A stretch of 64,000 bases of DNA from a virus. Below are positions 1 through 64,000 of the stretch, piece by piece. How positions within the stretch are numbered: the stretch's first letter is position 1; every line of letters starts with the position of its first letter. Below the pieces are notes generated by a model that was not told where the DNA came from, ran no database searches, and worked only from the letters and a program-made list of their open reading frames with translations. The stretch spans positions 104,872 through 168,871 of IMG/VR virus record IMGVR_UViG_3300027969_000043; one strand, given 5' to 3'. The position numbers and the translations under genes are program-made.

Positions 1-2
1 AT

Positions 3-311
3 TCATATGTGGTACCAACAATAACACTTTACGATTTTATTAATTTATATAATATTGAACACATTGATTATCTGTGGATAGATGCCCAAGGTCATGATTT
101 TAATGTTATTAAAAGCCTTAAAGATAAAATTAATATAGTAAAAGAAGGCAGATGCGAAGCCGCTCATAATGTTACGTTGTACGAAGGTGTTAATAACAAT
201 TATCAAGATATTATCGATTATTTAAGTAACTTTGGATTTGAATCAGAAATTGAATTAGACCGTTCTGGATTTGGTGCTGAATGTGATGTTTCATTTAAAA
301 AAAGAATATGA
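3..311 (+). CDS. FkbM-family methyltransferase, C-terminal part (5' end outside window)
   Basis: The frame is open to the left edge of the window, so this is the last ~102 codons of a longer gene. The segment LWIDAQGHDFNVIKSL followed by an E-x-A-H stretch resembles the C-terminal half of FkbM-type SAM-dependent methyltransferases, in which D-x-[EQ]-G-x-[ED] carries acidic active-site residues. The stop overlaps the next start (ATGA), which indicates translational coupling with the GDPD-like gene. A role in methylating a sugar or glycan is inferred from the neighbouring epimerase and glycosyltransferases. A GTG at position 9 is not a credible start because the homology continues across it. 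Confidence 0.6.
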   Translation, partial: SYVVPTITLYDFINLYNIEHIDYLWIDAQGHDFNVIKSLKDKINIVKEGRCEAAHNVTLYEGVNNNYQDIIDYLSNFGFESEIELDRSGFGAECDVSFKKRI

Positions 312-757
312 TATTAATATCACATAGAGGAAATACCATTGGGCCAATACCTAATTTGGAAAATGAACCAAAATATATAGATAATGCAATTTCTGATGGT
401 TTTGATGTTGAAGTTGATGTTTGGTGTATAAAAAATAAAGAAGATAATTGGCAATTATTTTTAGGTCATGATGAACCACAATATGGTATAAATTATGATT
501 GGCTTTCTGATAGAATTGCAAATCTTTGGGTACATTGTAAAAATATCGAAGCTATTGAATTTTTTAAAAATACAAAAATTAATTATTTTTGGCATCAATA
601 TGATACATTAACACTAACATCAAACAAATATATTTGGGCGTATCCTGGAAAACAACCAATAAGTGGTAGCATTGCTGTTATGCCTGAAATTAATTCTGAT
701 AACATAACTAAATGTATTGGTGTTTGCTCTGATTATATAAAAAATTATAAAAAATGA
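308..757 (+). CDS. Glycerophosphodiester phosphodiesterase-like protein (short)
   Basis: 149 residues. The N-terminus ISHRGN, then EVDVW and LGHDEP, follow the HRG / E-x-D / HD order of the GDPD TIM-barrel active site (His-Arg, Glu-x-Asp, His). GDPD enzymes hydrolyse glycerophosphodiesters and related phosphodiesters. At about 150 residues it is shorter than typical GDPDs (about 240), so the C-terminal part of the barrel is reduced. It is coupled by ATGA overlaps on both sides, to the methyltransferase upstream and the WecB-like gene downstream, so it is probably part of the same surface-sugar operon. The substrate cannot be read from the sequence. Confidence 0.6.
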   Translation: MILISHRGNTIGPIPNLENEPKYIDNAISDGFDVEVDVWCIKNKEDNWQLFLGHDEPQYGINYDWLSDRIANLWVHCKNIEAIEFFKNTKINYFWHQYDTLTLTSNKYIWAYPGKQPISGSIAVMPEINSDNITKCIGVCSDYIKNYKK

Positions 758-1758
758 TATTATTAACTTACGGGACTAGACCAGAATATATAAAAATTAA
801 ACCATTAATTAACGAAATGGTGAAACAAAATATATCATTTAAAACATTATTTACAGGTCAACATAAAGACATAGTAAATAATGATGCTGATTTTGTTTTA
901 GATATGAAAAATTATGGTGAAAATAGATTGGATAATATTATACAAAATTGTATGAATATGCCGTCAAGCTGGTTTGATGGGATTGACTATATTTTAGTTC
1001 AAGGCGATACAACATCGGTTACTGGATTAGCGCTAGCGGCACTACATAGAAAAATAAAATTAATACATCTAGAAGCTGGCCTTAGAACATATGACACCGA
1101 AAATCCTTACCCCGAAGAAAATAATAGACGAATCGTTTCAACAATTGCTGACATACATCTATGTCCAACAGAGCAAAATAAAATTAATTTATTAAACGAA
1201 AACATTCCTGAGAATAAAATATATGTTGTTGGTAATACTGGTTTAGATAATTTATTAAATTTAAACTATGAAATAAAATACGATAATAAAATTTTAATAA
1301 CTCTTCATAGACGTGAAAATCATGAAAAAATGGATGAGTGGTTTATTGCTTTAAACAATATTGCAAAAAGATACAAAGATTACGAATTTATATTACCAAT
1401 ACATCCAAACCCAAATGTTCAAAAACATAAACATTTGTTAACAGACATTAAAGTTATCAACCCATTAAATCATGAAGAACTTATAAAATATTTATTTACT
1501 ATAAAATTAGTTATTACCGATAGCGGTGGTATACAAGAAGAATGTAGTTTTTTAAACAAAAAATGTTTGGTTTGTCGAAAAATAACAGAAAGACCAGAAT
1601 CGGTAGGTTTAACCAGTTTTTTAGTTGATGAACCAGAAAATTTATATGGGCTGTTTGAAGAACATATTAAATCAGCAACATCAATGGATGACCAAAAATG
1701 TCCATTCGGTGACGGAAAATCATCCGAAAGAATTTGTAATATTTTTAGATATTTATAG
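754..1758 (+). CDS. wecB: UDP-N-acetylglucosamine 2-epimerase (WecB-like)
   Basis: 334 residues of GT-B fold. Hallmarks of the non-hydrolysing UDP-GlcNAc 2-epimerase are present in order: GTRPE at 7-11, QGDTTS at 83-88, HLEAGLRT at 105-112 followed by a PEE-x-NR stretch, HRREN at 185-189, and TDSGGIQEE at 255-263. The enzyme interconverts UDP-GlcNAc and UDP-ManNAc, which feeds surface polysaccharide synthesis. It is slightly shorter than cellular WecB (about 370). The start overlaps the preceding stop (ATGA). In a phage it may supply a sugar for glycosylating virion, DNA or host envelope together with the glycosyltransferases at 3.6-5.6 kb. That role is inference. Confidence 0.92.
   Translation: MILLTYGTRPEYIKIKPLINEMVKQNISFKTLFTGQHKDIVNNDADFVLDMKNYGENRLDNIIQNCMNMPSSWFDGIDYILVQGDTTSVTGLALAALHRKIKLIHLEAGLRTYDTENPYPEENNRRIVSTIADIHLCPTEQNKINLLNENIPENKIYVVGNTGLDNLLNLNYEIKYDNKILITLHRRENHEKMDEWFIALNNIAKRYKDYEFILPIHPNPNVQKHKHLLTDIKVINPLNHEELIKYLFTIKLVITDSGGIQEECSFLNKKCLVCRKITERPESVGLTSFLVDEPENLYGLFEEHIKSATSMDDQKCPFGDGKSSERICNIFRYL
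1749..1756 (+). promoter_or_regulatory. Late-type promoter motif upstream of phoH
   Basis: ATATTTAT, 11 nt before the phoH-like ATG at 1768 and inside the end of the preceding gene. One of about 27 similarly placed copies in the first 57 kb. Confidence 0.5.
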
Positions 1759-1767
1759 TAAAAATAC

Positions 1768-2616
1768 ATGAACAAAAAAAGCACAGATAGAAAACCAAAA
1801 ACAAGAAGAAATGCTGATATTGAACTATCAGCATTTTCTGAATCTAACGGTGAAACAACCCCAAAAAAAGAAGTCTTATCAACAATTAGACTTGAAATAA
1901 AACATAAAAACGAGACACAAAAAAAGTTAACACAAGCAATAAAAAAGAACGATGTTACAATATGCGCTGGACCCGCTGGTACAGGCAAAACCCTGCTTAG
2001 TGTATTTGAAGCTTTGCTATTGTTGAAAACCTATCCAGAAAAATATAAAGAAATCAAGTTGGTTAAATCAATAACACAACTTAAAAATGAAGACCTTGGT
2101 ATACTGCCTGGTGATGAGAAAGAAAAAATGAAATTTCTCATGATGTCTTATTTAGATGCTTTTTATAAAATTATTGGCGAAGGTCTTACAAATAAACTAA
2201 TTGATTCTGGGTTAATTAAAATGGAGGTTTTTGGTGCTATACGTGGAAGGTCTTTTACAAACTGCATTATATTAGTTGACGAATTTCAAAACATTACCCA
2301 CGATAATGCAAAAACATTCCTAACTAGATTTTCAGACGATACAAAGGTTATTGTTTTAGGTGATACGGGTCAAATTGATTTAAAAAATAAAAAAGATAGT
2401 TCATTAGAAAGATTAATTGAAAGGGTAAATTTAACACCAATCGAAGGCGTTGGAGTTGTTGAATTTAATGAATCAGAAACTGTTAGACACAGACTTACTA
2501 GCTACTTTATTAACGTATTTAAAGAACCAGAACAACCCAAACAAGAACAGCAACAAAACAAAAAAAATACAAAAAAATCTATTTTTAAAAGTTTTATCGA
2601 TTTATTTAAAAAATAA
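1768..2616 (+). CDS. phoH: PhoH-like P-loop ATPase
   Basis: 282 residues. Walker A GPAGTGKT at 68-75, the PhoH-typical KSITQL and LGILPGD stretch near 100-116, and Walker B ILVDEFQN at 168-175 followed by VLGDTGQ. This is the standard layout of the PhoH NTPase domain, which is very common in large lytic phages. The function is an ATPase or predicted RNA helicase of unclear role. The N-terminal 45 residues and the C-terminal 35 are lysine-rich and low complexity. It stands alone between the sugar operon and unknown genes and has its own ATATTTAT motif. Confidence 0.93.
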   Translation: MNKKSTDRKPKTRRNADIELSAFSESNGETTPKKEVLSTIRLEIKHKNETQKKLTQAIKKNDVTICAGPAGTGKTLLSVFEALLLLKTYPEKYKEIKLVKSITQLKNEDLGILPGDEKEKMKFLMMSYLDAFYKIIGEGLTNKLIDSGLIKMEVFGAIRGRSFTNCIILVDEFQNITHDNAKTFLTRFSDDTKVIVLGDTGQIDLKNKKDSSLERLIERVNLTPIEGVGVVEFNESETVRHRLTSYFINVFKEPEQPKQEQQQNKKNTKKSIFKSFIDLFKK

Positions 2617-2651
2617 CTTGACTTTATTCTTATAATTACTATCATTCTACC

Positions 2652-3254
2652 ATGAATATAGGTATATCAATAAATGAAGTTTTAAGAGATTTTTTAGGTC
2701 AGTTATTATACACATACGACAAGTATATTGAAAAAACTGATATTAAAGAAACAGAAATTACCAGTCTAAACTTAACAGAATTTTTAAAATTCGAGAGCGT
2801 AGACGAATGTAATAAGTTTTTATATTTAGAAGCACCCCTAGAAATCTTTGGCCATGCAGATTTAAAATTTGATGGCGTAATGGCTCACTTTAATAATCTT
2901 TTAATGGACATTAAAGATGAGGAAGAACACCAAATTATTTTGGTTGGTAAAGAAATAAACAAAAGCATCCCATCAACATTTTTCTTTTTATCCAAAACTG
3001 GATGTAGAGCAGAAAAAATAAATTTTGTTCAAAACGCAATAAACGAATGGGATAATGTTGATTTATTAATTACCGCAAACCCAGATGCGCTTCAAAATAA
3101 ACCGAACGGTAAAATTAGCGTAAAGGTTAAAGCACCATACAACGAAAATGTATCCGCCGATTACGAAATCGATTCTATTTTAGATTTTATTAAAGACCAA
3201 GACTTAAGAGATAAAATCATAAATTCAAAAATAACAACTTACGAAGAAATTTAA
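2652..3254 (+). CDS. Conserved-looking phage protein of unknown function
   Basis: 200 residues, acidic, with no signal peptide or membrane segment. The middle holds an alternating hydrophobic pattern with ILVGKE, TFFFLSKTG and VDLLITANPDA, which looks like an alpha/beta (Rossmann-like or HAD-like) fold. I cannot assign a family. It is followed after 3 nt by the next gene, so the two are probably co-transcribed. Confidence 0.7.
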   Translation: MNIGISINEVLRDFLGQLLYTYDKYIEKTDIKETEITSLNLTEFLKFESVDECNKFLYLEAPLEIFGHADLKFDGVMAHFNNLLMDIKDEEEHQIILVGKEINKSIPSTFFFLSKTGCRAEKINFVQNAINEWDNVDLLITANPDALQNKPNGKISVKVKAPYNENVSADYEIDSILDFIKDQDLRDKIINSKITTYEEI

Positions 3255-3257
3255 ACT

Positions 3258-3617
3258 ATGTTAGAATTTGGTGACTCAGTCTTTTATATAGACTTAAAAG
3301 CTTTTGACAAAGCCATTACTATTATTGATGGTAAAAACCCAGAAGATTTAAATGTAGAAACAGAAACAAAAACAACACTAAATGAAAAAGGTGAAATTTT
3401 AATGAGTGAAGTGTTTCAAAGAACAAGCCAAAGAGGTAAAGAAATTGATGCAACAAAATATGATTTACTTAAAACATTTATTGAGTACATTATAGATTAT
3501 GAAGACGAAAGCGACGACACACTAGGTGCCGACAGAGCGCTATCTCAAACACCTCTAGGATATAAAATAGTATTTAATACCTTATTAAAGGAGAATATAT
3601 TAAAAGAAAAACCATAA
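3258..3617 (+). CDS. Hypothetical protein
   Basis: 119 residues, acidic, beginning three bases after the previous stop. Its N-terminus (FGDSVFYIDLKAFDKAI) looks like a small beta-rich cytosolic or virion protein. No motif is recognised. Position between phoH and glycosyltransferase genes gives no firm function. Confidence 0.65.
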   Translation: MLEFGDSVFYIDLKAFDKAITIIDGKNPEDLNVETETKTTLNEKGEILMSEVFQRTSQRGKEIDATKYDLLKTFIEYIIDYEDESDDTLGADRALSQTPLGYKIVFNTLLKENILKEKP

Positions 3618-3644
3618 TAAAAAATAAAAATAAAAAAAAAAGAA

Positions 3645-4766
3645 ATGGTAGACGAAAAAGTAAAACAAGTTAATGAGATTATTGAAAAATTAGACAAAAA
3701 AGATTTTAGTCTATATTTTTTCACACTTGACACAAAGGGAAACCCAACAGCAGGAATTGCAAACATTTATGAGCACGTAAAAGTATTAAATGAATTGGGT
3801 TACAATGCAAAAATTTTGCATGAGAAAAATGATTACAAATTAAGAGGTGATGAAAGTGGTATGGGTATTGCAGATTGGTTAGGTGAAGAATATGCTGCAC
3901 TACCACACGCATCAATCGAAAATCAAAATTTAAATGTTTCACCAGCTGACTTTATTGTCATCCCAGAAATATTTCCAACACTAATGGACCAAATTAAAGG
4001 ATTTCCATGTAGAAAAATTGTATTATCTCAGTGTTATGATTATTTATTGGACCTTTTACCAATCGGAAAAAGATGGGAAGCCGATTATGGTTTTGGACAT
4101 GTGATTACAACTAGCGATAAACAAGCTAATTATCTAAGAAATCTTTTTCCGTCTATTAAAACACATACAATACCTGTATCAATACCAAGTTATTTCAAAC
4201 CAAATGAAAAACCAAAAGTTCCAGTTATTGCAATCTTAACAAGAAATCAAGGTGATGCGGCTAAAATGGCAAAATCATTTTATTTACAATATCCAATTTA
4301 CAAATGGGTTAGTTTTAAAGAATTAAGAGGTCTATCTAGACAACAATTTGCTGAGGAATTATCTAAATGTTGTTTAGCTGTATGGATTGACGATAATTCT
4401 GGATTTGGAACATTCCCAATTGAAGCTATGGAGTGCGGAACGCCTGTTATTGGTAAAATACCAAACATGGTTCCTGAGTGGATGGAAACAATTGACGAGA
4501 CTGGTAATCAAGCTATCAATAATAACGGAGTTTGGACAAACACAACACTTAATATCCCAGAATTAATTGCAACATACATGAAGGTTTGGTTTGAAGATTC
4601 AGTACCATCTGATTTAATCGAATCAATTAAAAAATCTACTGGTTTATATTCACCTGAAAAACAAAAAGAAACAATTGAACGCGTATACGGTCAACTAATT
4701 GAAGAAAGAATACAAGAATTTAATAACATTTTAAAAGCTCAAACAGCTGTAGAAGAAAGTAAATAA
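3645..4766 (+). CDS. Glycosyltransferase, GT-B fold (GT4-like)
   Basis: 373 residues. The C-terminal half carries SGFGTFPIEAMECGTPVIG (residues about 252-270), the E-x7-E-like nucleotide-sugar binding signature of GT4-type retaining glycosyltransferases. The N-terminal half has the expected opening of a Rossmann domain with a TAGIANIYEHVK helix. It transfers a sugar from a nucleotide-sugar donor; acceptor unknown. Next to a second glycosyltransferase (10 nt apart) and 2 kb downstream of a WecB-like epimerase, it is probably part of a glycosylation set. Confidence 0.82.
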   Translation: MVDEKVKQVNEIIEKLDKKDFSLYFFTLDTKGNPTAGIANIYEHVKVLNELGYNAKILHEKNDYKLRGDESGMGIADWLGEEYAALPHASIENQNLNVSPADFIVIPEIFPTLMDQIKGFPCRKIVLSQCYDYLLDLLPIGKRWEADYGFGHVITTSDKQANYLRNLFPSIKTHTIPVSIPSYFKPNEKPKVPVIAILTRNQGDAAKMAKSFYLQYPIYKWVSFKELRGLSRQQFAEELSKCCLAVWIDDNSGFGTFPIEAMECGTPVIGKIPNMVPEWMETIDETGNQAINNNGVWTNTTLNIPELIATYMKVWFEDSVPSDLIESIKKSTGLYSPEKQKETIERVYGQLIEERIQEFNNILKAQTAVEESK

Positions 4767-4775
4767 TTTAAAAAT

Positions 4776-5579
4776 ATGAAAAAAAGTAACTCAAATATCT
4801 CGGTAATCTTACCTGTACACGAATTAACCGAAGAAACAAAACCAATGTTTTTAAACGCCATTAAAAGCGTTGAACAACAAACTGTAAAACCTGATGAATT
4901 AGTTATTGTAATTCCAAAAGGTAGCGGTATTGCTAAATATATCAAAACCGTAGATTTCGGCGAAATAAAAGAAATCGTGTCGGTTGTTGAAAATGACGGT
5001 GAAACTGATTTTGCTAGCCAAATAAATTACGGTGTATCTAAAGCAAAATCTGAATGGGTTTCATTCTTAGAATTAGATGACGAATATGCTAACATCTGGT
5101 TTAAAAATGTTTTAGAATACACAAAGGCTCATACCAATGTTGAATTGTTTATGCCACTTGTTGTTGATGTAGATGCAAATGGCTCATTTGTTGGGTTTAC
5201 TAACGAAGCTGTTTGGGCAACTGGATTCTCAGACGAATTAGGTGTGTTAGATTTAAACGCATTATTAATGTATCAGAATTTTAATATTGATGGTATTGTT
5301 GTTAAAAAATCTATATTTGAATCATATGGTGGATTTAAACCTAGTATTAAATTAACATTTATATATGAATTCTTATTAAGAATGACATTTAAAGATGTTA
5401 AGGTAATGACAATTCCTAGATTTGGATACAAACACGTAAATCAAAGACCTGGTTCTTTATTTGATAATTACAAAAATACAATTGACCCAGCTGAAGCTAG
5501 ATGGTGGTTAAGTCAAGCAAAAAAAGAATATTATTTCGATAAAGATAGAAAAATAACGTATGAAACACAAAAAGTGTAA
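4776..5579 (+). CDS. Glycosyltransferase, GT-A fold (GT2-like)
   Basis: 267 residues. ISVILPVHE at 8-16 is the typical first strand of GT2 enzymes, followed by a helix and SVEQQTVKPDELVIV. The acidic ELDDEY at 99-104 sits where the metal-binding DxD normally lies. The terminal region RFGYKHVNQRPGS resembles the lid segment of this fold. It ends one base before the gp55-like gene, so glycosyltransferase and sigma factor are probably on one transcript. Confidence 0.78.
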   Translation: MKKSNSNISVILPVHELTEETKPMFLNAIKSVEQQTVKPDELVIVIPKGSGIAKYIKTVDFGEIKEIVSVVENDGETDFASQINYGVSKAKSEWVSFLELDDEYANIWFKNVLEYTKAHTNVELFMPLVVDVDANGSFVGFTNEAVWATGFSDELGVLDLNALLMYQNFNIDGIVVKKSIFESYGGFKPSIKLTFIYEFLLRMTFKDVKVMTIPRFGYKHVNQRPGSLFDNYKNTIDPAEARWWLSQAKKEYYFDKDRKITYETQKV

Positions 5580-6308
5580 ATGGTTAGCAAAAGAGGACGC
5601 AAAAGAAAGAATGAAATGTATTTTGGTCCAGACGAAGAAAATGCCGTTAACGAATACTTAGCATCAACTGATGATACCGAAAGAAACTTGATTTACAACA
5701 AATGGTTAAAAGAGCCATTGGATAAAATGATAGAATCTATTATTAGAAAATATAAATTATATAGAAAGGGTGAAACGTTTGAAGATTTACACAGCGACAC
5801 CCTTTCATTTCTAATGACAAAAGCACATAAGTTTGAACATGGTAGAGGTAAAAAAGCATATTCTTACTATGGCACGATATGTAAACATTATATTTTAGGA
5901 TTATTAATCAAGGATGAAAAGTATATTAAACAAACAGCATCCTATGAAGATATATCTTCCGACTTAGAAGAACGTAAAGAGTTAAGCTATGTTATTGATG
6001 AAGATGATTTTCAAATGGATGAGTTTTTTAAAAAACTTACAAATGGTATCAAGGATGAATTAGACGATGAGAACTTACCACCAAAAAAACGATTAACCGA
6101 AAATGAAAAAAAAGTAGGTCAATCCCTGATTGAAATATTACAAAATTGGGAAACATCGTTTGATGCTATGAGTGGTGGTTCTAAATATAATAAAAACTCC
6201 GTACTAGAAACCATGCGAAACTACACCAATCTATCAACCAAAGATATAAGATTGGCTATGAGAAGATTTAAAGAGTTATACGAATTTTTAAAATTCAAAA
6301 CCCTGTAA
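5580..6308 (+). CDS. Putative late-transcription sigma factor (T4 gp55-like)
   Basis: 242 residues, starting immediately after the upstream stop. The first half has a sigma-70 region-2-like arrangement: long basic/acidic helices around residues 50-130 including GETFEDLHSDTLSFL and a KAYSYYGTICKHYI segment rich in aromatic residues, as in the DNA-melting helix. The C-terminal part (STKDIRLAMRRFKELYEF) is helical. T4 gp55 (185 residues) redirects host RNA polymerase to late promoters. A longer, divergent version would fit the unusual ATATTTAT motif seen before most genes here. Assignment is from pattern and length only. Confidence 0.6.
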   Translation: MVSKRGRKRKNEMYFGPDEENAVNEYLASTDDTERNLIYNKWLKEPLDKMIESIIRKYKLYRKGETFEDLHSDTLSFLMTKAHKFEHGRGKKAYSYYGTICKHYILGLLIKDEKYIKQTASYEDISSDLEERKELSYVIDEDDFQMDEFFKKLTNGIKDELDDENLPPKKRLTENEKKVGQSLIEILQNWETSFDAMSGGSKYNKNSVLETMRNYTNLSTKDIRLAMRRFKELYEFLKFKTL

Positions 6309-6332
6309 ACGTATTTAAAAATCTTTTACTTA

Positions 6333-6340
6333 ATATTTAT
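6333..6340 (+). promoter_or_regulatory. Late-type promoter motif
   Basis: ATATTTAT, 16 nt before the ATG at 6357. Start of the baseplate and tail gene run. Confidence 0.5.
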
Positions 6341-6356
6341 ATAAAAATATATTATC

Positions 6357-6740
6357 ATGCCAAGGAAAAAAAAACAAGATGTAAAAGTAAATGACGTTGA
6401 AAGCTTAGAGGGTTTAATGCAAGAAACTTACAATGATGCGTGTCTACAAATAAATGATGCTCAACGAAGCATAAATGAATTAGCATCAAGCGCCACACCA
6501 CAAGATGTAGACGATTTAACAAAAATAGCTAAAGAAAAAGGTGGTCTTTTAAAGGTAAAAGATTCTGCGATTAGAATTAAACTAGAATTAGCAAAACTAC
6601 AAAGCGATATACTTAAAAATAGAGGCGATGCCGAAACAGCAATTCAAGAAAGAACTGATGGCAAAGCGTCTTTAAATGATTTTAAATCAATTAGGGAAAT
6701 GCTTAAAAACGATAAGGATATTGAGAACCAACAAGATTAA
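6357..6740 (+). CDS. Small coiled-coil phage protein
   Basis: 127 residues, lysine-rich N-terminus (PRKKKQ), then continuous predicted helix with heptad-like spacing through residues 15-120 (for example RIKLELAKLQSDILKNR). Size, helical content and position directly after a sigma factor are compatible with a T4 gp16-like small terminase, but no motif proves it. It could equally be a chaperone or structural accessory. It is followed after 2 nt by a large structural gene. Confidence 0.65.
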   Translation: MPRKKKQDVKVNDVESLEGLMQETYNDACLQINDAQRSINELASSATPQDVDDLTKIAKEKGGLLKVKDSAIRIKLELAKLQSDILKNRGDAETAIQERTDGKASLNDFKSIREMLKNDKDIENQQD

Positions 6741-6742
6741 TA

Positions 6743-8257
6743 ATGTCTAATTTAGTCAAAAAAAAGCAAATATTTGGTAACATTGCGGCAGACAGGACGA
6801 TTACTGAGGGTATGCCAAAATTAAAGACTACCTCATCAATGCCATCAATTAATAACACTGGCAATGTGGTTGCTTTTTTAACAGATTTAATCAAGGCGCT
6901 TGATGGTTATGAAGAACTAGTAGATACTGTAATTGATACAATCACAAAATATCTTGGTACAATTGAAACCGAGATAAAAAATGCGCTTCAACTAGAATTA
7001 AAAGCTATCGTAAGCTGTGGTGTCAACCCTAGCCTACCCGATTATATTAAATCAACAGGTAACGGGATAAAATTTACTGTTGATAAGATAGATTTTACAA
7101 ACATATTAAAAATTGACCCAAGTTCAACTGCTGGTGGACTTATTTATACCGATTTAACACCAAATCTAATTGATAGCAAAGATTTTAATACTTTTTTATA
7201 CCAAGTAATACAAAATGATGGGTCTGTTAATGGATGGGGTCATCAAACAACGGGTGCTGACATATTAACGTTTCAGTTTAAATCTGTTGACATTGCGGGT
7301 ATAGACCCAAACAATACTCTAACTATTAAAGCGGCTCAATCATATGATAATAAATCATTAAGCGACATAAACAATAATTTTATAAATAGTGTGACACTAT
7401 TTGATTCAGCAAAACTATTAACAAAACTAGTTGATAATATATTTGGTACTGTATCTAACCTAGCAAAAACATCAAAAAACTTTTTAGAGAGTAAATCAAA
7501 AACAAATTTTATTATTAATAAAATTACAAATACCGAGGGTAATGATATACTTTCAGACAATTTTTTTGATTTTTCAAATAAAGATAAAAAATTTTTTGAA
7601 GACGAAGCTAATTTATGGAAACAAGGAAAAGCCATATATAAAACATCTGGCGAATTCACTTCACAAATATCAGATGTATCATTAAAAAATATGACCAAAT
7701 CTGTTTCTGGTGCAACAACCGAAGCAGCAAAAAAAGATGCGATAAAAAAATCTTTAAACGACTTAACAAATCAAATTACAAAAGCGTCAAATGATGCAAC
7801 CAAATTGATTAACAATAGAAACAATCAATTAAAAAAATTAAGTAATAAACTTGATTCTTTTAGTAAAATTAAAATTGACCATAAAGCATTAAGCTTAAAT
7901 TTTATTCAACAAATTATAAATGATTTTGTTAAAGTTATTGTTAATGTTTTATTATCGCCAAAGATTGTTACAATATTTCTTTTAAATTTTAAAATTATAT
8001 ACGGCCCAAACGAAACATTTTCAGACCCAATTGATTTTATCAAAAAAAATAGAAATTTAGTTAAAAATGTTGTAAAAAGAGTAAGTGGTATTATAATAAA
8101 AATATTATTAAAAAAAGTAATAAAAAGAATAACAAAGTTAATTGCAGAATCTAGACTTAAAAAAGAAATTGATAAAAACAAAGCAAAAGTAACACAATTG
8201 TTAAGTTTAGTTGGCGTTCCGCAAGATGTACTTAGACAAATAAACGGACTTATATGA
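6743..8257 (+). CDS. Large putative baseplate or tail structural protein
   Basis: 504 residues. The N-terminal half is Asn/Thr/Ser-rich with short beta-like segments. The C-terminal third is strongly basic and helical with hydrophobic runs around 395-450 (VIVNVLLSPKIVTIFLLNF) that look amphipathic or membrane-prone. It starts 2 nt after its neighbour, and the following gene starts 4 nt before its stop. Placed directly before the OB-fold baseplate gene, a virion baseplate or hub role is inferred. No family was recognised. Confidence 0.65.
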   Translation: MSNLVKKKQIFGNIAADRTITEGMPKLKTTSSMPSINNTGNVVAFLTDLIKALDGYEELVDTVIDTITKYLGTIETEIKNALQLELKAIVSCGVNPSLPDYIKSTGNGIKFTVDKIDFTNILKIDPSSTAGGLIYTDLTPNLIDSKDFNTFLYQVIQNDGSVNGWGHQTTGADILTFQFKSVDIAGIDPNNTLTIKAAQSYDNKSLSDINNNFINSVTLFDSAKLLTKLVDNIFGTVSNLAKTSKNFLESKSKTNFIINKITNTEGNDILSDNFFDFSNKDKKFFEDEANLWKQGKAIYKTSGEFTSQISDVSLKNMTKSVSGATTEAAKKDAIKKSLNDLTNQITKASNDATKLINNRNNQLKKLSNKLDSFSKIKIDHKALSLNFIQQIINDFVKVIVNVLLSPKIVTIFLLNFKIIYGPNETFSDPIDFIKKNRNLVKNVVKRVSGIIIKILLKKVIKRITKLIAESRLKKEIDKNKAKVTQLLSLVGVPQDVLRQINGLI

Positions 8258-8703
8258 GTGATGCTAACACAGAAAAAAAATCAGAATTTTCAACTGATGA
8301 TTTAAATTTTAACTCTATTGGTAGTGTACTAGATTTAATATTATCAGCCTTTAAATTACAAAAACCTCCAATCGAGGCATTACCACCACCATTATTATTA
8401 GCTGGCGGTCAATTACGCCCAGGCGTAACCGCAACCGAAGTAGCCGCTAGAATAATATCTAGACAATCCGAATCGGGTGCGCTTGTTGGTGATGTTTTTG
8501 CTGATGGAGATAATATTGCTCAAGCAATGGAGTTAATTAGAATTCAAGAAATAATGGACTCCCTATTAACCGAAGGCAAAATAGAAGTTATAATACCACC
8601 TGGGATACCTGTACAAACACTTGGAATTGGTAATCTCGGTGCACCAGTCGCTTCATTTGGCGCAACTACAACATTTGCATCTGGATGGGGTGTTTTACGT
8701 TAA
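8254..8703 (+). CDS. Putative baseplate-associated protein
   Basis: 149 residues, overlapping the previous stop (ATGA). It has a proline/leucine-rich centre (EALPPPLLLAGGQLRPG) and a Gly/Ala/Thr-rich C-terminus ending in ASGWGVLR, like small structural or assembly proteins. Its place within a tightly packed tail run supports a virion role. Function not recognised. Confidence 0.65.
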   Translation: MSDANTEKKSEFSTDDLNFNSIGSVLDLILSAFKLQKPPIEALPPPLLLAGGQLRPGVTATEVAARIISRQSESGALVGDVFADGDNIAQAMELIRIQEIMDSLLTEGKIEVIIPPGIPVQTLGIGNLGAPVASFGATTTFASGWGVLR

Positions 8704-8713
8704 AAAAATTTTT

Positions 8714-8917
8714 ATGGAAAAAAATGAAAAAAAATCTTTGTTTGAAGAATTAGAAGAAAAATCTAATAATGAAATTTTATTTGAAATCAAACAAATGGAG
8801 GCTGACCACGAAGCCTTAAAATTAAAAATGATAAAAGATTACGATAAATTAATCGAAATCGAAAAAAAATTTGAAAGAGCAAATTTAATATTACTTAAAA
8901 GATTAAAAGGGGAATAA
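8714..8917 (+). CDS. Small coiled-coil protein
   Basis: 67 residues, almost entirely charged helix (E/K-rich, LFEELEEKSNNEILFEIKQM). A longer frame exists upstream but overlaps the preceding gene. The ATG at 8714 follows directly after that gene and is preferred. It is one nt from the OB-fold baseplate gene, so probably an assembly or bridging factor of the baseplate. Function unknown. Confidence 0.6.
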   Translation: MEKNEKKSLFEELEEKSNNEILFEIKQMEADHEALKLKMIKDYDKLIEIEKKFERANLILLKRLKGE

Positions 8918-8918
8918 T

Positions 8919-9884
8919 ATGGGTGCCGAAAATAAATATATTACCAACCTACCAACCGTACTATCCGAAGTAAGCAAAGTCAGAACGGTTCAACTAGGTA
9001 TTGTTGCAAGTGTTGAAGACCCAAATGGGTTAGGTAGAATAAAAATTAGAATTCCAGGCCAACCAAACGTTGGCGGTGACGCTGATTCAACAATTGACGA
9101 ATTACCGTGGGCAACCCCAATGGAATCAAAATTTTTTACCAGCCAACCAAAAGTTGGTGAAGGTGTTTTTGTATTAACATTTAGTAATCAAAAAGCCCAT
9201 TCTGATAGATTATATTTTGGGCCGATAATATCACAGCTAGACAAATTAAATTTTGATTCATTAAATGTAACTGGTTTAAATTCTTTTACATTTGGTACAA
9301 CAACCCCAAATGTTTCAATGAATAGAATTCCAGCAATAAAGGGTGTTTTCCCAAAACAAGATGATATCTCGGTACAGGGTAGATACAACACTGATATTAT
9401 ACTAAGAAAAAATGAAATATTAATACGCGCTGGTAAATTTGTTGAATCAAAAGCCGATATAAATAATCCATACCCATTTCAATTTAATAATACAACACAA
9501 GGATTTATTCAAATTAAAAATAATGTTAATTTAGTTAGGGATGGTCAAGATTTGGGTAGCGTAACAAATATTGTTGGTAGTAAAATCAATTTAATCACAC
9601 ATAAAGATGGTACCCCTAGATTTAATGTTATGAATCAAGATTCACAAGTTAGTGATGAAGAAATTCTAAACATTCTTGAAAATGCACACCCACTACCATT
9701 TGGCGATTTACTTGTTGAATATTTAAGACTCCTAAAAAATGCGTTTTTAAACCACGTACACAATTACCATGGCATACCACCAACCGATTTAACCGTCGGA
9801 GTAACACTTCCAGTTAAAGAATTTAATGATAAAGCTGAAGACCTAGAAAGTAGAATGTTATCGAAGAATATCCGCATAAATTAA
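8919..9884 (+). CDS. Baseplate hub protein with gp5/VgrG-type OB fold
   Basis: 321 residues. Residues about 25-100 carry GIVASVEDPNGLGRIKIRIP followed by DELPWATPM and KVGEGVFVLTF. This is the OB-fold signature shared by T4 gp5 N-terminal domain, VgrG and phage spike hubs (V-x-DP-x-GLGRIKVRFP, PW-x-R, P-x-VG-x-EV). The rest is beta-rich, with a C-terminal HNYHGIPP stretch. It should sit at the tail tip. No lysozyme domain is visible, unlike T4 gp5. Confidence 0.8.
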   Translation: MGAENKYITNLPTVLSEVSKVRTVQLGIVASVEDPNGLGRIKIRIPGQPNVGGDADSTIDELPWATPMESKFFTSQPKVGEGVFVLTFSNQKAHSDRLYFGPIISQLDKLNFDSLNVTGLNSFTFGTTTPNVSMNRIPAIKGVFPKQDDISVQGRYNTDIILRKNEILIRAGKFVESKADINNPYPFQFNNTTQGFIQIKNNVNLVRDGQDLGSVTNIVGSKINLITHKDGTPRFNVMNQDSQVSDEEILNILENAHPLPFGDLLVEYLRLLKNAFLNHVHNYHGIPPTDLTVGVTLPVKEFNDKAEDLESRMLSKNIRIN

Positions 9885-9893
9885 TATTACCAG

Positions 9894-9901
9894 ATATTTA
9901 T
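9894..9901 (+). promoter_or_regulatory. Late-type promoter motif
   Basis: ATATTTAT, 12 nt before the ATG at 9914. Confidence 0.5.
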
Positions 9902-9913
9902 TAATAAAAAGAA

Positions 9914-11320
9914 ATGGTAATTAGAACATTTTTCGACAAGAATAATACCATAGTTAGAAATGAAGTTGTTAATACAGCTAGAAACCCAGTAACCGAATTA
10001 TTTTACGGTGGGCCTACTGGTGAAAACAAATATAGCCGTTACTTATTTCATTTTGATGAAACTAGATTAGTCAACATGTATGATAATGGTACATTTACTG
10101 ATTTAACTAAACTAAAACACACATTAAAACTAACTAATACAGCGTCATTTGACGAAGGGTTATTAAATGGTTCGTATCAATCAAAAGAAAGAGCGTGCTC
10201 ATTCGACCTAATTGTTTTTAAAGTGGGTCAAGAGTGGGACGAAGGTGTTGGTTATGACTATTTATCCTGTAACCTGCTAACTGGCGATTGTGCTATATCA
10301 ACAAAACCATCAACATGGGTTAATCCACAAACTGGTATAGTTTGGACTGGCGGTTCTGGTGTCTACTCAGGTTCACCAAGTGGGTTAACAATTGCAACAC
10401 AACATTTTGATTTAGGTAATGAAAACCTAGAAGTTGATATTACAGATTACGTTAATGGTGTTATGACAGGAAACACAAATAATGGACTAGGTATAGCATA
10501 CGCTCTCCCGTTTGAAATAACAAGTACACAAAATATGCAATACGTTGGTTTTTTTACCAAATATACACAAACATTTTACGAGCCATACATTGAAACCATA
10601 TATAGCAATTACATAACAGACGATAGAAATAATTTCTTTTTGGATAAACCAAATAAACTTTATCTATACGTTAACGTAGCTGGAAACCCAACAAATTTAG
10701 ATAACCTACCAACAGTATCAATACTTGACGAAAACGGTGTAGCGTATACCTTTATTGAATCATCTGGTGTAACGCACGTAACAAAAGGTGTTTATTCAGT
10801 TGATTTAACAATTCCATCTGGGGATGGTGAAATAGGAACATTATTTAATGATGTTTGGCAGGATTTAGTAATCAACGGGGTTTCTAGACCAGATGTTAAT
10901 CTCTATTTTGAATTAAAAGATAGTTTTGGTTATTATAACCTAGGCGACAGTGATTCGTTACCGAAAAAAGTAGCTGTATCGATATCTGGGGTTAGAAACC
11001 AAGAAAAAATAAAAAGGGGTGACACTAGAAAAGTAATTGTATCAACTAGAATACCATATACCATAGAACAAACACAAAACATATCAAATATAAAATATAG
11101 AATATATGTAACCGAAGGTAAAAATGAACTAACCGTAGTTGATTTTCAACCTGTTGAACTAGCATCTAATTATAATTATTTCTTATTAGACACCCTAAGC
11201 CTAATTCCAAATGTATATTATTTAGATATGTTAGTTGAATCTAATTTAGAGGTAACAACGTTAAAAAATGTTTTAAATTTTACTATTGTTAGCGAATCAA
11301 ACTTAAGACAATCACAATGA
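9914..11320 (+). CDS. Virion surface or tail protein with jelly-roll-like N-terminus
   Basis: 468 residues, beta-rich, Tyr/Asn/Thr-rich. The N-terminal ~220 residues (SRYLFHFDETRL near the start, then HTLKLTNTAS, LIVFKVGQEWDEG and LEVDITDYVNGV) resemble DNRLRE-type carbohydrate-associated beta-sandwich domains. The C-terminal half looks like two immunoglobulin-like beta domains (VNVAGNPTNLDNLPTVSI; GVRNQEKIKRGDTRKVIVST). A decorated tail, fibre or baseplate protein is inferred. It overlaps the following start (ATGATGA). Confidence 0.7.
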   Translation: MVIRTFFDKNNTIVRNEVVNTARNPVTELFYGGPTGENKYSRYLFHFDETRLVNMYDNGTFTDLTKLKHTLKLTNTASFDEGLLNGSYQSKERACSFDLIVFKVGQEWDEGVGYDYLSCNLLTGDCAISTKPSTWVNPQTGIVWTGGSGVYSGSPSGLTIATQHFDLGNENLEVDITDYVNGVMTGNTNNGLGIAYALPFEITSTQNMQYVGFFTKYTQTFYEPYIETIYSNYITDDRNNFFLDKPNKLYLYVNVAGNPTNLDNLPTVSILDENGVAYTFIESSGVTHVTKGVYSVDLTIPSGDGEIGTLFNDVWQDLVINGVSRPDVNLYFELKDSFGYYNLGDSDSLPKKVAVSISGVRNQEKIKRGDTRKVIVSTRIPYTIEQTQNISNIKYRIYVTEGKNELTVVDFQPVELASNYNYFLLDTLSLIPNVYYLDMLVESNLEVTTLKNVLNFTIVSESNLRQSQ

Positions 11321-11670
11321 TGAAAGAATTTATAAGAGAAAACTTAAGACTTAATACCCTTATTACAGAGAAAATAATTGACGGCCAAAAAATGAATCCG
11401 CAATTACAAACATTATGTAACACAATGAGTGTGAGAAGTTACCATGAAGTTTTGGGTAGACTCATTGCTGCTATTGGACACCCAGAAGAAAACCATGAAT
11501 TATGGGCTAAGATAAAAAAACCCCTAGATATGCTTGAAAAAGCTAGCAAAGATTTAAATAAAGAAAAAAAAGAAAATGGTATGACAGGTGATTCAGAAGT
11601 AGACGAAGCAAATACTTGGTGGTCCGCAATACAATCAACTCTTTGTGAACAAGGTCCAGAATTTCAATAA
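11317..11670 (+). CDS. Small protein with predicted capsid-targeting N-terminus
   Basis: 117 residues. The N-terminus MMKEFIRENLRLNTLITE is an amphipathic basic leader ending in I-T-E18, matching the (I/L)-x-E processing motif of T4-type prohead proteases and repeated on many genes here. The remainder is helical (RSYHEVLGRLIAAIGHPEENHELW) and not recognised. It overlaps the upstream structural gene by 4 nt. If the leader works as predicted, the protein is carried inside the head. Confidence 0.65.
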   Translation: MMKEFIRENLRLNTLITEKIIDGQKMNPQLQTLCNTMSVRSYHEVLGRLIAAIGHPEENHELWAKIKKPLDMLEKASKDLNKEKKENGMTGDSEVDEANTWWSAIQSTLCEQGPEFQ

Positions 11671-11698
11671 TTAACTTTACATTTTTTTATTTTTTATT

Positions 11699-11706
11699 AT
11701 ATTTAT
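11699..11706 (+). promoter_or_regulatory. Late-type promoter motif with a long leader
   Basis: ATATTTAT lies 103 nt before the ATG at 11810, much further than at other genes (usually 5-25 nt). The gap contains a foldable RNA. Confidence 0.45.
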
Positions 11707-11710
11707 TTTA

Positions 11711-11790
11711 TACGTTAACTCACGTATTGGTATCGAGCTATAAGCTTTAGAGTTGTCTAGGCAACAAAGATATTAGTACATAATAACAAA
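11711..11790 (+). ncRNA. Candidate structured 5' leader (three-way junction)
   Basis: By eye, 11724-11734 pairs with 11769-11779 over 11 bp (3 G-U wobbles). Inside are two hairpins, AGCT-ATA-AGCT (11736-11746) and GTTGT-CTAG-GCAAC (11752-11765), giving a three-way junction. A competing hairpin TACGT/ACGTA (11711-11726) shares three bases with the closing stem, so two exclusive folds are possible. It does not match hammerhead, purine or preQ1 riboswitch cores that I know. Likely a regulatory leader of the zinc-ribbon protein gene. Confidence 0.45.
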
Positions 11791-11809
11791 AATTAAAAGT
11801 TAAAAAAAA

Positions 11810-12652
11810 ATGAAAAGAAGAATCTCTATCGGGGAACCGATATCTAATCCTACAGCACAAATCTGTATCAACAAATCCAGACTTAAAGTCTACAACAAAG
11901 AAACCTCACCAACTTATTATTTAGAAAAAGGACAAGAGTTTCAAATCGAATTATTCAATCCAACAAAAAACACACTTTTAGCAAAAATCCAATTAAATGG
12001 AAAAGCTATATCACAAGGTGGTTTGGTGTTAAAGCCTGGCCAACGCGTGTTTTTAGAACGCTATTTAGATGTTGCTAAAAAATTCATGTTTGACACATAC
12101 GAAGTATCAAATACAGAAGAAGTTAAAAAAGCCATCGAAGACAACGGCGATTTTAAAGTTGAATTTTATAAAGAATCTAATCCAACCCTTGTATATGGTA
12201 CGGTAACAACATATAATACAAACAATCGATTTACACTAACTGATAATTTTAATACTACAGCTCCTAATAATTACCTTAATCTTACTGGTAATATTACAAA
12301 TACAACTTCGACGTATAGCTCTGGTATTGTAAATTGTAGTAATAGCTTTACTAATAATGTAACCAATGATAGCTTTGAACCTATACAACAAAAACCAAGA
12401 CTTAGAAAAAGCTTAACCAAAAGCATAGAAACTGGTCGTGTTGAAGCTGGAAGTAGTTCAGACCAAAAATTTGAATATGTAAACAAAAGTTTTGATTACT
12501 ACGCATTTCACACCGTAGAATGTAAACTACTACCAATATCACAAAAAATAAATACGGCAGAAGATATCAACGTAAAAAGATATTGCACAAACTGTGGGAC
12601 AAAACAAAAACCAGAATTTAAATTTTGTCCTAGCTGCGGAGAAAAATGCTAA
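11810..12652 (+). CDS. Virion-type protein with C-terminal zinc ribbon
   Basis: 280 residues. The N-terminal ~115 residues (YYLEKGQEFQIELFNPT, AKIQLNGK, LKPGQRVFLERYLD) look like a beta-sandwich found in some large-virus and phage decoration proteins. The middle is Asn/Thr-rich. The last 24 residues are a zinc ribbon: CTNC, then CPSC, then a terminal Cys. Function unknown; a structural or scaffold role is inferred from the beta-rich composition. It ends before a bidirectional terminator and is convergent with the GNAT gene. The leader upstream appears structured. Confidence 0.7.
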   Translation: MKRRISIGEPISNPTAQICINKSRLKVYNKETSPTYYLEKGQEFQIELFNPTKNTLLAKIQLNGKAISQGGLVLKPGQRVFLERYLDVAKKFMFDTYEVSNTEEVKKAIEDNGDFKVEFYKESNPTLVYGTVTTYNTNNRFTLTDNFNTTAPNNYLNLTGNITNTTSTYSSGIVNCSNSFTNNVTNDSFEPIQQKPRLRKSLTKSIETGRVEAGSSSDQKFEYVNKSFDYYAFHTVECKLLPISQKINTAEDINVKRYCTNCGTKQKPEFKFCPSCGEKC

Positions 12653-12676
12653 AATAATAACTAGAGTTAACGTATT

Positions 12677-12704
12677 AAAAAAGCCCAGATTGTCTGGGCT
12701 TTAT
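12677..12704. terminator. Bidirectional intrinsic terminator
   Basis: Stem GCCCAGA / TCTGGGC with A6 on the left and a T-rich right flank, between convergent genes ending at 12652 and 12701. Confidence 0.85.
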
Positions 12705-13087
12705 TTATTTGGATATCTAATCATTGTATTTCTAAACCTGAAATCTTTATACTTACCAGTATTTGAACCAAAACCAAATCGTTTATAGAAGCGTAATAAG
12801 CCTGTTTTAGAGCTTTCTGTGTCTTCTGGGGTTAATACACATAATAAATCATATTTATCACACAGCGCTGTTATTTCCGTCATCAATGCCGTTCCTAACC
12901 CCTGTCTTCTTTGCGCCTTGTCTTTTACCTTGATTGAGGCTACTTCAATTGCATCATTACCTTTCAAATATATCCAACAAGCCATACCCAATGCATCATA
13001 TTTTTGTATGATACCATCTAATTCTGCTTGAATTTTAAATCTTGCATCATCTTCAACAACCTCTTGTAATATTTGTAATATTTTCAT
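12701..13087 (-). CDS. GNAT-family N-acetyltransferase with predicted capsid-targeting leader
   Basis: 128 residues. The acetyl-CoA binding motif A is QRRQGLGTALM (59-69; canonical Q/R-x-x-G-x-G/A), with motif B near TGLLRFYKRFGF. GNATs acetylate amines on proteins or small molecules. The first 14 residues, MKILQILQEVVEDD, match the leader-plus-(V/L)-x-E pattern seen in the predicted head-packaged set (L-Q-E9, V-V-E12). It lies 3 nt downstream of a tagged metallopeptidase gene in the same operon. Target unknown; modification of a host protein after injection is a hypothesis. Confidence 0.8.
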   Translation of the reverse strand: MKILQILQEVVEDDARFKIQAELDGIIQKYDALGMACWIYLKGNDAIEVASIKVKDKAQRRQGLGTALMTEITALCDKYDLLCVLTPEDTESSKTGLLRFYKRFGFGSNTGKYKDFRFRNTMIRYPNK

Positions 13088-13090
13088 ATA

Positions 13091-13855
13091 TTAATTTCTC
13101 ATATTTTTACCCAGCAAACCTTCTCTATGCATTCTAAGTTTTAATTCTTTACGCCATTTGGCCCTTGTTTCACCTGTAAACTTATTATTAACACTATGCA
13201 ATGATGGCGATAACTCTAACATATCTTGGAATGTCATCTCATCCCACATATCTTTATGTTTATTATACACTTGTTTAACATTATGAATTTGAGCTTGAAT
13301 TTCCATTCTTGTTGCGTCTACAGGTATACCACCTAAACTTGTTGTATTACGCTCCCTTGCTTTATCAACTCTTGCCTCAATATGTTTATTATTTAAAGTA
13401 TCATCAATCCAATGTGCTAATTCATGATGTATACTACCTTTGATTCTTGCCTCGGTAAACTCTTTAATCAAGCTTTTTCTTTGTTTTTCATCGCTTAATT
13501 CGTCCAATGCCTTTTCTATATTGCCTTTAGCATAATTCATAACAAAACTAATAGCGTTTTTAAATGCGCCAATACCAATTATTTTATGTTTTGGGTTATA
13601 GAAATTAAGGCCTGGGTTTATTTTTATAACGCATGGATTTAATTCATGACACTTAATTGAATCAGGTGACATTAAAATCGAAGTATCCGTTTCAGCCTCT
13701 TCAAACATTGAGCTAGTAACAAATCCTGTTCTTTCAATAGCATCAACATCATCCTTAAAATATTTATCATACAACATATCAACATCGCTATCAACTTCTG
13801 TTAATTTTTCTGACAAAAGATTTTCACGTAATAATTTTTTAATAAATGATTTCAT
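13091..13855 (-). CDS. Zinc metallopeptidase-like protein with predicted capsid-targeting leader
   Basis: 254 residues. HHELAHW at 143-149 contains the HExxH zinc-binding motif; an acidic residue soon after (HIEAR near 158-162) could be the third ligand. The leader MKSFIKKLLRENLLSE ends in L-S-E16 and matches the repeated (I/L)-x-E motif. Both features predict a protease packed in the head and cleaved during maturation. Only the HExxH region resembles known peptidases. It sits one base from the nuclease gene upstream and 3 nt from the GNAT downstream, one operon. Confidence 0.72.
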   Translation of the reverse strand: MKSFIKKLLRENLLSEKLTEVDSDVDMLYDKYFKDDVDAIERTGFVTSSMFEEAETDTSILMSPDSIKCHELNPCVIKINPGLNFYNPKHKIIGIGAFKNAISFVMNYAKGNIEKALDELSDEKQRKSLIKEFTEARIKGSIHHELAHWIDDTLNNKHIEARVDKARERNTTSLGGIPVDATRMEIQAQIHNVKQVYNKHKDMWDEMTFQDMLELSPSLHSVNNKFTGETRAKWRKELKLRMHREGLLGKNMRN

Positions 13856-13856
13856 A

Positions 13857-14447
13857 TTATTTTACCAAAAATTTAGAATAGTCCATAGTCGATGGTTTAT
13901 CATTTTTAAAATAATACTTTTCAACTTTATTACCGTACTTGATTGTTTTATAATAACCATCTGGAATTGTCGCACCTGTACTTAACTTAATTGATGATTT
14001 TGAAAAAACACATTGTATCTCAACATTAACAATTTTATTTTCATTTGCCAATAATCTTTCACGCGCTTCTAATAATCGCCATGTTGTTCTATTTAAATCT
14101 TGATTTTGAAGTGAACAGTTTAAATAACTAAATGTTTTATACAGCATCTCTTTAGTACAATTAAAATCAGCTGCTGGTGCCATATGACCCTTATCATATA
14201 TATTATTCACATAATCCATGTGGTCAGATGTTTTAACACTATCTATGGTATAAAAATCCATACCCTTTCTAGACGCGTCGCCATTAGGACACTTTACAGT
14301 ATATTTAACCCACACAGGTTGTTCCAAAACTTCAGAATATATTACCTCGTAGATATCGGTTTTAATATGAACCTTATCTCTTAATTTTTGTGAAAATATA
14401 CTTAACGGTATAATACCAATTAGTATAATTAATAACATTTTTTTCAT
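13857..14447 (-). CDS. Secreted DNA/RNA non-specific endonuclease (NUC1/NucA type)
   Basis: 196 residues. The N-terminal ~19 residues are a classic signal peptide (MKK, hydrophobic LLIILIGIIPLSIF, cleavage before Q20). DKGHMAPAADF at 85-95 is the D-[RK]-GH-x-x-P active-site motif with catalytic His88, followed by NCSLQNQDLNRTTW, which carries the Mg-binding Asn of the beta-beta-alpha-metal fold. The enzyme degrades DNA and RNA, here expected in the periplasm or outside. The family is typical of bacteria and is less usual in phage virion modules. It overlaps the HNH gene by 4 nt. Confidence 0.85.
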   Translation of the reverse strand: MKKMLLIILIGIIPLSIFSQKLRDKVHIKTDIYEVIYSEVLEQPVWVKYTVKCPNGDASRKGMDFYTIDSVKTSDHMDYVNNIYDKGHMAPAADFNCTKEMLYKTFSYLNCSLQNQDLNRTTWRLLEARERLLANENKIVNVEIQCVFSKSSIKLSTGATIPDGYYKTIKYGNKVEKYYFKNDKPSTMDYSKFLVK

Positions 14448-15139
14448 ACTAATAAATATCTTGAACCCTTAGAAAGATTTTCAGTTCCCCATAGAGGTTG
14501 AAGATTACATAAATCCCAACATTCCTTAAACTCTGGGTCATCCAATGATGTAAAATTAAAACTAGACATTGGTCTTATATGGTCAACATGCCATTGACCA
14601 TAATTATCCCATGTCATACCTTCAGTAAATTGTTTTTCCAAATGCTGCATCAACTCTTCAATTGTATAACCAAGTAATGCAAATGTAGAGCGATACTTAG
14701 CGACATTTTTTTCTTTTAAACATGTCCATAGCGCTGTTCGTGTATTTCTACTTAACCTATATCTAGGGTCAATAGCGCATTTATTTTTATTGTATTCTCT
14801 AGAATATGCATTTACGTGCTCTCTATTTTCTTCCCTCCATTTAGTGTGTTGTTTGCGCACATAATTCCTATTTTTTTTAGACCATTTTTTATAAAATTCA
14901 CTTCTTTTTAATCTTGTACCCACTTTAGTCTCATATTTTTTTTGTGCGACGGACCTACCACCAATGTTACGTCTTCCAGATGGACCAATCACAACCCCAT
15001 TTTCTTTTAATGTTCTTATTATAATTGTTTTATGTATACCCATATGTTCACTTATAGTTGTGGAGCCTAATAATTCCTTAGTATACATTCTTATACACTC
15101 ATCTACTTGCTCTTTTGTTAATTCAATTTTTTTACTCAT
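14444..15139 (-). CDS. HNH homing-type endonuclease next to the capsid gene
   Basis: 231 residues. The N-terminal ~50 residues look like a helix-turn-helix (ELLGSTTISEHMGIHKTIIIRTL), the centre is very basic, and the HNH core is QWHVDHIRPMSSF (182-194) with a later NLQPLW. This is the layout of free-standing phage HNH endonucleases. It sits between the gp23-like gene and an unrelated operon, a common place for homing enzymes that target essential late genes. It has its own ATATTTAT motif. Confidence 0.85.
   Translation of the reverse strand: MSKKIELTKEQVDECIRMYTKELLGSTTISEHMGIHKTIIIRTLKENGVVIGPSGRRNIGGRSVAQKKYETKVGTRLKRSEFYKKWSKKNRNYVRKQHTKWREENREHVNAYSREYNKNKCAIDPRYRLSRNTRTALWTCLKEKNVAKYRSTFALLGYTIEELMQHLEKQFTEGMTWDNYGQWHVDHIRPMSSFNFTSLDDPEFKECWDLCNLQPLWGTENLSKGSRYLLV
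14452..14459 (-). promoter_or_regulatory. Late-type promoter motif (nuclease operon)
   Basis: ATATTTAT on the minus strand, 4 nt before the start at 14447 and inside the end of the HNH gene. Confidence 0.45.
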
Positions 15140-15143
15140 AATT

Positions 15144-15151
15144 ATAAATAT
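15144..15151 (-). promoter_or_regulatory. Late-type promoter motif (HNH gene)
   Basis: ATATTTAT on the minus strand, 4 nt before the start at 15139. Confidence 0.5.
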
Positions 15152-15185
15152 ACAAACAACCTATATAAAAGTCAAGTTATTAAAA

Positions 15186-15214
15186 CAAAAAAGGTGGAAA
15201 TTATTCCACCTTTT
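15186..15214 (-). terminator. Intrinsic terminator after the capsid gene
   Basis: Stem GGTGGAA / TTCCACC followed on the minus strand by T6, directly after the gp23-like stop. Confidence 0.85.
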
Positions 15215-15236
15215 AAGTTTATAGTTTTAGAAATGA

Positions 15237-17087
15237 TTATCTCAATTCAGCAACATTAAATGTTGGAATACCATCTACTCTTACATGTCCGTAAAATCTA
15301 TTATTGACACTCTTCTTAGCGTAACGAGTCATGATACCTTTAACTGGAGCAAAGTTAAATGGATTGTACATGGTTGGAGTTAATTGCAACGGCACGTATG
15401 GTGCGTAGATGTAACCTGTATCCAACAATGACTTACCTTTATGTCCAATAATTATAGAGTATGATGGAGAATACGGGTCACGATAAACTTGATATCTACC
15501 GCCTAATGTACCGATTCTTTCAATACCCATGTTATATTGGTCTTGCTCAGGATTAGCATCACTTACGTGGAAATATTCTAAATCATCGAATACTGCAGAT
15601 ACTTCTGAAGATACAACGATAAAGTTAGCACCACCACGAAGAGTTGACTTGTGGATTTGAGCAGAAATTTGGTTAACTTTAGTTATTAAAGTTTGGTTCC
15701 AATCTTTCTGTGTGTAAGGACTAGAAGATGAAGAAGCTTTTCTCCAACCGTTATAATCCCAACGTAATTGCCATGCAGCAACTTTACGCAAATCTCTCAA
15801 GATTTCTCTATCGATTTCCGCAGCAACTTGCTCAGATAACATTGCTGTTAATTCAGCTTCAGCATCGATGTTGTGGAATGCACTAACGTCTTGCGCTAAT
15901 TCTGGAGACCAAGTAGCTCTTAATTTTCTTTCTTCTACAGAAACTACAACGTCAGTTAAAGTGAAAGAAACTTCACCCATTTCAGTTTCAAGTTCCAATG
16001 TAGCGTATTCAGCCCAAGCAGCAGTAAGTGCAGAGAATGAAGCTAATGTAGTTGCAGAAGCACCAACATAACCATCAAAAGTAGCCGTACCAGCAGCAGC
16101 AGAACCAGATGCAGTTGTACCAACTGGGTGAGTTAAGTCAAGACCCAAGAAGATATAACCAGTGTTATCAGTTAAATTTGTGTAATTAACGATACCTTGA
16201 CCATATACTTGAGTAATAACACGGAAAGGAATAGCTCTGTTAGCAGCAACAATAACATTACCAGCATTATCTAAAATGTTAGAGCTAGTAACAACTTGTA
16301 AAGAAGCTAAGAAAGATTCTGTATCCATTGGGTTACCATCAGGACCAGTTAATACTTGTTTGTTAGAAGCACCACCTGTAAAACCAGATACAGCAACAAC
16401 TAATTGTCTTAACGAACCATCAGCAGCAACAGGACCTACAACAGCTGTAGAAACCGCAGCAACACGTGTGTATGAACCATCGCCGTTACCAGAGAAAACT
16501 GGAACATTACTCATAGTACGGATAGTCAATGTACCTTTTGAGTTATCAAATAAACCATCATCATAGAATAAATCATAAAGATTTTTTGCTAAGAATGGTG
16601 TAACTACGCAAGTACCAGCAGCTGGTAATACGCAACTAGGAATACCAGAAGATGCAAAGCTAGTATGAGCTGAGAATGTTGTACCGTAAACATCAGAACC
16701 AGGTTGGTTTTGTGTATAGTCATTACCAGCAACACCAGAACCGTCTACACGACTAGAAGTCTGAGGTACGAAATAGAACAATTTACCAATTGGCATGTTC
16801 ATAGCTTGTACAGACACGATGTCATTAGCTAATAATTTAGAGAATACTCTTCTCACGATAGGGAATACAACAGTTTCGAATGAACCTGAAGAGGTTGAAG
16901 TTGTTGATTCAGTTAATAATGAAGAAGCTTGGTTCTCATATAATTGAGCGATGTTTTCTTTTACGTGTCCTTTAAGACCTTCAAGAAAACCTAAGCTTTC
17001 CCATTTTGCTTGGGTTTCTTTACGGATAGCCTTCATGTGGTTTAATCCGATGTTCCCAACTTGTCCAGATGTTAATAAATGTGACAT
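15237..17087 (-). CDS. Major capsid protein (T4 gp23-like)
   Basis: 616 residues. The N-terminal region (LNHMKAIRKETQAKWESLGFLEGL) and the following SFETVVFPIVRRVFSKLLANDIVSVQAMNMPIG segment are typical of T4-type gp23. So are the C-terminal RYQVYRDPYSP, FAPVKGIMTRYAKK and YGHVRVDGIPTF stretches. The T4 homologue is cleaved by gp21 after about residue 65. Here SSLLTE60-STTS provides a matching L-T-E site at the right place. It is longer than T4 gp23 (521), with a large insertion in the middle. It is the last gene of the head operon before a terminator and needs high expression. Confidence 0.95.
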   Translation of the reverse strand: MSHLLTSGQVGNIGLNHMKAIRKETQAKWESLGFLEGLKGHVKENIAQLYENQASSLLTESTTSTSSGSFETVVFPIVRRVFSKLLANDIVSVQAMNMPIGKLFYFVPQTSSRVDGSGVAGNDYTQNQPGSDVYGTTFSAHTSFASSGIPSCVLPAAGTCVVTPFLAKNLYDLFYDDGLFDNSKGTLTIRTMSNVPVFSGNGDGSYTRVAAVSTAVVGPVAADGSLRQLVVAVSGFTGGASNKQVLTGPDGNPMDTESFLASLQVVTSSNILDNAGNVIVAANRAIPFRVITQVYGQGIVNYTNLTDNTGYIFLGLDLTHPVGTTASGSAAAGTATFDGYVGASATTLASFSALTAAWAEYATLELETEMGEVSFTLTDVVVSVEERKLRATWSPELAQDVSAFHNIDAEAELTAMLSEQVAAEIDREILRDLRKVAAWQLRWDYNGWRKASSSSSPYTQKDWNQTLITKVNQISAQIHKSTLRGGANFIVVSSEVSAVFDDLEYFHVSDANPEQDQYNMGIERIGTLGGRYQVYRDPYSPSYSIIIGHKGKSLLDTGYIYAPYVPLQLTPTMYNPFNFAPVKGIMTRYAKKSVNNRFYGHVRVDGIPTFNVAELR

Positions 17088-17109
17088 AATTTTTTTAGGT
17101 TTTTATTTT

Positions 17110-18399
17110 TTAATATTTATCTTTATTTTCAACTCTATTAATTAAATCTTTAATTCTTTGAGTCGAAGGGTCAACATACGCAGTAGCTTCGTTTAATTGT
17201 TTTGAGCTACCTGTTGCAACCTCTTTGATTATTTTACTACCGATTGATTCGTTAACTGGCTTTCTGCTAGATAATTCGTTAATGATAGTTTTGTATAACT
17301 TTTTAGACTCTTTAAGGTTAGTTACTTCCTCATCAAATCTTTGAATTATTTTTTTCTTTTCTTCTTTAGTAGTAGAATGTTCCATGAATAACTTAGTTAC
17401 GTAACTTAAATTCGAATTGAAAACTACAGTTTCTACCAACATGCCTCTGAATTTCTTAAGAGCTTTTCTAAAGTCTTCATTTTCGGCTTTTAATTGTGTT
17501 GCTTCGTTTAACAATTTCTTGTACTTAACCTCAGCTTCAATGATAACATTTTTAGAAGACACGGATTCTTTTTTTACGCCTGGACCTTTTGTGTAAATGT
17601 CTGGAAGATTAGAATGACCACCAACGCTTTTACCAACACCAGATTTAATTTTTTCTTGTACAGGGTTTTCGTCAGTTTCTTCTACTTCAGCAACAACTTC
17701 GTCAGATTCGTCAGACTCTTCTAAATTAGCATCATCTTTGTCTTCATCTTCCATCATTGTTGAATCTTCACCCATAGCTATTTCATAAGTTAACTCTTCT
17801 ATTCCCTCATAGCCTTCTTCCATCTCATATCCTTCCTCTTCCATAGACTCATCGCCCATTTCAGATTGGCCGCCCATTCCAAGTGCACCTTTTTTAACGA
17901 TGTACTCGCCTGGTTCTGAGATGTTAAGGTGGATTTCATCACCAACAATTTCGATTTCATCATCACCACTCAATTTCTTGTAAATAGCGATAACGTCATC
18001 ATCTGATGCGTCAGTCATATCCAAATCATCTCCTCCTAGTGCATCGTCTGCACTCGTGCCTATTTCTTGGTCGTCTTCTGGACCAACTTCTGGAGACATT
18101 TCGTCGTCGTCATCAGATTCGTCGTCTCCGATTTCAATATCAGTATCATCATCTTCAGTACCTTCAACATCATCACCTTCTGGTGAATCAGTTTCGTCTC
18201 CTTCAGAATCAGAACCTTCAATCTCATCTTCAACGGCTTCTTCTTCGTAGCCAGCTTCTTCAAGCGACTCTTTCACCATACCATCAATTTCTTCTCTCGC
18301 AACGGAGCGAAGTATTTCTTTGGTGTTGGCATTTAAAGCTTCTTGGATAACTTTGATATCCAAAAGAGCTCCTTCATAAATTGATTTTTTTTCTGCCAT
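17110..18399 (-). CDS. Prohead scaffold core protein (gp22-like)
   Basis: 429 residues, extremely acidic in the first 250 (long D/E/S stretches), then helical and coiled-coil C-terminal part. Several (I/L)-x-E sites (IIEA, LLNEA, LVET, QLNEA) are spread through the C-terminal half, as expected for a scaffold that the prohead protease digests. Position directly between the protease and capsid genes is the gp21-gp22-gp23 order of T4. It assembles the head core and is removed before packaging. Confidence 0.82.
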   Translation of the reverse strand: MAEKKSIYEGALLDIKVIQEALNANTKEILRSVAREEIDGMVKESLEEAGYEEEAVEDEIEGSDSEGDETDSPEGDDVEGTEDDDTDIEIGDDESDDDDEMSPEVGPEDDQEIGTSADDALGGDDLDMTDASDDDVIAIYKKLSGDDEIEIVGDEIHLNISEPGEYIVKKGALGMGGQSEMGDESMEEEGYEMEEGYEGIEELTYEIAMGEDSTMMEDEDKDDANLEESDESDEVVAEVEETDENPVQEKIKSGVGKSVGGHSNLPDIYTKGPGVKKESVSSKNVIIEAEVKYKKLLNEATQLKAENEDFRKALKKFRGMLVETVVFNSNLSYVTKLFMEHSTTKEEKKKIIQRFDEEVTNLKESKKLYKTIINELSSRKPVNESIGSKIIKEVATGSSKQLNEATAYVDPSTQRIKDLINRVENKDKY

Positions 18400-18463
18400 T
18401 GTATTTTTTTTGTTATTTTAATTATTATTAAATAATAAATAGTGAGTACACCCCACGTACATA

Positions 18464-18471
18464 ATAAATAT
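18464..18471 (-). promoter_or_regulatory. Late-type promoter motif (scaffold and capsid genes)
   Basis: ATATTTAT on the minus strand, about 64 nt before the scaffold start. A related CTATTTAT lies closer to the gene. Confidence 0.45.
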
Positions 18472-18520
18472 GTAATTATTTATGAAAAATTCTTTTTTGC
18501 TAAAAAATTTAGAAATATAA

Positions 18521-19219
18521 TTAACCGATTAAGAAATTATCTAAACCCTCATTAAGATTTGATTTTTGTATGATTTTGTTTTCAACAAAGGGTTTTGCTT
18601 CTTCTCTGTTTTTAAACATCCAAGAGCCTGGGGTACTAGGCGCAGTAACAACGTCCCAACATATTAATTCAAAGTCGTCTTGAACAATGAAATCACCCTT
18701 GATTTCTTTTAATGAACCTACACCTCTAGAAGACACACCAATCATGATATTATTTCTTAATAAGTTTGCAACTTCGTCACCCTTTGTTGAAACAATACCG
18801 TAATTAATATACCCCTTGGTCATTAGGATTTCCATTTTACCCATTAGGGTTTTTCCTTCCCACCATGTTTGTATGATATTATGGGATACTCTATCACCAG
18901 CAATAACGCTAGATTCAGGGTGGTCTAATTCTCCAATCGCCCTTCTTTCCCTGATGGCTTGTTGATAAATTTCGTTTTGTGTTTTAAGTATTTCTTCTGG
19001 ATAAATCCTTCCGTTTCTATTTTTTACACCATATTTTTGGAGCACCACATAAACAACTAGGCTATCTGAGTCATCTTGACCCATTTCTAATTTTTTAAAC
19101 TCTCTTATAAGAGATTGGTTTTTAGGGTCACTAGGTGATATGAATCCAGCGTCATTTTCAATCAAATAACCTGTACCAACTTGACCAGCCTTTATTACTT
19201 TTAAATCCATATTTATCAT
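18521..19219 (-). CDS. Prohead core protease (gp21-like serine protease)
   Basis: 232 residues, close to T4 gp21 (212). KYGVKNRNGRIYP, then GELDHPESS (His100) and GVSSRGVGS (Ser163/164) are the signature blocks of the T4 prohead protease family, with His and Ser as catalytic residues. It cleaves scaffold, capsid and internal proteins after (I/L)-x-E. Its presence gives a basis for reading the many N-terminal L-x-E leaders in this window as processing sites. Start could be the ATG at 19219 or 19210. It is followed by the scaffold gene. Confidence 0.92.
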   Translation of the reverse strand: MINMDLKVIKAGQVGTGYLIENDAGFISPSDPKNQSLIREFKKLEMGQDDSDSLVVYVVLQKYGVKNRNGRIYPEEILKTQNEIYQQAIRERRAIGELDHPESSVIAGDRVSHNIIQTWWEGKTLMGKMEILMTKGYINYGIVSTKGDEVANLLRNNIMIGVSSRGVGSLKEIKGDFIVQDDFELICWDVVTAPSTPGSWMFKNREEAKPFVENKIIQKSNLNEGLDNFLIG

Positions 19220-19227
19220 TTATTACA

Positions 19228-19235
19228 ATAAATAT
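19228..19235 (-). promoter_or_regulatory. Late-type promoter motif (protease)
   Basis: ATATTTAT on the minus strand, 8 nt before the first possible ATG at 19219. Confidence 0.5.
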
Positions 19236-19247
19236 GTTAAAAGAATA

Positions 19248-19274
19248 AAAAACCCCGAATTAATCGGGGCTTTA
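19248..19274 (-). terminator. Intrinsic terminator
   Basis: Stem CCCCGA / TCGGGG with a T-rich flank on the minus strand, after the small gene ending at 19276. Confidence 0.8.
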
Positions 19275-19275
19275 T

Positions 19276-19434
19276 TTATCTTTTAATTTTATCATTTTTG
19301 TGAAAGGAATCAATTAACTCATTAATTGATATTAGTTTATCTTCAGTACTTAACGATGAATTTTGTAATATTTCACTTATTGGTAAAATGCAGTTATAGT
19401 ACATTTCAGTTCTTGTGTATACTAAATAGTTCAT
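19276..19434 (-). CDS. Small hypothetical protein
   Basis: 52 residues (MNYLVYTRTEMYYNCILP...). The frame is open further upstream but overlaps the preceding gene. ATG at 19434 lies one base after that gene's stop and is preferred. Short helical protein, no motif. Last gene before a terminator in the portal operon. Confidence 0.5.
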   Translation of the reverse strand: MNYLVYTRTEMYYNCILPISEILQNSSLSTEDKLISINELIDSFHKNDKIKR

Positions 19435-19435
19435 A

Positions 19436-19879
19436 TTATTTTTTTCTTTTGTAAAACTTAAAATACTCGTTATTTTCAAATACCGAATTAATAGATGTTT
19501 CGATTAGGTTATATATTGTTGGCTTTAACGCATCCGAATTTACTGGAATCTCATTTTTCATGTAAAGCGTCACTTCACAGTTTGTAAAACTTCTTTTACC
19601 ATACTTAACCCCCGATTCTCTAATATCAAAATCTACGATTGTTTTATCTTTAAAAAAAGGTACTAAAGTATTCGATTCAATCGAATTATAGACCGTTTGT
19701 CTTAAATTTTTATCGGTGTCTCGTATAACTCTATTATAATTTGATAACCCCTCTATTTTTGGTTCGGCCCACGCTGAAATATTAATATAAATTGCTTTTG
19801 GGTTTTTATTGTTTACACTACCATAAACAACATTGTAGTTTTTAAATTCGTTGACTTTTAATTCTTTTCCTTTTTTCAT
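19436..19879 (-). CDS. Hypothetical head-cluster protein
   Basis: 147 residues, basic, alternating beta-like strands (NVVYGSVNNKNPKAIYINISAW, SFTNCEVTLYMKNEIP). No family recognised. Located between portal and protease genes, where T4-like phages carry small head proteins, so a head role is plausible but unproven. Confidence 0.6.
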   Translation of the reverse strand: MKKGKELKVNEFKNYNVVYGSVNNKNPKAIYINISAWAEPKIEGLSNYNRVIRDTDKNLRQTVYNSIESNTLVPFFKDKTIVDFDIRESGVKYGKRSFTNCEVTLYMKNEIPVNSDALKPTIYNLIETSINSVFENNEYFKFYKRKK

Positions 19880-19940
19880 ATACCTGGTGTTTTTTATTCA
19901 AGTATAGTAAAAAATAATTAACCTGTCAATACCCCTAACC

Positions 19941-20273
19941 CTATTTTTTAAGGAAAAATATAACAAATCCTAGAACAATTTGTAAAAATGTGACAATAGC
20001 AACCGTAGCTACCCATTTATTTTTTTGACTATAAATTTCGTCTTTGGCTTCTTTCATTTGCTGCGGTGACCAAACGTCATTAACTTTTTCAATCCAAGCC
20101 TTGTGGTCAGAAACTAATCTTTCGGTATTTTTAAAATCTGATAACGTATTTTGCATTTCTTGAAAACGAGAATCTATATCTAGTCTCATTTTTTCATAGT
20201 TATCATTTAATCTTTCTAGTTCTTTAAGAACTAATTTACTATAATCACCCCAAGTTTCGTTTTGTGTGCTCAT
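19941..20273 (-). CDS. Small membrane-anchored coiled-coil protein
   Basis: 110 residues: a long charged coiled coil (KELERLNDNYEKMRLDIDSRF...) followed by one C-terminal membrane helix (WVATVAIVTFLQIVLGFVIFF) and a KK tail. The ATG at 20273 is preferred to a TTG three codons upstream. This C-tail-anchored topology suits a membrane-linked assembly factor or a lysis regulator. The T4 prohead initiates on the inner membrane, which gives one possible role. Confidence 0.6.
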   Translation of the reverse strand: MSTQNETWGDYSKLVLKELERLNDNYEKMRLDIDSRFQEMQNTLSDFKNTERLVSDHKAWIEKVNDVWSPQQMKEAKDEIYSQKNKWVATVAIVTFLQIVLGFVIFFLKK

Positions 20274-20275
20274 CT

Positions 20276-20527
20276 TTAACAAAATTTAAATTGACTCACC
20301 ATTATTTTTAAATTTTGAAACATTTTTTCGTAACATTTTACTTTCTCGTCAACATCTTTTTGGTCACTAATTTTTGACGCTTCCAAATCTATTATTTTAT
20401 TGATTTCAGACGCAATAATTTTATTATTATTGTCATCAGTTTCTTCTTCAAAACTATTTAAACAAAGTTTATCACTTAGTTCTTTAAGTTTATTTAAATT
20501 TGAACTTGTTTCAATAGAACTATTCAT
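20276..20527 (-). CDS. Small acidic helical protein
   Basis: 83 residues, acidic, helical (NKLKELSDKLCLNSFEEETDDN...). No motif. Two nt before the membrane-anchored gene, 22 nt after the 259-residue protein, so co-transcribed with the portal module. Confidence 0.6.
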   Translation of the reverse strand: MNSSIETSSNLNKLKELSDKLCLNSFEEETDDNNNKIIASEINKIIDLEASKISDQKDVDEKVKCYEKMFQNLKIMVSQFKFC

Positions 20528-20549
20528 TTTAATTATGAATTAAATTGTC

Positions 20550-21329
20550 TTAATTATCAATTAAGTTATTTTTCAATTCCATAAGTTTAGAAATCTTATC
20601 AAGAAATTTATCGTTGTCAATTTCTTGGTCTTCTAATAACTTAGCTTTAACCTTTAATAATTTTTCTTTAGCTTCACCTGATTCTTCAGTTAACAACGTA
20701 TCAATTATCTTAACACACTCATTAACTTCTTTTTGGTATAACTCTTTTTTCGCGTCAACATCTGGATTGATTAAAACCTTGATTACTTCTTTGTCAGCCT
20801 CGCTTAATGATGAATATTTGTCATTATATTTCTCAACCATTAATTTTGATAACATACTTAACGGTAAATCAAAACTCTCGTTGACTTCTTTTGGTTTATT
20901 GGCTAAAATATAATCTGTTATATTTTTAACCTCGGTCATAACGCTCTCAATATTTTGAGGTGTTTTATTAATAAACGTTAATTTTGTGATTGATTCGTGT
21001 AAATTCGATAAATTATATTTATCATCAACATTGTGTTTAATACCAATCAACATTGATGCCAATTTTGAATTTTCTTTCAAAATATCTTTTTGATTATACT
21101 TTTCTAATAATCTTAAGTTTTCTGAAACAAAAGAAAAAACAGATAATGAATCATCACCTATTTTATTTTCTATATTACTATAAATTAAAAATTGAGTTCT
21201 TAATATTTCACTTTCTTTAATTGTTTTAATGTATTTTTTAAACAACTTTTTAGTGTTTTCATCTTTTTTTGCAATAGCCTCAACTAGTAAATTATTGAAC
21301 GTATTTTTAATTTTACCAAAATTTTGCAT
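20550..21329 (-). CDS. Helical head-cluster protein with an N-terminal L-x-E site
   Basis: 259 residues, almost entirely helical and Lys/Glu/Leu-rich. The N-terminus MQNFGKIKNTFNNLLVE contains L-V-E17 followed by Ala, matching the processing motif. A core or internal head protein is inferred from position between portal and protease genes and from this motif. No sequence family recognised. Confidence 0.62.
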   Translation of the reverse strand: MQNFGKIKNTFNNLLVEAIAKKDENTKKLFKKYIKTIKESEILRTQFLIYSNIENKIGDDSLSVFSFVSENLRLLEKYNQKDILKENSKLASMLIGIKHNVDDKYNLSNLHESITKLTFINKTPQNIESVMTEVKNITDYILANKPKEVNESFDLPLSMLSKLMVEKYNDKYSSLSEADKEVIKVLINPDVDAKKELYQKEVNECVKIIDTLLTEESGEAKEKLLKVKAKLLEDQEIDNDKFLDKISKLMELKNNLIDN

Positions 21330-21346
21330 TAGTACTATTTTACTTT

Positions 21347-21354
21347 ATAAATAT
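21347..21354 (-). promoter_or_regulatory. Late-type promoter motif
   Basis: ATATTTAT on the minus strand, 17 nt before the start at 21329. Confidence 0.5.
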
Positions 21355-21379
21355 CATTATTTGTATGAAAAAAAATAAA

Positions 21380-23425
21380 TTATTTGTTTAACATGTCATC
21401 AATATCGTTAATCATATTGTTAATACCCTCATTTATTTTTAAATTTTTATTGTAAATTTTGGTATTTTCTATTGGTTTAGGTTCGTTATCAACCATAGTG
21501 ATTAACCTGTCAACAAATATAGATTTATATTTTTCAGCCCTTTCGTTTAATTTATTTTGAATTTTTTTCTTTTCCTCAACTAATAAATTATCAATTCTTT
21601 TAATTTCTTCAGCGGTTGTTTCAGCTGCGGTCTCTTCAGCACCAGCAACTTCACCAGCAGCCGCTGCTTCACCACCAGCTTCAGTAGAAGCTGCCGCTTC
21701 TTCACCCTCAGCACCAGCTTCACCACCACTAAAATCTAAATCAGTTTCAGTTGTACCACCACCACCAAATCCGCCACCTAATCCAGCTGTGCTACCACCG
21801 CCTCCACCTCCACCCGCAGGGGCTGCACCACCATCAGCTGCCGCACCACCGCCACCTTCCATTGCAGCATTAATATCACCATAAATTCTATCAACAGTAT
21901 CAAACATACCAGTATGCTTGATAACTTGTGCTGTATTTGCAATTTCTGCAGCTGCTGCTTTTTCCATTCTTTGCTCTAGAAGGTCTTGCTTGATATCGTC
22001 ATCAGACCAACCAAGAATTTCTCTCTTAGCTCTTGTCATTGACATAGCACCAAAACCATTACCAGCATCAGAAACAGCATCTTTGTACAACGTAACTTTT
22101 AATTGCGTATGTTCAACCTTAAGCATTTCGGCCTGTGTTGATGGGTTATTTAATGTTAATGTAAAATTATCCAAATCATCCTCAAAACCCAATACGTATA
22201 AGTGAATGATAACAATTTTATTTAATTCTTGTAACATTGCTTGCTGTATTCTATTAACGGTTCTAGAGAATCTGATATCCTGAAGCGCTAGGTTTTTACC
22301 CTCACCAGTTGTTTCATCAAAACCTAAAAATGGTTTAGGAACTCTTAGTGCTGTAAATAATTTTTTCTGTAAGTATTCAATATCGGCTATCTGGTCTAGA
22401 TTAGCAGCACCAGGCAACGTATCAATCGGATTTGGTGCGTCCTCGGTTCTTACTGGAATGAAGTAATCTTGGTCGTTTGATAATTGATTGTATCTTAAAT
22501 CAATTTGACCTGTTGCGGGGTCAACAATAGGTGCTCTTTTAAATCTATTGGCAATTTCATTTACGTATGCTTCAACATCCTTATCATCAATATTACCAAC
22601 ATAAATTTTATATATCCTTCTTTCTGGTGCTCTAGTAACACGATATACCAACATAGCATCTTCAGAAAGAATTAGTTGTTTCCAAATTCTTCTAGCCTTT
22701 TCCAAAACAGATGTACCGTATGGTAATCTTCTATCATCACCTAACAATCTAAAGTGCGCCATTTGCCAAGAATTAAACTCAACGTCACGACCTCTCCAGT
22801 AAAATTTAACCTTGTCTGATATATAATTTTCATCTGTTTTTTGTGTTAGCATATCAAATAAGCCACCATCACGTCTTTCCATTTCATAGTTTGGCATTTG
22901 TTTAACACCAACAACACCATTCTCATCGTCAATGTTAAGGTACACAAAATTATCACCATATTTACAAGTATTTCTTGTCCACATTGGTAACGATGTATGT
23001 ATATCAAGTCTATTAAACAATAAATCCTCAACTATACCCTTAACTCTTTTGCTTTCAGAATAAACATTAACCATTCTACCGCTAGAATTTAATGTTGTTG
23101 ATTCCTCCATCATGATATCCAAAGCAGCAGCAATTTCTGGATAAAATTCCATTGCTTCAAAATCAGAATAAGAACCAATTCTAGTTGTTTCATAATTTAC
23201 AGCTTGTTGAAATAACCCAGTCTCAACTTTTTTCCATACTTGTCCTAAGTATCTATTTTGTTGCGCTTGTAATTTTGCTGTTTCGTATTCTTGCTTATCT
23301 GTTGTCTTTAGTAAGACATCCTTATTAATATTAAACCTTTGAGGTGCAGGTTCATTAATTTTAAATCCTTCAGGTCCTAATATTTTGCCTAGTTTCTGAA
23401 ATATGGTTAAATTATTTTTTGCCAT
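21380..23425 (-). CDS. Portal protein (T4 gp20-like)
   Basis: 681 residues. Recognisable portal blocks: EFYPEIAAALDIMMEEST, KYGDNFVYLNID, RAPERRIYKIYVGN and RVPKPFLGFDE. T4 gp20 (524 residues) forms the dodecameric ring that seeds head assembly and passes DNA. The extra length is a Gly/Ala/Glu-rich low-complexity linker (roughly 525-615) followed by a charged helical tail, which is unusual and may extend into the head or contact the core. It lies between terminase and protease genes as in T4. Confidence 0.93.
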   Translation of the reverse strand: MAKNNLTIFQKLGKILGPEGFKINEPAPQRFNINKDVLLKTTDKQEYETAKLQAQQNRYLGQVWKKVETGLFQQAVNYETTRIGSYSDFEAMEFYPEIAAALDIMMEESTTLNSSGRMVNVYSESKRVKGIVEDLLFNRLDIHTSLPMWTRNTCKYGDNFVYLNIDDENGVVGVKQMPNYEMERRDGGLFDMLTQKTDENYISDKVKFYWRGRDVEFNSWQMAHFRLLGDDRRLPYGTSVLEKARRIWKQLILSEDAMLVYRVTRAPERRIYKIYVGNIDDKDVEAYVNEIANRFKRAPIVDPATGQIDLRYNQLSNDQDYFIPVRTEDAPNPIDTLPGAANLDQIADIEYLQKKLFTALRVPKPFLGFDETTGEGKNLALQDIRFSRTVNRIQQAMLQELNKIVIIHLYVLGFEDDLDNFTLTLNNPSTQAEMLKVEHTQLKVTLYKDAVSDAGNGFGAMSMTRAKREILGWSDDDIKQDLLEQRMEKAAAAEIANTAQVIKHTGMFDTVDRIYGDINAAMEGGGGAAADGGAAPAGGGGGGGSTAGLGGGFGGGGTTETDLDFSGGEAGAEGEEAAASTEAGGEAAAAGEVAGAEETAAETTAEEIKRIDNLLVEEKKKIQNKLNERAEKYKSIFVDRLITMVDNEPKPIENTKIYNKNLKINEGINNMINDIDDMLNK

Positions 23426-23467
23426 TTTTTTTATTTAATTATAACGATTTTTTAATTTAAATCAAGT

Positions 23468-23713
23468 TTATTTTACATAATCACATTCTACATATGCCAA
23501 TCTTTGTTGTTCACCATTAAATACTGATATGTCATAAACATAAGTACAAATCCAATCTTGACCTTGTGAGCCTGGTAAAGCGTCACAATATGATTTTTTA
23601 TCACCCGTATTTTTTCCTTTGCTATATGTTGGGGTTTGGGGTGTCCAAGTATATAAATAATTGCCATAAGTTTTTATGGCGTATTTACCTCTAGATTCTG
23701 GTTTAGTACTCAT
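23468..23713 (-). CDS. Small hypothetical protein between terminase and portal genes
   Basis: 81 residues, Tyr- and Lys-rich with three Cys (SYCDALPG, DWICTYVYD, VECDYVK). Probably a compact beta domain; no family known. Eleven nt downstream of the terminase stop, so in the same transcript. Confidence 0.6.
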   Translation of the reverse strand: MSTKPESRGKYAIKTYGNYLYTWTPQTPTYSKGKNTGDKKSYCDALPGSQGQDWICTYVYDISVFNGEQQRLAYVECDYVK

Positions 23714-23724
23714 ATTATATTTTT

Positions 23725-25506
23725 TTATTTTGAACCGCTAAATAACCACATATACTGACCTTTTGGGTCCTGCATATTTTTAGCAACAACTGGGCTAAAA
23801 TTTGGTTTCGGTGCGGCTGTTTTATGTCTATTTTCTTTCGATACAAACCCATTACCTCTCTGCGCATCAGTATCAACTTGGGTTGTACTTGCTACCCAAC
23901 TATTTAACATAGCTTTAGTTTGTTTTTCTAACTTCTCAAGATTTTTAAATGAATGCTCTATAACCCATAAACACATTGCCATTGACATAATTAAATCATC
24001 ATGATACCCGTCCATATGGTCAGCGCGGCCATTTTTATAAATAAACGTTTTCATTTCTGAAATCATTCTAGCCGACCTTATCTTAACAATGTTGTTTCTA
24101 ATCTTTTCTTCAAAGTTTGAAACCATTTGTGTTCGGATTGAACTTACCTGAAGGCCAGGCACCTTGTTATCTTTTTTATAAGCATCCATTTGTCTTTGCT
24201 TGGTTGACAATATTTTACCGTTAGGTGTATCATAATGCAAACGTTTGTAATCAAATTCCAATAATTTTAACACCGTTGAAACACCCATACCACCAGTTAT
24301 ATCGACAACCGTATATGCTTTGTATAGCTCGCCATACTCCTCAACCAATTGAGCTAATAAATCTGGCTGTATTTTACCCTGATATTCCATAACTTGCTCC
24401 ATTGTTGTAAAATCCAACATAACTATTGTGGACGAATCCTCGCTATCACCTCTAGATACATCGACACCCATTATATATTGGTGCCCTTCCTCAGGTTGTT
24501 TCCAAATCCAAACTTCATTTTCAGCCCCACTAACAAATTCTGGTTCCATAACATTTAATCTATCCTGCTCTTGAATAATGTCCTCGCTGATAACGTTACC
24601 ACCAGAACCAATAAATGATACGTCCAATTCCTGCGCTATCATTCTAGAATCATTATTCATACCCCTACACATTTCTTCATACCAAGATGACGTAGGTTTA
24701 AACCCCCCATCAATCATTCTAGTATATGAATCAAAACAAAACTCAATCTCATCAAATATCTCATCACCCTTAACCCATTTAAGGTCTTTATTATACCTTA
24801 AATCTTCATACCATTTCATTTCAATGATATTAAAGTTGTTCTTTTTTGCTTTTGATTGGGCGTATGTTTCATAATAAAGTTTATCCATACCATTTGGTGT
24901 TGATATAAGCGTGGCCTTACCACCAGTACCAAGCGCTGTTAACGCAGCACCAAACACAATAGCACCATTATCAATATATGCGGCCTCATCCATAACAAGA
25001 TATGTCGGCGTAAAACCTCTAAGGGCATCTTTTGAAGTTGCAACCGCTTTTACACGGCTACCGTTTGGTAATTTTATTTCTTTTTTGGAATCTGTAATGA
25101 AAATACTTTTTGATTCATTTTTGTGTGAACCATAATACTCTGGGCCCCAAACCCATCTAGGTAATTGTGAAACAAAATCTTTAATTTTGGCCAAGAATTC
25201 AAAAGCCAATTCTTGCTTATTTGCGATGATAAGAACCGCTTCTGGATTCTCTTCATCGGCAAAACCTACCTTAATTGATAGATAAGCTGCTGTTGTTGTA
25301 GATACACCCGCCTGTCTAGGTTTAGTTATTAAATTAAACCTATGATGCTCATAAGCGTGGCAAATTTCTTTTTGTCTTGGGAATAGTTTAAATTGAACAA
25401 AGCCTTCTTGGGTTTTATCAAATGTTTCTAAATAAGTCTCAATAGCGTATATTGGGCTAGATAAACATTTTGCATACTCCTTCATTATTTCTTGTCTTGT
25501 CAACAT
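23725..25506 (-). CDS. Terminase large subunit (T4 gp17-like)
   Basis: 593 residues (T4 gp17: 610). The ATPase domain has TKPRQAGVST at 61-70 (Walker A variant) and YLVMDEAA at 169-176 (Walker B with catalytic Glu). The nuclease domain has IMGVDVSRGDSEDSS (Asp349), VDITGGMGV (Asp402) and DGYHDDLIMSM (Asp503/504), the three acidic positions of the RNase H-like headful nuclease. It packages DNA through the portal. Upstream of it lies a glycosyltransferase rather than the usual tail genes. Confidence 0.96.
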   Translation of the reverse strand: MLTRQEIMKEYAKCLSSPIYAIETYLETFDKTQEGFVQFKLFPRQKEICHAYEHHRFNLITKPRQAGVSTTTAAYLSIKVGFADEENPEAVLIIANKQELAFEFLAKIKDFVSQLPRWVWGPEYYGSHKNESKSIFITDSKKEIKLPNGSRVKAVATSKDALRGFTPTYLVMDEAAYIDNGAIVFGAALTALGTGGKATLISTPNGMDKLYYETYAQSKAKKNNFNIIEMKWYEDLRYNKDLKWVKGDEIFDEIEFCFDSYTRMIDGGFKPTSSWYEEMCRGMNNDSRMIAQELDVSFIGSGGNVISEDIIQEQDRLNVMEPEFVSGAENEVWIWKQPEEGHQYIMGVDVSRGDSEDSSTIVMLDFTTMEQVMEYQGKIQPDLLAQLVEEYGELYKAYTVVDITGGMGVSTVLKLLEFDYKRLHYDTPNGKILSTKQRQMDAYKKDNKVPGLQVSSIRTQMVSNFEEKIRNNIVKIRSARMISEMKTFIYKNGRADHMDGYHDDLIMSMAMCLWVIEHSFKNLEKLEKQTKAMLNSWVASTTQVDTDAQRGNGFVSKENRHKTAAPKPNFSPVVAKNMQDPKGQYMWLFSGSK

Positions 25507-25519
25507 ATTCTTTTTACTA

Positions 25520-25527
25520 ATAAATAT
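25520..25527 (-). promoter_or_regulatory. Late-type promoter motif (terminase)
   Basis: ATATTTAT on the minus strand, 13 nt before the terminase start. Confidence 0.5.
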
Positions 25528-25552
25528 GCTAGTAGACGATTAAAACCGTATT

Positions 25553-26578
25553 TTAATGTTTTTTGAAATATTTAACCCATGCTTTTGTTGCAACCTCACC
25601 AGTCATGATAAGCCCTAATTTATTTAATTTTTGAAAATTAAATCTTCTAAACCTGTAAGCAAATTTCATTTTTTTTACGATATCATCACTTGATGTTTGG
25701 TTAGCTTTATAAAAACAACTTAACCAATTAATCTCATTAGAACCAACAATTGGTATATTATTAGAAACAAAATCAGCGGCAACAATATTAAATGTTTCGT
25801 TTAACGATACTTGTAATCCAATGTCCATTTTACGGATAACATCATTAAAATCTTCATGGCTATACCACGGATGTTCAACTAACGTATGAACTTCTTGGTT
25901 CTCAAATAACGCTCTAATATTTCTTAAAGCGCTATCACCCTTTTCAATCCTTTCACTGTTTATATGAAAGTGAACTGGTTTGGTAATTTTATTCCCAAAA
26001 TCAATAGCGGACACTGCTTGTATTAGTTGATTTTTCATTGGTCTTATCGCACCAAAACAACCTATATCAACATGATTCTTATCTTTAAAAATATTTTTGT
26101 CAGCCCCTACCACAGGATAATAGTTTGGTAAAAAAATCATATTTTTAACACCAGCTTTTTTCAAATCACCATACATTTTTTCAGTATTTGGGGCGATATG
26201 AATTTTGTTCCTCTTACCCATTTTATCATATATAAAAATCCATTCCATTGCCATACCCTCATTTGCTATGAACGGCATTTCGGAGTGTAATCTAATAATC
26301 CAATTTACTTTTGGATGTAATTTATGTAACGCATCAAATTTTTCTGGTATCACCCAAAGAGCTTCGATAATAACATGTGTTGGTTTATATTTTGAAACTT
26401 CTCTATCAATACAATTGTTATCATCAACTTGTACTAAGTTAGATTCAATGCCATTACGATTAAGCATTTCGTTTACAAACGTTGCGCTATTAAAAAGACC
26501 TGAATGCAACGTTTTTGCTGTTGGCATGTTATACAGTCTTCTCTTTTTTAAAACAAATAAAATTTTTGGGGTTGTCAT
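25553..26578 (-). CDS. Glycosyltransferase-like protein, GT-B fold
   Basis: 341 residues. The C-terminal half has IGCFGAIRPMKNQLIQ and SLNETFNIVAADFVSNNIPIVGS, a GT4-like arrangement with a conserved Glu. The N-terminus (KILFVLKKRRLYN) is a Rossmann-like first strand. It probably transfers a sugar, acceptor unknown. Placement inside the head operon, directly before the terminase, suggests glycosylation of a virion component or of packaged DNA, which is inference. It has its own ATATTTAT motif. Confidence 0.7.
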   Translation of the reverse strand: MTTPKILFVLKKRRLYNMPTAKTLHSGLFNSATFVNEMLNRNGIESNLVQVDDNNCIDREVSKYKPTHVIIEALWVIPEKFDALHKLHPKVNWIIRLHSEMPFIANEGMAMEWIFIYDKMGKRNKIHIAPNTEKMYGDLKKAGVKNMIFLPNYYPVVGADKNIFKDKNHVDIGCFGAIRPMKNQLIQAVSAIDFGNKITKPVHFHINSERIEKGDSALRNIRALFENQEVHTLVEHPWYSHEDFNDVIRKMDIGLQVSLNETFNIVAADFVSNNIPIVGSNEINWLSCFYKANQTSSDDIVKKMKFAYRFRRFNFQKLNKLGLIMTGEVATKAWVKYFKKH

Positions 26579-26592
26579 GTGAGGCTTTTTTA

Positions 26593-26600
26593 ATAAATAT
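26593..26600 (-). promoter_or_regulatory. Late-type promoter motif
   Basis: ATATTTAT on the minus strand, 14 nt before the start at 26578. Confidence 0.5.
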
Positions 26601-26643
26601 AACTTACCCCCGCATTTTATAAACTATTTTTTAAAAAAAATGT

Positions 26644-26671
26644 AAAAAAAAACACTCATTTTTGAGTGTCT
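26644..26671 (-). terminator. Intrinsic terminator
   Basis: Stem ACACTCA / TGAGTGT followed on the minus strand by a T-rich run, after the gene ending at 26678. Confidence 0.8.
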
Positions 26672-26677
26672 TAATTT

Positions 26678-27886
26678 TTATAAAAATTCTTCAAAACCAT
26701 CGTTGTTTTCTTCCCAATCATTACCCATATTCAGTTCATTTATTGCTTGGTTAAACTCATCTTCTTGCAACCCTCTTTTAACACCATGTAATATTTCATC
26801 TATAACTTTTTGACCTCTCTTGGTACCTGCCATAATCTCTCTCATTTGATTATGAAATTCTTTTGCTGGCAATGATGCTAGTTCAGAATATACATGATGT
26901 TTTAAACCAAAATCATCAGCAGGTATTTTGTCTGTAAATTTACCCCAAACGGCTGGACCTAATCTCATGTCCCATGGTTCTGCTGCTAAGAAATCTGCTT
27001 TATTAACAACATAGTTTGCCATGCTTTTATCTTTTGGTAAACCATGTGCTGAAAGCAATTCCATAACCCCCTTAACAATTTCATGGATTAACACAGGGAA
27101 TACCATAGCCTGTGCATGTATTTTAGCTTTAGGATTTTCAGCTGTTGGAAATTCAACTCTAACAACACCACCATTAACTTGATTTTCCATTTTAGGTATA
27201 ACATAATACATATAATCGGCTGCCGACATCATCTTGTTATACTTATTTGGTAATTTAGGGTCCATATCAGTTAATTCGTCATCAGCCATATGAAACATGT
27301 GATTACATTTTTTAGCGGCACCCTGTGTCATAGCGTTTAAAAATCTTCTTTTATAAACTTCATCAGTCGCATTAACCATATCATCATGAGACTCAAATTC
27401 CATACCTTCAACTGGCATTGGTTTTGCGTTTTTCTTGGTTCCTTCTATATTAATATTTGGTGTTAACTCAGCAATAATTTCAACCGCATCTTCACCCATA
27501 TCATACTCTTGCCTAATCATCTTTATTGCCAAATCCTCAAGCTTTTTCTTATGCTTAGATTCTAATGCAATAGTTTCATAAACCATTGGCATCATTTCCA
27601 TCATAACACTTTGATTGTCTATATTATCAACATCAAATGCTCTTTTATAACGCTTACAAACTTCATTAAAACGCTCACCCATGATTTTTTGGGTAAATGA
27701 ATGCTCGTCACCTTCAGGTATAGCTGGATGTTTACCTATGGATGTTTTATCATTAGCCAATTCCTCTTCTAAACTCGGATGCATCCTTTCGGTTAACCCT
27801 TCTGGATACATAACAGCCTCGTTTAATACTTTTTTTTCTTTTGACTTAGCCAAAGCTTTTTCTGCTAATTTTTTAAATTCGCTCAT
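26678..27886 (-). CDS. Head-associated protein, unknown function
   Basis: 402 residues. The N-terminus is a basic helix ending KKVLNE23-A, matching the predicted prohead-protease site. The central part (KMMSAADYMYYVIPKMENQVNGG, then HAQAMVFPVLIHEIVKGVMELLSAHGLP) is mostly helical and looks conserved. No known domain. It terminates the cluster of modular head proteins at 26.7-34 kb. A processed internal or structural head protein is inferred from its leader and position. Confidence 0.68.
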   Translation of the reverse strand: MSEFKKLAEKALAKSKEKKVLNEAVMYPEGLTERMHPSLEEELANDKTSIGKHPAIPEGDEHSFTQKIMGERFNEVCKRYKRAFDVDNIDNQSVMMEMMPMVYETIALESKHKKKLEDLAIKMIRQEYDMGEDAVEIIAELTPNINIEGTKKNAKPMPVEGMEFESHDDMVNATDEVYKRRFLNAMTQGAAKKCNHMFHMADDELTDMDPKLPNKYNKMMSAADYMYYVIPKMENQVNGGVVRVEFPTAENPKAKIHAQAMVFPVLIHEIVKGVMELLSAHGLPKDKSMANYVVNKADFLAAEPWDMRLGPAVWGKFTDKIPADDFGLKHHVYSELASLPAKEFHNQMREIMAGTKRGQKVIDEILHGVKRGLQEDEFNQAINELNMGNDWEENNDGFEEFL

Positions 27887-27890
27887 AGTT

Positions 27891-28943
27891 TTATTTTATA
27901 TCTTTTACTTTAATTATTCTTTTTTCTGTAACGGCTGCAGGTTCTTCAGCTGGTTTTCCTTGTGTTTGTTGTTGACTCTTTGCAATATCTTTAATACCAG
28001 TAATCAACGCTGACAATCCGTTTCTAGGTACACCTATCAATTCGGCAAAAGCCGCAATAACTTCTCTTTGCGCAACTTTATTTGTTTTAATAGTATCAAT
28101 TATGGTTGTAGGTATTCTTTTACCTATCATCTTCATTAGTTTCTGAGCCTTAGCATTCATTTCTTCATCTGTCTCTTGACCTGTTGGTGTTACTTCATTA
28201 ACAACACCCATACCTCTACCACTAGCACCAAATAAAGCTTCATCAACAAACTTTTTGAATTCTCTAATACCCATATATTTTTCATCTTCACCCATTTGAG
28301 CCTTAGCTAATTCTTCAATAGACTTAAACTTTCTAGCTTTACCAGTTTTTTCGTTTACAATAAAGTGTTTATGGCCTGCAAAACTATTTTCTTTTTTTTC
28401 TTCTAACCCCATTAACGTTGCCATTTCAGGACCATCAGGTTCTACAACACCAGTTTCTTGAATTGCTTTTTTTGCTATATTTTCTTCAAAATGCTTAACA
28501 TCATGTATGATATTATTACCCTCGTCATCAACTTCATCCATGCAATACACACCCATAACCTTTTGTCTATCGGGTGTCATTGCTCTAACCATTTGATATT
28601 TTTTATCAGCTATTGTGAACGGTTTAGATACTTCACCAGTTTCAAAGTCTTTAATTTCGGATAGATATTCTAATTTCATAGGTGTATTCATTTCAGATTC
28701 ATTAACTATTTTAACGTCCATCTTATCTTGTTTTGCTTTTTCTATCGCTTTTTTTACTTTAGTCTTATTCATCTCAGCTCCACTAAAATAAAGAGTTCCC
28801 TCAGGACTTGGTTTTGCTGAAATTGATTTGCTAGGTGAACTAGTATCAGTTGTTGAGCTAGTATCATCCGTTGATGGCGAATCCCCAGTTCCGTCACTTC
28901 CCTTGGTTACATCTTCTTCTTTTATTTTATTTTTGTTTTTCAT
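27891..28943 (-). CDS. Head-cluster protein, Ser/Thr/Asp-rich N-terminus
   Basis: 350 residues. The first 60 are low-complexity (TKGSDGTGDSPSTDDTSS), then a lysine-rich alpha/beta domain (GTLYFSGAEMNKTKVKKAI), and a C-terminal helical part. ATG at 28943 is preferred to a TTG at 28952; it overlaps the upstream gene by 17 nt. I do not recognise a family. It is flanked by other modular head-cluster genes and ends 4 nt before the next start. Confidence 0.65.
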   Translation of the reverse strand: MKNKNKIKEEDVTKGSDGTGDSPSTDDTSSTTDTSSPSKSISAKPSPEGTLYFSGAEMNKTKVKKAIEKAKQDKMDVKIVNESEMNTPMKLEYLSEIKDFETGEVSKPFTIADKKYQMVRAMTPDRQKVMGVYCMDEVDDEGNNIIHDVKHFEENIAKKAIQETGVVEPDGPEMATLMGLEEKKENSFAGHKHFIVNEKTGKARKFKSIEELAKAQMGEDEKYMGIREFKKFVDEALFGASGRGMGVVNEVTPTGQETDEEMNAKAQKLMKMIGKRIPTTIIDTIKTNKVAQREVIAAFAELIGVPRNGLSALITGIKDIAKSQQQTQGKPAEEPAAVTEKRIIKVKDIK

Positions 28944-29337
28944 ATTTGTCAAAATTTACCAATATTAAATCTTTTTCATAAAGCTTATCTTCAACTTCTT
29001 TTACTGATTCACCAAACTTAAAACACAATCTGTGTTCTGGATACGAATCATAAGCGTTTACATTCTCCCAAGCCAACGCAATAACTCCGTCAACCGCGTC
29101 CCAAACAGCAAATGTATCACTATTTTGAACAACATCCAATTTTAAATTAGAATCTAGTTTACCAACGTATTTTATAAATATTTCATGCGGCGGTTCAGGT
29201 CTTCCAGATGCGGGAAATGTATCCCACTCTTCACCATCAATACCACTTGTTGTATCGGAAAAAAGGAACTCATAGATATGGTTTCCTTTATAATTTTTCC
29301 CTACATGATTTACATATATTAAATACAAATCTTTCAT
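28927..29337 (-). CDS. Conserved phage protein (WDAVDG motif)
   Basis: 136 residues with GNHIYEFLFS, PASGRPEPPHEIFIKYVG and DVVQNSDTFAVWDAVDGVIALAWEN. From memory this pattern recurs in large marine phages and viruses without known function; I cannot verify that here. A compact beta-rich protein. Its start overlaps the stop of the upstream modular gene by one base and its end overlaps the next gene. Confidence 0.7.
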   Translation of the reverse strand: MKDLYLIYVNHVGKNYKGNHIYEFLFSDTTSGIDGEEWDTFPASGRPEPPHEIFIKYVGKLDSNLKLDVVQNSDTFAVWDAVDGVIALAWENVNAYDSYPEHRLCFKFGESVKEVEDKLYEKDLILVNFDKYEKQK

Positions 29338-31361
29338 TATACTTTAGCCTTAGGGTCTGTTTTGATTCCTGGGGCAACTTCTGGTAAAAATGGTTTATTT
29401 TTTCTACTTGGTTGCGCAGGTTTGTTTGGTTCAGTAGTTCTTGGTTTTGTTTCAGGTACCAATGGTTTTGTTGTTGGTTGTGTCATATTTTCATTTTTAA
29501 CAAAGATACGACTATTTTCATCAAAACCAAAATTTTCTCCAACTATTTTAGAAACAGGTTTTTTAGACCACATTCTACAAGACCAATACTTAGGACTTGT
29601 TCTATCTTTAGCTTGAGCACATTTATGTCTAGCCCTAAATGATTTTCTTCTTTTTGGGTTATCACGCTTGATTTCCATATTCTTATCACCAAAGTTAACC
29701 TTTACAACTTTACCCTTTGCATTTTTAACAAATACTTTGTATTTTTTAACATCACCTCTGGTTGGCTTACCCAATTGAACTTTTCTACCCTTATATTCGG
29801 CTTCATTCATAGGTACGTTATCAACACTACCATACTCATCTTCATAACCACCTTCTGTTTCGCCGTCATAAGAATCTGGCTCATGCTCACCTAACGTCGC
29901 GCTTAAGAAATGATAAACCTCATCAATATCATCCGCTGATGTAGCCAAATGGTCAGTAGCCCAATTATGACCATCTGATAATAATTGGTCAACAGCATGG
30001 GCATCCATTTGAAGAATTTCGTCAATTGCATCTTTGATTGTTTTTAAGTTATTAAAGAACATATAGTTTTGGAATTCACCATGTCCTTCTTCTACCATTT
30101 CGTGTAATTTTTGTGTAATTAAGTTTTTCATGTTTTCTTCTTTTAAGTCTTCAGTGTTAAAATATTTTTTTAAATCTATTTTATTATTTATAGCATCTTT
30201 TACCGTAATAGTTTCTGGCATCTCACCTTCTACCCATTTGGTATTAGGAACCGCTAATACTATATCTTCTAGTTTTATTATTTCAGCTTTTATTTCTGGT
30301 ATACCACCAATTTTAAAAGCCCCTAATCTATGGTTACCATCTATAACTAAATATTTTCCATTCATTAATGGATGTTCTAAAGCTATAATTGGTGGAAATG
30401 ATTCAATACCTTTTTCTTTTGCTGATTTAATTATTTTTTCAACATAATCTTTTTTTTCTGTATTGAAATAATTTAACCCTTTGTTTGGTTCATTTCCAAA
30501 ACAATCACTAACGTTTAAAATTTTATTATCGCCAGTTATATTGTCTTCATAATCAACACCTTGAAAATCTGGATAAACTATTACTTTGTTTTCAAAATTT
30601 TCATTTTCATTTTCATTAGTGCTCTTTTTACCCCATTTTTTACCCTTGCCTCTTGTACCACAAGAAGCTGGTGTTGGTCTACAAGCTGGGTATTTTCTTT
30701 TTTCACCATCTTGTCTACCACATGGTTTACATTTTTTCCTACCTGTTTTAGGGTTTTTTCTACATGTGTTGCAATCTACCCAACCACTACTTCCGCCACC
30801 ACCTTTTCTAGCAAACCAACCATGCAAACCCTGTGATTTTTCTTTTGAATAATCAGTTTTTTTAGCCTCATTCATGTGCTCATTACTAAATGATAATTTA
30901 AGATTATCATTAATATAAACATCAACTTCTCCCAATGCTTTGCCTGCTTGAATTAACCTTTTTTCGTTTTCATCATCGTATGAATGGTCAAAAAATCCAG
31001 AGCCGTGACCATTTCTAGTAAACCATATATCATGACCTAATCTTTCCAACCCTTTTGTTTCTATCGCCTCTATTACGCTATCACCAGCCAAGTCTAAAAA
31101 TTTTTTTATTTCGGTATATGCTTTTATTAGTGAATCTGGCTCAATATCCTCTCTGGTAAAATTTTCAAATGATTTTTTATTTAAATTAGCTGATAATTTA
31201 ACTAATTTTTCTAATTCATCATCTTCGTCATCATCTTCGTCATCTTCATCATAACCATATTCTGATTGATAGTCATCCTTCAATCGCTCTTCTTCAGTCC
31301 AAAGAGCGGCGTCGATGTAGCCTTTTAATATTTGATTAATATCGTTTGGTTTTAACGTCAT
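29337..31361 (-). CDS. Large modular head-cluster protein with ParB/Srx-like and Cys-rich modules
   Basis: 674 residues made of separable blocks. They are, in order: 1-155 with an acidic stretch and FTRNGHGSGFFD; about 165-245, a Cys/Gly/Lys-rich module (GLHGWFARKGGGG, CNTCRKNPKTGRKKCKPCG); about 255-400 with LVIDGNHRLGAFK, the ParB/sulfiredoxin-like nucleotide-binding motif; 410-500 helical (FQNYMFFNNLKTIKDAI); and about 525-615 basic with RKSFRARHKC and YWSCRMWSKK. The last two blocks resemble modules I associate with T4-like marine phages. Such patchwork proteins are often internal to virions. Role unproven. Confidence 0.7.
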   Translation of the reverse strand: MTLKPNDINQILKGYIDAALWTEEERLKDDYQSEYGYDEDDEDDDEDDELEKLVKLSANLNKKSFENFTREDIEPDSLIKAYTEIKKFLDLAGDSVIEAIETKGLERLGHDIWFTRNGHGSGFFDHSYDDENEKRLIQAGKALGEVDVYINDNLKLSFSNEHMNEAKKTDYSKEKSQGLHGWFARKGGGGSSGWVDCNTCRKNPKTGRKKCKPCGRQDGEKRKYPACRPTPASCGTRGKGKKWGKKSTNENENENFENKVIVYPDFQGVDYEDNITGDNKILNVSDCFGNEPNKGLNYFNTEKKDYVEKIIKSAKEKGIESFPPIIALEHPLMNGKYLVIDGNHRLGAFKIGGIPEIKAEIIKLEDIVLAVPNTKWVEGEMPETITVKDAINNKIDLKKYFNTEDLKEENMKNLITQKLHEMVEEGHGEFQNYMFFNNLKTIKDAIDEILQMDAHAVDQLLSDGHNWATDHLATSADDIDEVYHFLSATLGEHEPDSYDGETEGGYEDEYGSVDNVPMNEAEYKGRKVQLGKPTRGDVKKYKVFVKNAKGKVVKVNFGDKNMEIKRDNPKRRKSFRARHKCAQAKDRTSPKYWSCRMWSKKPVSKIVGENFGFDENSRIFVKNENMTQPTTKPLVPETKPRTTEPNKPAQPSRKNKPFLPEVAPGIKTDPKAKV

Positions 31362-31364
31362 TAC

Positions 31365-32996
31365 TTACTTTTTTCTACCTTGACAATGCGCCTTTTGGCT
31401 AAATCCCTTTGGGTTATTACAATCTATGCTTTTTTTATATTTTGCTGACCACTTTTCTTTTAGTGCTTCCATATCAACAGATTCATCTGTACTATTTCCC
31501 CAGTTGGCAGCGCCAGCTTTTCTACACTTAACCAAAGCCCCAGAAGCATAAGCCGATGGCCATACATCATATCTAGCTCTTACTTTATGGTAACAAGCAT
31601 CTTTTTTTGTTTTCTTTTTTTTCTTTTTACCCTCTTCTACTACTTCATATATTTCATATTCATCTAAGATGTCATTAGAACCTTCTTGGAACATGTTATT
31701 TTTTTTAATGTTTTTTAATATAAATGCATTTTCAAACATTTTGTTATAATCAACTTCTTCTTCATATGATTCAACATCAACACCTAAATTTTTTAATTTA
31801 TCTAAGATATAATACATTTCCTCATTATCAGAAATTTCGGACTGAACGTCTTGTATGAATTCTTCTCGATTTATTTTATCACTAAAAGAAACCAATCTAG
31901 TTAAAATATGTAAAATTTTAGTATTTTCTTGTTTAAGATTATCATCATATATTTTGATTAACATCTTAGATTTCCAATCATCCAACGACATTTCGGCTAA
32001 CATTGACGATTTCTCGAATTCATCTTGGTCAATTTCTCCACTTTTATATTTTTGTGTTATATCTCCTATTTTTTTACCATGCTCACCACTCAATCTTTGA
32101 AATTCGGCTTTCCAACCAGTTTTCATTGGTGTATTATCTTTTAATTTTTCAAAAGTATTTGGGTTAGCCAATTCGTTTACTTTAACGATTTCTTTTTCGT
32201 AAATCATTGATTTGAAAATATTATCATTTAACTTACGATTTTCACTACGAGTTCTATGCCACGTTACGAAAAAAAGTATACTATTTGATTTCCAATCAAC
32301 TTTAGTTACTGTATAGTTACAATCCCTATTTTTGTCGTAATATATATCACCTTCTTGTACCCATAAATCTGCCCATGGTGCCGATTCCCCATCCTCAAAT
32401 AAATTTTCTGAATCATCAGTTTCTTCAGTATCTTTAGTTTCGGTATCAGTTGTTTCACCGTCATCAGTGGTTTCGGTATCCGTAGTTTCTGTGTCAGTTG
32501 TTTCGGTATCGGTGTCATCAGTAGTTTCGGTGTCATCCGTTGATTCTTCATCGCCGTCACCCTTTCCAGAACTTTTTACTTTCTTTATGATATCTTTTTG
32601 GTCTTCAGCATCCATCTCACCAGTATGCGTTGCTGACAATAAAGAATTTACAGCAAATTTTTCTAAATCAAAATCTGGCTGACCTTGGTCTTCATTATAT
32701 TTTCTAAGAGATTGTCCTAATTTACCTGTAAGTTGTTCTATGAATTTTTTAGGGTCTGACTCTTCGTCAGCTTCAACACCAGCATCAAACGGTTCGTCGT
32801 CAAATGGTTTATCACTTGAACCGCTATCATCAGTTGCTGTATCATCAGTTGGAGTTTCTTCAGACGATGTATCTGCTTGGTCTTCTGTACCAGCATCATC
32901 TGTACTAAAATCTAAATCATCTGTAGGTTCTTCAGCGGGCGCTGAATCGGTTGGGGGTTCAGCTGGAGCTGGGGCCGCTTTAGCCCCTAGCTTCAA
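31365..32996 (-). CDS. Acidic modular head-cluster protein; TTG start or frameshift product
   Basis: 543 residues from TTG at 32996. The first 200 are acidic with a T/D/E/T simple repeat, then a domain around WADLWVQEGDIYYDKNRDCNY, then a helical part. The C-terminus carries KKDACYHKVRARYDVWPSAY with ALVKCRK, and IDCNNPKGFSQKAHCQGRKK, small Cys/basic modules. No ATG is present near the start. In the same frame the open stretch extends upstream to an A10 run, where a -1 slip from the preceding gene would join the two proteins. Probably an internal or core protein. Confidence 0.65.
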   Translation of the reverse strand: MKLGAKAAPAPAEPPTDSAPAEEPTDDLDFSTDDAGTEDQADTSSEETPTDDTATDDSGSSDKPFDDEPFDAGVEADEESDPKKFIEQLTGKLGQSLRKYNEDQGQPDFDLEKFAVNSLLSATHTGEMDAEDQKDIIKKVKSSGKGDGDEESTDDTETTDDTDTETTDTETTDTETTDDGETTDTETKDTEETDDSENLFEDGESAPWADLWVQEGDIYYDKNRDCNYTVTKVDWKSNSILFFVTWHRTRSENRKLNDNIFKSMIYEKEIVKVNELANPNTFEKLKDNTPMKTGWKAEFQRLSGEHGKKIGDITQKYKSGEIDQDEFEKSSMLAEMSLDDWKSKMLIKIYDDNLKQENTKILHILTRLVSFSDKINREEFIQDVQSEISDNEEMYYILDKLKNLGVDVESYEEEVDYNKMFENAFILKNIKKNNMFQEGSNDILDEYEIYEVVEEGKKKKKKTKKDACYHKVRARYDVWPSAYASGALVKCRKAGAANWGNSTDESVDMEALKEKWSAKYKKSIDCNNPKGFSQKAHCQGRKK

Positions 32997-33037
32997 CTTG
33001 TATTTTACTTCTTCTAATGGAGCTTCAAAAGACTCAA

Positions 33038-33979
33038 TTAGATTTTTTTTTTACTTCTAGACTCTTGTAACTCATCAATCATCTCATCCATCATACCCAT
33101 TGCTCTTTCGATTGATAATTTACCTTCATTTTTTTTATTCATTTTACCAGCTCTTAAAGCAGCTAAATCATCAGCGCCAATCTCATCAGGGTCACCAGCT
33201 AATTTAGCAATCTTTTCTTGTGCTGGGCTTAAGTCTTTTTCCATCATTCCATGAACAGCAGCCATTTCTGGCATTAAATCTTCATCAACCCCATGAACAT
33301 CAACCCAATCATCACTCATACCTTCATTTTTTTCAAATGTTTCTGGGTCACGGTCTTGTTTATTAGCTGTAGCGTAATAAACTTTTTCACCCTTCTCGTC
33401 ACCGTATTGTTTTTTCATGCTACCCATAGCTGGTTTGTCATACTCTTCCATTCCACCACCCATACCATAGGCTGAACCACCACATTCTAAACACATGCCC
33501 TCCATTGTCTGCGCTCCGCAACATTCGCTTGTCATATGACCTTCCATATTACCCTCTGCTTTAAAACCAGAACCTGACATTGATTCAAAAGCTGCATAAT
33601 CTTCAGTTAAAAGTTTATCATCCAAGAAAACATTAACCTGTCCAGATTTACCATAAGCCTCGTTAAGGCTATGAAACTTAAGATTTAAGTGCTTTAGAGC
33701 TTTAGCATAAGAAGGATATACCTCTTGTTTCTTATTTTGAAGACCACCCATGTATTGGAAATCTTCAACAACAAGATTGTTTTGCTTTTTAGTTATTTTA
33801 ATATAATATTCGTGATTTTCTCTTACGATACCGTAAACATTACCATCTGGTCCTTTTTTTGTTAATTCAACAACCGATGTTTTTTTGTTTTCATTAATAG
33901 GCTTAATACCCATCAACTCTTTCATGCGCTCGGTTACTTGATAACCTTTAAGCCCAACTGGATTTATTTTTTCGTTCAT
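33038..33979 (-). CDS. Head-cluster protein with Cys cluster, ends at A10 slip site
   Basis: 313 residues. Near the N-terminus GIKPINE-N matches the L/I-x-E motif. In the middle SECCGAQ then CLECGG could bind zinc, followed by Met/Gly-rich sequence. The C-terminus ends ELQESRSKKKI at a run of ten A bases on the sense strand. A -1 slip there continues into the frame of the 31365-32996 gene (SKKKNLIESFEAPLEE). First gene of the modular head transcript and preceded by ATATTTAT. Confidence 0.65.
   Translation of the reverse strand: MNEKINPVGLKGYQVTERMKELMGIKPINENKKTSVVELTKKGPDGNVYGIVRENHEYYIKITKKQNNLVVEDFQYMGGLQNKKQEVYPSYAKALKHLNLKFHSLNEAYGKSGQVNVFLDDKLLTEDYAAFESMSGSGFKAEGNMEGHMTSECCGAQTMEGMCLECGGSAYGMGGGMEEYDKPAMGSMKKQYGDEKGEKVYYATANKQDRDPETFEKNEGMSDDWVDVHGVDEDLMPEMAAVHGMMEKDLSPAQEKIAKLAGDPDEIGADDLAALRAGKMNKKNEGKLSIERAMGMMDEMIDELQESRSKKKI
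33043..33052 (-). other. A10 homopolymer, candidate -1 frameshift site
   Basis: On the minus strand AGT AAA AAA AAA ATC TAA reads to a stop. A -1 shift on A-AAA-AAA gives AAT CTA ATT GAG and continues in the frame of the next gene, which lacks an ATG. May be programmed slippage or a homopolymer length error. Confidence 0.45.
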
Positions 33980-33994
33980 AATTTTATTTATTTA

Positions 33995-34002
33995 ATAAAT
34001 AT
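33995..34002 (-). promoter_or_regulatory. Late-type promoter motif
   Basis: ATATTTAT on the minus strand, 15 nt before the start at 33979. Confidence 0.5.
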
Positions 34003-34009
34003 CTTAATT

Positions 34010-34264
34010 TTATGCAAAATAGCCACCTAAATAAGGTGTGCCAAGTACGGTATTTATATTCTCACCTAAAAGGTAAGTGCCTGTTCCGTTAGAAATACTT
34101 CTAACCACAATTTTTATAGATGTTCCAGCTACCATTGACACCGAAACACCATTAATTATTGGTGTTACCGTCGTCGCAGCATATACTTCAGTATAACTGT
34201 GAGCTGAAAAATTAGGACTTCCACCTGAAACTATAATACTATGTATATCATTTAATAATGGCAT
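34010..34264 (-). CDS. Small beta-rich protein
   Basis: 84 residues, Ser/Thr/Val/Gly-rich with no charged clusters (TEVYAATTVTPIINGVSVSM, TSIKIVVRSI). This composition fits a small virion decoration or tail protein. Family not recognised. It has its own ATATTTAT and stands alone between a terminator and the head cluster. Confidence 0.65.
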   Translation of the reverse strand: MPLLNDIHSIIVSGGSPNFSAHSYTEVYAATTVTPIINGVSVSMVAGTSIKIVVRSISNGTGTYLLGENINTVLGTPYLGGYFA

Positions 34265-34277
34265 AATGTTTTTTATT

Positions 34278-34285
34278 ATAAATAT
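34278..34285 (-). promoter_or_regulatory. Late-type promoter motif
   Basis: ATATTTAT on the minus strand, 13 nt before the start at 34264. Confidence 0.5.
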
Positions 34286-34296
34286 TCGTAAAAAAT

Positions 34297-34325
34297 AAAA
34301 AAAGCACTAACTTATAGCGCTTTTC
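34297..34325 (-). terminator. Intrinsic terminator
   Basis: Minus-strand stem GCGCTA / TAGTGC (one G-U) followed by T7, after the gene ending at 34325. Confidence 0.75.
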
Positions 34326-34531
34326 TATTTTAATTTCTTTATTTTGTCTATTTTACCATCTTTCCAATGATAAACCATCCAACCGTCGCCATCTATATAA
34401 ACCATAGGTAGGTCATTACCCCAAGTATCTTTCTCAATTTGCTTTCTAAACGCTTCTTTAAACTCCTTAGATTCAAAAGCTTCTTTTACACGATTATTAT
34501 TTTCGATATTATCTAAACTTTCTTTTTTCAT
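34325..34531 (-). CDS. Small hypothetical protein
   Basis: 68 residues, charged, with WGNDLPMVYIDGDGWMVYHW in the C-terminal half. No family known. Follows the NlpC/P60 gene after 5 nt and precedes a terminator, so it may belong to a lysis or wall-degradation unit. Confidence 0.6.
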   Translation of the reverse strand: MKKESLDNIENNNRVKEAFESKEFKEAFRKQIEKDTWGNDLPMVYIDGDGWMVYHWKDGKIDKIKKLK

Positions 34532-34536
34532 ATTTT

Positions 34537-35115
34537 TTATAATCTACCACCATTTAAGTATATTCTTTTATAAAATGAATCGTTTAAATCACTAATCATC
34601 ACATTTCTACCCTTGCCTGAAGCATGTACAAATTTATCATCACCCAAAAAAACACCAACATGCCAACCAGAACCCCTTTTGGTTCTAAAAAATATCAAGT
34701 CACCTAACTCTAAACATTCTTTTTTTACTTTCTTTACTATTTGATATTGGTAAATACAAGTTCTGGGTAATGAAACGTCATAAACAGATTTATATAATCT
34801 ACGAACAAAAGCAGAACAGTCAATACCCTTTCTACTATCACCACCAAAAACATACCTAACCCCCATCCAATTGTTTATAAAATCTTTTAATTTATCTTCG
34901 GTTTCAGGAATTTCTTTTTTCGGTGCTTCTGGCTCAATAATAACCATTTTTGCTGAGCTATCAACCACTTTATTTTCAATAACAGGTTGTTTTTTAGGTT
35001 CTACCTTAGAAACACTTTGTGGTTTTGGCCTATTCCAATTTATTCTAATCTTATATTGTGAATAGCATGTATTAATTAAAAAAACAGATATAAAAAGTGA
35101 TATCAATTTTTTCAT
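34537..35115 (-). CDS. Secreted NlpC/P60-family peptidoglycan hydrolase
   Basis: 192 residues. An N-terminal signal peptide (MKKLISLFISVFLINTCYS) is followed by a Pro/Lys-rich linker to about 70. The NlpC/P60 domain has RYVFGGDSRKGIDCSAF with catalytic Cys100, SGWHVGVFLGD with His152, and FVHAS with His164. Enzymes of this family cut gamma-D-Glu to diaminopimelate bonds. The signal peptide sends it to the periplasm without a holin. Probably the phage endolysin, or a host-wall remodelling enzyme. Confidence 0.85.
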   Translation of the reverse strand: MKKLISLFISVFLINTCYSQYKIRINWNRPKPQSVSKVEPKKQPVIENKVVDSSAKMVIIEPEAPKKEIPETEDKLKDFINNWMGVRYVFGGDSRKGIDCSAFVRRLYKSVYDVSLPRTCIYQYQIVKKVKKECLELGDLIFFRTKRGSGWHVGVFLGDDKFVHASGKGRNVMISDLNDSFYKRIYLNGGRL

Positions 35116-35144
35116 GGGTATTTTTTTATATAAATACTCAAAAA

Positions 35145-35621
35145 TTAAGCCGAAATAGCGTCACCATTTAATTCTTTGAAAAATTCATCAATAGTTGTTT
35201 TAAGCACAATTAAGTTTTCTAAAAATAACGTATCCCACTCATTAGTTTTTTGTTTGGTGTCATTGATATGTGCTAAATAATTAATTTTATTTACCACTTC
35301 TAATTTTTTTGCCTCGATAAGCGCTGCCTTTTCTTGATGTTTTAAATCATCAGCCTCAATTGAAATCTTAGAAGTATCAATATCGTCTAATTTTACATAT
35401 GAATACTTCTTAATATGGGTGTTAAAAACTTTACCTTGACTTTCAGCAATCTCAAATCTCATGTAATCTGATTTGGAAACACCATTATATTTGTATTGGG
35501 TTCCAGCTTTAAAAATTAAAGTCAAATCACCAGTATTTGAATCATACGTTGACCCTAATATATTGGATGAGTCATAAAGTGCTTTAATTTTGTTTTCTTT
35601 TTCTTTTCTTTTTAATATCAT
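35145..35621 (-). CDS. KTSC-domain protein
   Basis: 158 residues. Residues 16-72 (DSSNILGSTYDSNTGDL, LIFKAGTQYKYNGV, then FEIAESQGKVFNTHI) match the KTSC domain, a small beta domain first linked to lysyl-tRNA synthetase C-termini and common in phages. The C-terminal half is helical (KQKTNEWDTLFLENLIVL). Function unknown. Cytosolic, no signal. Confidence 0.75.
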   Translation of the reverse strand: MILKRKEKENKIKALYDSSNILGSTYDSNTGDLTLIFKAGTQYKYNGVSKSDYMRFEIAESQGKVFNTHIKKYSYVKLDDIDTSKISIEADDLKHQEKAALIEAKKLEVVNKINYLAHINDTKQKTNEWDTLFLENLIVLKTTIDEFFKELNGDAISA

Positions 35622-35633
35622 AAATTTATTTTT

Positions 35634-35870
35634 TTAAACGGCGTGTGTTTTATATGCAATAACATTGTCAAGATGAAAAATCTTGCCAGTGCTAGTCAGT
35701 GTGTTATTTAATTCATCTTTCTCGTCAATTACTACGATAATATGGTTACCTGTTATCATCAATCCAGAATCTAAAAATTCAATTCGTTTTGATGGTTGAA
35801 TATCTTTATCTCTAGTATGTGGTTGTTTTAATAATAACTCTATTTTTCCAAATTTTGGTGCTCTATTCAT
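35634..35870 (-). CDS. Small hypothetical protein (host-type promoter)
   Basis: 78 residues, mixed charge, beta-like (SGLMITGNHIIVVIDEKDEL). No family recognised. It is transcribed divergently from the ClpC-like gene and has its own host-type promoter at 35886-35917, so it may be expressed early. Confidence 0.62.
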   Translation of the reverse strand: MNRAPKFGKIELLLKQPHTRDKDIQPSKRIEFLDSGLMITGNHIIVVIDEKDELNNTLTSTGKIFHLDNVIAYKTHAV

Positions 35871-35885
35871 TATTTACATTTTACC

Positions 35886-35917
35886 CAAATATACAAATAT
35901 TTATCTTAAGAGTCAAG
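35886..35917 (-). promoter_or_regulatory. Host-type promoter for the 35634-35870 gene
   Basis: CTTG, 20 nt, TATATTTG on the minus strand, ending 15 nt before the ATG. The -33 element abuts that of the divergent clpC-like promoter. Confidence 0.6.
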
Positions 35918-35948
35918 TTGACAAGTTTCAAAATAAAATGTATATTTG
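35917..35948 (+). promoter_or_regulatory. Host-type promoter for the clpC-like gene
   Basis: GTTG, 20 nt, TATATTTG, ending 15 nt before the ATG at 35964. Confidence 0.6.
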
Positions 35949-35963
35949 CTAAAAGGTTATAAA

Positions 35964-38483
35964 ATGAATAGAGAGATATATCCAAAAGTTAAATTAATAA
36001 TGAGGGAAGCAATGAAAGAGGCAAAAACTTTTGATGATATAAAAGTTAGGCCAGAACATATTGCTTTATCAATGATTAATGACAACGATAATGAGAGCAT
36101 TACAATCTTAAATAAATTAAAGGTTGATACCGCTGAATTACACGACAAAATAAGTGATTACCTTAGAAAAAACGACCTTAATCCTAGGATAACACAAACT
36201 AGCAGAGGTAAATTACCGTTATCCGAGGAAACAAAATTGGTTTTTAGAAACGTTGATAGTGAATCTGAAAAATTAAATGACAATATGATAGATACAACAC
36301 ATGTCATGTTATCAATTTTAGCCAGCAAGACACCAACAACAAAAATAATGTCTGACATGGGAATTAATTATAAAAGTTTTAAAAAAGTAGCAATGGATAT
36401 TAGAAACAACACAAAAAACATGGGCGGCCTAGATGAAGAACAATTCAATGACGACTTCAGCGAACAAGACCGCTTTAAGAAAAACAAAAAAAAGAACGAC
36501 TTGTCAAAAACACCTGTTTTAGATAACTTTTGTAGAGATATCAGCAAAGCAGTTGAAAAAAATGAGATTGACCCTGTCGTTGGTAGAACAAATGAAATTA
36601 AAAGAATTTCACAAATTCTTTCTAGAAGAAAGAAAAACAATCCAGTTCTTATCGGTGAACCAGGCGTAGGTAAAACCTCAATTGTTGAAGGGTTAACACA
36701 ATTAATTAAAGACGGTAATGCACCAAGAACAATTGCAAACAAAAAGGTATACAGCCTAGACCTAGCATCAATTGTCGCTGGTACAAAATATCGCGGACAA
36801 TTTGAAGAAAGAATGAAAGCAATCTTAGAAGAGTGCAAAGCAAATCCAGATATCATTCTTTTTATTGATGAATTACATACAATCATTGGTGCGGGCAACG
36901 CATCTGGTTCGTTAGATGCCTCAAACATCTTTAAACCAGCATTAGCGCGTGGAGAAATTCAAATCATTGGTGCCACAACTCTTGATGAATATCGTGAACA
37001 CATTGAAAAAGATGGTGCATTAACTAGAAGGTTCCAACAAGTCCTTGTTGAAGAACCAACACTAGAGGAAACCAAAATCATCCTTACCAACATCAAAGAA
37101 AAATACGAAAAGCACCATAAAGTTCAATATACTGACGACGCCATCGAAGAATGTGTAAAATTATCACATAGATATATAATGGATAGGTCAATGCCAGATA
37201 AAGCTATTGACGTATTGGATGAAGCTGGCGCCGCAACAAATGTTACCATCGAAAAACCACAATCAATTAAAGATTTGGAGGCTAAAAGAAACCAAATCTT
37301 AGATAAGAAAAAAGATGTTGTTAGCAAACAAAAATATGAAGAGGCTGCTAAGCTTCGTGATGAAGAAAGAAAAATTGAAGAGCAATTAGCTAACGCTTTA
37401 ACTGATTGGGCGAATAAATTAGAGAAAAAAATCACAACTGTTGGTGTTGAGCAAATTTCAGAAGTTGTATCTATGATGACTGGAATACCGCTAACAAAAA
37501 TCTCAACCCAAGAAAGCAAACGCTTGATGAATCTTGATAAAGAATTGATGGGTAGGGTAATTGGTCAAGACCCAGCGGTTACAAAGGTTGTTAAAGCAAT
37601 CAAAAGAAATCGTATTGGTATTAAAGATAAAAACAAACCCATTGGTTCATTTATATTCTTAGGTCCAACAGGTGTTGGTAAAACATACCTTGCTAAATTA
37701 CTTGCTGAACATGTGTTTGGTGATGAAGAAGCTCTTGTTAGAATCGATATGAGTGAATATATGGAAAAACACTCTGTATCTAGATTAATCGGACCCCCAC
37801 CAGGCTACGTCGGGTACGACCAAGGTGGTCAATTAACCGAAAAAGTTAGAAGAAAACCACACTGTGTTATTTTATTTGATGAAATTGAAAAAGCACACGA
37901 TGACGTATTTAATTTATTGCTTCAATTATTGGATGAAGGACAATTAACCGACGGATTAGGTAGAAAGATTAATTTTAAGAACTCTTTAATCATCATGACA
38001 TCAAATATTGGTGTTAGAGAATTAAGTTCTTTCGGTAAATCAATGGGCTTTGACACTGGCGCATCAATTGCTGATGAAGAAGCTAGGGCTCGTGCTATCA
38101 TCGAGAAAGCACTTAAGAAAAAATTCAAACCTGAATTCTTAAATCGTATTGATGAATCAATTGTGTTTAATGGTCTAAAACAAGAGGACATCCATAAAAT
38201 TATCTATATGGAAATTGAAAAACTTGAGTCTAGAATTTCAGAAGTTGGGTACAAACTTAAAATAAACAAATCAGCTATTGAGTATTTAGCCAAAGAGGGA
38301 TACGATGAAGCATACGGCGCCAGACCACTCGCCAGAACAATCCAACGGTTCATAGAAGACCCTGTCGCAGATGAAATACTAAGTGGCAATGTTAAAGATG
38401 GTGATACAATTAAAATAACACTAGATAAAACAACCAACCAAATAGTACTAAAATCCGATAAAACGGTAAAAATAGAAGAATAA
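35964..38483 (+). CDS. clpC: ClpC/ClpB-type AAA+ unfoldase
   Basis: 839 residues. A Clp-N repeat domain (about 1-145) is followed by AAA1 with Walker A GEPGVGKT (231-238) and FIDELHT. A middle region carries a UVR-like motif (KQKYEEAAKLRDEERKIEEQL), and AAA2 has GPTGVGKT, GYVGYDQGG and LFDEIEKAH. The UVR motif and length fit ClpC rather than ClpB, and an MGF tripeptide near 690 could be the ClpP-contact loop. Unfolds proteins with ATP. A complete Clp unfoldase is unusual in a phage. Start: ATG at 35964, since an upstream TTG lies inside the promoter. Confidence 0.92.
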   Translation: MNREIYPKVKLIMREAMKEAKTFDDIKVRPEHIALSMINDNDNESITILNKLKVDTAELHDKISDYLRKNDLNPRITQTSRGKLPLSEETKLVFRNVDSESEKLNDNMIDTTHVMLSILASKTPTTKIMSDMGINYKSFKKVAMDIRNNTKNMGGLDEEQFNDDFSEQDRFKKNKKKNDLSKTPVLDNFCRDISKAVEKNEIDPVVGRTNEIKRISQILSRRKKNNPVLIGEPGVGKTSIVEGLTQLIKDGNAPRTIANKKVYSLDLASIVAGTKYRGQFEERMKAILEECKANPDIILFIDELHTIIGAGNASGSLDASNIFKPALARGEIQIIGATTLDEYREHIEKDGALTRRFQQVLVEEPTLEETKIILTNIKEKYEKHHKVQYTDDAIEECVKLSHRYIMDRSMPDKAIDVLDEAGAATNVTIEKPQSIKDLEAKRNQILDKKKDVVSKQKYEEAAKLRDEERKIEEQLANALTDWANKLEKKITTVGVEQISEVVSMMTGIPLTKISTQESKRLMNLDKELMGRVIGQDPAVTKVVKAIKRNRIGIKDKNKPIGSFIFLGPTGVGKTYLAKLLAEHVFGDEEALVRIDMSEYMEKHSVSRLIGPPPGYVGYDQGGQLTEKVRRKPHCVILFDEIEKAHDDVFNLLLQLLDEGQLTDGLGRKINFKNSLIIMTSNIGVRELSSFGKSMGFDTGASIADEEARARAIIEKALKKKFKPEFLNRIDESIVFNGLKQEDIHKIIYMEIEKLESRISEVGYKLKINKSAIEYLAKEGYDEAYGARPLARTIQRFIEDPVADEILSGNVKDGDTIKITLDKTTNQIVLKSDKTVKIEE

Positions 38484-38485
38484 CA

Positions 38486-38513
38486 ATAAAACCCACATTT
38501 TTGTGGGTTTTAT
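38486..38513 (+). terminator. Intrinsic terminator after the clpC-like gene
   Basis: Stem ACCCACA / TGTGGGT followed by TTTATAATATTT. Confidence 0.8.
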
Positions 38514-38514
38514 A

Positions 38515-38522
38515 ATATTTAT
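38515..38522 (+). promoter_or_regulatory. Late-type promoter motif
   Basis: ATATTTAT, 5 nt before the ATG at 38528, directly after the terminator. Confidence 0.5.
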
Positions 38523-38527
38523 TTGAT

Positions 38528-38920
38528 ATGAAAAAGTCATTATTAAAAGAACATCTATTTGACAGGGATTCTGAACCGCAAATAAAGCTGTTAAAATTAT
38601 TCCTTAATTTTACCTGTAAGTTCTTGGGTATTAAATGCCCAAAAATAAATCTAAGGTTTAATAGAGATGGACTGACAACAACTGCAAGTTATAGTACTAA
38701 CAATGTTATCATATATGCTAAGGATAGAGCTTTGGTCGATATCATGAGGTCAATTGCTCACGAACTAGTACACCTAAAACAAGATGTTGAGGGTAGACTA
38801 GAACAAACTGAACATGACAAAAATAACGAAGCTGGCTCACCAATTGAAAACGAAGCAAATGCTGTAGCTGGACAGATAATAAGAAAATTTGGTGAAGAAC
38901 ACCCAGAAATATATGTATAA
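38528..38920 (+). CDS. Small zinc metallopeptidase-like protein with basic leader
   Basis: 130 residues. HELVH at 78-82 (HExxH) and ENEANAVAG at 107-115, where the acidic residues could provide the third zinc ligand, are typical of small phage HExxH proteins. The leader MKKSLLKEHLF has L-K-E8, a weak match to the processing motif. The gene overlaps the next by 8 nt. First gene of a three-gene unit containing a second peptidase. Confidence 0.72.
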   Translation: MKKSLLKEHLFDRDSEPQIKLLKLFLNFTCKFLGIKCPKINLRFNRDGLTTTASYSTNNVIIYAKDRALVDIMRSIAHELVHLKQDVEGRLEQTEHDKNNEAGSPIENEANAVAGQIIRKFGEEHPEIYV

Positions 38921-39767
38921 TATTAAAAAAATATTAAACGAAGAACTCTTACTGAATAGTAGAAAAAATCTATTGTCAGAACAATCTCTTATTTTAATCA
39001 ACGACCATAGTCATATAAACCACGTTCTAGGTATAAAAACACCTATCAATGAAATTTACTCATTAGCATTAAGAAAACAAATCATAGAAGAACAATTAAT
39101 GTTGGAAGACCTTTTAGGTTCGATAAGCAAATTTGTTGGTTCAGCTGTTGAAAAAGGAAAAGAAAAAGTTATATCTGTTGTAGACTCAATAAAAAATGTT
39201 AAAGATATTGCTTTATTATTTAAAGACTTGATACTATCACCAGAATACATGGCAAAAGCTACAACCGTTATGGGTAAAACCTGTAATAATATTGCTGATA
39301 GATTAAAAAACAAACTAGTAACAATAGGAACCAAACTAGGCGATGCAGCTGGAAATATGTTAGATAAATTTAATGCGTTGATTCAAAAAGCTATTGACCT
39401 TCTGATTAAACTAGCTAATGGTACTGGATGGAAAGGATTTTTAACAATGTTAGGGTTTAGTATTTTAATGACACTACTCGAAACAAAAATACTTGATATG
39501 ATTATTAATCAAGGTATTAAAATTTTAGATAAATTCACAAATATCATTGATGGAGCAACAGACATGCTGAACGGTTTTAAAGAATTCGCAACTAGCATTA
39601 TTTCAACTCTAGAAATCTCACCGATAATATCTTGGATTACAGATAACGTAATCAAAACAACGTTGGGTAGTTTTTTTAGTGGTGTTAATATAATTAATGT
39701 TATAGGACTTATTTTGATTCCAGTAATCAAAGCAATCGATTGGTCAAAAAAATTAGTAAAAAAATAA
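38913..39767 (+). CDS. Helical protein with double L-x-E leader and hydrophobic helices
   Basis: 284 residues from ATG at 38913 (an upstream TTG is less likely). The N-terminus MYNIKKILNE10, then NLLSE23, gives two matches to the processing motif. The rest is amphipathic to hydrophobic helix (WKGFLTMLGFSILMTLLET, then INVIGLILIPVIKAI). It could insert into or across membranes. Between two peptidase genes, it may be a delivery partner, but this is speculative. Confidence 0.62.
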   Translation: MYNIKKILNEELLLNSRKNLLSEQSLILINDHSHINHVLGIKTPINEIYSLALRKQIIEEQLMLEDLLGSISKFVGSAVEKGKEKVISVVDSIKNVKDIALLFKDLILSPEYMAKATTVMGKTCNNIADRLKNKLVTIGTKLGDAAGNMLDKFNALIQKAIDLLIKLANGTGWKGFLTMLGFSILMTLLETKILDMIINQGIKILDKFTNIIDGATDMLNGFKEFATSIISTLEISPIISWITDNVIKTTLGSFFSGVNIINVIGLILIPVIKAIDWSKKLVKK

Positions 39768-39770
39768 AAA

Positions 39771-41213
39771 ATGAATAGAGAAGAACTTATTGCAAAAGCT
39801 AGAGATATCGTTAATCAAGACGTTGTTAAAGGATTTACAGCAGATTTTTTAAAAATGGCAGCTAATGATACCGTTAACCCAAATAGATTTGAAACATATT
39901 TAAAAAATATCTCAGAACAAGCTTGGGACCCAGGCACTGAAGAAAATACTATCTTTACATATAGTCAAGAATTGGTTGATATTGTAAAAGAATTATTCCC
40001 CAAAAATCTAGATTATCCATATCTTCAAGAAAGCGGCGTAAATACAGTTACAACAACACATATAAAAAGTAAAAAAAAAATCGAAAAAGGTCCTAATGAG
40101 ATGAAAACATTTATTAAAAGTTCATTACGCGAATCTATCGTACCCCAAGAACCATTAACACCAAAAGAAGCGGCTATAAAAGTATTAAAAATGACCAAGG
40201 CAAGAGAGTTTCCAACGAAACCGCTACATAAGCTAATGGTAAATATGATAGAGCATATTGAAGGTTTAGAGGATGTTAAACTTATTGAAGAATACCTATT
40301 AGAAAAACTTAGAGATAAAAAAATATCACACGCTGTAAGAGTTTATGTTATTAATAAGGCTAGAATGGCACTTATTGATGCCAATACACCGCCACCCTCA
40401 ATAAACGAAGGTAGAGAACACACCGATGACGAAATTGTAGATTTTAATGAGATTGACCTTCAACAAGAATACAATAAATTAAATCAGCTGCTATTTAATG
40501 GTAATCTTCAGCCAGTAACAATGTTATGGAATAAAAGAAAAGGAGCACACGGCGTTGTTAAAGGTACTAGAAGCAGAGCTACAGGTAAAATAACCCTTAA
40601 ATCCCTTAGCATGTCCCAATTCCTTAAAGTACCATATAGATTCTTTAAAGATGTCTTAGCACATGAAATGATTCACGTATTCTGGATGCAACAAGATGTC
40701 AATGCTAAACATGGTCCTTTGTTTGTCCAACAAATGAACAGAATTAACTCAATGGGGTTAGGATTTAACGTTAGTGTAAGGTCTGATTCATCAGAAACAT
40801 CTAAGTTTGAAATGTCTTCAGACGTTGTAAAGGAAGGTATGGAACTTGTTTTTCTATTAATGAAGACAGATAAAGATGATAATATGTTTTCGGTTATGAA
40901 ATATGATGCATATAAATCACAAGGATATAGAATTATTGATATCTACAATTACTTAGTTAACAAAAAACCTAAGTATAGATTTGCCGATGGTGAATTCTTT
41001 TTATCAACAAATCCAAGACTACAAGCTTCAAAAATACAAAGAAGCTTTGGTAGCGTAAGTTATTCAAGGATAGATAATGCTGTGGCTAATGAACTTAAGC
41101 AAAACGCTAAATTTTTGTGTAAATTTGAAATTAATAATTCAAATGACGAACCACAGTTGTCTGGCCCTGACCAACCAAATCCAGCACCACCAAAAAGCTT
41201 ATTAGGATTTTAA
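39771..41213 (+). CDS. SprT-like metallopeptidase, possibly a fusion of two genes
   Basis: 480 residues. Residues 230-320 are SprT-like: LQQEYNKLNQLLFNGNL, then HEMIH at 298-302 and His314. A paralogue lies at 56676-57380. Residue 111 (position 40101) starts a second complete leader, MKTFIKSSLRESIVPQE, preceded by AAAAAGG, so the real tagged protein may begin there. An A10 run at 40071-40080 just before it marks a possible frame change: with a -1 shift the first ~108 residues end at a stop near 40094. SprT proteins cut DNA-bound proteins. Confidence 0.78.
   Translation: MNREELIAKARDIVNQDVVKGFTADFLKMAANDTVNPNRFETYLKNISEQAWDPGTEENTIFTYSQELVDIVKELFPKNLDYPYLQESGVNTVTTTHIKSKKKIEKGPNEMKTFIKSSLRESIVPQEPLTPKEAAIKVLKMTKAREFPTKPLHKLMVNMIEHIEGLEDVKLIEEYLLEKLRDKKISHAVRVYVINKARMALIDANTPPPSINEGREHTDDEIVDFNEIDLQQEYNKLNQLLFNGNLQPVTMLWNKRKGAHGVVKGTRSRATGKITLKSLSMSQFLKVPYRFFKDVLAHEMIHVFWMQQDVNAKHGPLFVQQMNRINSMGLGFNVSVRSDSSETSKFEMSSDVVKEGMELVFLLMKTDKDDNMFSVMKYDAYKSQGYRIIDIYNYLVNKKPKYRFADGEFFLSTNPRLQASKIQRSFGSVSYSRIDNAVANELKQNAKFLCKFEINNSNDEPQLSGPDQPNPAPPKSLLGF
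40071..40080 (+). other. A10 homopolymer at a gene junction
   Basis: AGT followed by ten A and TCG, the same local context as the 33043-33052 run. A -1 shift would close the upstream frame at TAA (40094) just before the ATG at 40101, splitting the 480-residue protein into two genes. Confidence 0.4.
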
Positions 41214-41223
41214 ATATAAAAAT

Positions 41224-41249
41224 AAACCCCGATTAAATCGGGGTTTTAT
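41224..41249. terminator. Bidirectional intrinsic terminator
   Basis: Stem CCCCGAT / ATCGGGG with T-rich flanks on both strands, between convergent genes. Confidence 0.85.
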
Positions 41250-41282
41250 ATTACCAAAATCTATACCAGTACATGTCAACAA

Positions 41283-42368
41283 TTATTTAATGTAAAATTC
41301 ACCATTTTTCATTAACCACTTATGAAAATCAACATCTCCGTTCTCTAATGGGGAGATAATATATTCAGTAAATATTTCACTTTCATAGTTACCTATTATA
41401 CCCTGATGAATTTTATTAATAATATCGTTATCTTCATTTTCAACATCATTCATAGCATCTAAAAACAATTTGTTAATTTCAGATTCTTCAAATAAATCTT
41501 TATCACACAACCAAAAATTATGTATCATATATCTATCTAAACTAATTGGCTCAACATAAACAATGTTAATTTGCTGTGCCCATAAATCAATAAAAACATT
41601 AGGAAATATGTTTAACCATGTAACAGCATAATCATTAACACCATCATTTTTAATACTAAAACCTAAAGATTTTAATTTTTTAAAATATTCAGTAAACCTG
41701 TTGTTTTTTTTATTTTCCCAGTTAGAGCTAAATTTTAGTCTATGTGCTGAGTAATCTACCCCAAACTCCCATTCTATTGATGTTTCATCAATAACTTCAT
41801 TCATTTCTGGATGAAAAAACTTAATATGATTTGAATCGTTAAATACAATACCATATTCTTTCCAATTACCTCTTTGCTCATAACTGTTTTTTTCTAAAAT
41901 TTCATATTTTGAAAAATCAAAGTCTTTTAAAAATTTTGATTTTTTTAATTCATCCGCTAAACTTTCACTACTAAATAAAAACATTTCGTATTCAAAAATT
42001 TCTTTTTTACTTTTTATAGATAAATTTTTTGATTTACAATCAAAATTACTACAAGGGGCTACTAACAATTTACCATCCAAATCATATGTCCAAAAATGTA
42101 CAGGACAAATTAATTTATCTTTTTTAACATCTTTTTCGCTTGAAATTAACTTGGCATTTTTATGAAGACAAGAATTATTTAATAAATTATATTTATCTGT
42201 TTTTGTTATAATATATCTTTCTGACAAAAAATCAACAACGTAAAAGTTCCTATCATTAACTAATTGCTTTAAACCTATAAAATTAGAAGGTGAAAAAAAA
42301 TTTACAATTTCATTATAAAAAATATCATAATTTGTAAAATTTTTTTTATTCCAGTTAATCTCAAACAT
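41283..42368 (-). CDS. Rieske-type non-heme iron oxygenase
   Basis: 361 residues. The Rieske [2Fe-2S] motif is C67-L-H69, 18 residues, C88-P-V-H91. The catalytic domain has NDSNHIKFFHPE, with Asp178, His181 and His186 spaced as D-x2-H-x4-H, exactly as in naphthalene dioxygenase-type enzymes. A candidate third iron ligand is Asp313 in ENEDNDIINKIHQG. Such enzymes use O2 and a reductase to hydroxylate or demethylate aromatic, lipid or amine substrates. A full ring-hydroxylase alpha-subunit-like protein is rare in phage. No reductase or ferredoxin gene is seen nearby. Confidence 0.85.
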   Translation of the reverse strand: MFEINWNKKNFTNYDIFYNEIVNFFSPSNFIGLKQLVNDRNFYVVDFLSERYIITKTDKYNLLNNSCLHKNAKLISSEKDVKKDKLICPVHFWTYDLDGKLLVAPCSNFDCKSKNLSIKSKKEIFEYEMFLFSSESLADELKKSKFLKDFDFSKYEILEKNSYEQRGNWKEYGIVFNDSNHIKFFHPEMNEVIDETSIEWEFGVDYSAHRLKFSSNWENKKNNRFTEYFKKLKSLGFSIKNDGVNDYAVTWLNIFPNVFIDLWAQQINIVYVEPISLDRYMIHNFWLCDKDLFEESEINKLFLDAMNDVENEDNDIINKIHQGIIGNYESEIFTEYIISPLENGDVDFHKWLMKNGEFYIK

Positions 42369-42381
42369 TTCTATTTTTTAT

Positions 42382-42389
42382 ATAAATAT
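42382..42389 (-). promoter_or_regulatory. Late-type promoter motif (Rieske gene)
   Basis: ATATTTAT on the minus strand, 13 nt before the start at 42368. Confidence 0.5.
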
Positions 42390-42805
42390 CACACCTCCCC
42401 AATAAATTCATGGCTAAAACAAATTCTCCTATTGTCAAAGTAATGTTCTTTATACATGTTTTTTATGGAAACATCTTTTCTAAGTTTTTTATTTTTACTT
42501 GTTGCAACCCACAATGGCGAATTTTCTCGATAATACCCCATCTTAGGGTGCGCGGTTCTTGAAAAGAATCTAAGACCTTGTTCCACGTGGATTTCACCTA
42601 TTCCATTAGAAAATCTAACACCCATACCCATACCTTGATAATCTGGGAGAATAACCGTCCTATGACTACGCCATGCATCCTTTAGTGTACCACTCGGCAT
42701 TGCAATACTAGCACAAAACGCAACAATCTCATCTTCCCATACACCTAAATAACACCTAGCTGCTTTATTTATGTTACCATCTAAATAATGATAGTCTTTA
42801 AACAT
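42389..42805 (-). CDS. GNAT-like acetyltransferase part of a frameshifted ATPase-GNAT protein
   Basis: 138 residues counted from the ATG at 42805. VILPDYQGMGMGVRF is GNAT motif A. In the same frame, codons upstream of this ATG (42806-42862) read FARPKINLEIYRTSHNIWPMF, which continues sensibly into YHYLDGNINKAARCYLG. No ATG, GTG or TTG is available between that stretch and the stop near 42881. This, plus the adjacent T9 run, indicates that the true product is a fusion with the upstream ATPase by -1 frameshift. Confidence 0.7.
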   Translation of the reverse strand: MFKDYHYLDGNINKAARCYLGVWEDEIVAFCASIAMPSGTLKDAWRSHRTVILPDYQGMGMGVRFSNGIGEIHVEQGLRFFSRTAHPKMGYYRENSPLWVATSKNKKLRKDVSIKNMYKEHYFDNRRICFSHEFIGEV

Positions 42806-43458
42806 GGGCCAGATATTATGGCTTGTTCGATATATCTCGAGATTGATTTTTGGGCGGGCAAAAAAAAACCCTGATGGAATTCACCAGTATCAGTATCTAT
42901 AACCCAATCAGGTTCTAACCAATCTAGTATATCGCGGTGACATGTAGCTAAAACAATATTGTTTATATCATTATTTTTAACATATTTACTCAAAGACACG
43001 CTAGCAGCTTTTGCTACATTCCTATCTACAACGCTTGTAAACTCATCAATGACAGCATTTGACTTTAATTTTCTAGCTAAATCAGCTCTAAACTTTTCAC
43101 CGTTTGATAATACATGATATGGTTTATACCAAGAAGGTATTGTATTTAACCCAACGGCACCTAACTTGTTTATTGATTCATCTGGAGATTCAAAATGTGA
43201 TACGATTGATTTTGTACCATCCCATTCTGGTGAATCTTCAACACCAAAGTTTTTTAGTAATGTTGACTTACCAGAACCGCTGGAACCAACAATTACACCA
43301 ATCTTAAATTGTTTTGGAATGTTACTTGGAAGAATCCAAGGATAAAATTTAGATGTACCGTCAAATATACAATCAAATGCTCTTTCACTGGCTTTGATAA
43401 AATCATCTCTATCTACTGTAGAGATTAAAGGGGTTGAAGTTTTAATTAATTTTTCCAT
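42781..43458 (-). CDS. ABC-type ATPase (N-terminal part of an ATPase-GNAT protein)
   Basis: 225 residues. Walker A GSSGSGKST near 58-66, signature-like LSNGEKFRADLARKL, Walker B AVIDEFTSVVDR, and H-loop CHRDIL follow ABC-ATPase order. No membrane domain is present. From memory, phage and plasmid proteins of this type carry a GNAT domain directly after a GEFHQGFF-like end. Here the frame changes at a T9 run, leaving a 26-residue out-of-frame tail. The true protein may be about 360 residues. Confidence 0.78.
   Translation of the reverse strand: MEKLIKTSTPLISTVDRDDFIKASERAFDCIFDGTSKFYPWILPSNIPKQFKIGVIVGSSGSGKSTLLKNFGVEDSPEWDGTKSIVSHFESPDESINKLGAVGLNTIPSWYKPYHVLSNGEKFRADLARKLKSNAVIDEFTSVVDRNVAKAASVSLSKYVKNNDINNIVLATCHRDILDWLEPDWVIDTDTGEFHQGFFLPAQKSISRYIEQAIISGPCLKTIII
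42859..42868 (-). other. T9 slippery run joining ATPase and GNAT frames
   Basis: On the minus strand GGT TTT TTT TTG CCC. A -1 slip on T-TTT-TTT gives TTT TTT TTT GCC CGC CCA and enters the GNAT frame. The sequence fits a -1 ribosomal heptamer or polymerase slippage. A sequencing homopolymer error is equally possible. Confidence 0.5.
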
Positions 43459-43463
43459 CTATG

Positions 43464-43471
43464 ATAAATAT
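43464..43471 (-). promoter_or_regulatory. Late-type promoter motif (ATPase gene)
   Basis: ATATTTAT on the minus strand, 5 nt before the start at 43458. Confidence 0.5.
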
Positions 43472-43507
43472 AGATATCTACCATACGATGTAAAGTATAT
43501 AAAATAC

Positions 43508-43540
43508 AATAGCTATTGGGTCTCTCAACCCAATAGCCTT
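43508..43540 (-). terminator. Intrinsic terminator
   Basis: Strong stem GCTATTGGGT / ACCCAATAGC (10 bp) after the small gene ending at 43566. T-rich flanks on both sides. Confidence 0.75.
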
Positions 43541-43565
43541 TAATATTTTTAAAACTTAATTTAGA

Positions 43566-43772
43566 TTACTTACCTTCAGTAAGTTTGTTGATTTTAGCTT
43601 CCAAAGCAGCTAATTTTGTTTCTAAAATAGAGTTTTTGTTACCTTTAGATGCTTGTTCTGCTAACCATTCTGTTTTCTTGATTTGAACCGCTTCACTAAC
43701 GATATTGTCGATTAAGTTAACTAAATCGCTTTCAGAAATTTTAACTGTTTTTGTTGTTTTAGACATATGCAT
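43566..43772 (-). CDS. Small protein with L/I-x-E leader
   Basis: 68 residues (start ATG at 43772 or 43766). SESDLVNLIDNIVSE27-AVQ matches the processing motif after an acidic/hydrophobic helix rather than a basic one. The C-terminal half is a short coiled coil (LETKLAALEAKINKL). Probably a small head-internal or scaffold-interacting protein. Function unknown. Confidence 0.62.
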   Translation of the reverse strand: MHMSKTTKTVKISESDLVNLIDNIVSEAVQIKKTEWLAEQASKGNKNSILETKLAALEAKINKLTEGK

Positions 43773-43804
43773 AAGTTTTTTAAAAAGATAGATTATCTTA
43801 ATAT

Positions 43805-43812
43805 ATAAATAT
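43805..43812 (-). promoter_or_regulatory. Late-type promoter motif
   Basis: ATATTTAT on the minus strand, 32 nt before the start at 43772. Confidence 0.45.
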
Positions 43813-43840
43813 ATTAAATTTTATAAAAAGATAAAAAAAA

Positions 43841-44350
43841 TTACTTGGCATATTTATCGCCGCAATAACTTGCAGCCCACGCACTCGGCTTTACCTTAAA
43901 CTCATAACCCATACCCAATATATAACCAATGGCTTGACTTAACGATTTGCTAGATTCCCATTTTGGGTCTGGGTTTATATCAGCATGAATCTCCATGCTT
44001 ATACCATACAATTCAAGCAATGGCGCAATCTCATAAGCAACCTCAATTGATTTGCCAACTTCTGTTAACATCCTTTCATTCACGCCCTCTTTATCTTTAC
44101 CAAAAACATTGATATTATATGTTGCAGATATAATCTTCCCACCCCTACCAACTGTTACACCACCACCAATATCTTCTCTAACGGTAATCAAGATAACTGT
44201 TGCAAACTTATAACCCCTACTATTTTTTTGTGAGTCGGTACCAACAGAAACCCTTAACTCATGTTTCAATTCTAATTCTTCCTTGATTAAAGATTCTAAA
44301 TACTCTAACAATGGAACATTAATTTTTTTACCAGCTCTTTCCCATTTCAT
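43841..44350 (-). CDS. YkuK-like RNase H-fold protein
   Basis: 169 residues. VGTDSQ near 40-45, then KFATVILITV, GRGGKII, EIHADINPDPKWESS and the C-terminal GYEFKVKPSAWAASYCGDKY follow the pattern of the YkuK (DUF458) ribonuclease H-like family. Asp in GTDSQ and HADIN are candidate metal ligands. Nucleic-acid processing is inferred from the fold; the activity of the family is not established. Confidence 0.75.
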   Translation of the reverse strand: MKWERAGKKINVPLLEYLESLIKEELELKHELRVSVGTDSQKNSRGYKFATVILITVREDIGGGVTVGRGGKIISATYNINVFGKDKEGVNERMLTEVGKSIEVAYEIAPLLELYGISMEIHADINPDPKWESSKSLSQAIGYILGMGYEFKVKPSAWAASYCGDKYAK

Positions 44351-44481
44351 AACTTTTAATTTTTTAAAATATTTATGTATAACATTTAGTTTTTATATGA
44401 CGATAAAACAAATACAGTCTGTTAATAATACAATAATATGTATTATTATAAACCCTATTATCGCTATAATAGATACTAAAC

Positions 44482-44510
44482 AAAAGTCCCCATTTCTGGG
44501 GACTTTTTTA
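44482..44510 (-). terminator. Intrinsic terminator
   Basis: Stem GTCCCC / GGGGAC with T-rich flanks on both strands, immediately after the LRR-gene stop. Confidence 0.82.
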
Positions 44511-45917
44511 TAATTTAACTGAAGGCAACAACTTTTTGAGCCTTTCATAATTATTTTCCCCTATTTGTTCTTTTTTAACTGCTAAACGAAATAACGAACC
44601 ACCATTTGATTTATCTAATTTAGAAATCTCATCAGGAATCTCCGTTATCGGATTACCAATTAGATTTAAAAACGTTAGATTTTTTAAATTACCTATTTCT
44701 CTTGGTAATGCTTTAATTTTATTTTCCGACAATACCAACATCTCTAGGTTTTCAAGCGCCCCAATTGACGGATGCAATTCAACCATACCCGCGTTTGTTA
44801 TTATCAACTGGTCAACATCTTTAAACTTACTAATATCTGGCATTCTAGGAATTTCCCTAGTCATAAATCTAATAACAGGTGTTTTTTCATCCAACAACTC
44901 AAATAAACTCTCACAAAAGCCAAATTTAATTAAGAAATCTAAGTATTTGTTATTATCTAATCCTGTTGAAACCATTTTAGCCATTTCCATCAACTCATCA
45001 TGAAAAAAACTTGAAAGGTTTTCACTTTGGTTAATTACATTTTCAAAAATACTAACATTTTGTGAATTATGCCTGTCCTTTATCTGACCAGTTTCAAAAT
45101 GAATTTGATAGATTTCATTTGATTCATTTTCAAAAAACTTATTGTTTATGATAATGTAAATCTTAGATTTATCACCATTTGGTTTTCTATTGTTTTCGGT
45201 ATAACTCTTAAACATACCATTCTCTGGTTTAGCCGTACACCAGTTAGCAAACTTATCAAACACAACATTAGCATCCCTTACTTTTGGTATAAACAACGTA
45301 AACTTTCTATCTCTGACTGGTATCTCTGCTTGACCTAAATTAACAAACCTTTCCATCATGCTCTCAACTTCACTTGGTTTACGTTCAATAAACGGGTCAA
45401 CAGCATCAAATAATTGCGCTAATGAAACATACTGATTAATATCCGTTGGGTCTTTAATATGTTTTAATATATGAGAAGAGCTGCAAAAATCTTTAAACTT
45501 TTTCTTCCTTTTGTTCGATTCAAATAGCGTAATATATGAACTAGCCTGCGGTAAATCTTCAACAACAAATCTAATAGCTACATGGGTGTTACTACCACCA
45601 GATTTAATCAATCTAGTAAAAACATTTAACATCCATTGAACACATGATTTGTTTGGTGTCGGGTCTGCTTCAATTATTTTGGTGAAAATATCAAAAGATA
45701 TGCTGACATTTTTCTGTATACGACCTTCATTTTTTTTATATGAAACTAAACATAGCAACACATCTGATGAAGTTATATTACTAACTTCAAACTCATCATC
45801 ATTTAACTTTTTTATCTTACGCTCCACAGCTTTGGCGTCTTCTGTCTCGAAAACATCAAATTTTTCAGCTAAAAATGTTAACCTATCTTTTACTATATTT
45901 TTTTTGTCGTCAAACAT
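44508..45917 (-). CDS. Leucine-rich-repeat protein with large N-terminal domain
   Basis: 469 residues from ATG at 45917; a TTG at 45944 lies inside the promoter. The C-terminal ~110 residues are LRRs (LENLEMLVLSENKIKALP, IGNLKNLTFLNLIGNPIT), usually protein-binding. The N-terminal 350 residues are mixed alpha/beta without recognised motif (KSCVQWMLNVFTRLIKSGGS; FTLFIPKVRDANVVFDKFANW). It carries a host-type promoter, so it may act early, for example against host factors. Confidence 0.75.
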   Translation of the reverse strand: MFDDKKNIVKDRLTFLAEKFDVFETEDAKAVERKIKKLNDDEFEVSNITSSDVLLCLVSYKKNEGRIQKNVSISFDIFTKIIEADPTPNKSCVQWMLNVFTRLIKSGGSNTHVAIRFVVEDLPQASSYITLFESNKRKKKFKDFCSSSHILKHIKDPTDINQYVSLAQLFDAVDPFIERKPSEVESMMERFVNLGQAEIPVRDRKFTLFIPKVRDANVVFDKFANWCTAKPENGMFKSYTENNRKPNGDKSKIYIIINNKFFENESNEIYQIHFETGQIKDRHNSQNVSIFENVINQSENLSSFFHDELMEMAKMVSTGLDNNKYLDFLIKFGFCESLFELLDEKTPVIRFMTREIPRMPDISKFKDVDQLIITNAGMVELHPSIGALENLEMLVLSENKIKALPREIGNLKNLTFLNLIGNPITEIPDEISKLDKSNGGSLFRLAVKKEQIGENNYERLKKLLPSVKL

Positions 45918-45933
45918 ATAACCGTATTTATTA

Positions 45934-45965
45934 CAAATATACAAAAACTAAATTGATTATACAAA
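45934..45965 (-). promoter_or_regulatory. Host-type promoter for the LRR gene
   Basis: TTTG, 20 nt, TATATTTG on the minus strand, ending 16 nt before the ATG at 45917. Confidence 0.7.
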
Positions 45966-46310
45966 CTATTCAAAAAATCTTTTGTAAAAATCATCCTCAG
46001 CGTATTCTTCAAGTCTTCGTTTAAGATTCCAAACTAAATAACTTAAATCAGATTCTTTATATCTAGAAATAACATCTAATATGACATGATTTGGGTCCTC
46101 GCCATCGGTTATCCTGTATTTTATTTCTTGGAAATATTTACCCCCGTCGGTATCACATAACTCACTTATTATTAAATTGTAAGTTTCCCATCTAATCTCC
46201 TTATCTTCATCATTTGTTAAAATGACATTATTGATTATTTTTCTGTATTCATTATCTAATGTCGTATGTTTACCCGTCCCAGCTTTTACGATAAAATTAA
46301 AAATCTCCAT
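45966..46310 (-). CDS. Small protein, tandem paralogue of the 46416-46739 product
   Basis: 114 residues. WETYNLIISEL, then EIKYRITDGEDPNHVILDV aligns with the neighbour's WLTYNQVILEL and ELQYKLTDNLDPNEVCIEV, so the two arose by duplication. Acidic, helical, no known domain. The unit has its own ATATTTAT. Confidence 0.62.
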   Translation of the reverse strand: MEIFNFIVKAGTGKHTTLDNEYRKIINNVILTNDEDKEIRWETYNLIISELCDTDGGKYFQEIKYRITDGEDPNHVILDVISRYKESDLSYLVWNLKRRLEEYAEDDFYKRFFE

Positions 46311-46339
46311 AGGTCTAGTTTTTAATAAACGTTATATAC

Positions 46340-46347
46340 ATAAATAT
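46340..46347 (-). promoter_or_regulatory. Late-type promoter motif
   Basis: ATATTTAT on the minus strand, 29 nt before the start at 46310. Confidence 0.48.
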
Positions 46348-46415
46348 CTTTTAAATCTTCATAGGACTAACCCAAATAAAGCTAAAAGGTTAAATTTAAA
46401 TTTTTTCAAAATTTT

Positions 46416-46739
46416 TTAAATGAAATTAATTATTTTGTAATATAGTCTCTCTAATTCGGGTGAACGATGTTTAACATCTTCCATCACCTCTATACAGACC
46501 TCATTCGGGTCAAGATTGTCGGTTAGTTTATATTGTAGTTCTTTGACTTTTAGATTATCTTTAATTGAATGCTTGAGCTCTAAAATGACTTGATTGTAGG
46601 TGAGCCAAGCTTTCTTATTTTTCATGTTACCACCAATTAAAATATCGGTCACCTTATCTTCGTATATGTGCTCTAAATGAGTTTTAAAATCACCATATTC
46701 CGTTCTCAAAGTTTCTTTTATCTTATTCTTGATGTTCAT
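46416..46739 (-). CDS. Small protein, tandem paralogue of the 45966-46310 product
   Basis: 107 residues, helical, sharing the W-x-TYN-x-x-(I/L)-x-EL and TD-x-x-DPN motifs with its neighbour. Starts 6 nt after the preceding stop. Function unknown. Confidence 0.62.
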   Translation of the reverse strand: MNIKNKIKETLRTEYGDFKTHLEHIYEDKVTDILIGGNMKNKKAWLTYNQVILELKHSIKDNLKVKELQYKLTDNLDPNEVCIEVMEDVKHRSPELERLYYKIINFI

Positions 46740-46745
46740 ACCATC

Positions 46746-47084
46746 TTAATTTATAGGCACATTTTTGGTTAGCTGGTTGTTTTTAATATTACCAAACATC
46801 CAATCTTGAATTACTTGTTGGGTAAATGAATCACCCAATTTATATTTCTTTTTAAAATATTCAAATAACTCTTTAGGTGTTATCCCCTCGCCATCAACTT
46901 TAATTTTAATCATTGGTTCTTCCTTATATTCACCGTTCTCCCTCACCACACCAAGCATAGGCTCATAATTCATATCTAAATCAGAAACCAATTCCGCAAC
47001 CAATTTTTGGTGGGTATTGCTCTCATTGATATGATTTAGTATTTTTTTATACTGATTTTCCGTTATAATTAATTTAACACTCAT
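46746..47084 (-). CDS. Small protein with ITENQY leader
   Basis: 112 residues. The N-terminus MSVKLIITENQYKKILNHINE ends in I-N-E21 and shares TENQY-x-KI with the product of 48245-48670. This looks like a second class of processing leader. The rest (KIKVDGEGITPKELFEYFKKKY, FTQQVIQDW) is a small alpha/beta domain without known function. Confidence 0.65.
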   Translation of the reverse strand: MSVKLIITENQYKKILNHINESNTHQKLVAELVSDLDMNYEPMLGVVRENGEYKEEPMIKIKVDGEGITPKELFEYFKKKYKLGDSFTQQVIQDWMFGNIKNNQLTKNVPIN

Positions 47085-47089
47085 ATACC

Positions 47090-47097
47090 ATAAATAT
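47090..47097 (-). promoter_or_regulatory. Late-type promoter motif
   Basis: ATATTTAT on the minus strand, 5 nt before the start at 47084. Confidence 0.5.
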
Positions 47098-47106
47098 CTT
47101 TATAAA

Positions 47107-47134
47107 TAAAAAAGAGCTGTCAAGCAGCTCTTTA
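47107..47134 (-). terminator. Intrinsic terminator after thioredoxin
   Basis: Stem AGAGCTG / CAGCTCT with a T-rich flank, directly after the thioredoxin stop. Confidence 0.82.
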
Positions 47135-47136
47135 AT

Positions 47137-47451
47137 TTAATTTTTAAATTCGTCTATAACGCTTTGTAGAGCTGATTTAGGTACCGCACCCTTTTGTCTG
47201 TAAACCTCAGCACCATCTTTTAAAAAGATAATTGTTGGGATGCTGGTAACACCGTATTTTGCCGATGCTTCTGGGTTGCTAGTAACATCTACCTTGCCAA
47301 TAACAACGTCAGTGTTTTCATTAGCTAATTCGTTAATGATAGGTCCTATCATTCTGCATGGGCCGCACCAAGCCGCCCAAAAATCCATAACAACAAGTTT
47401 TTCACTTGTTAAAACCTCACCAATGTTCTGGTCTGTAATCTCTAATGCCAT
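47137..47451 (-). CDS. trxA: Thioredoxin
   Basis: 104 residues, full-length thioredoxin fold. The active site is W28-C29-G30-P31-C32, with the conserved cis-Pro region TSIPTIIFLKDG. It reduces disulfides and may serve a phage ribonucleotide reductase or polymerase encoded elsewhere; neither is in this window. Upstream, GTATTTAT lies about 47 nt before the start. A terminator follows. Confidence 0.96.
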   Translation of the reverse strand: MALEITDQNIGEVLTSEKLVVMDFWAAWCGPCRMIGPIINELANENTDVVIGKVDVTSNPEASAKYGVTSIPTIIFLKDGAEVYRQKGAVPKSALQSVIDEFKN

Positions 47452-47499
47452 AATTTAATTTTTGTTTAATATAATTTTATTGTTCTGAAAATAAATACC

Positions 47500-47808
47500 T
47501 CAATTTAATGAGTTTTTAAAATATTCGTTGATTAACCTTATAGGTCTTTCAAATTCTCTAAATTTTTCCTCTATAAAGTATTCCTTGATATAATCACCAC
47601 TCTCGTTGTATTCCAACCCGTATATTTTTCTGATATAATCAAATATATCCATAATTCTATGACTATCCGCATAATCCATTTCTTCCAATAAAATAGAATT
47701 CTTTATACCGTTACAAAAAGCGGTATACGTCATATAGTTTGTTTTTTCAAACAATTCATATGATTTCTCACATATACTATAATAAATATAATTTTTTAAA
47801 TTGTCCAT
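47500..47808 (-). CDS. Small helical protein
   Basis: 102 residues, acidic, Tyr- and Glu-rich, predicted all-helical (IYYSICEKSYELFEKTNYMTY). Divergent from the 47836-48084 gene with a shared palindromic promoter. Not recognised. Confidence 0.6.
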   Translation of the reverse strand: MDNLKNYIYYSICEKSYELFEKTNYMTYTAFCNGIKNSILLEEMDYADSHRIMDIFDYIRKIYGLEYNESGDYIKEYFIEEKFREFERPIRLINEYFKNSLN

Positions 47809-47817
47809 TTTATATTA

Positions 47818-47831
47818 GATAAATATTTATC
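47818..47831. promoter_or_regulatory. Palindromic divergent late-type promoter
   Basis: GATAAATATTTATC is a perfect palindrome presenting ATATTTAT on both strands, 5 nt from the plus start (47836) and 10 nt from the minus start (47808). Confidence 0.5.
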
Positions 47832-47835
47832 ATAT

Positions 47836-48084
47836 ATGATAGAATTGCAAGAACAAGAATTAATGCTAAAATTTCTTAAAAAGAATTTTCCTGTTTATAG
47901 GTTAAAAAATGGTCTAAGATTTAAAAGGACAATAATACTTGAAACTGGAGAATCGTACTTATTAAGCAACAAGGATTCGGTTAATGACCTGTATTTTAAA
48001 TTATACGATGTACTTAGAACCGTATTTAATACCGATAAAAATACGAATAAATTTGTTTTAGATAAATTTTTAAACGTAAAATAA
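47836..48084 (+). CDS. Small basic protein
   Basis: 82 residues, basic, with YRLKNGLRFKRTIILETGESY in the centre. It overlaps the convergent 48026-48190 gene by 59 nt at the 3' ends, so at least one of the two ends may be misjudged. No family known. Confidence 0.55.
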   Translation: MIELQEQELMLKFLKKNFPVYRLKNGLRFKRTIILETGESYLLSNKDSVNDLYFKLYDVLRTVFNTDKNTNKFVLDKFLNVK

Positions 48085-48190
48085 TATTAGTTCTAATAAA
48101 ACTAACTAGTGGTATTATACCTAAAAAGTACAATATATTTGGGTGTCCATCTCCGCACAGCCCAAATGAATGCTTTAAAATTTCTATCAT
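48026..48190 (-). CDS. Small hydrophobic protein with CGDGHPN motif
   Basis: 54 residues from ATG at 48190: HSFGLCGDGHPNILYFLGII then a hydrophobic stretch PLVSFIRTNIIL and a basic/aromatic tail. A host-type promoter (TTTG, 20 nt, TATCTTTG) ends 15 nt before the ATG, which supports the gene despite its overlap with a convergent frame. Likely a small membrane-associated early protein. Confidence 0.55.
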   Translation of the reverse strand: MIEILKHSFGLCGDGHPNILYFLGIIPLVSFIRTNIILRLKIYLKQIYSYFYRY

Positions 48191-48205
48191 TTTATTTTTT
48201 TGCAA

Positions 48206-48237
48206 CAAAGATACAAATTTTTGACACAAAAAACAAA
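48206..48237 (-). promoter_or_regulatory. Host-type promoter
   Basis: TTTG, 20 nt, TATCTTTG on the minus strand, upstream of the small gene starting at 48190. Confidence 0.7.
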
Positions 48238-48244
48238 TTTTTTC

Positions 48245-48670
48245 TTAAATTTCTAGCGGTTTAATATTATTAAACTGAGCCGTTATATTGAAATCTTCTT
48301 GGTAATCTTGAATCTCTTCCAATTTGTCTAATATTAATGTAAGGTTTGTAGCTTTATCCGTAACAACATCTGCCATATCATATATTGCCGATTCTATTTC
48401 GCCATCATCGTCCTGTCCGTACATGCTCATGAACTGTTTTCTTGCTTTATACATAAAATCCTCAATACTATACACAATCTTGCCAAGATTTTTTATGTTT
48501 ATGTTCATAGATAAGATATCACCAACACTCTCAAATGTAATTTTTGAATATATTTTATCCAGTTCAGCAGATTTTTCATTACACAATTGCTTAAATTTGG
48601 CTAATTGGTCTTCGCTCTCCTTTATAAGCCTAATTTTATTATACTGATTTTCAGTTACTTTTATTTTCAT
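48245..48670 (-). CDS. Helical protein with ITENQY-type leader
   Basis: 141 residues from ATG at 48670; the frame is open upstream but across the promoter. MKIKVTENQYNKIRLIKE18-SED shares TENQY-x-KI and a terminal (I/L)-x-E with the 46746 product. The rest is acidic and helical (SAELDKIYSKITFESVGDIL). Function unknown. Confidence 0.62.
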   Translation of the reverse strand: MKIKVTENQYNKIRLIKESEDQLAKFKQLCNEKSAELDKIYSKITFESVGDILSMNINIKNLGKIVYSIEDFMYKARKQFMSMYGQDDDGEIESAIYDMADVVTDKATNLTLILDKLEEIQDYQEDFNITAQFNNIKPLEI

Positions 48671-48685
48671 TTTCTTTATTTTAAT

Positions 48686-48693
48686 ATAAATAT
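48686..48693 (-). promoter_or_regulatory. Late-type promoter motif
   Basis: ATATTTAT on the minus strand, 15 nt before the start at 48670. Confidence 0.5.
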
Positions 48694-48731
48694 ATTTGAC
48701 AATCACAAAAATATTTAGTATATTTTAGCAT

Positions 48732-49226
48732 ATGGCTAATTACAATTTTAATAAAGACCTTATACTAGGTGAAGAAGGTGAAGAAGTTATAATAAAAGAC
48801 CTGCTAACGATGGGCGCTAATTATGACTCAAACAATAAAAATAACACACATGACGTTATCGTTACCTATTTAGGTAGAAAAATTAGTTATGAGTGTAAAA
48901 CAGATTTCTTTGATGATACTGGTAATATGTTTATTGAAACATCTTGTCGTGGTAAAGAATCAGGTATATCGGTAACAAAAGCCGATTGGTTTGTAACATA
49001 CTTTAAAGTATTAAATGAAATCTGGTACATCAAAACGGCTAAATTAAAAGAAATCTTAAGTAGCCATGACCATAAAAAAGCTACCCAAAGCGGTGACCTT
49101 GGTAGCGATACCGAAGGTGTCCTTCTAAATAAAAACATGTTTCGTGACGATTTTATTGTTAGACATGCGACAAAACATATTGAAATCATTAAAAAATGGC
49201 AAAAAAAGTACAAGAGCCAAAACTAA
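48732..49226 (+). CDS. PD-(D/E)xK-like nuclease
   Basis: 164 residues. GEEGEEVIIKDLL (Glu16-19), then THDVIVTYLGRKISYECKTD with Asp41 and E54-C-K56, fit the E...D...ExK arrangement of restriction-like and resolvase-like nucleases. A TKADWFVTYF segment follows, as in many such enzymes. Target unknown; may be a DNA-repair or resolving nuclease. It overlaps the HNH gene by 31 nt, so the two are coupled. Confidence 0.7.
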   Translation: MANYNFNKDLILGEEGEEVIIKDLLTMGANYDSNNKNNTHDVIVTYLGRKISYECKTDFFDDTGNMFIETSCRGKESGISVTKADWFVTYFKVLNEIWYIKTAKLKEILSSHDHKKATQSGDLGSDTEGVLLNKNMFRDDFIVRHATKHIEIIKKWQKKYKSQN

Positions 49227-49774
49227 TCGTAGAACTAATACCTAAAACTTGCCAATACTCAAATGTCAGAACCACACTCAAAAAAAAAGAATGGGATAAA
49301 ATACGATTAATCGTATACGAAAAAGCTGGACATAAATGTGAAATATGTCACCAAACTGGTTTAGAACAAGGTTATCGACATAAATTAGAATGTCACGAAA
49401 TCTGGAAATATAACGACACAAAAAAAATACAAAAACTTGTTGGTCTTATAGCACTATGCCCACTATGCCACCAAGTAAAACATATCGGAAGAACCTCATT
49501 CATTGGCAAACAAAAAATAGCGCTAGATAGACTATCCAATATAAACAAATGGAATCTAGAAGAAGTTACACAACACGTAGCTGAAGCCTATGAAAAAAAT
49601 AAAGAAAGGTCCAATTTTGATTGGACCCTTGATATATCTTTATTGAAAAAATCACCCTATAATATTGTTATCAATTCAACAGAAACTCGTAAATACGAAA
49701 AAGTTAAATACAAAAAACGTAAATATATAAAAAAGAAAACCGCTAAAAGAAAAAGACCAAAGAAAAAAAATTAG
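49196..49774 (+). CDS. HNH-family nuclease
   Basis: 192 residues. CEICHQTGLEQGYRHKLECHEIW, then LCPLCHQVKHIG, form an HNH core with two CxxC zinc pairs. The C-terminal 35 residues are almost only Lys/Arg/Thr/Pro, a nucleic-acid binding tail. It begins inside the preceding nuclease gene. Likely a homing or DNA-processing nuclease. Confidence 0.85.
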   Translation: MAKKVQEPKLIVELIPKTCQYSNVRTTLKKKEWDKIRLIVYEKAGHKCEICHQTGLEQGYRHKLECHEIWKYNDTKKIQKLVGLIALCPLCHQVKHIGRTSFIGKQKIALDRLSNINKWNLEEVTQHVAEAYEKNKERSNFDWTLDISLLKKSPYNIVINSTETRKYEKVKYKKRKYIKKKTAKRKRPKKKN

Positions 49775-50001
49775 CCTTTATTGCTAGCAGGTATGCTCTT
49801 AAATAATATACCAAAAAGGGTATAAAGTGCAAACGATTCCCAATAGCTAATTGCTGGCAATTGGAAAATATCTACAATAACCCAATTCCATAACCACATC
49901 ACTGGAAAGGCCAACAATAACGCCGCGCCAAATAATCCAATGGTAACAAGCGCTAACGCACCTAAAAAAACTCCTAAATACTGTAATAAATTTCTTTTCA
50001 T
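49771..50001 (-). CDS. Small two-helix membrane protein (holin candidate)
   Basis: 76 residues from ATG at 50001; upstream codons belong to a longer but less likely frame. Two hydrophobic helices (LGVFLGALALVTIGLFGAALLLAF and a later SYWESFALYTLFGILF) and basic ends give the topology of a class II-like holin. Next gene upstream is a small lipoprotein, as in some lysis cassettes. Function inferred from topology only. It overlaps the convergent HNH stop by 4 nt. Confidence 0.55.
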   Translation of the reverse strand: MKRNLLQYLGVFLGALALVTIGLFGAALLLAFPVMWLWNWVIVDIFQLPAISYWESFALYTLFGILFKSIPASNKG

Positions 50002-50011
50002 TTTTTTAATT

Positions 50012-50185
50012 TTATTTTTTATCATTATTAATAATTGATTTATATCTAATACTGTCTTCTTTTGTAAATTCCACAATTTTCCACACTTTTGGATTAAATG
50101 TAAAATTTATATTTTCTTTTTTAACTGTTGTCATTGATGGTTTACATGCTGTAAACAACAAAGCAATTAATAATAATTTTTTCAT
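50012..50185 (-). CDS. Small lipoprotein
   Basis: 57 residues from ATG at 50185. MKKLLLIALLFTAC is a lipoprotein signal with the lipobox L-F-T-A-C14, followed by a short polar tail. Adjacent to the membrane protein gene, it may be an inner or outer spanin-like or immunity lipoprotein. Confidence 0.6.
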   Translation of the reverse strand: MKKLLLIALLFTACKPSMTTVKKENINFTFNPKVWKIVEFTKEDSIRYKSIINNDKK

Positions 50186-50219
50186 AATTTTTTTTATAAA
50201 TGTGTAAAGCAAAACCCTA

Positions 50220-50486
50220 CTAATATGTAAACTCGTATTCAGAATTACCAGTTTTAAACTTAACGTAGCCATCCCGCTCCTCCAATATCTCAGTAACTGT
50301 TGTTGTTAGCCAATAATCTTGACCCGAATAACTTCTAGCCGTTACAGCGCCAACCAATAAACTACACCCAATCGTTGGTCTGTTGCCAACAACCTCTTTA
50401 AATGTGCCATCTTCATTCCAAGATATTGCTTCAACCCTAGAACCAGAATCACCAGCACCATCTCGTAAACGTTTTAAATTTGCCAT
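50220..50486 (-). CDS. Small beta-rich protein
   Basis: 88 residues: GAGDSGSRVEAISWNEDGTFKEV then TIGCSLLVGAVTARS and a C-terminal beta hairpin (YVKFKTGNSEYEFTY). No signal or membrane helix. Divergent from the nucleotidyltransferase gene. Not recognised. Confidence 0.62.
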   Translation of the reverse strand: MANLKRLRDGAGDSGSRVEAISWNEDGTFKEVVGNRPTIGCSLLVGAVTARSYSGQDYWLTTTVTEILEERDGYVKFKTGNSEYEFTY

Positions 50487-50532
50487 GATATAATTTTTGT
50501 GTAAATATACGCACTTTCTTTATAAAATGCAA

Positions 50533-50540
50533 ATATTTAT
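50533..50540 (+). promoter_or_regulatory. Late-type promoter motif that decides the nucleotidyltransferase start
   Basis: ATATTTAT, 10 nt before a GTG at 50551. It lies inside longer start alternatives (ATG 50527), which favours the GTG start. Confidence 0.48.
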
Positions 50541-50550
50541 AATAAAAACT

Positions 50551-51405
50551 GTGATATTTTATAAAAACATATTATTAGAAGCTGACGACGTTATTAAACG
50601 CCCAATATTTCATTTTACGGAATTAACAGGTATGTATGAAACGGCTATGAAAGGGTTGGATACAGAACTAAACATTCCAAAGGATGTGTTTAAAAGTTTC
50701 CAAATAAAAGATGAACTATACCCAAAAATGTGGGCAAATGAACAACTTAAACCAGAAATTAGAAAACAATTACTCAAAATAGCTGTAGATTTTTTTACAA
50801 AATTAGAATTACCAGATGAAATAAAACTAAAAGATGTCTTGTTGGTCGGCAGCCTAGCTAATTATAATTGGTCCGAATACTCAGATGTTGATATGCATCT
50901 TGTTGTTGATTTCTCACAATTTAAAGAAGATGAAGAATTTATAAAAAAATTCTTTGACGCACAAAAAAATCTTTATAATATAAAACACGACATCAAAATC
51001 GCTGGCCATGACGTAGAAGTCTACGTACAAGACAAAAACGACAAGGTACACGCTGGCGGCATATACTCATTGCCTAAAGATAATTGGGTACGTATGCCTA
51101 TTAAAAATAGATTTACAGTTGATAGAAAAAATGTTAAACTAAAGGTAGATAAGTTCTTTGATAAAATCAAAAGCATTGAAAACACTTACAAAAAAGAAAA
51201 TTATAAAGACGTAATCACTAAAATAGACGCACTAAAAGACTCGATAAAAAAAATGAGACAGGCTGGATTAGAAAAAGGTGGGGAGTACTCAATAGAAAAT
51301 ATTGTCTTTAAAGTGCTAAGAAGAACCGATTTTATGGAACTTCTAGATACATATAAAAATAAATCTTACGATAAAATGGTAAGTGTAAACGAAGAACAAC
51401 CATGA
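50551..51405 (+). CDS. Nucleotidyltransferase-like protein with predicted capsid-targeting leader
   Basis: 284 residues from GTG at 50551; alternatives are ATG 50527 or TTG-like starts upstream. VGSLANYNWSEYSDVDMHLVV (about 99-119) is the GS-x(10)-D-x-D core of the MNT/Pol-beta nucleotidyltransferase superfamily. The leader MIFYKNILLE10-ADD is a short (I/L)-x-E form, close in length to T4 IPIII. Such enzymes can AMPylate or nucleotidylate targets, including tRNA or toxins. The target here is unknown. Four-nt overlap with the next gene (ATGA). Confidence 0.75.
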   Translation: MIFYKNILLEADDVIKRPIFHFTELTGMYETAMKGLDTELNIPKDVFKSFQIKDELYPKMWANEQLKPEIRKQLLKIAVDFFTKLELPDEIKLKDVLLVGSLANYNWSEYSDVDMHLVVDFSQFKEDEEFIKKFFDAQKNLYNIKHDIKIAGHDVEVYVQDKNDKVHAGGIYSLPKDNWVRMPIKNRFTVDRKNVKLKVDKFFDKIKSIENTYKKENYKDVITKIDALKDSIKKMRQAGLEKGGEYSIENIVFKVLRRTDFMELLDTYKNKSYDKMVSVNEEQP

Positions 51406-52424
51406 AAAATCTTATTTTAGAAAAATTACATATATTGCTTGAAGATAAGGGCTATAGGATTGCACCCCAAGACTACGGTGCGGAATTTAGACAAACTGGC
51501 TCAGGTAAGTCTATGACTGGTATTCCAAACAAAAATGTTATCTCTGACGAAAAACTTAATCAAGTAATGGCTCAATTAGCCCTAGCAAAAGAAATATCTC
51601 TAAAATATAAAAGAGCTTGGGATAAAGGTGAAGAAGGCATTTTCGTAAATTGGATGGGTAGAAAAATGCTTATGAGAATTCCTAAAGAACTTAGAACAGC
51701 TACAGACCCTAACGGAAGACCAGTAGACTATTCTAACTACTTTAATATCGCAACAATTGGTGATGGCGGATTCCAATACAAATTATACCCAAACGGAAAT
51801 ATACTAGGTGGTGTTGTACAATCTAGACCAGATATGGCCGATAGACCAAATTTAACTGGCGCCGTAGATGCTGGATATGACAAAACATTTGACGATAGAA
51901 TCAAATACTTTTTTGTTAAAGCTGGTATCATGGGCAAATATAAAGAAGAAGCTGGCAGATTCGCTAGCGTATTGGACACACCTGCCATAGACGCATCTGT
52001 TAAAGTACGTGTAATATTCCATGACGAAATACTAGACTTTCTTACCAAAGATAAAGGTGCAGCACAATATACCGCAGATAAAAAAGGTGCCGAAATAGCA
52101 AACAAAATGGAATTCGAAAAGAAATTAGAAAAGATTAGAAAAGACGCTGAAATCGCAATCGGTAAACCAGTTTATGGTAGCAAAACTTGGATGGACTTTA
52201 AAGATAAGCTTAAAATCATGTTTGATAACCCAGAAGAACAAAAGGCTATGGATATCAACCAAATGACCAAAGATTTTATTAAACAATATCAAGAAACCAA
52301 TACCGTTCTATATAAAGGTAAACAACAAATAACCATGGACCCAGACGAAGAAGCAGAATGGGAAAAAGAACAAAAAGAAAAATTAGCTAGAATAACAGCT
52401 GCTAAAGCTAGAATGAAAAAATAA
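51402..52424 (+). CDS. Protein with predicted capsid-targeting leader, unknown function
   Basis: 340 residues. Leader MKNLILEKLHILLE14-DKG matches the processing motif. The middle (GGFQYKLYPNGNILGGVVQ, ARVIFHDEILDFLTK region) is mixed alpha/beta. The C-terminal third is charged helix (AEWEKEQKEKLARITAAKARM). No family recognised. Coupled with the nucleotidyltransferase gene, suggesting a joint role. Confidence 0.68.
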   Translation: MKNLILEKLHILLEDKGYRIAPQDYGAEFRQTGSGKSMTGIPNKNVISDEKLNQVMAQLALAKEISLKYKRAWDKGEEGIFVNWMGRKMLMRIPKELRTATDPNGRPVDYSNYFNIATIGDGGFQYKLYPNGNILGGVVQSRPDMADRPNLTGAVDAGYDKTFDDRIKYFFVKAGIMGKYKEEAGRFASVLDTPAIDASVKVRVIFHDEILDFLTKDKGAAQYTADKKGAEIANKMEFEKKLEKIRKDAEIAIGKPVYGSKTWMDFKDKLKIMFDNPEEQKAMDINQMTKDFIKQYQETNTVLYKGKQQITMDPDEEAEWEKEQKEKLARITAAKARMKK

Positions 52425-52428
52425 ACAT

Positions 52429-53121
52429 ATGAAAAAGAAACTATTAAAACAAAAAGAAAGGGCTATCATCGAAAGCTTTGCTAAGAATTTTAATAAAATT
52501 AAAAGACTTGACGAAAATGAAATTAGTGAAGAACCATTAAACGCCACCAATCATTTACAGGTGGGCGATAGATTAGAAAAAATAAATACATCAACACCAG
52601 ACACTTTAACTATTGTAAAAATAGATGGTAATAAACTTTTTATAAAATCAGATGCGGCCAACCACGAATTTCAATGGACTCTAGATAGCGTCGATGATGA
52701 AATTAAAAGAGGTAAATTAAAATGGTTTCCAAAAAATGAATCACTAGATGAAATCAACCTTAAAAAAAGTTTGGCAACCCTAGGGTTAGCAGCAACCATG
52801 ATGGGTGCACCTAAAGACGCTGCAGCTCAAATGCCACAACAACCACAAGGTATAGAAAAATCGGTTGCTAGTGCTCAAGCTTTGGGCTTGCCAGAAGACA
52901 ATCGCAAAGCGGGTAAAGTAGTTATTGATTCTTACACAAGAAATCCTTTTACTGCCGATATGTGGAGCAAAAAAAGCCGTGAAAATCTAAGGTTTTTTAA
53001 AACACTTAAAAAACTTGTTGATTATTATATGGGCGGTGGACAAGTAGACGATTCTGATATTGAAGAATTAGGCGCAATGGTAAAACAATCACCAGTTGCT
53101 ATGGATTTCTTACAAAGATAA
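52429..53121 (+). CDS. Protein with predicted capsid-targeting leader, unknown function
   Basis: 230 residues. Leader MKKKLLKQKERAIIE15-SFAKNF is basic and ends in I-I-E. Residues 45-95 form a small beta domain (LQVGDRLEKINTSTPDTL). At about 115-140 an Ala/Met/Pro-rich segment (LATLGLAATMMGAPKDAAAQ) resembles a signal or hydrophobic helix. The C-terminal part is helical. Third gene of the nucleotidyltransferase operon, ending at a terminator. Confidence 0.65.
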   Translation: MKKKLLKQKERAIIESFAKNFNKIKRLDENEISEEPLNATNHLQVGDRLEKINTSTPDTLTIVKIDGNKLFIKSDAANHEFQWTLDSVDDEIKRGKLKWFPKNESLDEINLKKSLATLGLAATMMGAPKDAAAQMPQQPQGIEKSVASAQALGLPEDNRKAGKVVIDSYTRNPFTADMWSKKSRENLRFFKTLKKLVDYYMGGGQVDDSDIEELGAMVKQSPVAMDFLQR

Positions 53122-53123
53122 TA

Positions 53124-53149
53124 AAAAAGGGGCCTAAAGCCCCTTTCTT
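53124..53149. terminator. Bidirectional intrinsic terminator
   Basis: Stem AAGGGGC / GCCCCTT with T-rich flanks on both strands, between convergent genes. Confidence 0.87.
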
Positions 53150-53152
53150 ATT

Positions 53153-54493
53153 TTAAAATGGTAATATATTATTCTCGGTAAAATCATCGACGTCCATTAA
53201 ATTTAATCTATCCGCCATTGTAATTTCTCGTATCTCAAACTCTTGGACATTGTTCTCAAAATTAACATCGTACATCATAACCTTTGGCTTATTCTGAATC
53301 AACAATTGCATATCCCCGTCACACTTATGAGCATTGGCCAAAGCCTTGTTAAATGCCAATATCTTTTCTTGAACCTCAATCTGTAATTCAACAGGTGTAT
53401 TACAATTATACTTGCCCCTGAATTGACCATTTTCCAAATATTTGTTTTGAGTACTTACCGTCCTAAAATTATCACCAATACCATATGATGATAATTGACG
53501 ATAGTTTAATTCTAATGTATAACCGTTAATGTGATATATCCCAGCACCACCGTTGTCAATTTTATTGATGTAAGTGGCAACACAATGCTTTTGTGTCATA
53601 CCCTCATATAGAACCTCTCTATTGGTTGTCAATAACTTATACCCAGTCACCTCAGCAAACTTACGATATATCTTGGCAACATTTAATTCACGATGCTCCT
53701 CAAATTCTAATACCGTGTTGGTAATCTCTTTGGACCAATCATTATGCATTTGAACCAATCGCTTAACACTCCAAGAACAATTAACCTTCATATCTAGTGT
53801 TCTGGCCATCTTACACGTATCAACAAACATATGATGTGACATCAATTCTGGCTTGAGGCTCTCGATGTTTGTCAAAACCTGTTTCATCTCCTTCCAAATC
53901 TTAAATGTATCTGTGGCTTGGTATTCTTTAAAATGAGCAATTAAAACCTTGATGACTGGAGCTGGCACCTTGAACTTAAATTTTAAAGCGTCGGTTTGAT
54001 TAAAAAGCTTATTTCTAACAATCGTGTTAAACGCCATGCCTTGTAAAGCTGGTGTCTCAGATATAAATCTTATCCAAGAAAACTTCTTCATAAAGGCCTT
54101 CATTATTGGATGCGTATCGATGCTGTCCCAACTAGCAATATTGCCAACATAAGCACGCAACCCAGCATATGTTAATTGAGAGAATTTACCGTGGCCACGC
54201 TTGCTAGAATACCAAAACTTACCCCCCTTATAAATGATGCTCTCCATTTTCTTTTTTCGGATATACATCTTGTTCGTAATGCTAATACCAACGGTCTCAT
54301 GAAACGTACAAATCTCAAAATCACCATTTTCTTGTGTAAACTTAACAACTCGTGTGATGTAATAACTACCTCGATTGTTGAAATACAAAATCCTAGCCTT
54401 GTACTTGTCTTTCGCGTAAACTTCAAATAGTTTGTCAACCAACGAAGATTTGGACTCCTGTATCAAGGTCCACTCTGGTTTATTTTTTTCCAT
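53153..54493 (-). CDS. PcfJ-like protein
   Basis: 446 residues. The C-terminal third has LLTTNREVLYEGMTQKHCV, then YHINGYTLEL, the pattern of PcfJ-domain proteins that are frequent in Bacteroidota plasmids and phages, with unknown activity. The N-terminal 300 residues are helical and basic. The gene stands alone with a host-type promoter just upstream, so it may be made early, in contrast to its tagged neighbours. Confidence 0.72.
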   Translation of the reverse strand: MEKNKPEWTLIQESKSSLVDKLFEVYAKDKYKARILYFNNRGSYYITRVVKFTQENGDFEICTFHETVGISITNKMYIRKKKMESIIYKGGKFWYSSKRGHGKFSQLTYAGLRAYVGNIASWDSIDTHPIMKAFMKKFSWIRFISETPALQGMAFNTIVRNKLFNQTDALKFKFKVPAPVIKVLIAHFKEYQATDTFKIWKEMKQVLTNIESLKPELMSHHMFVDTCKMARTLDMKVNCSWSVKRLVQMHNDWSKEITNTVLEFEEHRELNVAKIYRKFAEVTGYKLLTTNREVLYEGMTQKHCVATYINKIDNGGAGIYHINGYTLELNYRQLSSYGIGDNFRTVSTQNKYLENGQFRGKYNCNTPVELQIEVQEKILAFNKALANAHKCDGDMQLLIQNKPKVMMYDVNFENNVQEFEIREITMADRLNLMDVDDFTENNILPF

Positions 54494-54514
54494 ATGTAAA
54501 TTGATTTATTTTGG

Positions 54515-54545
54515 CAAATATACCAAAAAAAATCAAATCACCAAA
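54515..54545 (-). promoter_or_regulatory. Host-type promoter for the PcfJ-like gene
   Basis: TTTG, 19 nt, TATATTTG on the minus strand, ending 21 nt before the ATG at 54493. Confidence 0.65.
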
Positions 54546-54546
54546 A

Positions 54547-55026
54547 TTATTTTTTAAGATTTGCATAATATACTATGTAACTCTTTAAACACTTAGATTT
54601 AAAATCTATCCACGTATCCATATTTATCTTAATCCCCAGCCGATTACCCAATTTCAATCCCTCATCCCAAGCAGCAAATTCTTCCTCTAGGCTCGCAACA
54701 ACATAAGAATCCCTACGCATATATCTTTTATCATTGGTTGTTAAATTAACCTCTTCAGCATACGCCGAAGTTGGAAACCGCTTGGTAAACTTCTTCCAAT
54801 TCTTTCTAATTTCGTGATGACCCAACTCATGTAACATCAAATAGGTTTTTATCTCTACACCATATTTACCCTCGATATATATTGATTTTGGCTCATTTAA
54901 GGTTTGTAGGTTCCATTTTATCATGGATACACCCTTGTGATTAAGACTTATGTTAGCATAACCCTCATTAACAGCATATTCAGTTAAATGCCCAATTGCC
55001 CTCTTGTAACTATATCTACCTGCCAA
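54547..55026 (-). CDS. Zinc metallopeptidase-like protein
   Basis: 159 residues from a TTG start, preceded by AAAAGG and an ATATTTAT. LMLHELGHHEIR (HELGH at 66-70) is a HExxH motif, and EEEFAAWDEGLKLG near 113-126 holds possible third-ligand acids. No L-x-E leader is evident. This is one of five HExxH proteins in the window. An ATG start is not available before Met35. Confidence 0.68.
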   Translation of the reverse strand: MAGRYSYKRAIGHLTEYAVNEGYANISLNHKGVSMIKWNLQTLNEPKSIYIEGKYGVEIKTYLMLHELGHHEIRKNWKKFTKRFPTSAYAEEVNLTTNDKRYMRRDSYVVASLEEEFAAWDEGLKLGNRLGIKINMDTWIDFKSKCLKSYIVYYANLKK

Positions 55027-55038
55027 AACCTTTTTTTT

Positions 55039-55046
55039 ATAAATAT
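55039..55046 (-). promoter_or_regulatory. Late-type promoter motif
   Basis: ATATTTAT on the minus strand, 12 nt before the TTG start at 55026. Confidence 0.5.
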
Positions 55047-55132
55047 CCAGTATATCTATATTAACATGTGAAGGTCAAACAAGCTCTGCAATTTACACTT
55101 CCAAAAGCAGGTACGGCGACATCGCCAGCTAC

Positions 55133-55735
55133 CTAGATGGAGCCAGGACCGACGTAATTAAATCTAAACTCTGGGTTGACCCAAACATTTCCACCACCAG
55201 TTATCTTGGCTGTTCTATCTATTATCAGCTGTCTAACAGCTACCGCATCTGGACTAAATGCACTGCCATCAGATGGTCTTAAATATTTCTTGGCCTCCTC
55301 TTTAGGGAATTCAACAAACTTTCCACCATCCATTACAGCAAATGAATATTGAGACCCCGTAGGATATATAGGCAAATACAAACCACTCTTGCCAGTCTCT
55401 AACATATCAAAACCCTCTAATCTTTCATATGTGCCACGGCGTTGACCAGGCTCCGACTCAATACCCTTGCGCTCCTGAGCCCTGCGATACGTATCTAACC
55501 ATGGAAACATAAACATTGTATGCTTATATAATTTACCATACATAGGATTGGGCATCTTGCCCTCTGGGGTAACAAGGTTCTTATTCATGTTGCTATCCAT
55601 GCTAGCAACATAATACGCTGTACCAGTTGTCATCTTGCCAAATCCCTGAGCCAAAAACTCAAAAAGGTCTGTATAACTACCTTCGTTTAAAATAGCCTCA
55701 GAAATTAAATCATTTAAAATTTTTTGTATTTTCAT
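55133..55735 (-). CDS. Protein with double L-x-E leader, unknown function
   Basis: 200 residues. MKIQKILNDLISE13-A then ILNE18-G give two tandem matches to the processing motif. The body (GKMTTGTAYYVASMDSNMNKNL; YLPIYPTGSQYSFAVMDGGKF) is beta/alpha and not recognised. First of three adjacent tagged genes sharing conserved intergenic repeats. Probably head-packaged. Confidence 0.68.
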   Translation of the reverse strand: MKIQKILNDLISEAILNEGSYTDLFEFLAQGFGKMTTGTAYYVASMDSNMNKNLVTPEGKMPNPMYGKLYKHTMFMFPWLDTYRRAQERKGIESEPGQRRGTYERLEGFDMLETGKSGLYLPIYPTGSQYSFAVMDGGKFVEFPKEEAKKYLRPSDGSAFSPDAVAVRQLIIDRTAKITGGGNVWVNPEFRFNYVGPGSI

Positions 55736-55748
55736 AACTTTTTTTTAT

Positions 55749-55756
55749 ATAAATAT
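55749..55756 (-). promoter_or_regulatory. Late-type promoter motif
   Basis: ATATTTAT on the minus strand, 13 nt before the start at 55735. Confidence 0.5.
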
Positions 55757-55760
55757 ACGG

Positions 55761-55800
55761 AAAAATCCCCCAGAAAAAATTTTTTAAAAGGGGGGTACCA
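55761..55800. repeat. Intergenic repeat R1
   Basis: Copy of the CCCAGAAAAAA-TTTTTT-AAAAGGGGGGTACC family, just upstream of the 55133-55735 gene. Confidence 0.6.
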
Positions 55801-55807
55801 CACCTTT

Positions 55808-56560
55808 TTATTTAATCTTTATATGTTCAACAACCTTGATATTATCCGTATTAAATATTATGTATTCATAATCCTGATAGTCAAACCCATCATATCCACA
55901 CTTTTTAAAAAATAACGACATGTCTTTTTCGTACTCCGCAGTTTTGTAATTAAACGCAAATATAAGAAAATCATTAATGCTCTTATCTGTGTTTTTTTTC
56001 AAATCATATAATATCTCGGTGTTTTTATCACCACCCTTTTGGTTGCCTAAAATCTCTTTGACATTAGAAAGAACATCCTGTATTTCTTTATACTCCGCAT
56101 TATTTTTAACACGCATTAACACATCTTCCAGCTTATTGACCAAAAATTTTAAATCATCTAAATCATTGATATCGTAATCCCTTAGATTTTCGTATTTAGG
56201 ATTTGTGTTAATTTCATTCCTAATCTCACTAGTATACTTTAATTTTAATTCAATACTTCTAATAAAATCAGAACTTATCTTTTCATCCAAAGATAATAAC
56301 TTTAAATTTGATTTATCAACTATTGTCATATATGCGCCATAATCCGATGCCTTAAATGGCGTAGAAGCAAAATATATTCCCCACCCATGTATACCCCTAG
56401 AACCACCCTTGATATAATCAGTATGAAATTTGTACCTAAAATCATCACCACAATGATACATGATATCTTGCTTTGAATACTTTCTAGCAATATCTTGAGT
56501 TATATTACTCACCATTTCATTCAAATACCTTCGTAAACTATTTTTTATAATATTTTTCAT
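55808..56560 (-). CDS. ADP-ribosyltransferase-like protein with predicted capsid-targeting leader
   Basis: 250 residues. Leader MKNIIKNSLRRYLNE15-M matches the processing motif. The body opens with DIMYHCGDDFRYKFH, then GIHGWGIYFASTPFKASDYG. It ends with YDGFDYQDYEYIIFNTDNIKV, the order seen in ADP-ribosyltransferase domains of polyvalent phage and plasmid proteins (His, Y-F, and a Q/E-like C-terminal site). T4 Alt, which is injected and ADP-ribosylates host RNA polymerase, is a functional precedent. Target here unknown. Confidence 0.72.
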   Translation of the reverse strand: MKNIIKNSLRRYLNEMVSNITQDIARKYSKQDIMYHCGDDFRYKFHTDYIKGGSRGIHGWGIYFASTPFKASDYGAYMTIVDKSNLKLLSLDEKISSDFIRSIELKLKYTSEIRNEINTNPKYENLRDYDINDLDDLKFLVNKLEDVLMRVKNNAEYKEIQDVLSNVKEILGNQKGGDKNTEILYDLKKNTDKSINDFLIFAFNYKTAEYEKDMSLFFKKCGYDGFDYQDYEYIIFNTDNIKVVEHIKIK

Positions 56561-56565
56561 ACCCT

Positions 56566-56573
56566 ATAAATAT
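56566..56573 (-). promoter_or_regulatory. Late-type promoter motif
   Basis: ATATTTAT on the minus strand, 5 nt before the start at 56560. Confidence 0.5.
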
Positions 56574-56576
56574 CAC

Positions 56577-56617
56577 GAAAAATTTCCCAGAAAAAAATTT
56601 TTAAAAAAGGACCCCCT
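56577..56617. repeat. Intergenic repeat R2
   Basis: Copy of the TTCCCAGAAAAAAATTTTTAAAAAAGG family, directly upstream of the ADP-ribosyltransferase-like gene. Confidence 0.6.
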
Positions 56618-56631
56618 CTTATATTTTAAGT

Positions 56632-56675
56632 CGAAAATTTCCCAGAAAAAAATTTTTTAAAAAGGGGTACCCCTC
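56632..56675. repeat. Intergenic repeat R3
   Basis: Second copy in the same gap, ending in GGGGTACCCC, immediately after the stop of the SprT-like gene. Confidence 0.6.
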
Positions 56676-57380
56676 TTATTTTATCTTTTTACCATCAACA
56701 AATAATTTATTCAACATATCATCACTTATAAGATTAAGCTTAATATTACTACCCAAAATCTTTTGTACAGGAAAATTTCTTAATAACACATTGCTTGATA
56801 ACCAAAAACCACCAGAACCATTAAAAGCATTGGAAATAACCCTTTTTTTATCTTTATACGTGTTCTTATTTATAACAAGTATATAATTTGACCCCCCATC
56901 CTCAAACGTAAAAAATACCAATTCTTTACCCTTGACATGCGAAGATATATCAGGATAATCATCTAACTCTTCACTTACCGTAATATTAAAACCTAATCCC
57001 ATCCCGTTAATCCTATTCATCTCTTTTAAAAATGGTTCGTCATGCTCATGCTCAATACCCTGTTGAGATAAATAAACATGTATCATCTCATGCGCTAACG
57101 TATTCTTAAATTGACTATATGTTAAATCGTAAAACCTAGACATCCTTAAACCACGTATAATTTCTTTACCCGATTCATCTTTCGCATAATATACTGTACC
57201 AATAAGATTTTTATCCATACCCCACCTTATTGGTATTGGCGCTATCTCACCCCCAAATAACAACCCATTTAATCTATTAAATTCTGACGTTAAATTAATA
57301 TCATTAAAATCAATAACATCTTTATCATTAATCGTTTCTAATATCATACGCCTAAATAACTCCTGTATTAACTTTCTCAT
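56676..57380 (-). CDS. SprT-like metallopeptidase with predicted capsid-targeting leader
   Basis: 234 residues from ATG at 57380; a longer frame upstream runs through repeat DNA and is rejected. Leader MRKLIQELFRRMILE15-T matches the processing motif. LAHEMIHVYLSQQ (HEMIH 97-101) with a later HEHDEPF is SprT-like. NDINLTSEFNRLNGLLFGGE aligns with the 39771 protein, so the two are paralogues. It would be packaged and could cut DNA-bound host proteins after injection. Confidence 0.76.
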   Translation of the reverse strand: MRKLIQELFRRMILETINDKDVIDFNDINLTSEFNRLNGLLFGGEIAPIPIRWGMDKNLIGTVYYAKDESGKEIIRGLRMSRFYDLTYSQFKNTLAHEMIHVYLSQQGIEHEHDEPFLKEMNRINGMGLGFNITVSEELDDYPDISSHVKGKELVFFTFEDGGSNYILVINKNTYKDKKRVISNAFNGSGGFWLSSNVLLRNFPVQKILGSNIKLNLISDDMLNKLFVDGKKIK

Positions 57381-57386
57381 ATAAAG

Positions 57387-57394
57387 ATAAATAT
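57387..57394 (-). promoter_or_regulatory. Late-type promoter motif
   Basis: ATATTTAT on the minus strand, 6 nt before the start at 57380. Confidence 0.5.
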
Positions 57395-57395
57395 C

Positions 57396-57440
57396 ACGAA
57401 AAATTCCCAGAAAAAAATTTTTTAAAAAGGGGGTACCCCT
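57396..57440. repeat. Intergenic repeat R4
   Basis: TTCCCAGAAAAAAATTTTTT, A5 and GGGGGTACCCC directly upstream of the SprT-like gene. Confidence 0.6.
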
Positions 57441-57449
57441 ATATGACCT

Positions 57450-57491
57450 TAAAAAAATTCCCAGAAAATTTTTGCGTGAAGGGTCACCCCC
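57450..57491. repeat. Intergenic repeat R5 (diverged)
   Basis: TTCCCAGAAAATTTTTGCG followed by GGGTCACCCCC, a diverged copy next to the G-rich tract. Confidence 0.5.
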
Positions 57492-57507
57492 TATGTGGGG
57501 TGGCATA

Positions 57508-57590
57508 CGGGGGGGTATGTAAGGGGGGTAACGGGGGGAGGGGGTACGGGGGGAGGGGTACCCCTTATATATGGGGGAGGGGTACGTATA
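57508..57590 (+). repeat. G-rich tract, predicted G-quadruplex
   Basis: Plus-strand runs of G7, G6, G6, G5, G6, G4, then G5 and G4 after a CCCC, separated by 1-7 nt, often as GGGGTAC. In an AT-rich genome this is a very strong compositional outlier. It marks the boundary between the two promoter territories. Confidence 0.75.
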
Positions 57591-57591
57591 T

Positions 57592-57625
57592 AAAAAAACC
57601 CCCTTTTGATTTTAAGGGGGTTTTT
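57592..57625. terminator. Bidirectional intrinsic terminator at the region boundary
   Basis: Stem CCCCCTT / AAGGGGG with A7 and T5 flanks, between the G-rich tract and the stop of the 57644-58198 gene. Confidence 0.85.
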
Positions 57626-57643
57626 AGACGTTTTAAGGATACC

Positions 57644-58198
57644 TTATTCAGTTATAAGGTATTCAGTCCCGCAGAACTTAATTAGTGTTATACGGCTAAT
57701 GTATGGGGTTATCATACGGAAATCATCTTCAACGGCTACAAGTCCACGTCCTGCTGTTTTTTTAGGTGTAGGGTTAAAATAGATAGGTGCCCACAAGTCC
57801 ATACTGATAGCCTCAGCCTCAGTAATTTCCTTGCCGTTATGAAAGTAGCCAAGTAATTCAACTGCCTCAGTTTTCAATATCTTTGCGTCTAACATCATTT
57901 CACCCGTTTTAAGTGAACGGATAAGGGTAGTTGATAGCCTTTCTTTGCCCTTCATTTCCTCAGCCTTAAATTCAGTTTCACCCGTTAAATTAATCACTTT
58001 GTTAGTGTAATTGTGGTTAAGGTAGGCATTTTTTACCCTTACAAGTTTTTGAACTTGCTTTGTACCCTTTACAACACGTGAACGGCTATCGTCCACAAAA
58101 TACGTTAAACTAATTGAAGTTGAACGTGTAAAGTCCTTTACTAATTCAGCGAAATTAGCCACACTGATAGGCTGTTGGTTTAATACTGCTGTTTGCAT
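57644..58198 (-). CDS. Hypothetical protein of the early-type region
   Basis: 184 residues, mixed alpha/beta (SISLTYFVDDSRSRVVKGTKQ, KLVRVKNAYLNHNYTNKVINL). Base composition looks less AT-biased than the late genes. A host-type promoter lies 31 nt upstream. Not recognised. First gene to the right of the G-rich boundary. Confidence 0.68.
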   Translation of the reverse strand: MQTAVLNQQPISVANFAELVKDFTRSTSISLTYFVDDSRSRVVKGTKQVQKLVRVKNAYLNHNYTNKVINLTGETEFKAEEMKGKERLSTTLIRSLKTGEMMLDAKILKTEAVELLGYFHNGKEITEAEAISMDLWAPIYFNPTPKKTAGRGLVAVEDDFRMITPYISRITLIKFCGTEYLITE

Positions 58199-58228
58199 TT
58201 TTTGTTGGTTTAATTGTGAAAAGATGAT

Positions 58229-58260
58229 GTAATTTAGTAAAATAAATTCAATATACCAAA
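58229..58260 (-). promoter_or_regulatory. Host-type promoter
   Basis: TTTGGTA, 20-nt spacer, TAAATTAC on the minus strand; weaker -7 box than most. Confidence 0.6.
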
Positions 58261-58261
58261 T

Positions 58262-58489
58262 TTATTTTTTATCATTGTAAATTATAAAAATTGTTGATGT
58301 AATAAATAAAACTAATGAAGTAACCCAACCCCAACACAAAAACCAACCTACGTGCCCTTTATCCATTGCGTGCGCGTATTCGTACATACTGCTTTCACTT
58401 GTCCCAGGTTCAGCACCCAAAATAAATAACGTACATAAACCTAAAACGATAAGGGAAATTTCTTGAGCATAGAAAATAAAATTTTTCAT
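58262..58489 (-). CDS. Two-helix membrane protein, paralogue of 60271-60507
   Basis: 75 residues with two membrane helices (ISLIVLGLCTLFIL; VGWFLCWGWVTSLVLFITSTIFI) enclosing LGAEPGTSESSMYEYAHAMD, a loop almost identical to that of the 60271 protein. The loop conservation suggests a binding function. Small duplicated membrane proteins next to RNA elements are typical of accessory phage regions. No family known. Confidence 0.65.
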   Translation of the reverse strand: MKNFIFYAQEISLIVLGLCTLFILGAEPGTSESSMYEYAHAMDKGHVGWFLCWGWVTSLVLFITSTIFIIYNDKK

Positions 58490-58520
58490 AATTTGAATAG
58501 TTTAATTGTTAAAAGATGAT

Positions 58521-58551
58521 GCAATTTACAAAATAATTTTGATATAGCAAA
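58521..58551 (-). promoter_or_regulatory. Host-type promoter
   Basis: TTTG, 19 nt, TAAATTGC on the minus strand, ahead of the 58262-58489 gene. Confidence 0.6.
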
Positions 58552-58592
58552 TTTATTTTTGAATTATTTTGATATTTTTTTTATTGATATAT

Positions 58593-58650
58593 GTTGCTAA
58601 AATGTTTAGCAATTTGCTAAATTATTTAGTATGCTAATATTTTTAGCATT
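58593..58650. repeat. TGCTAAA iteron-like inverted-repeat cluster
   Basis: At least five TGCTAA(A)/(T)TTAGCA units in about 58 bp, forming nested palindromes (TGCTAAAATGTTTAGCA, TTTAGCAATTTGCTAAA, ATGCTAA...TTAGCAT). The last serves as terminator-like hairpin of small RNA copy A. Confidence 0.5.
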
Positions 58651-58701
58651 ATAGGGTGCGTTGGAGTATACTTCCCGATTTGTAGTCGTCTGTGCCTTTG
58701 C
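58631..58701 (-). ncRNA. Small RNA family copy A
   Basis: Predicted transcript after promoter 58706-58737. Core GGGAAGTATACTCC (58663-58676 as complement). This copy ends in an ATGCTAA hairpin instead of the T tract and is the most diverged 3' end. Confidence 0.6.
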
Positions 58702-58705
58702 ATAG

Positions 58706-58737
58706 CAAAGGTAAGGAAAGCAATTGATATAAACAAA
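58706..58737 (-). promoter_or_regulatory. Promoter of small RNA copy A
   Basis: TTTG, 20 nt, TACCTTTG. An inverted repeat CCTTTGC-TAT-GCAAAGG spans the -7 box and expected start. Confidence 0.7.
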
Positions 58738-58823
58738 TTTATTTTGAATTATTTTTAAATTATTTTAAATAAAAAAAATCAGGATATAGAAATATCCCGA
58801 TTTATCCTTATACAATATAAACC

Positions 58824-58958
58824 CTAATTAAAACGATTGTTGCGTCGTGTCATTTTGTCCCACGACTGATTGCCGTGACAACCATATCCAGCACGACAAG
58901 ATGAACCAAAGATAGCGATTGAACCAAGCAATACCAAAGCAAATAATAATTTTTTCAT
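58824..58958 (-). CDS. Small lipoprotein (44 aa)
   Basis: ATG at 58958 opens a 44-residue frame. MKKLLFALVLLGSIAIFGSSC is a lipoprotein signal (quoted here as two parts: hydrophobic LLFALVLLGSIAIF and lipobox GSSC21), followed by RAGYGCHGNQSWDK and a basic tail. A perfect host-type promoter precedes it. Many phage and plasmid accessory regions carry such lipoproteins. Function unknown. Confidence 0.65.
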   Translation of the reverse strand: MKKLLFALVLLGSIAIFGSSCRAGYGCHGNQSWDKMTRRNNRFN

Positions 58959-58988
58959 TTTTAAAAGTTTAATTGTTAATTGATAATG

Positions 58989-59020
58989 CAAATATAGGAC
59001 AATAAATTCAAACTACCAAA
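58989..59020 (-). promoter_or_regulatory. Host-type promoter of the 44-aa lipoprotein gene
   Basis: TTTGGTAG, 20 nt between boxes, TATATTTG; ends 30 nt before the ATG. Confidence 0.75.
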
Positions 59021-59040
59021 TTTATTTTTAAAAAGATTTA

Positions 59041-59072
59041 TTTGTTTATTTGAAATTAATTTTGTATTATTG
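59041..59072 (+). promoter_or_regulatory. Host-type promoter giving a nearly leaderless mRNA
   Basis: TTTG, 20 nt, TATTATTG, then the ATG at 59077 only 4 nt after the -7 box. Confidence 0.6.
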
Positions 59073-59076
59073 CTGA

Positions 59077-59259
59077 ATGAAAAAATTATTATTACTTATT
59101 GCGATTGCTACCTTATCGGGTTGCTATGAATATCGTAAATTGCCCAATGTTAAACGTGTTAATAAGGGTGATGTAAGAAAAGCAATGAAACATAGCACTT
59201 CAAATTATGAAATGCCAAGACAAAGCACTTATAACGTTTCTTATCATTATAACCATTAA
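59077..59259 (+). CDS. Small lipoprotein (60 aa)
   Basis: MKKLLLLIAIATLSGC has the lipobox L-S-G-C16. The mature part is basic and Tyr/His-rich (YEYRKLPNVKRVNKGDVRK) and ends YHYNH. ATG at the predicted transcription start suggests a leaderless message. Twelve nt before a membrane protein gene. Confidence 0.65.
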   Translation: MKKLLLLIAIATLSGCYEYRKLPNVKRVNKGDVRKAMKHSTSNYEMPRQSTYNVSYHYNH

Positions 59260-59270
59260 ACCAAACTAAA

Positions 59271-59459
59271 ATGAAAATCAAAACAAAATTAAGCCCAGAA
59301 AATGAAATGCTATCTTTGTATTTATCAATTATTGTTAGCCTTATATTTTTCGCCTTGTGGGTGTTTACAGACATCAACCCAACAAAGTTATTTTTTAACT
59401 ACATCGTGTTTTATTGTGTTGTTGTGCTGATTGGTTTCTTTTATCCTTTCAAAAAATAA
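59271..59459 (+). CDS. Small two-helix membrane protein
   Basis: 62 residues, two hydrophobic helices (LYLSIIVSLIFFALWVFTDI; FFNYIVFYCVVVLIGFFYP) and a basic end. Co-transcribed with the lipoprotein. Not recognised. Confidence 0.6.
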   Translation: MKIKTKLSPENEMLSLYLSIIVSLIFFALWVFTDINPTKLFFNYIVFYCVVVLIGFFYPFKK

Positions 59460-59481
59460 TTTAAAAAAAGATTAAAAAAGA

Positions 59482-59513
59482 TTTGGTAGAATGAATAATT
59501 CTACCTATCTTTG
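59482..59513 (+). promoter_or_regulatory. Promoter of small RNA copy B
   Basis: TTTGGTAG, 20 nt between boxes, TATCTTTG. An inverted repeat CTTTGA...TCAAAG overlaps the -7 box. Confidence 0.75.
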
Positions 59514-59517
59514 ATTT

Positions 59518-59580
59518 ATCAAAGCGATAAGACGACGACAAGTCGGTAGGTATACTCCACGCTACGTGCTATTTTTTTTA
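59518..59580 (+). ncRNA. Small RNA family copy B
   Basis: Core GGTAGGTATACTCC at 59545-59558, then CACGCTACGTG hairpin and T8 (59572-59579). Lies after the membrane protein gene and is convergent with the 59636-60043 gene. Confidence 0.72.
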
Positions 59581-59635
59581 TCCAATATATAAAAAAATTG
59601 TCAGATATTACTCTGACAATCATATTATAGTTTAT

Positions 59636-60043
59636 TTAACTATAATAAATTTCCTCCAAATCCTTCAAAACAGCTTTGCCCTTATCCGTCCAAGATATAC
59701 CTTTGAGCCATACAAAATGCTCAAGGTTTTGAGGGTTGCGCCAATCCATTCCTTCGCCCTCAAATAGCCATTTTAAAGCCGTTTTATAGTCAGATGCGCC
59801 CAATTGGATAGTACGTCCAATTAACAAATCAAAAGCCTTCAAATCGGCTTGTAAACGCAATTCCTCCTCGATGGCATTCTCACGGCAAACCTCGGAAAAA
59901 CGAGCGAAATCGGCTTGTAACTGCTCGTCAGACATAGCCGAATAATCCAAGCCACGAGGGCGAAAGCCGTATGCGTCCTTGTGAAAATCGCTATAAACTT
60001 GTAGCATTTCGTTTCTCTCGGCAAGTGATAAGGTAGTAGTCAT
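59636..60043 (-). CDS. Hypothetical acidic protein
   Basis: 135 residues, acidic and helical, with DAYGFRPRGLDY near 23-34. It has a host-type promoter. From memory a YGFRPRG motif appears in small phage accessory proteins of unknown function; I cannot confirm. Not assigned. Confidence 0.65.
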   Translation of the reverse strand: MTTTLSLAERNEMLQVYSDFHKDAYGFRPRGLDYSAMSDEQLQADFARFSEVCRENAIEEELRLQADLKAFDLLIGRTIQLGASDYKTALKWLFEGEGMDWRNPQNLEHFVWLKGISWTDKGKAVLKDLEEIYYS

Positions 60044-60073
60044 AATTTGAATGTTTAAATGTTAAAAGATAAT

Positions 60074-60105
60074 GCAATTTAGCAAAATAAATTCAAAGCA
60101 CCAAA
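60074..60105 (-). promoter_or_regulatory. Host-type promoter
   Basis: TTTGGTGC, 20 nt between boxes, TAAATTGC on the minus strand, ahead of the 59636-60043 gene. Confidence 0.65.
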
Positions 60106-60152
60106 TTTATTTTCATATAATTTTTTTTATAATATATTGGTTTATATCGCAT

Positions 60153-60216
60153 AAAAAAAATATCGTGTAGGTTGGAGTATACTTCCCGATAGTGTATATC
60201 GTATTGCAACTTTGCT
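60153..60216 (-). ncRNA. Small RNA family copy C
   Basis: Core GGGAAGTATACTCC (complement of 60174-60187). An outer stem TATCG / CGATA encloses the core right before the T8 tract. Confidence 0.75.
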
Positions 60217-60220
60217 AAAG

Positions 60221-60252
60221 CAAAGATAAGGTAGTTTTTTCAAACTACCAAA
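60221..60252 (-). promoter_or_regulatory. Promoter of small RNA copy C
   Basis: TTTGGTAG, 20 nt between boxes, TATCTTTG; inverted repeat CTTTGC-TTTA-GCAAAG across the -7 box. Confidence 0.75.
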
Positions 60253-60270
60253 TCTTTTGCAAAGTATTTT

Positions 60271-60507
60271 TTATATTTTTTTGTATATACGGATTGCAGT
60301 AGTAACTACAAACGTAACAAATGATAAACCTAATGCCAAAAGCAAATACCAACCAAAATTACCTTTATCGCAAAAATGCTCGTATTCATACATAGAACTC
60401 TCACTTGTCCCAGGCTCAGCGCCTAATACACATAATAGGCAAAAAGCAAAAATACACATTGAAAAAAATTGTGCGTTTTCAATAAATTCATTAAAAAACT
60501 TTTTCAT
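60271..60507 (-). CDS. Two-helix membrane protein, paralogue of 58262-58489
   Basis: 78 residues from ATG at 60507. Two membrane helices (FFSMCIFAFCLLCVL; FGWYLLLALGLSFVTFVVTTAI) around LGAEPGTSESSMYEYEHFCD, nearly identical in its loop to the first paralogue. Host-type promoter upstream. Confidence 0.65.
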   Translation of the reverse strand: MKKFFNEFIENAQFFSMCIFAFCLLCVLGAEPGTSESSMYEYEHFCDKGNFGWYLLLALGLSFVTFVVTTAIRIYKKI

Positions 60508-60536
60508 AATAGATTGTTTAAATGTTAAAAGATAGT

Positions 60537-60568
60537 GCAATTTACTAAAATAAATTCAAACTACCAAA
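60537..60568 (-). promoter_or_regulatory. Host-type promoter
   Basis: TTTGGTAG, 20 nt between boxes, TAAATTGC on the minus strand, ahead of the gene starting at 60507. Confidence 0.68.
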
Positions 60569-60609
60569 TTTATTTTTAAAAAAATAAATAAAAAATAATT
60601 GCCAAAATA

Positions 60610-60641
60610 TTTGTTTTATAATTTAAAAACCCTTACCTTTG
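60610..60641 (+). promoter_or_regulatory. Promoter of small RNA copy D
   Basis: TTTG, 20 nt, TACCTTTG; inverted repeat CCTTTGC-TAAA-GCAAAGG across the -7 box. Confidence 0.75.
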
Positions 60642-60645
60642 CTAA

Positions 60646-60707
60646 AGCAAAGGCAAAGACGTTTAAACAACGGGAAGTATACTCCACGCTACGTGTTATT
60701 TTTTTTA
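60646..60707 (+). ncRNA. Small RNA family copy D
   Basis: Core GGGAAGTATACTCC at 60672-60685. Outer pairing AACA(A)CG / CGTGTT encloses the core before T8 at 60699-60706. Confidence 0.75.
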
Positions 60708-60810
60708 TATATGAAAAAAAAATTTTGCAAAGGTACAACATTATTTCCATACTACCAAATAAAGTTATCCACATAGGCAAAAAATATGTTAATAACTTTT
60801 CTAAAATAAA

Positions 60811-60842
60811 TTTGGTAGGTTAAAAAAATAGTCCTATTTTTA
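60811..60842 (+). promoter_or_regulatory. Host-type promoter
   Basis: TTTGGTAG, 20 nt between boxes, TATTTTTA, 32 nt before the ATG at 60875. Confidence 0.6.
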
Positions 60843-60874
60843 CATCAGTTCTTTCACATTTAAACCAATCTATT

Positions 60875-61183
60875 ATGACACAATTTGAAACGGCTATTGC
60901 CCAAGCCGAAATTGGCGAATTGCAAACTCCAAGTGTTAGTTATGGTAAAACTGCCATAGATTACTTTTGGTATCAAGTTTCAGTACATCACTTTAACCTT
61001 AAAATTATGGCAAGTGGTATGAAATGTCGGGGTATTAAATTTACCGATATTAAAAAATACTACGGCTTGAAAGGTAATTGCGCTAAAAAATGTCTGGCAC
61101 AATTTGAAAATGTCGTTACTCGTTACCGATTAAAAATGATTAACGACCATCTCAACACAATGGAAACTGAATACTCGTTTTAA
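60875..61183 (+). CDS. Hypothetical protein (102 aa)
   Basis: Helical, basic C-terminus (RYRLKMINDHLNTME), with KYYGLKGNCAKKCLAQFENV resembling a winged or helix-turn-helix DNA-binding segment. Position in a regulatory region makes a regulator possible; not proven. Its own promoter and a strong terminator make it monocistronic. Confidence 0.65.
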   Translation: MTQFETAIAQAEIGELQTPSVSYGKTAIDYFWYQVSVHHFNLKIMASGMKCRGIKFTDIKKYYGLKGNCAKKCLAQFENVVTRYRLKMINDHLNTMETEYSF

Positions 61184-61197
61184 ACTCCAATCCAACA

Positions 61198-61223
61198 AAG
61201 CACCCTTCGGGGTGTTTTTTTTT
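61198..61223 (+). terminator. Intrinsic terminator
   Basis: CACCC-TTCG-GGGTG with a T9 tract. Confidence 0.92.
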
Positions 61224-61228
61224 GCCCC

Positions 61229-61244
61229 ATGTACACAAAAGTGT
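61229..61244. repeat. ATGTACACAAAAGTGT repeat, copy 1
   Basis: Sixteen bases identical to 63576-63591, containing ACAC/GTGT dyad symmetry. Confidence 0.5.
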
Positions 61245-61279
61245 GCATTTAAAATAATTTAAAAATAATTCAAAATAAA

Positions 61280-61311
61280 TTTGGTAGTATCAAATTAATG
61301 TACTACATTTG
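61280..61311 (+). promoter_or_regulatory. Promoter of small RNA copy E
   Basis: TTTGGTAG, 20 nt between boxes, TACATTTG. Confidence 0.75.
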
Positions 61312-61315
61312 TATT

Positions 61316-61380
61316 GTCAATGTGAATGACAGACGATTAAAACTCGGGAGGTATACTCCAAGCTACGTCATATTTTTTTA
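61316..61380 (+). ncRNA. Small RNA family copy E
   Basis: 5' hairpin TGTCA / TGACA, core GGGAGGTATACTCC at 61346-61359 (perfect GGAG/CTCC stem), T7 at 61373-61379. Confidence 0.72.
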
Positions 61381-61464
61381 GCGCTCCAAAAATCTTTTCA
61401 TTCTTTCATATTCATAATTTTCATAATATAATATTTTTTTAATGAATTTAAATAATGCTTTCAT
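61378..61464 (-). CDS. Possible 28-aa basic peptide
   Basis: ATG at 61464 opens MKALFKFIKKILYYENY and a basic end. A loose promoter-like TTTG...TAATTAAA lies upstream. It ends at the T tract of small RNA E. Weak support; the rest of 61381-61628 shows nothing else I recognise. Confidence 0.25.
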   Translation of the reverse strand: MKALFKFIKKILYYENYEYERMKRFLER

Positions 61465-61628
61465 AGTATATGGATTTAATTATATATATTCAAATAATAT
61501 ACCAAACCAAAATTATTTTTCATATCCTATTTGTCAGCTCAAAACTGACAATGCAGATATAAAACATAACTCATTTTAAGCCGATTTAACGGCATATATT
61601 TATCAGATAAGGTAATCATAAGGGGCAT

Positions 61629-61656
61629 AAAAAAAGGGGCTAAATTAGCCCCTTAT
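61629..61656 (-). terminator. Intrinsic terminator after the DUF932 gene
   Basis: Stem GGGGCTAA / TTAGCCCC followed on the minus strand by T7. Confidence 0.88.
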
Positions 61657-61673
61657 TCATTCGTATAGCAATT

Positions 61674-62540
61674 TTAATTTGCCGTTGCCATATCGTATAT
61701 GGTATCAAATATTTTGCCGTCTAGTGTTTTTTGCACATCAAACGATTTCGCAAATTTGGTATGCAATATCTCGTTGAAGGCATTGTAACCTAACCACATA
61801 TTAGGCGAAGTATTAAGGTATCTAGATTCAGCCAATATCGTATCTGCAACTATTTCAGCATTTAAGGACGGCTCGGGATTTTTGTCCGATTTTTCATACT
61901 TAAATATAGCAGTTTCCTTGCATACGTCCTTTACGAATTTTTGCACATCAGAAACGATTGCACCACTCAAAAACTCTGCCTTCGGTTTCAACGTGTAATA
62001 CTCGTTATTCAAAAAATTGCTAACAAGGGTTTCAATTTCGGGCAATACAAACTCAACGATACTACCTTTATGCTTTACGTTAAAAGACATTTTGGTTTCA
62101 GCAACGTGCAAACCATTAGTACAAACTTGGCGAAAATATCCAAAACTGCCCGACGTTTTACAACTGCCGTCATACGAATTAACGAAACGTAACATTGGCT
62201 TGATAATATCTTTGCCATTAGCCACAACGATATTATATCTATCATCGTTTAAGATATAATCAACTGCGAAACTACGATTATCACGATTAATACTACGTGT
62301 GTCGTATTGCACATCAGCATTAATCAAATTTTCTTCCACAACGGCAAAAAACTGCTCGTTGGGTAAATGTCCGTAATTGTCCGAAAATACGCCTACCAAC
62401 GTGCCGTTGGAATAGATTGCTTTTTCTAATCCCTTACGTGTAGGAGTGCCTAAAATTTCGGCTAAATTACGCACTTCGCTATCAACGAATACGTTGTCAT
62501 TCTGCATTGTTTGCCCCTTAAAATTGATACGTGTAGTCAT
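61674..62540 (-). CDS. DUF932-family protein
   Basis: 288 residues. GSFGYFRQVCTNGLHVAETK around 155-175 and preceding DVQYDTRSINRDNRSFAVDY are the DUF932 phage/plasmid-like pattern. Members are common on phages and plasmids; activity unknown, possibly linked to replication or recombination. It has a host-type promoter and terminator, so it is monocistronic and likely early. Confidence 0.82.
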   Translation of the reverse strand: MTTRINFKGQTMQNDNVFVDSEVRNLAEILGTPTRKGLEKAIYSNGTLVGVFSDNYGHLPNEQFFAVVEENLINADVQYDTRSINRDNRSFAVDYILNDDRYNIVVANGKDIIKPMLRFVNSYDGSCKTSGSFGYFRQVCTNGLHVAETKMSFNVKHKGSIVEFVLPEIETLVSNFLNNEYYTLKPKAEFLSGAIVSDVQKFVKDVCKETAIFKYEKSDKNPEPSLNAEIVADTILAESRYLNTSPNMWLGYNAFNEILHTKFAKSFDVQKTLDGKIFDTIYDMATAN

Positions 62541-62593
62541 AACTGGGTTGCATTTTAGCCACTCGCATTGTGGTTAGGTTGAATTGTGAGATA

Positions 62594-62625
62594 CAAATAT
62601 CGCATTAGTTTTTCAAACCACCAAA
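62594..62625 (-). promoter_or_regulatory. Host-type promoter of the DUF932 gene
   Basis: TTTGGTGG, 20 nt between boxes, GATATTTG on the minus strand. Confidence 0.65.
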
Positions 62626-62695
62626 TTTATTTTGAATTATTTTTAAAATAGTTATACACATATTATTTTTTATAATGTGAATAACTTTGCACCCT

Positions 62696-62764
62696 AAAAA
62701 AAATAGCGTGTAGGTTGGAGTATACTTCCCGCCATTGTTAGTGCCGTATGTCATTCAAATTGAC
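62696..62764 (-). ncRNA. Small RNA family copy F
   Basis: Core GGGAAGTATACTCC (complement of 62717-62730). Outer stem AATGGCG / CGCTATT (7 bp, one G-U) encloses it before T8. Confidence 0.75.
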
Positions 62765-62768
62765 AATA

Positions 62769-62800
62769 CAAATATAGGATAATAAATTGAAACTACCAAA
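62769..62800 (-). promoter_or_regulatory. Promoter of small RNA copy F
   Basis: TTTGGTAG, 20 nt between boxes, TATATTTG. Confidence 0.75.
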
Positions 62801-62854
62801 TTTATTTTAAAAAAAAATGCCCTACATTTGTAAGGCATTTAATTCGTGTGCTGA

Positions 62855-63013
62855 TTAACACTGATAAGTTATCGGTATTATCTCAAACGCTTCAATAAAA
62901 CCAGTTTCTGCTTGTAACACTTCAACAAGTGCAAGAGCATCAACTCTGTGTTCAAATGCTTTGTGCATAATACCCGCACCATTTTCAAATACGAGCCAAA
63001 TTGTTTTTTCCAT
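62855..63013 (-). CDS. Small protein (52 aa)
   Basis: ATG at 63013: MEKTIWLVFENGAGIMHKAF then a helix (RVDALALVEVLQAE) and a strand. Compact beta-alpha-beta fold likely. Host-type promoter upstream. Not recognised. Confidence 0.6.
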   Translation of the reverse strand: MEKTIWLVFENGAGIMHKAFEHRVDALALVEVLQAETGFIEAFEIIPITYQC

Positions 63014-63038
63014 AATAGATTGTTTTAATTGTGAGATA

Positions 63039-63070
63039 CAAATATAGGATTAATAATTCAAACTACCAAA
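63039..63070 (-). promoter_or_regulatory. Host-type promoter of the 52-aa gene
   Basis: TTTGGTAG, 20 nt between boxes, TATATTTG on the minus strand. Confidence 0.75.
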
Positions 63071-63099
63071 TATTTTTTGAAGTATTTTTAAAATATTTT

Positions 63100-63131
63100 T
63101 TTGGTGGTCTGGAATTAATGTTGTATGTTTG
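63100..63131 (+). promoter_or_regulatory. Host-type promoter of a short transcript
   Basis: TTTGGTGG, 20 nt between boxes, TATGTTTG, with only 65-70 nt before a terminator. Confidence 0.68.
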
Positions 63132-63135
63132 CTTT

Positions 63136-63199
63136 GTTTAAATGAATAGGTTAAAAGATAATCCCTGATGTGTCTACATCGGGGATACTTTTTATTTTG
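63136..63199 (+). ncRNA. Candidate small RNA G (unrelated to A-F)
   Basis: Short transcript between promoter 63100-63131 and the hairpin ATCCC-x-GATGT / ACATC-x-GGGAT (63161-63187) with a T-rich tail. It contains an 8-codon frame (MNRLKDNP), so a leader peptide is an alternative. Confidence 0.5.
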
Positions 63200-63207
63200 T
63201 ATAAACT

Positions 63208-63236
63208 AAAAAACCCCACACTTTTGGTGTAGGGAA
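63208..63236 (-). terminator. Intrinsic terminator
   Basis: Minus-strand stem CCCTACACC / TGTGGGG-like with one mismatch and T6, after the gene ending at 63259. Confidence 0.7.
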
Positions 63237-63258
63237 TTTATTCACAATTAAACTAACT

Positions 63259-63489
63259 TTAACTTCGTAGATATGCAATATCTTTGTTATACTTTAATGT
63301 CTTGGCTTGGCTTGTGGTCAGTCCAACAAACTCTTGTGGTCTAAAACTAATTTCATCGGGATAGAATTCAAATAAAAATTCTTCAACCCCATTTTCAAGC
63401 GTAACATAAACCTTTGGCATATCATCAAAGAAACTCTTTGGCATTGCCGTAATTCTTGCTGATACGATTTTTAATTCTTCTGCTAACAT
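63259..63489 (-). CDS. Small hypothetical protein (76 aa)
   Basis: ATG at 63489 is preferred to an upstream start inside the leader. FDDMPKVYVTLENGVEEFLFEFYPDEISF is split as PKVYVTLENG and FLFEFYPDEISF, a beta-rich core, followed by FVGLTTSQAKTL. Similar small proteins occur in Bacteroidota phages from memory; function unknown. Confidence 0.65.
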   Translation of the reverse strand: MLAEELKIVSARITAMPKSFFDDMPKVYVTLENGVEEFLFEFYPDEISFRPQEFVGLTTSQAKTLKYNKDIAYLRS

Positions 63490-63519
63490 AATTTTATTTT
63501 TTGATTGTGAATGAATAAG

Positions 63520-63551
63520 CAAATTTAAGATTAATTTTCCACACTACCAAA
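63520..63551 (-). promoter_or_regulatory. Host-type promoter
   Basis: TTTGGTAG, 20 nt between boxes, TAAATTTG on the minus strand. Confidence 0.72.
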
Positions 63552-63575
63552 TATTTTGCAAAGTTTTTTCAACCC

Positions 63576-63591
63576 ATGTACACAAAAGTGT
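63576..63591. repeat. ATGTACACAAAAGTGT repeat, copy 2
   Basis: Identical 16-mer to 61229-61244, upstream of the promoter at 63520-63551. Confidence 0.5.
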
Positions 63592-63679
63592 ATATCGTGG
63601 AATTGATTGAGAGTCGCCCCATGCTCTCATGTATTGCCGTTCTTTGTTGCGTGGACTTTCGGCACATTAAACAATTCCA

Positions 63680-63958
63680 TTATCTTTTATTCAACCATTC
63701 ATCAAAGGTGCGATAACCTCCGAATGCTCTCCATTGGTTATACATATCATTCCTATCTTTGCAAACACGCTTTGCCCACTTGTAAACCAACTCGGTTTCT
63801 TTGAATGTGGTAAAGTTATCTCGGCAATAGTTTTCAAGAAACCCTACTGCTTGGCACCAACGAATATATGATTTTTCGGTAATGCGTCTGTTTATCCAAT
63901 CATCACTTGTTCTGCCACAATCATTGAATTGTTTAATCGTATCAAACCCAGCAGACAT
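63680..63958 (-). CDS. Hypothetical helical protein (92 aa)
   Basis: Trp/Asp/Arg-rich, helical (SYIRWCQAVGFLENYCRDNF, KWAKRVCKDRNDMYNQW), with a DDWINRR segment near the start. No family known. Its promoter must lie beyond 63,970; the last 42 bases hold no recognisable start. Confidence 0.6.
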   Translation of the reverse strand: MSAGFDTIKQFNDCGRTSDDWINRRITEKSYIRWCQAVGFLENYCRDNFTTFKETELVYKWAKRVCKDRNDMYNQWRAFGGYRTFDEWLNKR

Positions 63959-64000
63959 TTTATCAATATCTACTTTGTTATATAAACTCTCAACAACCCT

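Follow-up and report, generated by a model that had tools for sequence, protein, structure and literature searches.

The put RNA of phage HK022 consists of short adjacent hairpins located right behind the promoter; it acts in cis on the polymerase, and genes lie downstream. The RNA biology of Bacteroidota phages is little known. The best-studied members of this phylum lack Hfq, and proteins of the RRM-1/RbpB type serve Bacteroidota lacking it. Phage-encoded small RNAs (sRNAs) are generally known mainly as single prophage genes in Pseudomonadota and Staphylococcus (PMC12197685). RNA anti-CRISPRs (Racr) are phage-encoded small non-coding RNAs that copy the host CRISPR repeat (PMC10651486). In Bacteroides, the FopS family comprises 14 paralogous sRNAs that are bound by the RRM-1 protein RbpB, act on susC-type mRNAs through a common seed, and have promoters of the sigma-ABfr class; its authors also reported one FopS-like sequence in a Caudovirales phage (PMC11697453).

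In this study, we analysed a family of small RNA genes found in the last 64 kb (the window) of a 168,871-base virus record. The family is undescribed, large, structured and multicopy, and is carried by related T4-like and giant Bacteroidota phages. Its existence and structure are well supported; its function, which we infer, is considered in the Discussion.

Results

The window encodes a T4-type major head protein, a portal and a large terminase. Flavobacterium phage immuto and its relatives were among the closest isolates, with identities of approximately 42% (part of the head protein) and 29% (terminase). All six elements proposed in a sequence-only reading of the window were found at their positions and on their strands. 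No coding signal was seen in them, in agreement with the proposal that none encodes a peptide. Within the window, a covariance model recovered the six copies with no other convincing match, and a covariance model search of the whole record revealed no seventh. The promoter architecture described earlier, TTTG-N20-TAnnTTTG, which is the Bacteroidota sigma-ABfr promoter pattern, is exact upstream of all six copies. Chance would place 3.4 such patterns in the window; there are 20, most of them within its final 6 kb.

Copy A is on the minus strand, with the promoter at 58706..58737 (TTTG at -33, 20 nt, and TACCTTTG at -7) and the RNA at 58646..58705 (28.7 bits with model R1, 33.4 bits with R3). 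It has a weak first hairpin (H1, 58702-58700/58695-58693), a second hairpin (H2, 58688-58686/58678-58676), the core (58675-58663) and a degenerate 3' end lacking the U tract. Copy B, on the plus strand, begins with the promoter at 59482..59513 (TTTG, 20 nt, TATCTTTG), followed by the RNA at 59514..59579 (62.9 bits) with H1 (59516-59520/59526-59530), H2 (59533-59536/59542-59545), the core (59546-59558) and U8 (59572-59579). The promoter of copy C (minus strand, 60221..60252) has the same -7 box, TATCTTTG, again 20 nt from TTTG; its RNA at 60153..60220 (41.3 bits) contains H1 (60215-60213/60208-60206), H2 (60201-60197/60191-60187), the core (60186-60174) and U8 (60160-60153).

Copy D lies on the plus strand. 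Its promoter at 60610..60641 (TTTG, 20 nt, TACCTTTG) precedes the RNA at 60642..60706 (42.6 bits), in which H1 is weak and H2 (60660-60663/60669-60672) is followed by the core (60673-60685) and U8 (60699-60706). Copy E is also on the plus strand, with the promoter at 61280..61311 (TTTG, 20 nt, TACATTTG), the RNA at 61312..61379 (61.9 bits), H1 (61315-61319/61327-61331), H2 (61334-61336/61344-61346), the core (61347-61359) and U7 (61373-61379). Copy F, on the minus strand, has the promoter at 62769..62800 (TTTG, 20 nt, TATATTTG) and the RNA at 62696..62768 (48.5 bits), with H1 (62765-62761/62753-62749), a short, irregular H2 around 62746-62745/62731-62730, the core (62729-62717) and U8 (62703-62696). 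The core had been called near-invariant; GGNAGTATACTCC is exact in four of the six copies, whereas B has GTAGGTATACTCC and E has GGAGGTATACTCC. The T7-T8 tract is present in five of six as described, copy A (58631-58737) being the exception. When folded alone, the six copies gave z-scores of approximately -1 to +0.7; hence, their structure is not detectable by thermodynamics alone.

Subsequently, relatives were examined. A scan of IMG/VR for the promoter, spacer and core identified genuine relatives in further phages, their H1 and H2 differing in sequence. A 102-aa protein is encoded between copies D and E (60875..61183, plus strand); when this protein and not the RNA was used as the query, L208 was obtained, whose RNA carries another core, GAGAGTAGACTCC. 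A scan for GAGAGTAGACTCC-type cores gave 52 stretches with 62 distinct copies on approximately 35 contigs, phages of 200-360 kb included. The sequence-only reading had proposed a covariance-model search, and such a search found relatives both in phage records and on one Bacteroidota MAG contig. The final model, R3, detected 144 copies in 35 of the 36 IMG/VR phage records tested, some of which are close relatives of one another, so that distinct copies are not fully independent. The positive records range from 38 kb to 362 kb and carry up to 13 differing copies each. Copy-rich records have their copies clustered in a single region with numerous small genes, which often spans 20-30 kb; the present record shows a similar clustering in its final 6 kb. 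Among 395 Bacteroidota genomes, one was positive; its two copies are both on a 27-kb contig of a MAG, which also carries an endonuclease VII-like gene and other PHROG matches and is probably a phage.

No Rfam 15 family reached the gathering score for any copy (cmscan, window and 13 relative loci), consistent with the earlier view that no described RNA matches. The weak Rfam matches in the searched sequence were few, scattered and chance-like. The family was absent from the INPHARED records tested, namely that of phage immuto, the closest isolate, and three others; INPHARED BLAST matches spanned only promoters, or a promoter and the first bases of H1. A pattern scan of GTDB gave chance-like matches only, and a text search for the core in papers returned unrelated sequences only. 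Pattern matches such as L040, L075 and L129 were rejected as chance; one long unrelated sequence is common to them.

The family was partly gathered by a pattern demanding promoter and core, which biases it toward copies with strict promoters and strict cores; hence, their apparent conservation is partly built in. The promoter was also checked at 49 matches of a model without it, and thus independently of the collection pattern: a promoter-like box pair was present at 39 of them (9% of random positions) and the strict pattern at 26 (2.4%).

Behind the promoter, two adjacent hairpins of variable sequence with strongly covarying pairs, H1 and H2, precede a near-invariant 3' module. H1 lies at the extreme 5' end, right after the -7 box (e.g., GUC/GAC, GUUAUC/GAUAAC, GUUCA/UGAAC and GUAC/GUAC), and the linker to H2 is often (C)GGG or RA. 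H2 has 3-8 pairs and often a GNRA-like loop; its stems include CGAU/AUCG, CGUU/AACG, CGAC/GUCG, CGCU/AGCG, CUAC/GUAG, UCAC/GUGA and UGGUAC/GUACCA. In 35 copies, H1 and H2 retained nearly all pairs (94.7% of cells over the whole structure), two-sided changes were found in all seven H1/H2 pairs, and the covariation score was 0.298 against 0.101 in shuffles. Pairing fell to 33-59% when the partner strand was slid. With 105 copies, 189 double changes were counted against 58 +/- 9.5. Furthermore, alignment-free tests gave mean stems of 5.14 for H1 (versus 2.71 +/- 0.20) and 4.25 for H2 (versus 2.93 +/- 0.20), and H2 arms swapped among copies gave 7.65 +/- 0.21 against 11.13 observed. RNAalifold recovered both hairpins when no structure was supplied. 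The collection patterns did not select for H1 and H2, whereas the covariance models do favour them. Taken together, covariation in the family goes beyond sequence conservation and is significant in the wider alignment, as expected of the structured small RNA gene family proposed earlier. At the level of sequence comparison, H1 and H2 are shown to be preserved through compensatory changes despite sequence drift.

An outer stem had been suggested to close before the T tract in copies C, D and F by compensatory changes. The pairs exist, but covariation lies instead in H1 and H2, both located 5' of the core. The outer stem, joining bases ahead of the core with the tail, scored 4.33 in the present phage (G000) against 3.85 +/- 0.34 with shuffled tails (41 of 300 shuffles as good), and 4.40 against 4.38 +/- 0.11 in other phages, and the suggestion was thus not sustained. 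The 5' strand of that stem is also used by H2, a covarying hairpin absent from the sequence-only reading. No copy-specific signal was obtained for linker-tail or core-tail pairing as a third helix or pseudoknot (217 of 300 and 159 of 200 permutations as good).

The 3' module directly follows H2 and reads RGUA(U/G)ACUCC-RAC(CUACC), often followed by a U tract. It is GGNARGUAUACUCC in the present phage and NAGAGUAGACUCC in most phages, with RAC and the tail next. The core GGGAAGTATACTCC, on which the six-copy family had been defined, belongs to the UAUA subtype, which is in the minority; (A/G/U)AGAGUAGACUCC is found in most copies and AGAGTAGACTCC in most relatives, the larger subtype being UAGA and non-palindromic. 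The six copies are real, but they carry a minor form of the core and belong to a family shared with other phages. After RAC, the tail is CUACCUUAUAUUUUUUU or of the CACGUC type. These two downstream forms (CCUACC..U tract and CACGUC..) are at times found within one phage; hence, only RGUANACUCCRAC is common to most copies. A small hairpin, GAG-UNNA-CUC, can be drawn inside the module, and its sequence barely varies. A U run of at least 6 within 34 nt was observed in 33 of 81 parsed copies, so the RNA 3' ends may arise by more than one route. Two resemblances to a 5S rRNA near its 3' end were spotted by eye, eight similar bases (GAGAGUAG) and a complement of 8 nt (GUAGGUCG); they were set aside, because many copies carry A at a position where the complement requires G.

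In a context survey of 126 copies on 45 contigs, the next downstream gene was found for 114. It was convergent for 63 and on the same strand for 51, with an intervening promoter in 33 and none found in 18. In G438, most copies are antiparallel to the surrounding genes. The convergent gene or intervening promoter at most copies indicates that they are standalone RNA genes. Relatives of the 102-aa protein adjoin RNA copies in G003, G004, G008 and G026. The structure model of this protein is confident; nothing in the PDB matched it at E <= 0.001, and neither Pfam nor PHROG provided a family. We regard the protein as a positional neighbour of the RNA genes.

Discussion

We tentatively propose, with confidence a little short of even, that the copies are standalone, probably highly expressed phage sRNAs of approximately 60-80 nt whose 3' module binds and titrates or redirects a host factor. 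Host RNA polymerase would transcribe each copy from its own Bacteroidota-type promoter. Since their stems and loops vary and hold no constant sequence, H1 and H2 likely form a generic scaffold that would stabilise the RNA and protect its end. The working end would be the constant 3' module, which would bind a single host factor in trans, an RNA-binding protein of the host being the most likely one; by analogy, the first candidate would be a protein of the RRM-1/RbpB type. No RRM-1 protein over the cut-off is encoded by the phages, and one is encoded by the Bacteroidota MAG G138. Many diverged copies would provide dosage without long direct repeats prone to recombine. Indeed, identical runs between two copies of one phage are only 15 nt at the median, and this divergence may avoid recombination. 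With its own promoter, conserved hairpins and constant 3' module, the RNA is probably abundant and would occupy one host factor, titrating or redirecting it during infection. A sponge or decoy role is possible. In a broader form, about which we are rather doubtful, the family would be a new class of phage RNA effector: in large Bacteroidota phages, banks of up to 13 diverged copies of a three-part RNA whose constant RGUA(U/G)ACUCCRAC would capture a central RNA-binding protein of the host, or else its machinery for translation or transcription, rewiring host RNA metabolism by mass action.

Another possibility, plausible enough to keep in second place, is that the copies are antisense sRNAs in which the constant, probably unpaired CUCCRACCUACC pairs with host mRNAs and blocks translation, as in FopS. 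The layout agrees with this (many paralogues of approximately 65-70 nt, own sigma-ABfr promoters and one common block), and the block is C-rich and outside any covarying helix; this unpaired, C-rich, antisense-seed-like look is a counterpoint to protein binding. However, 7-mers complementary to the block were not enriched in phage sequences (0.6 Mb), no consistent complementarity was found to 23S rRNA (two genes) or to part of one 16S rRNA, and the block itself occurs in two forms (UAUA/UAGA and CUACC/CACGUC). Because no enriched complement was found in phage sequences and no consistent one in rRNA, we rank protein binding above antisense pairing with host mRNA. The middle part of the FopS R1' seed GTGTTTTTCATAGTATTAGATTTAAGGTTAACAAA was unmatched in the window at 3 mismatches, and local scores of the seed against 81 phage RNA copies equalled those of shuffled sequences.

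A counter-defence RNA is unlikely. Such a decoy or mimic, e.g., of a CRISPR repeat (Racr) or a type III antitoxin, or a bait for an RNA-sensing nuclease, would suit the high copy number and the phage-only distribution (1 of 395 Bacteroidota genomes, there on a phage-like contig). Some H1 hairpins are GUUG..CAAC, which is also typical of many CRISPR repeats. H1, however, varies (GUC/GAC, GUUAUC/GAUAAC, GUUCA/UGAAC, GUGUAC and others), whereas a mimic would have to match the CRISPR repeat of its host; Racr-type repeat mimicry is therefore unlikely. Moreover, we know of no CRISPR repeat matching the constant part, the copies are not tandem, and there is no ToxI-like pseudoknot repeat.

We consider it improbable that the copies are cis-acting 5' leaders, that is, attenuators or put-like antiterminators acting on the polymerase that transcribes them. 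The RNA begins at the promoter with adjacent hairpins, the copies are scattered among genes, and in copy C the 5' arm of H2 recurs in the tail as CGATA, allowing a switch between H2 and the outer stem to be drawn; this switch pairing is, however, absent across copies. Many copies end in a U tract, and those in G438 mostly run against the surrounding genes. A same-strand gene without an intervening promoter, the unit that a put RNA or mRNA leader would control, follows only 18 of 114 copies, the others facing a convergent gene (63) or having a promoter before the next gene (33). It is very improbable that the element works at the DNA level, e.g., as a palindrome around GTATAC that a protein binds, and lies near a promoter by chance. 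GGAGTATACTCC is near-palindromic in the UAUA subtype, but GTATAC is not kept across the family, the larger UAGA subtype being non-palindromic, whereas conservation does extend to the adjoining CTCC and to the RNA hairpins; this removes the ground for a DNA palindrome. Moreover, H1 and H2 show RNA-type compensatory changes away from the core, and the parts follow a fixed order behind the promoter.

The constant 3' module provides a directly testable hypothesis, namely one host ligand common to dozens of phages. If found, this ligand would expose either a hub of RNA biology in the host or a defence that the phages are obliged to counter.

Compared with the described systems, the family resembles put RNA in having adjacent hairpins immediately behind a promoter; unlike put RNA, most copies face convergent genes or have another promoter before the next gene. 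Like Racr, the RNAs are small, non-coding, phage-encoded and possibly mimics, whereas their hairpins have no constant sequence. FopS is the best precedent, although the two families are unrelated in sequence. Both families have many diverged paralogues per genome (approximately 65-70 nt in FopS), individual sigma-ABfr promoters and one conserved block. In the phage family, however, the block is located at the 3' side and not, as in FopS, at the 5' side; two covarying hairpins precede it, and the family is almost restricted to phages.

Protein genes and promoters beside the RNA genes

The gene between RNA copies D and E (60875-61183, + strand) encodes a conserved small protein of 102 aa. Relatives, spanning 88-102 aa, were found in the scanned stretches L179, L184, L187, L196, L199, L208, L241, L249, L271, and L309 with the conserved pattern MTQFE..TPSVS..IDYF.YQL..H.FNLKIMA.GM..RGIKFTDIKKYYGLKGRSAKDCL, and in several phages their genes adjoin RNA genes. 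The AlphaFold2 model of the family protein was confident (pLDDT 90); no match was obtained in the PDB, and no family in Pfam or PHROG. The promoter type TTTGGTAG-N16-TAnnTTTG was also observed upstream of several small protein genes at 58700-63600; accordingly, the RNA and protein genes of the window end share one promoter class.

A second RNA gene type and variant 3′ ends

In L196 (10365-10438) and L199 (about 10351-10424), a second, different RNA gene lies 3′ of the relative of the 102-aa gene, and it was also found in L291, L292, and L293; these five contigs reach 436 kb. Its promoter and U tract are the same as those of the main RNA family, whereas its constant core, GGGCGGGGGUAARACCACGAAGUAAAUCAGA, differs. 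It is possibly a third type of the main family, or a separate family.

Some RNA copies (L254, 224-314; L258, 3564-3639; L278, 5455-5525; L239, 6393-6473; L191, 2918-3015) carry an insert, a hairpin in some, and after it the (UAG)ACUCCRAC block occurs a second time, an arrangement that resembles a duplication of the 3′ module. On the 3′ side of copy A (58600-58660), repeated TGCTAA/TTAGCA inverted repeats occupy the place where a U tract would stand.

Other protein genes

Two paralogous small membrane-protein genes (58262-58489 and 60271-60540, both − strand; shared motif LGAEPGTSESSMYEY..DKG..GW) adjoin RNA copies A and C, respectively. The window also encodes an 845-aa ClpB/ClpC-type AAA+ unfoldase (35946-38483, + strand; Clp_N, AAA_2, and ClpB_D2-small domains). 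By eye, GIHGWGIYFASTPFKASDYG in the protein encoded at 55808-56560 (− strand) resembles a putative ADP-ribosyltransferase-like motif.
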